Of a stretch of 22,737 nt of DNA, positions 1-22,737 are shown piece by piece. The notes below the pieces were generated by a model. The model ran no database searches and had not been told where the DNA came from. It saw only the letters and a program-made list of their open reading frames with translations. Each line of letters opens with the position of its first letter. Within the stretch, counting starts at the first letter, position 1. The DNA comes from a virus. The stretch spans positions 1-22,737 of the IMG/VR virus record IMGVR_UViG_3300034073_001415; one strand, given 5' to 3'. Made by a program: the position numbers and the translations under genes.

Positions 1-30
1 TGACGCCGCATCGTGGCCCTACGTGCCATC

Positions 31-225
31 CTACGGCGTTGTAACGCCCTCCAGGCGGGTTTCCCGCAGCCGAGCCTCTAGGGCGTCGATGTAGTCGGCT
101 GCCTGCCTCAGAGCCTTCCGCTGCTCGTCCTGGCACTGCATGGCGTATGTCAGCCGCTCGACAAGGTCAACGCCGCAATGGTGATCCGCTAGCCGTCGCA
201 GTAGTTTGGTCAGGTCGTCGCTCAT
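31..225 (-). CDS. Hypothetical 64-aa helical protein
   Basis: Unrecognised small protein, predicted mostly helical: charged Leu/Arg heptad-like stretches with two Cys (about residues 17 and 31). It begins with ATG inside an ATGA overlap with the stop of the DUF551-like gene, so it is probably translationally coupled as the last complete gene of the early operon in this window. Function unknown. On the minus strand an ATG at 29-27 starts a frame that leaves the window after nine codons, so another gene may follow. Confidence 0.7.
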   Translation of the reverse strand: MSDDLTKLLRRLADHHCGVDLVERLTYAMQCQDEQRKALRQAADYIDALEARLRETRLEGVTTP

Positions 226-425
226 GATTTACCGTCCTTTGGTACCTCAGGAAGCGGCATCCAGTGGGTAACAAGCTTGGTGCGGTACGTTCCCGCACCA
301 GGAACAGCCCACCTATCATCTCGGCGAAGACCGATCTCTACCCTGCTCCAGCCGCTTCGGTAGCACACAAGGACCGACTTTCCTTCTTCTGGCAGCCGCT
401 CGCTTACAGGTATCCATTCGCTCAT
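222..425 (-). CDS. DUF551-like phage protein
   Basis: A 67-aa protein that starts WIPVSERLPEEGKSVLV and ends with THWMPLPEVP. These are the two hallmark blocks of the DUF551 family, short proteins frequent in phage early regions with no established function. I chose the internal ATG at 425 because it makes an ATGA overlap with the upstream stop and begins exactly at the family N-terminus. The 30 residues upstream in the same frame are a shadow of the glycosyltransferase gene. Family assignment is firm; role unknown. Confidence 0.85.
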   Translation of the reverse strand: MSEWIPVSERLPEEGKSVLVCYRSGWSRVEIGLRRDDRWAVPGAGTYRTKLVTHWMPLPEVPKDGKS

Positions 426-1093
426 TCCCGTGCCTCCACTTGGTCGAGCACCTTGGTCAGCATGTCCATCTTGCGGTCCACGCCGATAGTCCAGTTGGCG
501 TGCCACGCCGCGCACGTCTCAGGCACGACAAAGGATTCGCCTTGCCACGGTTGCGGCACGGTAGGACGGCAGACGGTCGCCCAGTTGCTCACCTTGTCCG
601 GGTCCATGCACGCAAGCGACACAGGCAGCCTGCCGCCAGACTGATCCGCCTGCATCCGCAAATTGGCAATCACGTCTTGGTCGGGAAGGTTCCACACTGG
701 CGACAACCGTGCGACAACCTCGAAGAACCAACGGGTCCGCTTGGACATGCGGAACACCATGATGCCCGCACACAATTGGATGACGTCGTCGGCCATCAAA
801 ACGTAGTTCGCCTCGGTGACGATGCTGCCCATCTTCGTGGCGTAGTCGTGGAACCCAGGCAACAGGACGACGTCTGAATCGACGTACACCACCGGCTCGT
901 CAGAATCGGGCAGCGACAGGATGGCATCCAGCTTGTCCAACATGCACTCGTTCCAGCCTTCGGACTTGAATGCACCCGTTTCGCACCGTTGCGGATAGCG
1001 CCTGGCGATGACCTCAAAGCCCGTGGCACGGTCGATGACGAACCGCTGGCACATCTCGGCGTGGCTGTCGGTGTAGTACGTGAGAAGACGCAC
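422..1093 (-). CDS. DXD-type glycosyltransferase-like protein
   Basis: A 223-aa protein with features of nucleotide-sugar transferases: a hydrophobic beta strand followed by DSD (residues 72-74, VVYVDSDVVLLPG), which would bind metal and nucleotide sugar, then CAGIMVFR (109-116) and DQDVIANL (138-145). The last two match the N-S-G-hydrophobic and DQD blocks of GT-A enzymes of the GT8/GT77 kind. The start is a GTG at 1093, three bases after the preceding stop and behind GGAGAA. The long upstream extension of the frame is low-quality shadow. The acceptor is unknown: host surface glycan, virion protein or modified DNA base are all possible. It belongs to a block with a second glycosyltransferase and a SAM methyltransferase (422-3163). 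Confidence 0.75.
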   Translation of the reverse strand: MRLLTYYTDSHAEMCQRFVIDRATGFEVIARRYPQRCETGAFKSEGWNECMLDKLDAILSLPDSDEPVVYVDSDVVLLPGFHDYATKMGSIVTEANYVLMADDVIQLCAGIMVFRMSKRTRWFFEVVARLSPVWNLPDQDVIANLRMQADQSGGRLPVSLACMDPDKVSNWATVCRPTVPQPWQGESFVVPETCAAWHANWTIGVDRKMDMLTKVLDQVEARE

Positions 1094-1095
1094 GC

Positions 1096-1365
1096 TCAGT
1101 TCTCCGATGGCTTCGTTGCCTTGAACACCGCCGCCATCCACTCGTGCATGTCTGGCTCGTTCTGCAATTCCTTGCGGCGTTCCTTGATCCGTTCTTGCAC
1201 CGTCTCGTACGTGTCTTCGCTGATGTAGCCGTGTGCCACGATCGACAGCACCAACGCAGACAACGCATCGCTCAGTTGCTCGATGCCACGTGCCAGCGTC
1301 CGCTGATTCTTCGTCACGCTCTCGAAGGCGTGACCTACGGCGTGGCGGAAGTCGTCCTCGTTCAT
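1096..1365 (-). CDS. Hypothetical 89-aa protein
   Basis: Unrecognised, helical and acidic (starts MNEDDFRHAVGHAF; middle ALSALVLSIVAHGYI hydrophobic; charged C-terminus). The internal ATG at 1365 is preferred: it forms an ATGA overlap with the upstream stop and has GGGAGGG about 5 bases ahead. It lies between the two glycosyltransferase genes. Confidence 0.7.
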   Translation of the reverse strand: MNEDDFRHAVGHAFESVTKNQRTLARGIEQLSDALSALVLSIVAHGYISEDTYETVQERIKERRKELQNEPDMHEWMAAVFKATKPSEN

Positions 1366-1619
1366 GCGGCCCTCCCTCTGCACCACATGACAATCCTTGC
1401 ATCGCTAGCCGTGGATGTTCGCCCGCTAGTCTCGACAGCCACAATCTCGACTGGTCGTATCTGGTTCAGCCGCTCCTGCATGGCGTGCCGCACGTTGCCA
1501 GAGTTGTGCAACGTGTGTGCGTCCAAGCCAGAGTCGTAGACCATGAACGACGCATCGCCGATGGCTTTTGGTGACGCCCACGAGGCCATCAGGAAATAGA
1601 ATTCGTGCGGACTCAACAC
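1362..1619 (-). CDS. Hypothetical 85-aa protein
   Basis: Unrecognised. It starts with GTG at 1619, overlapping the end of the upstream glycosyltransferase gene by 7 bases, and ends in an ATGA overlap with the next gene. The sequence has a hydrophobic, aromatic N-terminus (HEFYFLMASW) and an IVAVETSG strand-like segment. It is supported mainly by its fit into the overlapping gene chain; composition alone would not prove it. Confidence 0.55.
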   Translation of the reverse strand: MLSPHEFYFLMASWASPKAIGDASFMVYDSGLDAHTLHNSGNVRHAMQERLNQIRPVEIVAVETSGRTSTASDARIVMWCRGRAA

Positions 1620-2371
1620 GGATGATGCCTCCGCAGTGCCTTGGTCCTGTCAGCGTTCACCTCGTGCCACTCGTCAACTCGTGGCCCTGGCACGCTCTCG
1701 ATCCAGTGGGGGTTCCAGTGGTGCTCACGGTGCCACGCCGCGCCGGGAACGTGAGCACCACCTTCACCCCCGATGTTCTGAATGCGTGCGAGCAACGGTC
1801 GCACCTCGCAGCGGTTGCCACGGGTCAGCTTGTCGATGACGGTGTCCCACGAAATCTGCCGGTCGTCCGCCGGCCACGAGTCACGGATGGACTCCCAGCG
1901 GTCCTTCCACGTCGCCCAGCCCCACGGCGTGAACCAAGGCTCACGAACCACGGCGTTGCGGTAGCCCACCTCGTCCGCTGGCGTCCGCTGGTAGCCGCAG
2001 ACGGTCAGCACGTCGTGGTCCCGCTCGTAGCGATCCAGCCCCCATTCGCAGAACCGCAGGAAGTCCCGCCCCGGCACGGTGTCGTCTTCCATCGCAATGA
2101 CCCGGTCGTGCTTCTCGAAGCCACGACTCAAGGCGTAGTACGTGTTGACGTTGCAGCCCACCCGGTGCTTACCAACCTCAACGGTTGCCTTGACGTGCGG
2201 ATACAGCCGGAAGGCGTTGGCGATGTCGATGACTTCGTCCATCACCGGCTCGCACATCAGGTGAATCGGGTACTTGTCAACGTCATCGCACTTGGCAAGT
2301 GCCTCGAGCACCCGGCGGGTGTAATCGGGACGGCTGCACAGCGTCATGACAATGGCGGTGGTGCGTTTCAT
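1613..2371 (-). CDS. GT-A fold glycosyltransferase (GNT-I/GT2-like)
   Basis: A 252-aa enzyme with a GT-A signature: N-terminal strand TAIVMTLCSRP with a helix after it, AMEDDTVPGRDF (residues 93-104) containing the metal/nucleotide-sugar EDD triad, and WFTPWGWATWKDRW (146-159). The last block is characteristic of a bacterial and phage family related to eukaryotic N-acetylglucosaminyltransferase I and to GT2. No membrane segment is visible, so it is probably cytoplasmic. The ATG at 2371 has GGGGAGGG ahead. The donor and acceptor cannot be read from sequence. Together with the DSD glycosyltransferase and the SAM methyltransferase it forms a modification cassette at the end of the early operon. 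Confidence 0.85.
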   Translation of the reverse strand: MKRTTAIVMTLCSRPDYTRRVLEALAKCDDVDKYPIHLMCEPVMDEVIDIANAFRLYPHVKATVEVGKHRVGCNVNTYYALSRGFEKHDRVIAMEDDTVPGRDFLRFCEWGLDRYERDHDVLTVCGYQRTPADEVGYRNAVVREPWFTPWGWATWKDRWESIRDSWPADDRQISWDTVIDKLTRGNRCEVRPLLARIQNIGGEGGAHVPGAAWHREHHWNPHWIESVPGPRVDEWHEVNADRTKALRRHHPC

Positions 2372-2372
2372 C

Positions 2373-2636
2373 TCACCGCCCTCCCCGCCAACGCCTCGCC
2401 CGTTCCTCCGGCGTCCACGCCGTTTGCACTTCCAGGCACCGCAGCTTGATCGTCTCGTGGCACGGCGCGTCCAAGTCGCTCAGGTCGCACCGCTCCACGT
2501 ACCGCTTCGCCAGCCCCAGCGACATCCGCCACTTGGCAAGCGTCTGGAACGAATACCCCAACTCCACCGCAATCGTCGCAAGCGGCACGCTGGCGTTCCA
2601 AAGCTCGGCAAACCGCTTTCGCTGTTCTGGCGTCAT
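2373..2636 (-). CDS. Small helix-turn-helix protein
   Basis: An 87-aa protein whose first half (MTPEQRKRFAELWNAS, then LATIAVELGYSFQTLAKWR) reads as a homeodomain-like or resolvase-type helix-turn-helix. The C-terminal VQTAWTPEERARRW motif recurs in two other small proteins here (10788-11129 and 11731-11925). The start at 2636 forms an ATGA overlap with the methyltransferase stop. Likely a DNA-binding regulator or packaging-related protein; target unknown. Confidence 0.75.
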   Translation of the reverse strand: MTPEQRKRFAELWNASVPLATIAVELGYSFQTLAKWRMSLGLAKRYVERCDLSDLDAPCHETIKLRCLEVQTAWTPEERARRWRGGR

Positions 2637-3163
2637 GGCACATGAATCCACCAGCTAGGGCATGTCTCTTGGGTGATGCCGCAAGGCCCGTTCACGAGCG
2701 AACACAACGCCGAACGCACCTGGAACGGCGGGTTGTCGTAGTAATCGTGGCCGGCGATGATCCCGCCCGACTTGACCTTCGGCCACCACGCTGCGAAATC
2801 GCGCCGCAACCCGTCGTAGCTGTGGTCACCGTCCAGGTAGACGAATGGCACCGACTTGTCAGCGAACTCGGCAGCCGCAGCCACGCTGTCCATGCGTAGC
2901 ACCCGGATGCGGTCGCTGCCGTGCTTGGCTCGCACGTCCATCGCCTGGCGGTAGCGAAGCTCGTGTTCTTCGTCCGGCCCGTTCATGATGTCGTCGTAGC
3001 CTTCGATGTGGCACCAACGGTCAACCATCGCGTAGTCGCCTTGCCAGCGTGCCAAAAACTCGTCTGCGAACTTGCCTTCGGCTACGCCTACTTCGACGCA
3101 GGTGCCGGTGAGCCCGAGTTCACGGACGTAGTAGGGGAAGTCGTGGCGGTGTAGGGGTTTCAT
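2633..3163 (-). CDS. Class I SAM-dependent methyltransferase
   Basis: A 176-aa Rossmann-fold methyltransferase. Visible motifs: motif I EVGVAEGKFA (residues 24-33), acidic strand-2 end D48, and the late-core VYLDGDHSYDGLRRD (108-122) followed by SGGIIAGHDYY (132-142). DGDHSY and GGxxxGHDY are typical of the Methyltransf_24 group, which methylates small molecules or sugars rather than DNA; no DNA-MTase catalytic motif is seen. It begins in an ATGA overlap. Placement ahead of two glycosyltransferases suggests sugar or glycan methylation, but that is inference. Confidence 0.85.
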   Translation of the reverse strand: MKPLHRHDFPYYVRELGLTGTCVEVGVAEGKFADEFLARWQGDYAMVDRWCHIEGYDDIMNGPDEEHELRYRQAMDVRAKHGSDRIRVLRMDSVAAAAEFADKSVPFVYLDGDHSYDGLRRDFAAWWPKVKSGGIIAGHDYYDNPPFQVRSALCSLVNGPCGITQETCPSWWIHVP

Positions 3164-3393
3164 GACTCGACTTCCTCGATGCCAAGCGTGGTGACAAACT
3201 CGTCAAGCATTTCGTGGACGTGGGCAAACGCCGCTTTGATCGTGTAGACGCAGCCGCCCATGCCAATGCGTGACTTCGCAACGCAGATGGCTTGCCGCAG
3301 CCTTGCCAGCCGGTACTGGGCTTCGCTGACTTGCCTGTCGTTGATCTCAAAGTAGGCGTCGTGCGCCGCCTGGTGTTCGCCAAAGTCAACCAT
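3160..3393 (-). CDS. Hypothetical 77-aa protein
   Basis: Unrecognised, mostly helical, with a central Gly/Cys stretch (GMGGCVYTIK). The ATG at 3393 forms TGATG with the stop of the RuvC-like gene, and the gene ends in ATGA with the methyltransferase start. Size and position fit an accessory early protein; no function inferred. Confidence 0.7.
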   Translation of the reverse strand: MVDFGEHQAAHDAYFEINDRQVSEAQYRLARLRQAICVAKSRIGMGGCVYTIKAAFAHVHEMLDEFVTTLGIEEVES

Positions 3394-3875
3394 CACGCTT
3401 GCCCTCCATGTCTCGCATACCAGTGGCAAAGCAACGCAGCGTCAGCCCTGCCGTCGTCCTTGGCTCGCTTGAACAACTCGGCACTGTCCGGCCACAGCCG
3501 CATCGCAGCGGCTCGGTGTGCATTCTTGTCGCTGCCCACGCCCAGTGCCTTCGTCCAGGCTTGCGGACGCACCAGGACTCGCATCACTCGCAGCGCCCCC
3601 AACGTGCCCTCGATAATGCCGAAGCCACGCCCGAAATTGAAGGCACTGGTGGCACCGGACTGCTGCACGCCCTGGACGTGTTCCAAGACAGCAATGCAGT
3701 CGTGGCGGTAGATTCCCAGGATCGTGCCAACTCCGGTCGGGCAAACTCGCCGCTTGCCGTTTTCAGTGATAAACGGCATGTCGTGGATGTCGATGATCCG
3801 GGTTGCGTCGTCTTTCATGACGGCAATCGCGCCGCTCACGCCTGGGTCGATGCCGATGAGGAATGTGCCAGCCAT
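3393..3875 (-). CDS. RuvC-like Holliday-junction resolvase
   Basis: A 160-aa RNase H-fold endonuclease expected to cut Holliday junctions or branched replication/packaging intermediates. The acidic active site is visible: D10 in LIGIDPGVSGAIAV, E65 in IAVLEHVQ, and the C-terminal DDGRADAALL with D141 and D145. That is the spacing expected of RuvC and phage/poxvirus-type resolvases. Length is close to the family norm. The ATG at 3875 starts directly at the fold; the track-style upstream TTG adds three unsupported residues. It belongs with the Sak4-like ATPase, SSB-like protein and initiator of this operon as the recombination module. Confidence 0.9.
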   Translation of the reverse strand: MAGTFLIGIDPGVSGAIAVMKDDATRIIDIHDMPFITENGKRRVCPTGVGTILGIYRHDCIAVLEHVQGVQQSGATSAFNFGRGFGIIEGTLGALRVMRVLVRPQAWTKALGVGSDKNAHRAAAMRLWPDSAELFKRAKDDGRADAALLCHWYARHGGQA

Positions 3876-3906
3876 CCGTGACAAGGTGACTAGGTCGCCA
3901 AACCCG

Positions 3907-4146
3907 TCAAGCCCTATTTCCGGTCACGTATTCCCGCACCATCGCAACGTGCCGCTCGTCGTACCGCTTCATCGTCCCAACCTTCGCCGGCGGGTCGCCA
4001 GCAACCGCCTGCGTGATGACGTAGCGGCTCGCCACGATGCCCTCACGTCGCAACGCCGCCTGCACGTCGCCAAGCGTCAGCCAGCCACGCTGCCAGTAGG
4101 CACCTCGCAGGGTGTGCCAGGATTCGGTCCAGGGTTGGGTGTTCAT
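3907..4146 (-). CDS. Small protein, possible winged/MerR-like DNA binder
   Basis: 79 aa, unrecognised. WLTLGDVQAALRREG followed by VITQAVAGDPPAKVGTMKRYDERHVAMV resembles a MerR/excisionase-type winged helix, with KRYDERHV as the wing and following helix. Start is in an ATGA overlap with the GIY-YIG gene. A 31-base gap separates its stop from the RuvC-like start. Confidence 0.65.
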   Translation of the reverse strand: MNTQPWTESWHTLRGAYWQRGWLTLGDVQAALRREGIVASRYVITQAVAGDPPAKVGTMKRYDERHVAMVREYVTGNRA

Positions 4147-4652
4147 GACTCAATAGCCCATTTGAGTTGCCGCATTTCGCTGACGCTTCGCAGTAAGTGC
4201 TTATGGGCTTTGTGAGCTTTCGGCAGCTTTGCAGCGAACTGGCGATGCATGGCTTGCATGACCTCAACCACCTCATCCGCCTGCATTGACAACTCCGCTC
4301 GCTTCAATGCACCAAACAGGTCGCCTTGGGATATTGCTCCAACAGGCTTGTTGAGCAAATCGCAGCCCATGTCGGAACGCTGCCGGCACCAAAAACGCTC
4401 ACGCTCATTGATGTCGATTGGCGAAATGCCTTCCTCAATGACTCGAAGCTCTGGCAACATTCCGATGCACCTCAATTCGTCCTGCCACTGGTACAGGGCG
4501 TTGTTTTGCTGGTACACAGGCTTTTTTGCTTGGTGTGACTGCCTCCTCCTTTCAAGCACAAACGACTGGCCGACATACCTGCACTGACCATCTCGTGGGT
4601 CTATTAACTCGTAGACAACGCCACGGCCACTGTGGCTTGCGGATTCTTTCAT
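4143..4652 (-). CDS. GIY-YIG nuclease domain protein
   Basis: 169 aa. Residues 12-105 form a GIY-YIG nuclease: VVY (12-14, the GIY position), RYVGQS (25-30, the YIG position), Arg 35-37, Glu 83/85 in INERERFW and Asn101 in LLNKPVG. All five conserved positions are present, so it is probably active. Family members include free-standing homing endonucleases, repair nucleases and restriction enzymes. The C-terminal 60 residues are basic and helical and may bind DNA. Base composition is visibly more AT-rich than both neighbours, which suggests separate acquisition. Yet ATGA overlaps bind it into the operon on both sides. Confidence 0.82.
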   Translation of the reverse strand: MKESASHSGRGVVYELIDPRDGQCRYVGQSFVLERRRQSHQAKKPVYQQNNALYQWQDELRCIGMLPELRVIEEGISPIDINERERFWCRQRSDMGCDLLNKPVGAISQGDLFGALKRAELSMQADEVVEVMQAMHRQFAAKLPKAHKAHKHLLRSVSEMRQLKWAIES

Positions 4653-5473
4653 GACTGCACCACCACGCCACGCCGCCTAGCCTCACGCTCCTCGGTCGCC
4701 TTGCGAACCTTCTCCCACTCCGGATCCACCTTGATCGGTGGCCGCTCGTCGCCGTTCCTGGCCTTCGGCGTCACGCTGTCGTAGCGTCCACCAAGCACGT
4801 CACGGGCGAACGCCGCCTTGGAAACGAACTGCGGCAGCGTCACGGGCGTGCGGAAGTACACACACTTCGGCAAGTGCTTGATTGCCGCCAGTGCATCTTC
4901 CAGCCAGCCAGGCTCGGCCAGCCGCTGCTCGGTGCCGTCTGGTGGTGCCGCCGGTCGCCACGCCTTGCCAGTGCCGGCGTTCCAGGCGGATCGCAATGCC
5001 TGCCAGGAACTCCCGTCCTGCGAAGCCTCGCGCGGAGGAGGAGGAACTTCTCCTTTCATTTCCTCTCCTTTCCTTTCCTCTGGTAACGCCGATGCGTTAC
5101 GGTCAGCGTTACGGGTGGCGTTACTCTGCCTATTTCGCCACGTTTCCTGACGCCTTGCGGCCAATGCCCTCGACTTCGCAGCCTGCGAAAACCGATCCTC
5201 CCACCCTGGGATGGTCAGCGTCTTGTCGCCGACCACGAGCCAACCCGCCTGCTCGACAGCCTTCCAGAACGTCTCGTCGCCGCCGGCCACGCCGGACAGC
5301 ATGGCGAGCGATCCCTTGACGGTGCCGTCAGCAGTGATGAGCCACGCCCATGACCACAGGCGTACCAGCCGTCCGATGACAACCTCAACGGGCTGCCCAG
5401 TCGCAGCCGCCACCTCTAGCACCTCCGGCTTAATGCCTAGGTTGCAATCAACAGGAAGCCATTCACCCGCCAT
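4649..5473 (-). CDS. Replication initiator / helicase-loader-like protein
   Basis: 274 aa. The N-terminus (EWLPVDCNLGIKPEVL, then VVIGRLVRLWSWAW and later AGWLVV, LTIPGWEDRFSQAAKSRALA) matches a widespread phage family with a DnaD/replisome-organiser-type winged-helix N-domain that binds the origin and helps load helicase. A low-complexity linker (about 112-165, Arg/Asn then Glu/Lys then Pro) leads to a C-terminal domain with WLEDALAAIKHLPKCVYF. The linker DNA holds repeats and a purine tract that look like an origin (see 5047-5125). ATG at 5473 has a strong SD, TAGGAGG, inside the preceding gene. I see no primase or helicase motifs, so helicase must come from the host or from outside the window. 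Confidence 0.75.
   Translation of the reverse strand: MAGEWLPVDCNLGIKPEVLEVAAATGQPVEVVIGRLVRLWSWAWLITADGTVKGSLAMLSGVAGGDETFWKAVEQAGWLVVGDKTLTIPGWEDRFSQAAKSRALAARRQETWRNRQSNATRNADRNASALPEERKGEEMKGEVPPPPREASQDGSSWQALRSAWNAGTGKAWRPAAPPDGTEQRLAEPGWLEDALAAIKHLPKCVYFRTPVTLPQFVSKAAFARDVLGGRYDSVTPKARNGDERPPIKVDPEWEKVRKATEEREARRRGVVVQS
5047..5125 (-). other. Candidate replication origin (iterons plus purine tract)
   Basis: Minus-strand reading: GTAACGC occurs three times at an exact 12-base spacing (plus coordinates 5118-5124, 5106-5112, 5094-5100). An inverted copy follows at 5083-5089, making a perfect 7-bp stem with a 4-base loop with the third copy (5083-5100). Directly downstream is a 35-base tract (5047-5081) that is all purine on the minus strand apart from one base. 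This sits in the linker-coding part of the initiator-like gene. In phage lambda the origin likewise lies inside gene O, with iterons followed by a purine-rich easily melted tract. The origin call is inference. Confidence 0.5.
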
Positions 5474-5759
5474 GTGTTCCTCCTATCGTCACCAGTTCGC
5501 CGTCCTCGTCCACGCGGGCCATCCCTTGACCGCTTTCGCCTCGACGCTCACGGCAAAGCCGCAATAGCTCAATCGCCTGTTTGACCGTGATGCGGTCAGC
5601 ATCCATCGCGTCTAGGATGTGGCCCCGGACGCTGATGGGCTGACCTTGCCGCTCGTGCTTGCACAGGCAGTCGGCTTGAAACTTGTAAAGCTCGTGCGGG
5701 TCGGCGTTGTCGATCAGCCAACGCAGGTCGGCCATCGCTTTGTCGTTTGCTTCTTCCAT
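5463..5759 (-). CDS. Hypothetical 98-aa protein
   Basis: Unrecognised. Helical and charged, with a CLCKHERQ stretch that has two Cys and one His but no obvious full zinc site. The ATG at 5759 has AAGGAAGG about 7 bases ahead. Its last 11 bases overlap the start of the initiator-like gene and carry that gene's SD, so it may be translated ahead of the initiator and couple to it. Confidence 0.7.
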   Translation of the reverse strand: MEEANDKAMADLRWLIDNADPHELYKFQADCLCKHERQGQPISVRGHILDAMDADRITVKQAIELLRLCRERRGESGQGMARVDEDGELVTIGGTHGG

Positions 5760-5780
5760 GAATATCCTTCCTTGCAGTGC

Positions 5781-7163
5781 CTACGCACTCGCTTTCCCAT
5801 CCATTGGCAAAGCGTCAACCGCTGCAATCCGCTCCCCGATCCAACGCATCACCGGCACTGCCATCGAGTTGCCAAGCGCCCGATAGCGTGGCCCGTCCGC
5901 TGCTGGCTTGCCTCGATACGTGACAAGCGTGTAGCCATCGGGAAAGCCTTGCAGCCGCTCGCATTCCGTTGGCGTAAGGCGCCTTACTGACATTGCGGTC
6001 ATGGCAACGCCTTCGACCGGCGTGCCGTTGCTACGCCACCCGCTCCCAGGGTTTGCCCGAAGGCTGCTTGAGACTTCGCACGAGGCGACCGCCGGCGCAT
6101 GAGCTCCAGCCGCTATCGGGTGGCAGGGATCGCCTGCCTTCGGGCTGCTGTAATTCGACTTGCTAGTGATCTGCGTGGTGTCGAACGGCACGGCCACATA
6201 GTTCTGCTGCTTCATGCCAGCCTCTGCTGCCAAGGCACCGCAGATGTCGCCATCGCCGCCTATCTTGCGGACTTCGTCGCGAGTGTTTTGAGTGAACGCC
6301 ACCGCCTGCGTACTGCACCCACCCTTAGATCCGCAGCCCATAGCGTGCGTAGAACCGTCAACGCTGCTGATAGGGTCTTGCGTTGGGTGGAAGGCGACAA
6401 TGCCGCCTTTCTGGCTGCGGTGCGTTACCAGCGTGCCCGCGTGATCGCTGTAACTCTCTGCGTTCGCACATTCGCCAGCACGCCACATTGGCGAAAGCAC
6501 TACGTCGTCTTGCCCTCGTGACTCTCCGGGCCGCTCGATACCCCTGCCGCTGCTTGTAAGGCTTGCCGCAGTTGATCTGGCAATTCCTTCCCACGCTTTT
6601 CTGCGCGTCGGAGGATTCCCGAACACGCTTTCGCGCTCAAATAGTACCGCTGCGGCACGTCGCCAGTCTCCAAGGTATCCGACAACGAACACACGACGAC
6701 GACGCTGGGCGACTCCAAACCATTGAGCGTCAAGAACTCTGTAGGCGAACCCATACCCGAGCTCTGCCAACGCCCCGAGGAAGGTGCCAAAATCCCGTCC
6801 TCCACCGCTACTGAGGACACCCGGCACGTTTTCCCAAACGATCCACCTGGGCTGCATGACAGCAGCAAGCTGGACGAATCGGAGGGCCAAGTTACCACGC
6901 GGGTCTGCCAATCCTCCGCGAAGCCCTGCAACGGAAAATGACTGACAGGGAGTTCCACCCACGAGAAGGTCAACTGCGCCGTACTCATCAAGCATCTCCT
7001 CCGTGATTGCCGTCATATCGCCAAGGTTTGGCAGTCCGTGCCGCTGCTCCACCACTGCCGCCGGAAATGGCTCAATTTCGCTCGTCCAGACACACTTCCA
7101 GCCGAGCGATCGCCACGCCACATGCACCGCACCGATACCGTCGCAGACGCTTGCGTACCTCAT
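5781..7163 (-). CDS. DNA (cytosine-5) methyltransferase
   Basis: A 460-aa C5-cytosine DNA methyltransferase. Motifs in order: I CDGIGA (7-12, SAM), IV GGTPCQSFS (69-77, catalytic C73), VI WENVPG (110-115), VIII QRRRRVF (153-159). A long target-recognition region of about 230 residues is followed by IX RRLTPTECERLQGFPDGY and X RALGNSMAVPV near the end. The set is complete, so it should be active. No partner restriction enzyme is visible, so it is probably an orphan phage methyltransferase that protects against host restriction or marks the phage genome. The ATG at 7163 (AGGAGG 8 bases ahead, ATGA overlap) starts at the usual family N-terminus. The recognition site cannot be read. Confidence 0.93.
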   Translation of the reverse strand: MRYASVCDGIGAVHVAWRSLGWKCVWTSEIEPFPAAVVEQRHGLPNLGDMTAITEEMLDEYGAVDLLVGGTPCQSFSVAGLRGGLADPRGNLALRFVQLAAVMQPRWIVWENVPGVLSSGGGRDFGTFLGALAELGYGFAYRVLDAQWFGVAQRRRRVFVVGYLGDWRRAAAVLFERESVFGNPPTRRKAWEGIARSTAASLTSSGRGIERPGESRGQDDVVLSPMWRAGECANAESYSDHAGTLVTHRSQKGGIVAFHPTQDPISSVDGSTHAMGCGSKGGCSTQAVAFTQNTRDEVRKIGGDGDICGALAAEAGMKQQNYVAVPFDTTQITSKSNYSSPKAGDPCHPIAAGAHAPAVASCEVSSSLRANPGSGWRSNGTPVEGVAMTAMSVRRLTPTECERLQGFPDGYTLVTYRGKPAADGPRYRALGNSMAVPVMRWIGERIAAVDALPMDGKASA

Positions 7164-7723
7164 CGCGGAAGCCTCCTGCTGCTTGACTTCCTGCACGACA
7201 GCATTGCGTTGAACGTGAACCGCTCGTCAGCCCAATCGCCCCACCCGCTGCGAAACAGCTTGTTGGCAGCCCGCGTGATGATGTGAGTCATGGCAACGTC
7301 GTCGCCATGCTTGCCAGCCATCATCAATGGAACGGCGCCCATTGCCCTCATCTGCTCAACCGACACGCTGAACCTTTCCCGTACATCAGACAGGTACGGC
7401 GACCGCTTACCCTTGTGAGAACCCCAGTTCTTCTTGAGCTTATGTGTGCGGCACAGCAGCCCCCACACATGCCACGACTCCAAGGCTGTGTCGGCAAGCC
7501 TGTTGACTCGTGATGTAATACGCCGCAGCTCCTCTGAGTACGGGTAGTGGTCACGCGGCAACTCGCAGCTTACAAACGCCGACCAGATCGCCCTGGCAAC
7601 GTAACCGGCCACGTCTTCGTTTGTAACGCCAAGCACGGTGGCCGGCGGCTTGAGCAAGGCGTCTGCCTTCGCGTCAAGCCGCCGCACCATGTTCCATGCC
7701 TCGGCGTCAGTAATGACGCTCAT
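7160..7723 (-). CDS. Hypothetical 187-aa protein between ParB-like and MTase genes
   Basis: Unrecognised and predicted helical. Visible stretches: VARAIWSAFVSCELP, then ESWHVWGLLCRTHKLKKNWG, a basic loop (KGKRSP) and AANKLFRSGWGDWADERF near the end. ATGA overlaps tie it on one side to the ParB-like gene and on the other to the C5-methyltransferase, so the three are likely made together. A DNA-binding or accessory role is possible from the basic patches; I cannot assign one. Confidence 0.75.
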   Translation of the reverse strand: MSVITDAEAWNMVRRLDAKADALLKPPATVLGVTNEDVAGYVARAIWSAFVSCELPRDHYPYSEELRRITSRVNRLADTALESWHVWGLLCRTHKLKKNWGSHKGKRSPYLSDVRERFSVSVEQMRAMGAVPLMMAGKHGDDVAMTHIITRAANKLFRSGWGDWADERFTFNAMLSCRKSSSRRLPR

Positions 7724-8523
7724 GCTACGGCGACCTCCTGCTCAACCGTCGCATCCCATGCCGGCAGCTTCCGCCTCACGCCGATGTTGTAGTAAGCCAG
7801 GAACGCATGGCCGACAGCCTTGTCGCGTGACCCGCCGTGCATGAGCTTGAACGGCTTCGCCTGCCCGAGAACGTGCGATGGCGACTCGGTTGCCATCTTG
7901 TTGACAAGCCGCTTGAGATCGACGTCGCCCTGGTAGCGGTGCAGGAACTGAGACAATCCGCCGACCATCGCCTGGTGGTAAGCGTTGTCGTGGCCGCCAC
8001 CCCACGCCTTCTTGAGCGTCTCAAGCACCAACCGCAGATGTTCCGCGCCACCACGACGGTAGGAGTCTCGGCACGAGTTCACGCAACTGATTGAGCCGCC
8101 CTTGCGGCTCTGAGCCATGCCGGTGACGTTCAAGCCGACGCTGTTGATGACCTCAAGGACGGCAACCGCCTCCTCGTCGCCCTCGGCAACGAGTCCCTTG
8201 AAAAGCTGATGTGCCGACAGCTTGCGGCTCTTGTTCCGCTTGCGGAACAAAGCGGCCTCATAGGCCGGCCCCGCCGACTGCACGACCTGGCACGGCACCC
8301 GCTTGATGCCAAGCTGCCGACAGCTCGAGACTCGCTGGAACCCGTCAACAAGCCACAGGCTGCCGTCCTGACGTTCTGCAACAAGCGGCACGCCAAAGGC
8401 GTCCGTATCGAAGTTCTTCTTGATGTCATTGACGTGCTGCGGGATCATCTCCCGCTGGTACTCCGGGGCCACGTTGAGGTCGTCAACGTCGATCATCCTC
8501 GTCTCTGGCTTATGAAGGTGCAT
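7720..8523 (-). CDS. ParB/sulfiredoxin-like N-domain protein
   Basis: 267 aa. The first 80 residues form a ParB-N/Srx-like domain: IDVDDLNVAPEYQRE (11-25), then LWLVDGFQRVSSCRQLGIKRVPCQVV (57-82). The DGFQR segment corresponds to the DGxHR phosphate/nucleotide-binding motif of the family. The rest is helical and unrecognised, with no clear ParB-type helix-turn-helix, so true plasmid partitioning is unlikely. Such phage proteins are often nucleases, NTPases or regulators. No ParA is visible. The ATG at 8523 has a very good SD, AAAGGAGGG, 5 bases ahead; an upstream in-frame start at 8556 is not needed. Confidence 0.82.
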   Translation of the reverse strand: MHLHKPETRMIDVDDLNVAPEYQREMIPQHVNDIKKNFDTDAFGVPLVAERQDGSLWLVDGFQRVSSCRQLGIKRVPCQVVQSAGPAYEAALFRKRNKSRKLSAHQLFKGLVAEGDEEAVAVLEVINSVGLNVTGMAQSRKGGSISCVNSCRDSYRRGGAEHLRLVLETLKKAWGGGHDNAYHQAMVGGLSQFLHRYQGDVDLKRLVNKMATESPSHVLGQAKPFKLMHGGSRDKAVGHAFLAYYNIGVRRKLPAWDATVEQEVAVA

Positions 8524-8560
8524 CGCACCCTCCTTTCGTTGTAAATCACTCTCCATCGCA

Positions 8561-8579
8561 CTGGCTCACGTTGAGCCAG
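8561..8579 (-). terminator. Hairpin at 3' end of winged-helix gene
   Basis: Perfect 8-bp inverted repeat CTGGCTCA / TGAGCCAG with a 3-base loop. The stop codon of the winged-helix gene (8566-8568) lies in one arm. No run of T follows on the minus strand, so it is more likely an RNA-stability or partial-attenuation element than a full intrinsic terminator. Confidence 0.45.
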
Positions 8580-8904
8580 CGTGTTCGCTTCCAAGCTTGT
8601 GTTCGTGTTCCAGCCTTCCCGAGTCGCTCGGAACACACCTTCCTGTTCGTGAGATCAGTCCCGCACGGCGCATGACTGCGAGCCTGCGGTTTACCTGTTG
8701 CTCTGTAAGGCCGCACCGACGTGCTATCTCGCACTTGCCAGCCGGTCCTTCACGCAACGCATCGGCGATCATCCGGCAGTGTTCGCCAGCAAAGCACTCA
8801 GCCGAAGCGGCGGCCATGACGCTTGTAAATGGATCGTTTCGTCGTGACCTAGCCGCCGCGAACAGCGGCAGGGCGCATTCGTCATCAATGAATGTGTGTG
8901 ACAT
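8566..8904 (-). CDS. Winged-helix DNA-binding protein
   Basis: 112 aa. Residues 20-28 (SRRNDPFTS) and the following segments match a phage family in which RxDPxTS precedes a winged helix. Then come HCRMIADALREGPA (42-55), GKCEIARRCGLTEQQVNRRLAVM (56-78; helix-turn-helix) and RRAGLISRTGR (79-89; recognition helix end and wing). Likely a small transcription regulator of the early operon. The ATG at 8904 has GGAAG about 7 bases ahead. The long in-frame upstream extension is a shadow of the SSB-like gene. Confidence 0.82.
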   Translation of the reverse strand: MSHTFIDDECALPLFAAARSRRNDPFTSVMAAASAECFAGEHCRMIADALREGPAGKCEIARRCGLTEQQVNRRLAVMRRAGLISRTGRCVPSDSGRLEHEHKLGSEHAGST

Positions 8905-8983
8905 ACTTAGCTTCCTTGCTTTGTAAGCCCCGCCCGCCGGGTCGAACGGCGGCCTGCTGCCAGGGAACCATCGCGGGAAACCA

Positions 8984-9011
8984 TGAACCACGGATGGAGG
9001 AACGTGGTTCA
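8984..9011 (-). terminator. Hairpin at 3' end of SSB-like gene
   Basis: Perfect 9-bp inverted repeat TGAACCACG / CGTGGTTCA around a 10-base loop, with the stop codon of the SSB-like gene (9009-9011) in one arm. It lies in the 104-base gap before the winged-helix gene. No T-run follows on the minus strand, so a processing or stability role fits better than a classical terminator. Confidence 0.45.
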
Positions 9012-9530
9012 GAACGGTATGGAATCCTCCGATCCTGACTGCCCAGCGGCAGCAACCTTCGCAGCCGGCGTGCGAGCGGCAGCCTTCTTGGCCGGCTTCG
9101 CAGCAGGCTTCTGCTCCGGTTGCTCCCATGCCGGCTTATCAACGGCATGGAACTCCCCGACGTTGGCGAACAAGCCGCCCTTGTCGCCCGTCGAGTGCCA
9201 GATGCGAGCCACAACCGTCTTGCCGACGATGGAGCCATCCACCACGGCATCACGGAGTTGGTTGCCGCTCCAGCCCAACGACTTCGCCAGCGAACCGAGC
9301 AACCGAGGCCACGACTTGCTCCCCCGCAACGGGTTGCACTTGACGTAGAAGTAGCCAGGGTCGGCGTGCTTCAACTGGATTTCCAGCCGCTCGCCGCCCT
9401 TGCTGTCGTAGACCATGCCAGCCTTGACGATCTCGAACTCGTGGGTGCCTTCGGGAATGGTGGTCTTCTCAGACCGCTCCTCCGGCACGTACTCGTCCAG
9501 GTCGCCCCAATCACCAAAATCATCGCTCAT
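9009..9530 (-). CDS. SSB-like protein with EDSIPF C-terminal tail
   Basis: 173 aa. An acidic N-terminus (DDFGDWGDLDEY) leads into a beta-rich domain (about 25-130: TIPEGTHEFEIVKAGMV, ERLEIQLKHADPGYFYVKC, GKTVVARIWHSTGDKG) that could be an OB fold or a DUF669-like fold. A Pro/Ala/Lys linker (138-165) ends in SEDSIPF. An acidic stretch closing in I-P-F is the signature with which bacterial SSBs recruit repair and replication partners. The role is probably binding single-stranded DNA during replication/recombination, as partner of the Sak4-like ATPase directly upstream. The ATG at 9530 lies just after that gene's stop. The fold assignment is less sure than the tail. Confidence 0.75.
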   Translation of the reverse strand: MSDDFGDWGDLDEYVPEERSEKTTIPEGTHEFEIVKAGMVYDSKGGERLEIQLKHADPGYFYVKCNPLRGSKSWPRLLGSLAKSLGWSGNQLRDAVVDGSIVGKTVVARIWHSTGDKGGLFANVGEFHAVDKPAWEQPEQKPAAKPAKKAAARTPAAKVAAAGQSGSEDSIPF

Positions 9531-9534
9531 CAAA

Positions 9535-10482
9535 TCACTCCTCTGTTGAGCCGGCAGCAACCGGCAGTTTGGAATCAATCGCACCAAGGAACTCATCAAC
9601 CTCATCGCTCGTCAGTTCGCCAGCCTCGGCAAGCTGCTCGACACGGGCCTTCATCCTGGTCAGCAACCCTTCGGCGGTCGTCTCGGCAATCGCCTTGCGG
9701 ATGACCGATGACACCGGCTCCGCTGCTTCCACCTTGGCGGTAGGCTTGGCAGCGGGAGCCGGTGCCGGTTGTTCAAAGATTGGGGCGAGCGCCTCAATCG
9801 TCATGGGGATGGACGGCGGCAGGCCGTAGCGGTTCTTGGCGTCCCACGCCGCACACCGCTGGCAATAGAGCTTCCGTTCCTGGCCGCCCTTGCCACGCTT
9901 CCGCCCGTCCTCGCCTTCGACAATCCGGGTCTGGTAGTTGGCGAACAGCAACGCATCGGCCCACTCTTTCAGCAGCGGTGCTGATTGCTTGGTGAGCTTC
10001 AGTTCGTAGCGGTCGTAGCCCTCGTCCATGTCCGGCGGCGAGAACCGCTTGACGGTGGCATGGGCCAGCAGCAGCACGTTGACGCCACGTGCAATGATCT
10101 TGTCGCACTTCGCAAGGAACTCAGCGAACCGCTCCGCCGCGATCGTGTAGCCCTTTCCGTATGGAATGTCCTCAATGCTCTTGGGCTGCTTGGGATGCGT
10201 CTTGAGCATGTGCTCAATCAGAATCCGCTCCGCCCAATCAGCCGTGTCGATCACAACCGTCTCGTACCCTTGCGGGTCGCCGGCCAGGTCAACGAGCGCA
10301 CCGTTGAGCGTCACCCAATCACGAGCCTCGACACGATCGACGTCGAACTGCTTCGTGCCTTCCTCGGTGTCAATGAACACCGGCTTCGGGAACTGGCTGC
10401 CCAGCGTGGTTTTGCCGATCGACTCAACGCCGTACAGCACGGTGCGTGCTGCGTGACGTTGCCTTCCCTTCACAATCTTCAT
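9535..10482 (-). CDS. Sak4-like RecA-fold recombination ATPase
   Basis: 315 aa. Walker A GVESIGKT (18-25), FIDTEEGTKQF (36-46), Walker B strand ETVVIDTADW (74-83) and LLLAHATVKRF (137-147) match the phage AAA_24/Sak4 family. These are short RecA/Rad51-core ATPases that promote single-strand annealing, known to work with a cognate phage SSB. A CQRC pair (207-210) may be structural. After a Pro/Ala linker (about 237-255) a helical tail follows (SSVIRKAIAE to VDEFLGAI). ATG at 10482 is preceded by GGAGGGACGGAAG. Gene order with the SSB-like protein supports a recombination/replication role. Ordinary substrate would be processed phage DNA ends. Confidence 0.87.
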   Translation of the reverse strand: MKIVKGRQRHAARTVLYGVESIGKTTLGSQFPKPVFIDTEEGTKQFDVDRVEARDWVTLNGALVDLAGDPQGYETVVIDTADWAERILIEHMLKTHPKQPKSIEDIPYGKGYTIAAERFAEFLAKCDKIIARGVNVLLLAHATVKRFSPPDMDEGYDRYELKLTKQSAPLLKEWADALLFANYQTRIVEGEDGRKRGKGGQERKLYCQRCAAWDAKNRYGLPPSIPMTIEALAPIFEQPAPAPAAKPTAKVEAAEPVSSVIRKAIAETTAEGLLTRMKARVEQLAEAGELTSDEVDEFLGAIDSKLPVAAGSTEE

Positions 10483-10513
10483 CTTCCGTCCCTCCATGCC
10501 ATCCACCCTTGCC

Positions 10514-10527
10514 GCCTCGCGCGAGGC
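10514..10527. promoter_or_regulatory. 14-bp perfect palindrome before Sak4-like gene
   Basis: GCCTCGC/GCGAGGC, a perfect 14-bp palindrome in the 51-base gap upstream of the Sak4-like start. It could be a protein-binding site (operator) or a small RNA hairpin that divides the operon. No -10/-35 pair is convincing beside it. Confidence 0.4.
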
Positions 10528-10533
10528 TGTCGC

Positions 10534-10791
10534 TCAACCATCAGATTCCGCTGGTGCTCTGTAGCTCCGTGGCTCGTTCCGCTGTGGCGGCTCGTAGACG
10601 TACAGCCGCTCGAGCAACTCCTGGTAACGCTTGCGCCACTCTTCCTCGAGCACGTTCTTGTCGCGGCAGTCGCGGCCAAGCCTTTCAACGTGCCTCGCGA
10701 AACGCTCGTACCCCAGATACTCAAGCTCACGAACGATGTGCTCGTAGGTAAACGACAGCGGCTCGCGCCAGTTTTCTTTTGGCCGGCTCAT
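10534..10791 (-). CDS. Hypothetical 85-aa protein
   Basis: Unrecognised, highly charged, helical protein (SFTYEHIVRELEYLGYERFARHV, then EEEWRKRYQELLERL). The ATG at 10791 makes an ATGA overlap with the HTH gene; the Gly-rich upstream extension is shadow. The regular Leu/Glu/Arg pattern suggests a coiled-coil or helical bundle. Confidence 0.7.
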   Translation of the reverse strand: MSRPKENWREPLSFTYEHIVRELEYLGYERFARHVERLGRDCRDKNVLEEEWRKRYQELLERLYVYEPPQRNEPRSYRAPAESDG

Positions 10792-11129
10792 GCCACCTCC
10801 TCCAACCCGTAGCCCGCCGCCCGGTAGCACCGCACCCGTGGCGTCCGTGCGTACTGGTCTGCTCGCCGCCGCTGGCTAGGCGTCCACCGTGCCTGCACGT
10901 CGGCAACGCCTTGCTCGATCTGCTCCGGTGTCAGTTCCTCTGCGAAGCCGCTCTTGGGTGCGACCTTGCGTGCGTGGTCGCTCGCCCGTGGGTAGACGCC
11001 GTTCGCCTTGGCGAGCTTCCGCACGGTTGGTGCCGAGACAGAACACCGCCAGATGATCTCCGTGAGCGGCACATCTGCTGCCCACAGCCGCATGACGGCG
11101 TCAATCTTCCACGCTGGTAGGTTGCTCAT
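10788..11129 (-). CDS. Helix-turn-helix protein
   Basis: 113 aa. WKIDAVMRLWAADVPLTEII and SVSAPTVRKLAKANGV read as a homeodomain-like helix-turn-helix with turn at WRCS. The C-terminal half carries VQARWTPSQRRRAD, the same motif found in two other small proteins of this operon (2373-2636 and 11731-11925). The ATG at 11129 is in an ATGA overlap. Probable small DNA-binding regulator; target unknown. Confidence 0.75.
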   Translation of the reverse strand: MSNLPAWKIDAVMRLWAADVPLTEIIWRCSVSAPTVRKLAKANGVYPRASDHARKVAPKSGFAEELTPEQIEQGVADVQARWTPSQRRRADQYARTPRVRCYRAAGYGLEEVA

Positions 11130-11341
11130 TTCGCCCTCCACGGCACGTACTCGTCAGTGTCAACCCATGTCCGCAGATCCGGTCGGCTAGCCCCGGCTGG
11201 GCGCGATCCGTCGCACCCAGCCGGAAGCCTGCCTGGTTTCCCTACCACTAGGACGTAGGCGACGATCCCTGCCGCCAGCAGCAACGAACCGATTCCGACG
11301 CCAACCGCGAGCGATACGACTAGCCACGCTATGAATGTCAC
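11126..11341 (-). CDS. Small single-pass membrane protein
   Basis: 71 aa beginning with GTG in a GTGA overlap. Residues 3-34 form one long hydrophobic helix (IAWLVVSLAVGVGIGSLLLA and onward), followed by a polar tail ending VDTDEYVPWRAK. An early inner-membrane protein; superinfection exclusion is one possible role but nothing specific shows it. Confidence 0.65.
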   Translation of the reverse strand: MTFIAWLVVSLAVGVGIGSLLLAAGIVAYVLVVGKPGRLPAGCDGSRPAGASRPDLRTWVDTDEYVPWRAK

Positions 11342-11505
11342 TTGGGCTTCCTTTCCGTTGCGGCCTTGTCGGCCTGGGTTGCGATGCTGCGTAGTACCGC
11401 TCGAGCAATCGCAAGCTCGTCACGCAGCCGCTCGTTGTCGGCGACCAATTTCGCCACCATCGTCTGATGGTCACGACCAAACAGACGCTTAAGGAATCGC
11501 GTCAT
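11338..11505 (-). CDS. Small coiled-coil-like protein
   Basis: 55 aa, too short to stand out by length. A basic amphipathic start (TRFLKRLFGRDH) is followed by a helix (VAKLVADNERLRDELAIARA) with leucine-zipper-like spacing. It fits between genes by ATGA on the upstream side and GTGA on the downstream side. Possibly a membrane-surface or oligomeric partner of the membrane protein that follows. Confidence 0.6.
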   Translation of the reverse strand: MTRFLKRLFGRDHQTMVAKLVADNERLRDELAIARAVLRSIATQADKAATERKPK

Positions 11506-11741
11506 CGCCCCACCCCCTCTCCGACGATCGGCAGCACTTCGTCGCATGTTGCCTGCCAAGCAAGAATGGCCGCAGGCGGGATCTGATAGACGCCGGACGC
11601 CACCCGTTGCAGCGAAGCCCGCAGCCGCAGGCTTGCTCGGATGTGCTGCCGCATGACGACTTCGTTTCGCACGCGGCTGCACGTCTTCCGCTGGATGATG
11701 TTCTCGCGGTGGCAGCTTCCGTTCTTGCCCTTAGCGATCAT
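11502..11741 (-). CDS. Hypothetical 79-aa basic protein
   Basis: Unrecognised. Basic N-terminal half with two Cys and one His (SCHRENIIQRKTC), then MRQHIRASLRLRASLQRV and a more hydrophobic C-terminus. ATG at 11741 has AAGGGGGG about 5 bases ahead. Overlaps the previous gene by 11 bases. Confidence 0.6.
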   Translation of the reverse strand: MIAKGKNGSCHRENIIQRKTCSRVRNEVVMRQHIRASLRLRASLQRVASGVYQIPPAAILAWQATCDEVLPIVGEGVGR

Positions 11742-11925
11742 GCTGCACCCCCCTTGGCTTGGCAGCCTTGAGCAATCGCCGCAGGATGATCTGTGCGGCA
11801 GTCCATCGCCGCTTCTTCTCTGACGGCGACCACTGCCGCCGCACCGTTGACTGCAACTCGTCGGCAGACGCCTCGAGTGGCTGCCCTGGCTGCGAGCCGA
11901 GCAGATGAGCTATGCGATTTCGCAC
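11731..11925 (-). CDS. Small basic protein, WSPSEKKRRW motif
   Basis: 64 aa. I place the start at GTG 11925 because AAGGAG sits 6 bases ahead; an upstream ATG at 11952 lacks an SD. The centre carries VRRQWSPSEKKRRW, a variant of the WTPxxRxRR motif in two HTH proteins here, followed by a helix (AAQIILRRLLKAA). Likely nucleic-acid binding; function unknown. Confidence 0.6.
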   Translation of the reverse strand: MRNRIAHLLGSQPGQPLEASADELQSTVRRQWSPSEKKRRWTAAQIILRRLLKAAKPRGVQHDR

Positions 11926-11984
11926 TGGGAACTCCTTTTCGTTGGGGGGCATCCATGCCTAGTTCTCTGATAGCAACTTGTCGA

Positions 11985-12056
11985 TCAGCCGGCACAGCCT
12001 GCGGCGAAGATTCGCAGCACGATGACCAGCAACTCAACCACCATTCCTACGGTCAT
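11985..12056 (-). CDS. Possible 23-aa hydrophobic peptide
   Basis: A short frame with ATG at 12056, GGAG 8 bases ahead and TGA at 11985. The peptide has a hydrophobic core VVELLVIVLRIFAAG and ends CAG, so it could be a single membrane helix. It is the first frame after the candidate early promoter (12112-12141). Short hydrophobic peptides at this position can be leader peptides, holin-like or membrane toxins. Evidence is only SD, start and hydrophobicity. Confidence 0.3.
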   Translation of the reverse strand: MTVGMVVELLVIVLRIFAAGCAG

Positions 12057-12111
12057 GTCTTGGACTCCATTCGTGATGACCAGCACCACCGTCGTTCCAT
12101 GACGGAGGCGA

Positions 12112-12141
12112 ACTGTAGTTTCTTGATCGCAACTTGGTCAA
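12112..12141 (-). promoter_or_regulatory. Candidate early promoter with overlapping inverted repeat
   Basis: On the minus strand TTGACC (12136-12141) and TACAGT (12112-12117) are separated by 18 bases, 5/6 and 4/6 matches to sigma-70 boxes. An imperfect inverted repeat, CTTGATC / GGTCAAG, overlaps the -35 box and could be an operator. It lies in the gap after the terminator of the immunity-like genes and before the long early operon, where a promoter is expected. Confidence 0.5.
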
Positions 12142-12183
12142 GGGGGAGTTGAGAAATTTTTTTTCTGGCGAGTTTTTGCCGAG

Positions 12184-12202
12184 AAAAACGGCACCTAGCC
12201 GT
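12184..12202 (-). terminator. Intrinsic terminator after two-helix membrane protein gene
   Basis: Minus strand: ACGGC-TAGGT-GCCGT hairpin running into TTTTT. The stop codon TAG of the membrane-protein gene is in the loop. The surrounding 12145-12190 stretch is unusually A/T-rich for this window. It should separate the excisionase-like operon from the early operon. Confidence 0.6.
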
Positions 12203-12431
12203 GGTGCCACCAGCGTTGCCACCTGTTGACCACAAGCCAGCCAAACCCAAAAAGGCACGCCAAGCTACCGCCGACACCAAAGCCCCTTGATAGCGGAGTG
12301 CGTCCTGTCGTGCCGTGAGACAGTGCATAGCCGACTGCGGCCACGCCGATCATGAAGAGAAGCCAGGCGAAAAACTGGTTTGCCTTCAGCCGCTTGCTTG
12401 TCTTTTCGATGGTGTAGACGCGTTCCGCCAT
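12195..12431 (-). CDS. Two-helix membrane protein in the control region
   Basis: 78 aa with a basic cytoplasmic start (YTIEKTSKRLKANQ) and two membrane helices: about 20-38 (FFAWLLFMIGVAAVGYAL) and 53-70 (VGGSLACLFGFGWLVV). It has a positively charged, Trp-rich end. The N-terminal EKTSKRLK pattern occurs in small bacterial membrane proteins of unknown function. ATG at 12431 has TAGGAG 7 bases ahead. Being next to the excisionase-like gene and separately terminated, it may be expressed in the lysogen, so superinfection exclusion is a possibility, not a conclusion. Confidence 0.72.
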   Translation of the reverse strand: MAERVYTIEKTSKRLKANQFFAWLLFMIGVAAVGYALSHGTTGRTPLSRGFGVGGSLACLFGFGWLVVNRWQRWWHHG

Positions 12432-12440
12432 GGACCACTC

Positions 12441-12686
12441 CTACGCCGCTGATCCGCTGCGTGGGCGTCCACCTCGAGCCTTGCGAAGCCTTGCCTTCTC
12501 TGCCATCACGGCGGCAAGCTCGTCAAGAAAATAGAAGACACGGCGTGGCGATTCCTCGAATCGTTCAAGCTCGCCTTCGCTCCAGAGCTTGCGAAGGTAG
12601 CTGCCTGTACAAGCAAACAGTTCTGCCGCCTCGGCGGAAGATACGAGCTTTTGCCCCGTTTTCGGATGGATGACCATTGGTGCCAT
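12441..12686 (-). CDS. Excisionase/MerR-like DNA-binding protein
   Basis: 81 aa. KLVSSAEAAELFACTGSYLRKLWSEGELERF followed by RRVFYFLDELAAVM is the helix-turn-helix plus wing layout of excisionase/MerR-type proteins. The basic end KARGGRPRSG resembles an AT-hook core. It is transcribed away from the integrase, whose direction control (excisionase) or lysogeny regulation is its most likely role. A palindrome (12688-12703) sits right before its ATG, suggesting repression, possibly by itself. The alternative start at 12677 (MVIHPKTG) is also reasonable; neither has a normal SD. Confidence 0.78.
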   Translation of the reverse strand: MAPMVIHPKTGQKLVSSAEAAELFACTGSYLRKLWSEGELERFEESPRRVFYFLDELAAVMAEKARLRKARGGRPRSGSAA

Positions 12687-12687
12687 A

Positions 12688-12703
12688 CCCGTAACTTTAC
12701 GGG
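12688..12703. promoter_or_regulatory. Operator-like palindrome before excisionase-like gene
   Basis: CCCGTAA-CT-TTACGGG: a perfect 7-bp inverted repeat with 2-base centre, one base before the ATG of the excisionase-like gene. A GGAGGAG sequence lies just beyond it (minus strand), so as RNA it would fold between SD and start codon. It may be an operator for a dimeric repressor or a translation-control hairpin. Confidence 0.55.
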
Positions 12704-12939
12704 CTCCTCCAAACGTGTCTACCTATTTCTCGCCCCGCCCTCCCCACCTGCATAGGATTGGGGTAGGCGGAAACGCCGATGGGGTTCTGATCCCTTTTCA
12801 AGGACCGAACCATCGGAAGTGGTGGGGGCAACAAACAACCTGTCCTCGCCGGAAAAGCCGCTACGACCAGCCCTCGGATGCTGGCCTTTTTGACTGGCAC
12901 GGATGCGTGACCTAGACCCCCACTAGGGAGGTACACGCG
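12704..12939. other. Divergent intergenic control region
   Basis: About 236 bases without a gene between the excisionase-like and integrase genes. It holds an inverted repeat CCGATGG (12776-12782) / CCATCGG (12810-12816), and a CCAGC/GCTGG stem followed by five T (12867-12891, plus strand). It also has a weak plus-strand promoter guess, TTGACT (12890-12895) with TAGACC (12913-12918), and the integrase SD AGGGAGG (12925-12931). The phage attachment site may lie here or in the repeat region after 14.27 kb; I cannot identify the core. Confidence 0.5.
12867..12891 (+). terminator. Weak terminator or attenuator upstream of integrase
   Basis: CCAGC, an 8-base loop, GCTGG, then CC and TTTTT. A flanking AAAAG (12853-12857) could pair with CTTTT to lengthen the stem. 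No gene precedes it on the plus strand, so if real it would end a short leader RNA or shield integrase from upstream transcription. Confidence 0.3.
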
Positions 12940-13848
12940 ATGACTCTGGAAGACTTTCTGCGGGCGGTCTACGTTCCGCTGCGGCTGCGTGGCCGCTCGC
13001 CTGAATCGGTTCGGCTGCTTGAGCACGCTGTGCGGCAGTTCAGCCGGTGGCTTGGACGGCCAGCCGTGCTTGATGACTTCGACGACCTGACGGTGTCTCA
13101 ATTTTTAGCCCATCGTGGCACCACGCTGTCGCCGTTGTCCGTGGCACGGGAACGCAGCGGCTTGCTTGCCATCTGGAACCTTGCTCAAGCTCGTGGCCTG
13201 CTGCGGCTGCGGCCTTGCGTGATGCCGGAGCTGATCCCCGAACGGATGCCACGGGCGTTCACCGGCGAGGAGCTGCGACGGCTCTACGCTTCGTGCGGCG
13301 AGGTGCGAGGCTGGGTTGGCCCGGTGCCTGCTGCCGTGTGGTTCCGGGCGTTGTGCGCCACGCTGTTCTGCACCGGCGAACGCATCACGGCGATCCTGCG
13401 GGTGCCGCCGGATTGCTGGCGGCGACCGTGGCTAGACGTGCCAGCGGCGTGCAGGAAGGGTGGCAGGAAGGCGATGCTGTACCAACTGCCGCCGGACGTT
13501 GCCGACCTGGTGGACGCTGCCAGCCGCCACGACGGGCCGTTCCTGCTGTGGTGGCCGGCGAGCGACACGGCGTTGCGGAAGCGGTGGCATCGCATCACGA
13601 GGCGTGCCGGGCTTGGCGACGGGCGAGACGTGCAGTTCCACGCCTTGCGGAAGTCGTATGCCAGCCACCTTGAAGCCGCTGGCGGCGATGCACGGGAAGG
13701 GCTGGGGCATTCGTCGGAGGCTGTGACGCGGAAATATTTGGACCCGCGAATCACGCACGCCAGCCGTCCGGCGGACTGGCAGCGGTTGCCGCAGATATGG
13801 CAACCACCACCGGACGACGATTCCGGGGAAGTGTCCGGTGTGGCTTGA
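12940..13848 (+). CDS. int: Tyrosine-family phage integrase
   Basis: 302 aa. N-terminal SAM-like core-binding domain (about 1-100: LEDFLRAVYVPLRLRGRSPESVRLLEHAV), then the catalytic domain. Catalytic residues are visible: R148 in CTGERITAIL, a beta-hairpin Lys in CRKGGRKAM (173/177), H234 and R237 in FHALRKSYA, H257 in LGHSSEAV and the nucleophile Y266 in TRKYLDP. The set is complete. The enzyme joins phage attP to host attB. The protein lacks an obvious arm-type binding domain, so it is a short simple type. ATG has AGGGAGG 8 bases ahead. It is one of only two plus-strand genes. Confidence 0.95.
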   Translation: MTLEDFLRAVYVPLRLRGRSPESVRLLEHAVRQFSRWLGRPAVLDDFDDLTVSQFLAHRGTTLSPLSVARERSGLLAIWNLAQARGLLRLRPCVMPELIPERMPRAFTGEELRRLYASCGEVRGWVGPVPAAVWFRALCATLFCTGERITAILRVPPDCWRRPWLDVPAACRKGGRKAMLYQLPPDVADLVDAASRHDGPFLLWWPASDTALRKRWHRITRRAGLGDGRDVQFHALRKSYASHLEAAGGDAREGLGHSSEAVTRKYLDPRITHASRPADWQRLPQIWQPPPDDDSGEVSGVA

Positions 13849-13890
13849 AAGCCGTCTGGCAAACGATGGCGAAGCGGCGACAATGGCGGC

Positions 13891-14265
13891 ATGAACACCG
13901 ACCGCGATTCTGCTGCAAGGCTTTGTTCTCGCTCATCTACGCTCGCTCAGGCGTTGCGGATAATTGCGGGCAGCACGTTCAGTGCGGACGGAGTAGCTAC
14001 CACATGCCTCATGGAAGCGGCAGCACGGCTAGAGCAGCTAGAGGAAATCGTGCGGCCCACGATGCCGAAGGTCGTGGCGGTTGCCGATTCTGTGCCGCCA
14101 GACAAGGCATGGTGCTGGGTTTCGGATGACGGCAAGGACTGGTTCCCAGCGATGAGGATGTCGAAGTGTGCGGGCGGCTGGACGAACGTGGACACCTGGG
14201 AAGACTTCGATCAGTCCGTGCGATTTTGGGCTCCGCTGGGGCTTGCGCCGGATTCCTTGGATTGA
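13891..14265 (+). CDS. Hypothetical 124-aa protein after integrase
   Basis: Unrecognised. Helical first half (LAQALRIIAG; CLMEAAARLEQLEEIV), aromatic-rich second half (WCWVSDDGKDWFPAMR, then WEDFDQSVRFWAPLG). The second half vaguely recalls DUF551-type Trp/Pro blocks. It starts 42 bases after integrase on the same strand, without a clear SD, so probably co-transcribed. Composition and a clean reading frame support it. Confidence 0.65.
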   Translation: MNTDRDSAARLCSRSSTLAQALRIIAGSTFSADGVATTCLMEAAARLEQLEEIVRPTMPKVVAVADSVPPDKAWCWVSDDGKDWFPAMRMSKCAGGWTNVDTWEDFDQSVRFWAPLGLAPDSLD

Positions 14266-14304
14266 ATGCGAGAACTACCTATTAGTCCCGGTCGCGCCCC
14301 TAAT

Positions 14305-14394
14305 GGCACTTAGCACCCGGTTCAGGCCGTCACTTAGCACCGGTTATCAGGCACTTATCACCGATCCGCCCACTCGGAGATAACCACTTAGCGG
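14305..14394. repeat. Four CACTTAGC-type direct repeats
   Basis: CACTTAGCACC at 14307-14317 and 14331-14341, CACTTATCACC at 14352-14362, and CACTTAGCGG at 14385-14394. The first two copies extend to a longer imperfect unit ending GGTT..AGGC. Spacing is 24, 21 and 33 bases. They fill the roughly 120-base gap between the convergent integrase and late operons. Candidates: integrase arm sites near attP, repressor operators, or part of a terminator. The purpose is not visible. Confidence 0.6.
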
Positions 14395-14597
14395 TCGGAT
14401 TGCGAATCCGCAAGGCTATGCCCGCGTGCCACCGCCAACGCCTCGCACGCACGCCGGTAGGCGTCAATGAGCCGCACGACATCCGCTGCAACGCTGCCAC
14501 CCGTGCCGGTCCAGCAGTTCGCAGCACCTAGCCGCCTGGCACGCCGCTCCATCTCGGCTAGGTCGGCTGCCGTGACGGGCGGGAAGAGGGTTCTCAC
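14388..14597 (-). CDS. Hypothetical 69-aa protein, last gene of late operon
   Basis: Unrecognised, helical and basic/acidic (TAADLAEMERRARRLGAANCW; then AADVVRLIDAYRRACEALAV). The GTG at 14597 makes a GTGA overlap with the upstream stop. A 6-bp hairpin, CGGATT/AATCCG, lies in its last codons (14396-14410), without a T-run. Confidence 0.6.
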   Translation of the reverse strand: MRTLFPPVTAADLAEMERRARRLGAANCWTGTGGSVAADVVRLIDAYRRACEALAVARGHSLADSQSDR

Positions 14598-14875
14598 AGC
14601 GGGTCGCCTTGCACCGCTGCCGCGTAGTCCTCGGCGGTGATCTCGGCCACCATGCCGCCTTGGATGAGTTGCGGCAGCACTTCGCTGGCGGGCGGCCACG
14701 TTGCGAACTCGTCATCAACAGCCAGAACGATCCGCCCTTCGCCGTCCCGTGGTGCCGTCGCGGCTGGCTCAATACAAGTGACAGTGCCGAGCGAGTTAGG
14801 CAAGCCCCATGCGGTGTCCAGCTGCGTGCGGATGCCTTCGTAGAGTTCGTCGGACGGAGTGCGGAAGTATCTCAT
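14594..14875 (-). CDS. Hypothetical 93-aa protein downstream of LamG-like gene
   Basis: Starts MRYFRTPSDELYEGIR and is acidic; SEVLPQLIQGGMVAEITAEDYAAAV near the end. Small proteins with a similar MRYF start often follow tail-fibre genes, so an assembly helper is conceivable, on position only. Start at 14875 in an ATGA overlap; upstream extension is shadow. Confidence 0.65.
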   Translation of the reverse strand: MRYFRTPSDELYEGIRTQLDTAWGLPNSLGTVTCIEPAATAPRDGEGRIVLAVDDEFATWPPASEVLPQLIQGGMVAEITAEDYAAAVQGDPL

Positions 14876-15549
14876 GGCGTTCCCCACTTGGCTTTGAGGT
14901 ATGCGGTCAGGTTGGCGATGTTTCCGGCGGTCAGCAAGCCGCCGTACAGCAGCACCTCGCCGATTTGGCCCGCTAGAAAAAACGACGTTCCAGAAGAAGC
15001 GCCAAGCCACAAGCCGCTAGCAACAGTTTGCGTGCCTGCGTTGCCCGAAGTGATCAAGGAATTATCGACATGGATCGAAGACGAAGTGGAGTTCGATACC
15101 GTGCGGAACGAGTGCCAGTTCGTGTCCGAAGTGCCGCCGTTGAGGATAGCCCCGCTGAAAAGCGTCCACGACACTCCCGCCTGTCTGTACAAGGCCAGCC
15201 GGTTCGTTCCGCTGCCGTCGATTAAAAAGTTTGCGTTTGTGGATGAACCTGCAACAAACATCGTTATCGGCTGCGAAAGCGAAAACGACGGAATGGCAAT
15301 AGTGTCGTTCGTTCCGTCGAACGTCATTACGTTTCGGCCGTTTCGCCCCGCAATCGTGTAGGCTGGCTGACTGTTGCCAACCCCTTGCGTGCCGTGCCGT
15401 CCGTTGCCGCTCTTGTCCGCAATGGCCGACACGCCGGTCGAAACAGTGACTGTGCTGGCGTCGGCAGCGTCGTACCACAAGGCAAGCCCGGAAATACTCC
15501 TCGGCGTGAAGTTCCGCCTCGGCACCAGCAGTCGATGGCTCATCGGCAT
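14872..15549 (-). CDS. LamG-like jelly-roll protein (possible receptor-binding)
   Basis: 225 aa. ISGLALWYDAADASTV near the start, then ADKSGNGRHGTQG and GRNVMTFDGTND, a beta-rich Thr/Ser/Asn middle, and GQIGEVLLYGGLL near the end. This order is the concanavalin-A/LamG jelly-roll fold, found in phage tail-fibre or decoration proteins and in secreted carbohydrate-binding proteins. No signal peptide. Position near the end of the late operon suggests virion surface or host glycan binding; that is inference. The start forms TGATG with the upstream gene. Confidence 0.78.
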   Translation of the reverse strand: MPMSHRLLVPRRNFTPRSISGLALWYDAADASTVTVSTGVSAIADKSGNGRHGTQGVGNSQPAYTIAGRNGRNVMTFDGTNDTIAIPSFSLSQPITMFVAGSSTNANFLIDGSGTNRLALYRQAGVSWTLFSGAILNGGTSDTNWHSFRTVSNSTSSSIHVDNSLITSGNAGTQTVASGLWLGASSGTSFFLAGQIGEVLLYGGLLTAGNIANLTAYLKAKWGTP

Positions 15550-15899
15550 CAGTTGGCCCCCGGTGCGTGGATGCTTGGCTGGAGCCGCTGAACGGCGGCC
15601 TTGATCTCCTGCTGCGAGTCGTTTATTTCGCTGAGAAGCTCGGTGTGAGCGCCTAGCAACTCGGTGTGCCGCTGTAGCTGCCTGGTCTGCTCGATCTTGT
15701 GTTCTGCCAGGATGTCTAAGGCGTCGGCCTGCTGTGCCTTAATGGCACGGTCCTGCTGCACCATCGGCAGCACGATGTCCTTGTAGACCACGCTGCCGGA
15801 ACTGTGGATCAGCATTCCGACGACGACCAACGCCGCCGTTGGGAACCCGAATCGGTCGAGCGCCGACCAGAACCACCCCGTGAGCGTTTCCCGCGTCAT
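15549..15899 (-). CDS. Membrane-anchored coiled-coil protein (Rz/holin-like?)
   Basis: 116 aa. One membrane helix (about 18-34, GFPTAALVVVGMLIHSSG) followed by a long charged helix (45-108) with a repeated HTELL unit. A helix plus coiled coil is the layout of inner-membrane spanins, but many other phage membrane proteins share it, and no outer-membrane spanin partner is visible. ATG at 15899 in an ATGA overlap. The next upstream gene is another small membrane protein. Confidence 0.65.
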   Translation of the reverse strand: MTRETLTGWFWSALDRFGFPTAALVVVGMLIHSSGSVVYKDIVLPMVQQDRAIKAQQADALDILAEHKIEQTRQLQRHTELLGAHTELLSEINDSQQEIKAAVQRLQPSIHAPGAN

Positions 15900-16192
15900 G
15901 CCTTGGCCTCCCGATTCCACCAACGGTCAATGAGCATGTCCACGATTCTGCCAATGGCCCAGCTAAGGATGAACGCCACAAAGACGCTCCCGCACTGTTC
16001 ACTGTACTGGTCACGCACACGCCGTTTGATCGCTTTCCGGCCTTCCGGCGACAACGTGCGAGCCGTCAGCGGCATGTTGCGTATTGCCAACTTTGTGAGC
16101 TTGATGCAACGCTGGCGACCAAGCAGCCCACGTCGCCACGATGACGCGGCCAAGTCCTCCCAGGCGGCTTCGTAGACGTCTTCGGTGGTCAT
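15896..16192 (-). CDS. Small C-terminally anchored membrane protein
   Basis: 98 aa. Basic helical N-terminal two-thirds (Arg/Lys-rich, RKAIKRRVRDQY) then one hydrophobic helix, SVFVAFILSWAIGRIVDML, and a charged end. Start at 16192 in an ATGA overlap with the peptidase gene. Could be holin-like or part of the peptidase cluster; unrecognised. Confidence 0.65.
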   Translation of the reverse strand: MTTEDVYEAAWEDLAASSWRRGLLGRQRCIKLTKLAIRNMPLTARTLSPEGRKAIKRRVRDQYSEQCGSVFVAFILSWAIGRIVDMLIDRWWNREAKA

Positions 16193-17127
16193 TTGCGGCA
16201 CTTCCCGTCGGGACAGTTACGGAAGCTCTGCCCGGCGTTAGCAACGGCAGAGGTTTCGTCAGCCAGCCACGCCTGGATGCGGCCTGCGTGGGTCGCATAC
16301 GTCTGCCCGTCACGGCTTCCCCATAGGATCGCCGCCACCTCGCCCGCTTCGTTGAACACCGGACCGCCGCTGTCACCGTGCCTGGCACCCGTAGAAATCA
16401 CGATGTGATCCATCGGATGCTCGCGGGTTGGTCGCGCCCGGCCAACGATCCGGCCACGGGATTCTCGGAACGTGGACGGATGCGGCCCGTAGCCGGTGAC
16501 TGTCAACGTCCCGGCTGGCTCGCTACCGGCCAATTTTGCGGCCACCGACGCTACCGTTTCGCACTCGAGCAACGCCAGGTCGAAAGCGTCATCGGTCTTG
16601 ATGACCTTGGCCTTGCTTTGAGTCCCGTCCTGGAAATACACCGTGGGTATATTCTTGGAGCTATTCGTGCGGACGACGTGGTAGGCAGTCAGCACACGGT
16701 TGCCGCCGATTGCTACGCCGCTGCCACGGCTCACGGACGGGCCATCGCTCACGACGATCCGCACGACTGCCTTGCGGTGGTCTTGCGTTTTATCCTGACT
16801 AGCGGCAGCAGCGTTGCCGTGTTCTGGCGTTTTTGCCGGATTTGTGCCAAAGGCGTTTGCCGGGGGCGATGCCGAAGCATCGCTTGCCCGGTCTTGAAAG
16901 CCCACGAGGGGATCGCTCGTGTGGGAAAAATGGTCAATTTTCCCTACACCCGAGCAAACGGGGCACACGTACTTCACCGCTGTTTTCCCGACCAATCCGT
17001 TGTCGCAGCCGTTCGGGCACATTTCGTCGGCATCGCAATAGCCGGCGAGCCAAAACGACAGCGAGAGGACTATCAGCACCATGCCGACTAGCAGCAGGCA
17101 GTCAGTGAAGAACTCTTTGAGTCTCAT
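16189..17127 (-). CDS. Membrane-anchored trypsin-like serine peptidase
   Basis: 312 aa. N-terminal membrane helix (about 9-29), then a CxxxC...CxxC cluster (C37, C41, C55, C58: CPNGCDNG / CPVCSGVG) like a DnaJ-type zinc site, a flexible Ala/Pro/Asn stretch (80-118), then an S1/DegP-like peptidase domain. The full triad is visible: H150 in LTAYHVV, D183 in DAFDLALLE, S253 in GDSGGPV. It ends with a second Cys pair (CPDGKC). No PDZ domain. It probably acts outside the inner membrane. It is encoded in late-operon position next to a papain-like peptidase and a thioredoxin-like protein. Substrate unknown: virion, host envelope or competing-phage protein. Confidence 0.88.
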   Translation of the reverse strand: MRLKEFFTDCLLLVGMVLIVLSLSFWLAGYCDADEMCPNGCDNGLVGKTAVKYVCPVCSGVGKIDHFSHTSDPLVGFQDRASDASASPPANAFGTNPAKTPEHGNAAAASQDKTQDHRKAVVRIVVSDGPSVSRGSGVAIGGNRVLTAYHVVRTNSSKNIPTVYFQDGTQSKAKVIKTDDAFDLALLECETVASVAAKLAGSEPAGTLTVTGYGPHPSTFRESRGRIVGRARPTREHPMDHIVISTGARHGDSGGPVFNEAGEVAAILWGSRDGQTYATHAGRIQAWLADETSAVANAGQSFRNCPDGKCRK

Positions 17128-18005
17128 GCCAGATTCCCCCATGAGTCAGGCATCGTGACCGAGGCGATGGCGTAGCCAGAACGCCATGCCGACTTGACGG
17201 TCGCCATCGAGTCAACGCGGTAGACGTCGTACGAGTCTTTTATTTCGCAGCCCTGCCCCGGGAGGTAGCGAACCCAGGGGACAGCGTGTCCGTTGCGGCC
17301 AACGTGGTACATCATGCCGTGCAGGACCAGGCACACGGCCTGCTCCCATGAATCAGCAAAGATTGCTTCGACAACTCGAAACATCTTCGCCGTTTCTTCC
17401 CAGCCTTCCGGGAACCGTGACAGCGGAATCCACGGCCCGCCTGACTGATTGGAGTTGCCCTTGCCGCTTGTTCCTTGCAACGTGTGCTTGAACCCGTACT
17501 GTGCCGGTTGGATTTTGTCCGGCAGCAGCCCGTGTTTCGTCAGCCGCTCAAGCGAGCCTCGCACATTCGATCCGCCCCACTGTCGCGGTTGAACCGGAGA
17601 GTAGCCAGACAGCGGCGACATCCACACCGACTGGAACTTCGCGGAATCGGTGTACGTGAAATCCTTGCGGCCACCTTCCGGGTAGCTCACGCCACGCTGC
17701 CGGTTCCATGCACACTCAAAGCCAGCGACCGCAGAATGGTAAACGCACTCGTGGCTCGGCGATTGGTTGCTAAGACGGTCGTTGTAGTTCCGAGGCCATG
17801 TGCCGTACTTGTCGTTCTCGCGTGCCTTGTCGACCCAGTCCTTCGGGTCGATCCACAAGGCATCCGGGAATGAACGAGCGGCATCGCCGCACATGTCCCG
17901 CAAAACGTCCGGCTCGTCGCCTGCTGCCATGTCGGCTGGGTAGCCGTCATCCGGCAGCACGACGTCAACGATCGACGGGTCAACGGGTGCGAATGAGTCA
18001 ATCAT
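17124..18005 (-). CDS. Papain-like cysteine peptidase homologue
   Basis: 293 aa. SNQSPSHECVYHSAVAGFE (79-97) matches the papain region around the oxyanion Gln and nucleophile: Q81 and C87 are six residues apart as in papain. H240 in GRNGHAVPWVRYLPG is the catalytic His. CEIKDSYD (253-260) sits where papain has K-N-S-W-G, so the usual Asn is replaced by D257. No signal peptide or prodomain is seen. Could be an active C1-like peptidase or a relative used for binding. Start in an ATGA overlap with the thioredoxin-like gene. Confidence in the fold is moderate because of sequence distance. Confidence 0.7.
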   Translation of the reverse strand: MIDSFAPVDPSIVDVVLPDDGYPADMAAGDEPDVLRDMCGDAARSFPDALWIDPKDWVDKARENDKYGTWPRNYNDRLSNQSPSHECVYHSAVAGFECAWNRQRGVSYPEGGRKDFTYTDSAKFQSVWMSPLSGYSPVQPRQWGGSNVRGSLERLTKHGLLPDKIQPAQYGFKHTLQGTSGKGNSNQSGGPWIPLSRFPEGWEETAKMFRVVEAIFADSWEQAVCLVLHGMMYHVGRNGHAVPWVRYLPGQGCEIKDSYDVYRVDSMATVKSAWRSGYAIASVTMPDSWGNLA

Positions 18006-18391
18006 TTCGCCACCCCCTCAATCTGCTCTGCGGTCGGGTTCGTCACCACTCGCAGCACCTTGCCGCCAGCCATCACCACGAGGCACGGCAACCCGGCCTT
18101 GCGTGCCGCCTCAAGCGGCAGCTTGTATTGCTCAGGAATGTCGCCATCGCCGTCAGTCGTGTCGTCTTCTAGCAGCGTGGCAAGCACGTTGCGGCGATTG
18201 AGCGTGTTCAACGCCGCACGAACTGCGGCGGATACGACGTGGTCATCTTTTTCGTAGACATACACACAACTGTCCACCTCCACCGGCTTGACCACCGGCA
18301 CCGGCAGCCAATCGCTAAATTGCGATACGTCCGGCACGCCGAACAGCACGAACAAGCCAGCGGCGATGAGGACGAAAGGCTTCACGCTCAC
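18002..18391 (-). CDS. Membrane-anchored thioredoxin-like protein
   Basis: 129 aa. An N-terminal hydrophobic helix (4-20, KPFVLIAAGLFVLFGVP) is a signal or anchor. The rest reads like a thioredoxin fold: strand CVYVYEKDD, helix, strand NVLATLLEDD, and the cis-proline strand GLPCLVVMAGGKVLRV (100-115). No CxxC redox pair is seen in the usual place, so a redox role is doubtful; a structural or chaperone role is possible. GTG start in a GTGA overlap. Next to two peptidases that also appear to act at or beyond the membrane. Confidence 0.65.
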   Translation of the reverse strand: MSVKPFVLIAAGLFVLFGVPDVSQFSDWLPVPVVKPVEVDSCVYVYEKDDHVVSAAVRAALNTLNRRNVLATLLEDDTTDGDGDIPEQYKLPLEAARKAGLPCLVVMAGGKVLRVVTNPTAEQIEGVAK

Positions 18392-18630
18392 TTGCCCTTG
18401 GATGGCGACAGCATTTCCTGAACGAGCCCACGAGCCAGGTCAGCCGCACGGGTCTTGCCAGCCTCGTCCAGCCGGATCGAGATGTTTACGACCGTATGCA
18501 CGTCGCCATCACCACCCTTGCCAAACGATGGCAGCTTGAGCGCCGGTAGCCGCTTCCAGCCTTCCCACAGCCCGTAGCCGACAAGCCCGGCACCTACCGC
18601 AATCTGTGCTGCCGCTTCGAGGTCGATCAC
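18388..18630 (-). CDS. Hypothetical 80-aa protein
   Basis: GTG start at 18630 in a GTGA overlap. A hydrophobic Gly/Ala N-terminus (EAAAQIAVGAGLVGYGLWEGW) suggests membrane association, followed by VHTVVNISIRLDEAGKTRAADLARGLV. The long upstream frame extension is shadow. Unrecognised. Confidence 0.6.
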   Translation of the reverse strand: MIDLEAAAQIAVGAGLVGYGLWEGWKRLPALKLPSFGKGGDGDVHTVVNISIRLDEAGKTRAADLARGLVQEMLSPSKGK

Positions 18631-19031
18631 TTGTCGCCCTCCGGCATCATGTTCTGAATCTGGTCGATGACGTACTTCACGAAGTCCTCGCCTTGCGGCG
18701 TGCGGAGCATCGCTTCGAGCCGCGTGACGATGCCGTCGTCCAGCTTCGTCTCGGTCTTGCTTGCCAGGAACTCCACCGCATCCATGACCACAAGCACCTT
18801 CTTGTGCCCGTCTGGCTCGGCGGCGTACTGTTGCAGGATGGCGAGCATCGGCGACCACTCGCCGATCAATCGCAGCTTGTCCAGAAAGCCGTAGGCAGGC
18901 ATGTATTCCATCCTCCGTGACGTGATGGAACCGCGACTGTAAGCGCCGTCCGAGTGACAGACTCCGGCGGAATGCGCCGGAATCTCGCACCTGACTCGGT
19001 TGCCGTATCGGTCCCTTGTAAATCCAGCCAT
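18627..19031 (-). CDS. Hypothetical 134-aa protein
   Basis: Unrecognised. The first 40 residues carry Cys/His (VRCEIPAHSAGVCHSDG), which could bind zinc. The remainder is helical (MLAILQQYAAEP; VLVVMDAVEFLAS; FVKYVIDQIQNM). I keep the ATG at 19031 because GGAGG lies 6 bases ahead and the gap to the previous gene is then only 22 bases. A shorter start at 18902, with its own GGAGG, would give 91 aa. Confidence 0.65.
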   Translation of the reverse strand: MAGFTRDRYGNRVRCEIPAHSAGVCHSDGAYSRGSITSRRMEYMPAYGFLDKLRLIGEWSPMLAILQQYAAEPDGHKKVLVVMDAVEFLASKTETKLDDGIVTRLEAMLRTPQGEDFVKYVIDQIQNMMPEGDK

Positions 19032-19053
19032 TCCGGCCTCCGTGCCGGTACTG

Positions 19054-19377
19054 TTAGCCTACCCGTGCAGCCACTGCGGCTGACGGGTTTCCTGCCACTT
19101 CCGCTAAGCAAGCTGCGTAGCCGGCAATATCAATGGGGTTATCCGGCGAGGGATTGTCGCCCTGATGTCTCGAGCACTTATCTAAAATCATGCAGATGGC
19201 CCAATCCTCTGCCGTCAGCGGTTCCCGCAGCTTGTGAGCGAGCACGGCACTGATCGCCCCGGCGGTGCGTGCGAAGTGTTCATTGGGTGGCCCGTACGTG
19301 CCGTGGCGGTCCTTGACGGCGGCAAGCGACTCGCGGAGCGTGGCAACTGCAATCGACTCGACAGACTTCTCTGACAT
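19054..19377 (-). CDS. DUF6378-like phage protein
   Basis: 107 aa. RHGTYGPPNEHFARTAGAIS, then LTAEDWAICMILDKCSRHQG and DNPIDIAGYAACLAE match a common phage family (DUF6378) with conserved TYGPP, MIxxKxxR and DxxxDIxGY blocks. Its function is not established; the acidic residues suggest a MazG-like or nucleotide-related helical fold, as inference. The ATG at 19377 forms TGATG with the phosphoesterase stop; a GTG one codon earlier is equally possible. Confidence 0.78.
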   Translation of the reverse strand: MSEKSVESIAVATLRESLAAVKDRHGTYGPPNEHFARTAGAISAVLAHKLREPLTAEDWAICMILDKCSRHQGDNPSPDNPIDIAGYAACLAEVAGNPSAAVAARVG

Positions 19378-20378
19378 CACGCAGACCTGACCTTTCCATC
19401 ACTTGAAATGCGGTAGTTCTCAATTCCAAACTCGCCATCGCCTTCGACGGTTGCCATCGCAAAGCCGTGGTTCCAGCGGTTGATTCGTTGCCATTCAGGA
19501 ACGAGGTCGCATAAGCAGCCTGCTGAAAAACAGGCAATCTCCTCGTGCCACATGTTGCTCTCGGTGTGCGTGCTGGTCCTGTGCGAATGCCCCACCAGCA
19601 CGGTGTGCAGCGTCCGCATGAACGCACCTCGAGCCGGGTTGACCGGAGCAGCAATCCCGTTTGGCAACTCGTGACCGTGCAGCACCGGCAGCTTGCCGAC
19701 CATCACGGGTCGCTTGTCCTCAACCATCTCGATGCCGTGGTCTCGCAAGTCCAACCACGCCTGCAACGACATGCGGGCTTCCTTGGACAACTCCGGGGCG
19801 TGCTGCCAGATGTAGTGCTGCCATCGTTCCTCGTGGTTGCCAGCCTTGAAGACAATCGGAATCTTCGGGAACTGCTGCCGTATCCAGCCAAGAAACTCTC
19901 GGCACGCGGCAAGCTCACCCGAGAAGTCCCGCTGTTTCGGGTCTTTCATGTGCCGGCTGATGGAATAGAAGTCGCACACGTCGCCGTTAAGTAGCAACGC
20001 TTCTATCCGTGCCTTCTTGAGATGCGACACGGCAGCCGCCACCGCCATCTCGGAGTGATACGGGATGTGAACGTCCGACAGGATGCCGATGCGGCCCGTA
20101 GCCTCTAGCACGTAAGGCGTCCACGGCTCGGCGATGCTCGGCGGCATCCGGTAGATGACGCCTGCCTGCCGTGGTTCCCGTGGTGCGGCTGGCTTGACTT
20201 CCTTGCGGTGCTGCTTTCCGTGCTGTCCTATTTGCCGCTGCACACGCTGCCTGGCCTGGTCAATCGTCACGGCACCGTTTGTCTCCTTCACCACCATGCG
20301 TGCAATGCCGCGTGCCGGATGGTCCGGGTGTGCCTTCACGAGCCGTTTGACAATCGCCGTGATCGGGTCGCCTGCCAT
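19377..20378 (-). CDS. Calcineurin-like metallophosphoesterase
   Basis: 333 aa. The metal-binding motifs are all present: SDVH (101-104), NGDVCD (131-136), GNHEER (180-185), LHGHE (233-237) and GHSHR (263-267). An N-terminal 50-residue segment (ITAIVKRLVKAHPDHPARGIARMV) looks like a small helical, perhaps HTH-like domain, followed by a charged linker. Substrates of this superfamily range from nucleic acids and nucleotides to phosphoproteins. Located among virion-type genes rather than replication genes, which is unusual. ATG follows immediately after the upstream stop. Confidence 0.88.
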   Translation of the reverse strand: MAGDPITAIVKRLVKAHPDHPARGIARMVVKETNGAVTIDQARQRVQRQIGQHGKQHRKEVKPAAPREPRQAGVIYRMPPSIAEPWTPYVLEATGRIGILSDVHIPYHSEMAVAAAVSHLKKARIEALLLNGDVCDFYSISRHMKDPKQRDFSGELAACREFLGWIRQQFPKIPIVFKAGNHEERWQHYIWQHAPELSKEARMSLQAWLDLRDHGIEMVEDKRPVMVGKLPVLHGHELPNGIAAPVNPARGAFMRTLHTVLVGHSHRTSTHTESNMWHEEIACFSAGCLCDLVPEWQRINRWNHGFAMATVEGDGEFGIENYRISSDGKVRSA

Positions 20379-20675
20379 TCAGTCCTCCTCGTCATCCTGA
20401 CGAACGAAGCCATCCTCGTGCAGCACCGCCGCCACGGTCGTAGCGAACTCGGTGACTGCGTCTTCCGTGAGATCTGGAAACCGTGCGTGCGTCATCTCGT
20501 GGATGATGGTGTCCAACCTGTCCACGCCTGCCGCCTTGTCACGTATTCGCACCCGTCGCTTCGTCCAGTCGCAATCACCCCAGCGGTCCCGGTACAGGTT
20601 CACGACGTACTCGAGCGACCACCACCGGCGGGCGATGTGGATGCGTCTGCGGCGAGCGATGCGTAGCCGTGGCAT
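20379..20675 (-). CDS. Zincin-like metallopeptidase (HEMTH)
   Basis: 98 aa. The core has IIHEMTHARF (57-66), an HExxH zinc site with H59, E60, H63; a third ligand may be E72 or E76. WGDCDWTKRRVRI before it forms the edge strand. Small phage zincins of this kind are seen near structural genes. The start at 20675 (MPRLRIARRRR) is chosen as the first residue before the domain; the SD is poor. Confidence 0.75.
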   Translation of the reverse strand: MPRLRIARRRRIHIARRWWSLEYVVNLYRDRWGDCDWTKRRVRIRDKAAGVDRLDTIIHEMTHARFPDLTEDAVTEFATTVAAVLHEDGFVRQDDEED

Positions 20676-20706
20676 GGGGTCATGGTGGCAAGGTCGGAAA
20701 TCGTGT

Positions 20707-20976
20707 CTAGCCCTGTTTCGTGCCGAATGGCACAGCGTCATTCCACGTCTTTTGCCGCTCTTTGCACGGCGGGCAAGGCTTGACGCCCAACGCCGTGGTA
20801 ACGGTCGCCACGACGTCGCCGAGGCCACGCAGCGACGGAAACGCCGGGTGGGTGTCGTCTAGCAGCAGCGTGCCGCCGTCCCTGCTGGCAACGGCTGGCT
20901 CGACGTCCTCGCGGCTGCGTCCGGTGACGGCACAGCGGCGTTCTAGGGCGGCAGCGGTGAAGCGGACTAGGGGCAT
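20707..20976 (-). CDS. Hypothetical 89-aa protein with CPPC motif
   Basis: Starts MPLVRFTAAALERRCAVTG and ends CPPCKERQKTWNDAVPF. The CPPC could bind zinc or be redox active. It overlaps the upstream Cys-rich protein gene by 10 bases. Unrecognised; probably a structural or assembly protein by position. Confidence 0.65.
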   Translation of the reverse strand: MPLVRFTAAALERRCAVTGRSREDVEPAVASRDGGTLLLDDTHPAFPSLRGLGDVVATVTTALGVKPCPPCKERQKTWNDAVPFGTKQG

Positions 20977-21497
20977 CCGCAGTCCTCTGCGGTGGCCGGG
21001 AAGGTGTCGGTCATCGTGATGGTGCCACGGACGGAAACTTCGTCGGCGGTGCATGGCGGGTTGATCGACAGGTCTTCGGTCAGTTCCTGGTAGGAACCAT
21101 CGAACGCACCAGGCGTCCATTCCAGCCCGGTGTTGAATTCGCTGCCCAGCAAGACTTGCATTCCAAAGCACACCGGGCTGGCGTTGATCGCACCGCTAAT
21201 GACCAGCGGGTAGGACGCACCGCTCGGGATGTCCCACGACTGATCCACGCTTGCCGTCTTGTACGCCGTGTCGTCAGCAATCGGCGTGCCGTTGAGGCAT
21301 ACCAGCTTGCTGAGTGTCTGGTCGTCCGGGTCAAAGTAGAACGTGGCACTGCCGCTGGCAGCGTTGAACACCCGTGGGTCATTGCAGCCCACGAAGAAGT
21401 CAAGGAACTCCAAGTCCCACTCGACGGTCACGCAGTGGCCCACGACGTCGCAGCCGGCACAATGGCAGCCGCACGGCCAGAAGCCAATGCCAGGCAT
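20967..21497 (-). CDS. Cys-rich probable virion protein
   Basis: 176 aa. N-terminal Cys cluster (residues 9, 11, 13, 16, 22: PCGCHCAGC...HC), then a beta-rich body (SGSATFYFDPDDQTL, SYPLVISGAINASPV, VSVRGTITMTDTFP) and a final CGCP. The body reads like a tail or baseplate beta protein. The N-terminal cluster is unusual. The ATG at 21497 forms TAATG with the upstream stop; the upstream extension is shadow. Confidence 0.7.
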   Translation of the reverse strand: MPGIGFWPCGCHCAGCDVVGHCVTVEWDLEFLDFFVGCNDPRVFNAASGSATFYFDPDDQTLSKLVCLNGTPIADDTAYKTASVDQSWDIPSGASYPLVISGAINASPVCFGMQVLLGSEFNTGLEWTPGAFDGSYQELTEDLSINPPCTADEVSVRGTITMTDTFPATAEDCGCP

Positions 21498-21862
21498 TAC
21501 TGGCACTCCCCGGCGATGGCATACCAGCCAAAGCCGTTGTTGCTCATGATGACCCACTGGGAAGTCGCCACGGACGTGGCAACGCTGGACATATCCGCCA
21601 TGATGTTCCAGGCGACAACCGTGCCAGCATTGCTTGTAGGGATGCCAGCCGTATTCGGCTCGCCTGCGTAGACGGTCACTATCTTGCTCGTCTGCTTGTC
21701 CCACGCTGCCGTGCCGATCGTCCCCAGCATGATTCGCACGCCGGGATTCGCCCCGCCACGCTGCGGCCCGCCCAGCTTGATCTTCGGCGGCATCCGCTCG
21801 GACTGGCGGACCATCTTGCCGATACGCTTGGCGTCACGCTCGTTGAACCCGTACGTAGACAC
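21497..21862 (-). CDS. Probable virion protein, beta-rich
   Basis: 121 aa. Basic N-terminal helix (YGFNERDAKRIGKMVRQSE) followed by Gly/Pro and a beta-rich body, GTVVAWNIMADMSS and SQWVIMSNNGFGWYAI. Phage structural proteins with a short basic N-arm of this YGF...AKRI type are familiar to me, but I cannot name the family. GTG start at 21862. Confidence 0.7.
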   Translation of the reverse strand: MSTYGFNERDAKRIGKMVRQSERMPPKIKLGGPQRGGANPGVRIMLGTIGTAAWDKQTSKIVTVYAGEPNTAGIPTSNAGTVVAWNIMADMSSVATSVATSQWVIMSNNGFGWYAIAGECQ

Positions 21863-21865
21863 GGC

Positions 21866-22252
21866 TCACTCCGAGAGAATGACGTACTGCAGTTGCACCG
21901 GGGCGGCTGCGTTCGCCTGGGCACCCATGACAAGGTCCGGCTTAATCGGGAACACCGCAGGGTTGCCACGTCGCAGCCTGACCACTTCTGTCAGGTTGGT
22001 GCCGGACAGCGAGCCAACTGAGATATACGCCGTGCCGCTGGTTGCCGTGGATAGGTTGCGGACAGCCACGTAGCCAGCGGTGCTGACGTCGCCGAAGGCG
22101 ATTGTCTGGGCGGCAGACGTGGATACCGTGACGACACCGGCAGCGGCACCCACGGCGGCCTGGTCGATGCGGATGTTGGCGAAGTTTGCCTGCTCTGAGA
22201 AGTTGCCCTTGTCGGCCCGAAGGCTAAGGCTGACGGCGATCTCATTTGCCAT
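21866..22252 (-). CDS. Probable virion (tail/decoration) protein
   Basis: 128 aa, Ala/Thr/Ser/Val-rich beta protein (VVTVSTSAAQTIAFGDVS; YVAVRNLSTATSGTAYISVG; VQLQYVILSE). This composition is typical of small phage tail or capsid-decoration proteins. The ATG at 22252 has a good SD, TAGGAG, 5 bases ahead. Its name and exact role are unresolved. Confidence 0.7.
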   Translation of the reverse strand: MANEIAVSLSLRADKGNFSEQANFANIRIDQAAVGAAAGVVTVSTSAAQTIAFGDVSTAGYVAVRNLSTATSGTAYISVGSLSGTNLTEVVRLRRGNPAVFPIKPDLVMGAQANAAAPVQLQYVILSE

Positions 22253-22260
22253 GATTGCTC

Positions 22261-22737
22261 CTAGACGTTGCAGTCCACAAAGATGTTGCCAAGCTCCTTG
22301 GCTTCGTACGGGTAAAGGTCAAGGGTTACTAGGTCGCCGTCGGCAAAGCCGGCTGGCAACGCGGCACCGTTGGCGTCAAGCGGAACAGGCGTGCTCACGG
22401 GATTACCAAGCTTGTCCACTATTGCTTTTCGATCGCCGCCATTGATCTCGTTAAACCCGGCATTGATGTATTCCACGTACCAACCCTTTGGGTTGAACAG
22501 GAACTCAATCGATATGCTCCATTTCTGGGTTTTTTCATCAAACTCGCCGGACCACCCTTGGCAGCACACGGTGTAAGGCACAGCCCCAAGGAACTGCGTG
22601 TTGTTGCAAGTGTTCGCGTAGGCGTTTAGGTTCTCGAAGTTTGGCGACACCACGCCCGGGTTGGTGTACGTCAGCGCCACACAGTTGACGTTCTCTTCGA
22701 TACCTTCGACGGGGTCGCCTGCTGCGTTGCGTGGCGG
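22261..22737 (-). CDS. Probable virion protein, 5' end outside window
   Basis: At least 158 codons; the frame is open to the right edge, so the start is missing. Visible: NVNCVALTYTNPGVVSPNFE, then QKWSISIEFLFNPKGWYVEY and GDLVTLDLYPYEAKELG. Beta-rich with three Cys near the middle (C...CC), no catalytic motif. An internal GTG at 22680 should not be taken as the start. Lower GC than the genes to its left. A virion structural role is inferred from composition and position only. Confidence 0.7.
   Translation of the reverse strand, partial: PPRNAAGDPVEGIEENVNCVALTYTNPGVVSPNFENLNAYANTCNNTQFLGAVPYTVCCQGWSGEFDEKTQKWSISIEFLFNPKGWYVEYINAGFNEINGGDRKAIVDKLGNPVSTPVPLDANGAALPAGFADGDLVTLDLYPYEAKELGNIFVDCNV

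Follow-up and report, generated by a model that had tools for sequence, protein, structure and literature searches.

A phage replication origin, composed of iterons and an unwinding element, very probably lies within the linker codons of the replication initiator gene described here; this function is inferred, with no experiment behind it. The gene was found in what is called the window, meaning the whole 22,737-base IMG/VR record, which is classed as linear, lacks terminal repeats and is probably a fragment, so that other origins cannot be excluded. Comparative evidence strongly supports the original prediction of a lambda-O-style origin within the initiator gene, and the homologues behave as it had anticipated. 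Origins within genes are known from lambda and a handful of other phages, but most phage genomes have no assigned origin. A signature consisting of an iteron dyad ending in ..ACC and then AGAGR pentads could locate origins by inspection in many tailed-phage genomes. The features of the region are listed below.

4649-5473, minus strand: replication initiator CDS of 274 aa (ORF; PHROG 2509/9474; AlphaFold2 pLDDT 83.8)
5186-5473, minus strand: N-domain, residues 1-96, winged-helix-like according to the model and structural matches
5099-5185, minus strand: codons of a predicted long helix, residues 97-125, whose residues 101, 105 and 109 covary with iteron type (model and covariation)
4793-5014, minus strand: C-domain, residues 154-227, presumed to load helicase, a role that is inferred (model; no Pfam match)
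5118-5124, minus strand: iteron 1, GTAACGC (sequence)
5106-5112, minus strand: iteron 2, GTAACGC (sequence)
5094-5100, minus strand: iteron 3, GTAACGC (sequence)
5083-5089, plus strand: iteron 4, an inverted copy (GCGTTAC when read on the minus strand) that makes up the dyad 5083-5100 with iteron 3 (sequence)
5047-5081, minus strand: period-5 purine tract of seven ARAGG-like units, the proposed unwinding element (lag-5 identity, low stability)
5034-5046, minus strand: pyrimidine run TTCCTCCTCCTCC directly 3' of the tract, coding for PPPP (sequence; shared by close relatives)

The iterons are present as originally described: three GTAACGC copies occur at exact 12-base spacing (5124-5118, 5112-5106 and 5100-5094, minus strand), and an inverted fourth copy forms a perfect hairpin with the third, with a 7-bp stem and a 4-base loop. 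All of the elements do fall within the linker of the initiator gene, and the three direct copies are read in frame as NATR, NADR and NAS, as had been claimed; the inverted copy codes for ALP instead, and the protein across the repeat and tract region is SNATRNADRNASALPEERKGEEMKGE. With four copies of a short site, a 12-bp spacing and a position inside an initiator gene, the region meets the criterion for an iteron-type origin. The purine tract at 5081-5047 reads AGAGGAAAGGAAAGGAGAGGAAATGAAAGGAGAAG on the minus strand; its length of 35 bases had been given correctly, but it is not a pure purine strand, as it holds 34 purines and one T. The seven ARAGG-like units show a lag-5 identity of 0.77 (p<0.005 against synonymous shuffles), and one base separates the last iteron from the tract (GCGTTAC-C-AGAGG); both the period and this junction had escaped the original prediction.

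A chance origin of the repeats and tract is unlikely. Of 300 second-order Markov windows, only 1 had four copies of any one 7-mer inside 42 bp, and none contained a comparable purine segment. Protein-preserving shuffles of synonymous codons reached the inverted-repeat count of the window at p = 0.007, and not one of 5000 such shuffles kept the four GTAACGC copies. Elsewhere in the window, GTAACGC or GCGTTAC occurs as four single copies. Nearest-neighbour energies place the tract as the least stable 30-bp window of the gene and within the lowest 0.1% of the contig. The pyrimidine run at 5034-5046 could pair with the tract or could simply code for PPPP; a CCTCC run resembling it is kept in the close relatives L004, L415, L423, L441 and L457.

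The product of 4649-5473 matched PHROG 2509 (E=1.4e-23) and PHROG 9474 (E=1.3e-15), both annotated as “replication initiation protein”, in an hmmscan in which these were the only PHROGs matched. It also meets the requirement for membership of the PHROG 2509/9474-type initiators, namely a conserved N-domain (MAGDWIK..., residues 1-112). Relatives include the initiators of epsilon15, CP2 and TL-2011b and the 442/2 form of Rac YdaU, at 27–35% identity in the N-domain, and an alignment with 62 homologues left W5, W40, G50, W78, K100 and R102 invariant. The protein had been described as DnaD/replisome-organiser-like, a label that is only weakly supported: it had no Pfam match at E<0.1, including none to DnaD, Phage_rep_org_N or Phg_2220_C, and its matches were to PHROG 2509/9474 instead. 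Among 63 homologues, DnaT (PF17948) was matched by three, Phg_2220_C by one and DnaD by none. Membership of the lambda O family was likewise not met, with no O-like PHROG matched, only 2509 and 9474, and no Pfam match.

An AlphaFold2 model built from a 63-sequence alignment (mean pLDDT 83.8) predicts, in order, a winged-helix-like domain (residues 12–87), a helix (97–125), a disordered linker and a C-domain. The codons of the disordered linker (pLDDT about 50) make up most of the iteron array and the purine tract. A search of solved structures by sequence with the family profile gave no match. By structure, the best match of the predicted N-domain was the RepA-iteron DNA complex 5kbj_C (Z 6.2 over 82 residues), with 4pql also among the best at Z about 6, and the Foldseek E for a RepA_N-type fold was above 0.1. 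The model makes a winged-helix fold class plausible. With the 5kbj_C score tied with those of CRP-type winged helices, however, it does not demonstrate any kinship to RepA_N.

Searches of viral contigs and genomes provided 163 homologous loci, or 130 non-redundant ORFs, in which the layout is observed to be conserved. The purine tract ends the linker in about 110 of the 130, and most of the tract-bearing homologues possess a dyad and then a last iteron abutting the tract, typically as ACC|AGAGA. The iteron cores differ between phages (GTAACGC, GTCACGC, GTCCGC, GTAGACG, GTGGCGC, GTTGCGC, GTCCGG and others), and the tract DNA is read in different frames, in 69, 37 and 4 genes, with alternative readings such as ...LPEKRREE or ...VTREEKRREE. 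The original prediction had proposed this comparison as its own check, and it held: the repeat-plus-purine layout is kept while the linker changes in its residues and even in its reading frame. Across 103 linkers there were 4.18 inverted 7-mer pairs per linker vs 0.58 in synonymous shuffles, and 2.65 out-of-frame direct 7-mer pairs vs 0.43. An internal negative control is provided by 17 tract-less Verrucomicrobial homologues with unrelated linkers, which showed no repeat excess (0.41 vs 0.31). In the homologues examined, iteron-tract elements number one per locus.

Two departures from the common layout were seen. On the Verrucomicrobial chromosomal contigs L091–L147, the N-domain and an AK.RA helix are present without iterons or tract; these homologues are possibly domesticated, or the site that they use lies elsewhere. 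In L053, from position 6001, a much longer linker repeats SRGQVVDI.CPQ(D/N)A and the tract appears only at codon 247, an arrangement that resembles a duplicated linker segment.

The iteron sequence also tracks the initiator that presumably reads it. Iteron type was assigned solely from the DNA that follows the N-domain codons. Among pairs less than 40% identical, the columns that best predicted it were 101, 14, 105 and 109, where a shared residue gave same-iteron rates of 0.76, 0.72, 0.64 and 0.46, respectively, vs 0.19 overall. Shuffling the labels 60 times gave a difference of at most 0.26, vs 0.67 observed, and columns 105, 101 and 109 ranked highest in a smaller set with stricter de-duplication. 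Residues 101, 105 and 109 share one face of the predicted helix 97–125, and the N-domain probably reads the iterons because the iteron sequence follows these residues of a single predicted helix. Phylogeny was only partly controlled, however, and some clades (GTCCGC) weigh heavily; binding is inferred, and the covariation supports it only indirectly. Three helix positions that covary with the iteron core would constitute a testable DNA-recognition code.

The pentad repeat (AGAGR)n, with its period of 5, is the new element here. Neither the pentad nor EEKRREEK was found described for phages in the open-access literature searched, and a prior description elsewhere is not excluded. Across homologues, tract identity is 0.75 at lag 5 and about 0.3 at lags 4 and 6, and the periodicity exceeds that of synonymous shuffles at p<=0.05 in 91 of 103 genes. 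Within protein-defined Glu/Lys/Arg stretches, Arg is encoded by AGA or AGG in 179 of 210 codons, vs 261 of 1580 in the rest of these genes; the Arg codons switch to AGR within the tract, and the constraint therefore acts on the DNA. In 81 of 97 homologues, nearest-neighbour energies put the tract within the least stable 2% of the gene's 30-bp stretches. Given so strict a 5-nt period, the question is which protein reads the tract.

Rac prophages provide an example in which these parts have apparently been exchanged. The flanks of ydaU in the 442/2 Rac and in K-12 are 87% and 92% identical, while the N-domain, linker repeats and tract are unrelated; homology returns from nt 427 of ydaU onward, a point within the tract or immediately 3' of it. 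To judge from this comparison of sequences, the N-domain, iterons and tract move as one cassette. The RepA_N N-domain and origin of PLE have similarly been reported to covary and to swap as modules (PMC8263062). A comparison of L284 1228-2016 (442/2) with L503 6120-6977 (K-12) illustrates how the shared name ydaU hides an initiator swap, with an unrelated N-terminal half and the same C-terminal half. K-12 oriJ was considered as direct evidence and rejected, as only the 442/2 record bears the same element. The oriJ work (PMC3945230) supports the locus and not the element, because K-12 YdaU has a different N-domain and different repeats (GTTCAAAC) and no pentads.

The tract also occurs beyond this family. 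A scan of viral contigs for an exact 22-base AGAGA pattern found at least 71 non-redundant ORFs, and 65 of 71 among the matches listed fit the family profile or related initiators. Ten of the related initiators were checked, of which nine matched PHROG replication or primosomal families and the tenth Phage_rep_org_N (Pfam). For a period-3 purine control of equal length (a GAA 22-mer), only 2 of 79 matched initiator profiles. The corresponding AGAGG 22-mer was found at 66 non-redundant places, 25 of which fit family or initiator profiles directly. When 57 of the AGAGG ORFs were scanned against PHROGs, the families returned were mainly “replication initiation” or “primosomal”, unlike the control; a minority of the AGAGG matches seem unrelated (e.g., L440, L450 and L472). 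In three contigs (L475, L444 and L433), the array sits between genes after short repeats. That of L475 has TAACGC repeats and then eleven units of AGAGG, AGATA, AGAAG, AGATG or AGAGT. Since these three arrays are intergenic, no protein sequence explains them. L475 6041-5940 and L433 4117-4022 hold iterons and pentads in a gap beside a terminase gene, as candidate intergenic origins.

It is conceivable that (AGAGR)n is a general, unnamed unwinding element of phage origins, one that serves many unrelated N-domain families and some intergenic origins. Its opened purine strand would be read by a protein that advances 5 nt at a time, in a role like that of the DnaA-trio but with a different period; we offer this only tentatively, as a possibility and not yet as the probable reading. 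The idea that pentads are universal in phage initiators was rejected: they are absent from 80alpha and P22 (both with an annotated origin in the initiator gene), TP901-1 rep and K-12 Rac YdaU. The tract is thus dispensable for at least some in-gene origins.

Among known systems, lambda offers the closest layout. Its iterons and AT-rich region lie inside gene O, and two iterons plus the AT-rich region constitute the minimal unwinding unit (PMC7466680), with nearly all purines of that region on one strand (PMC5043065). Like ori-lambda, the window has mid-gene iterons and then a strand-asymmetric stretch of low stability that is rich in purines on the coding strand (PMC7466680, PMC5043065). It thereby fulfils the criterion for a lambda-type layout, which asks for an initiator gene with iterons and, after them, an unstable strand-asymmetric region. 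The two differ in that lambda O is unrelated by sequence to the window initiator, the four lambda iterons are 18 bp long and each an inverted repeat whereas the window has 7-bp cores and a dyad, and the lambda tract is A-rich (AAAAGAAAAAAGAAAAGA) whereas that of the window is made of AGAGR pentads. The analogy with lambda holds for layout, not for kinship. Closer relatives (epsilon15, CP2, TL-2011b and 442/2 YdaU) share the homologous N-domain and have linker iterons and a purine tract, an element not annotated as an origin in any of them. The iterons of 442/2 YdaU and TL-2011b are GTAACGC, as in the window, while the epsilon15-type set mostly differs in its iteron core (GTCCGC in epsilon15) and has AGAGA or GAGGA-type pentads.

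RepA_N plasmids (pSK41/pTZ2162 type) and PLE RepA have an iteron-binding winged-helix N-domain (5kbj, 4pql), which the predicted N-domain of the window initiator may resemble. No sequence similarity was found between the window initiator and RepA_N, and the structural score is common to many winged helices. The RepA_N plasmids carry their origin inside the rep gene, and we know of no purine pentads in RepA_N systems. The DnaA-trio is similar to the window tract as a short-period repeat in an unwinding region beside double-stranded binding sites. Its period is 3, with one DnaA subunit per 3 nt, whereas that of the window tract is 5. A DnaT-like filament was rejected as the reader of the 5-nt period, since each subunit of E. 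coli DnaT holds 2 nt (PMC4132743, PMC13377028).

In the proposed mechanism, the N-domain, chiefly through the basic helix around residues 98–112, would bind the GTAACGC iterons, and oligomers formed on the iterons and dyad would destabilise the adjacent purine tract, where the strands would part. The C-domain would then bring in the host helicase. Iteron binding, strand opening and helicase loading are all inferred, as is the order of events (iterons bound, tract opened, helicase loaded), for which lambda gives the precedent. The 5-nt period suggests a specific reading of the opened purine strand, and in the most speculative step a protein may hold that strand at 5 nt per subunit. No experiment on the window phage or the initiator family was found. 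The GC-skew check suggested at the outset had a divided outcome: the minimum of the fragment is at 20625, and that of relatives is near the tract in TL-2011b and epsilon15 but not in CP2 and Olaya. Altogether, GC skew gave no consistent support for the origin in the fragment and four complete relatives.

Several other explanations could be conceived. The repeats and tract might be mere by-products of a low-complexity linker with alternating charge and Asn-Ala repeats, their DNA having no role of its own, and the predicted disorder of the linker (pLDDT about 50) and the in-frame reading of the three direct copies (NATR, NADR, NAS) would be compatible with this. Yet the inverted copy codes for ALP and not NA, the repeats and period are lost in synonymous shuffles, one and the same DNA is translated in more than one frame, Arg codons turn to AGR only in the tract, and intergenic copies exist; the explanation is already contradicted by these observations and is scarcely tenable. 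Coding pentanucleotide repeats can also shift frame, and Neisseria opa uses CTCTT, the complement of an AGAGR-type pentad unit, so the tract might be a slippage-prone microsatellite and phase-variation switch of the initiator gene. A comparison of tract lengths gave phase variation by slippage no support, and we attach almost no credence to it: among 282 pairs whose upstream DNA is similar, 217 have tracts of equal length, the length differs in only two cases where the downstream sequence matches, each time by 3 nt, and the downstream frame is open in nearly all complete homologues. Iteron-binding initiators often autoregulate, and a transcript rich in purines would make an RNA-DNA hybrid more likely, so the iterons could instead be an autorepression operator and the tract could act in the transcript (through pausing, an R-loop or RNA stability), with the origin elsewhere. 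This is improbable, given sites about 350 bp inside the gene and at no promoter, a tract that is the least stable DNA of the gene, and the three intergenic iteron arrays that carry the same tract, two of which adjoin terminase genes.

The fragmentary state of the window, linear and without terminal repeats, together with its flat skew, would allow the element to be a relic or secondary origin, the main origin lying outside the 22.7 kb; we consider this very improbable, as the initiator ORF, iterons and tract are intact with DNA-level constraint, and homologues examined have one element per locus. The remaining alternative accepts the origin and disputes only how the tract works, that is, by its structure, as a mirror-symmetric (AGAGA)n triplex or a transcript-driven R-loop, and not by 5-nt protein steps. 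Triplex formation has been reported for AAGAG tandem repeats in Drosophila (PMC6316130), the AGAGA unit is mirror-symmetric, an 18-base mirror repeat, AGAGGAAAGGAAAGGAGA, lies inside the window tract, and the transcript would be purine-rich because in the examined genes the coding strand carries the purines. The tracts are short, however, at about 20–35 nt, and variant units (AGATA, AGATG and AGAGT in L475) break mirror symmetry while keeping the 5-nt phase. A structural role is on balance unlikely but deserves to be taken seriously.

The initiator of the window has the following neighbours, which form a replication and recombination block (Sak4-like AAA, RuvC-like and C5 cytosine methyltransferase).

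3393-3884: RuvC-like resolvase gene
5781-7196: C5 cytosine methyltransferase gene, two genes upstream of the initiator
9009-9605: small protein of unclear family
9535-10506: Sak4-like AAA protein gene

In epsilon15, a C5 methyltransferase gene is directly upstream of the initiator. The early region of the window also encodes a ParB-like/DUF6551 protein (7720-8556), and the same contig has an integrase (12940-13848).
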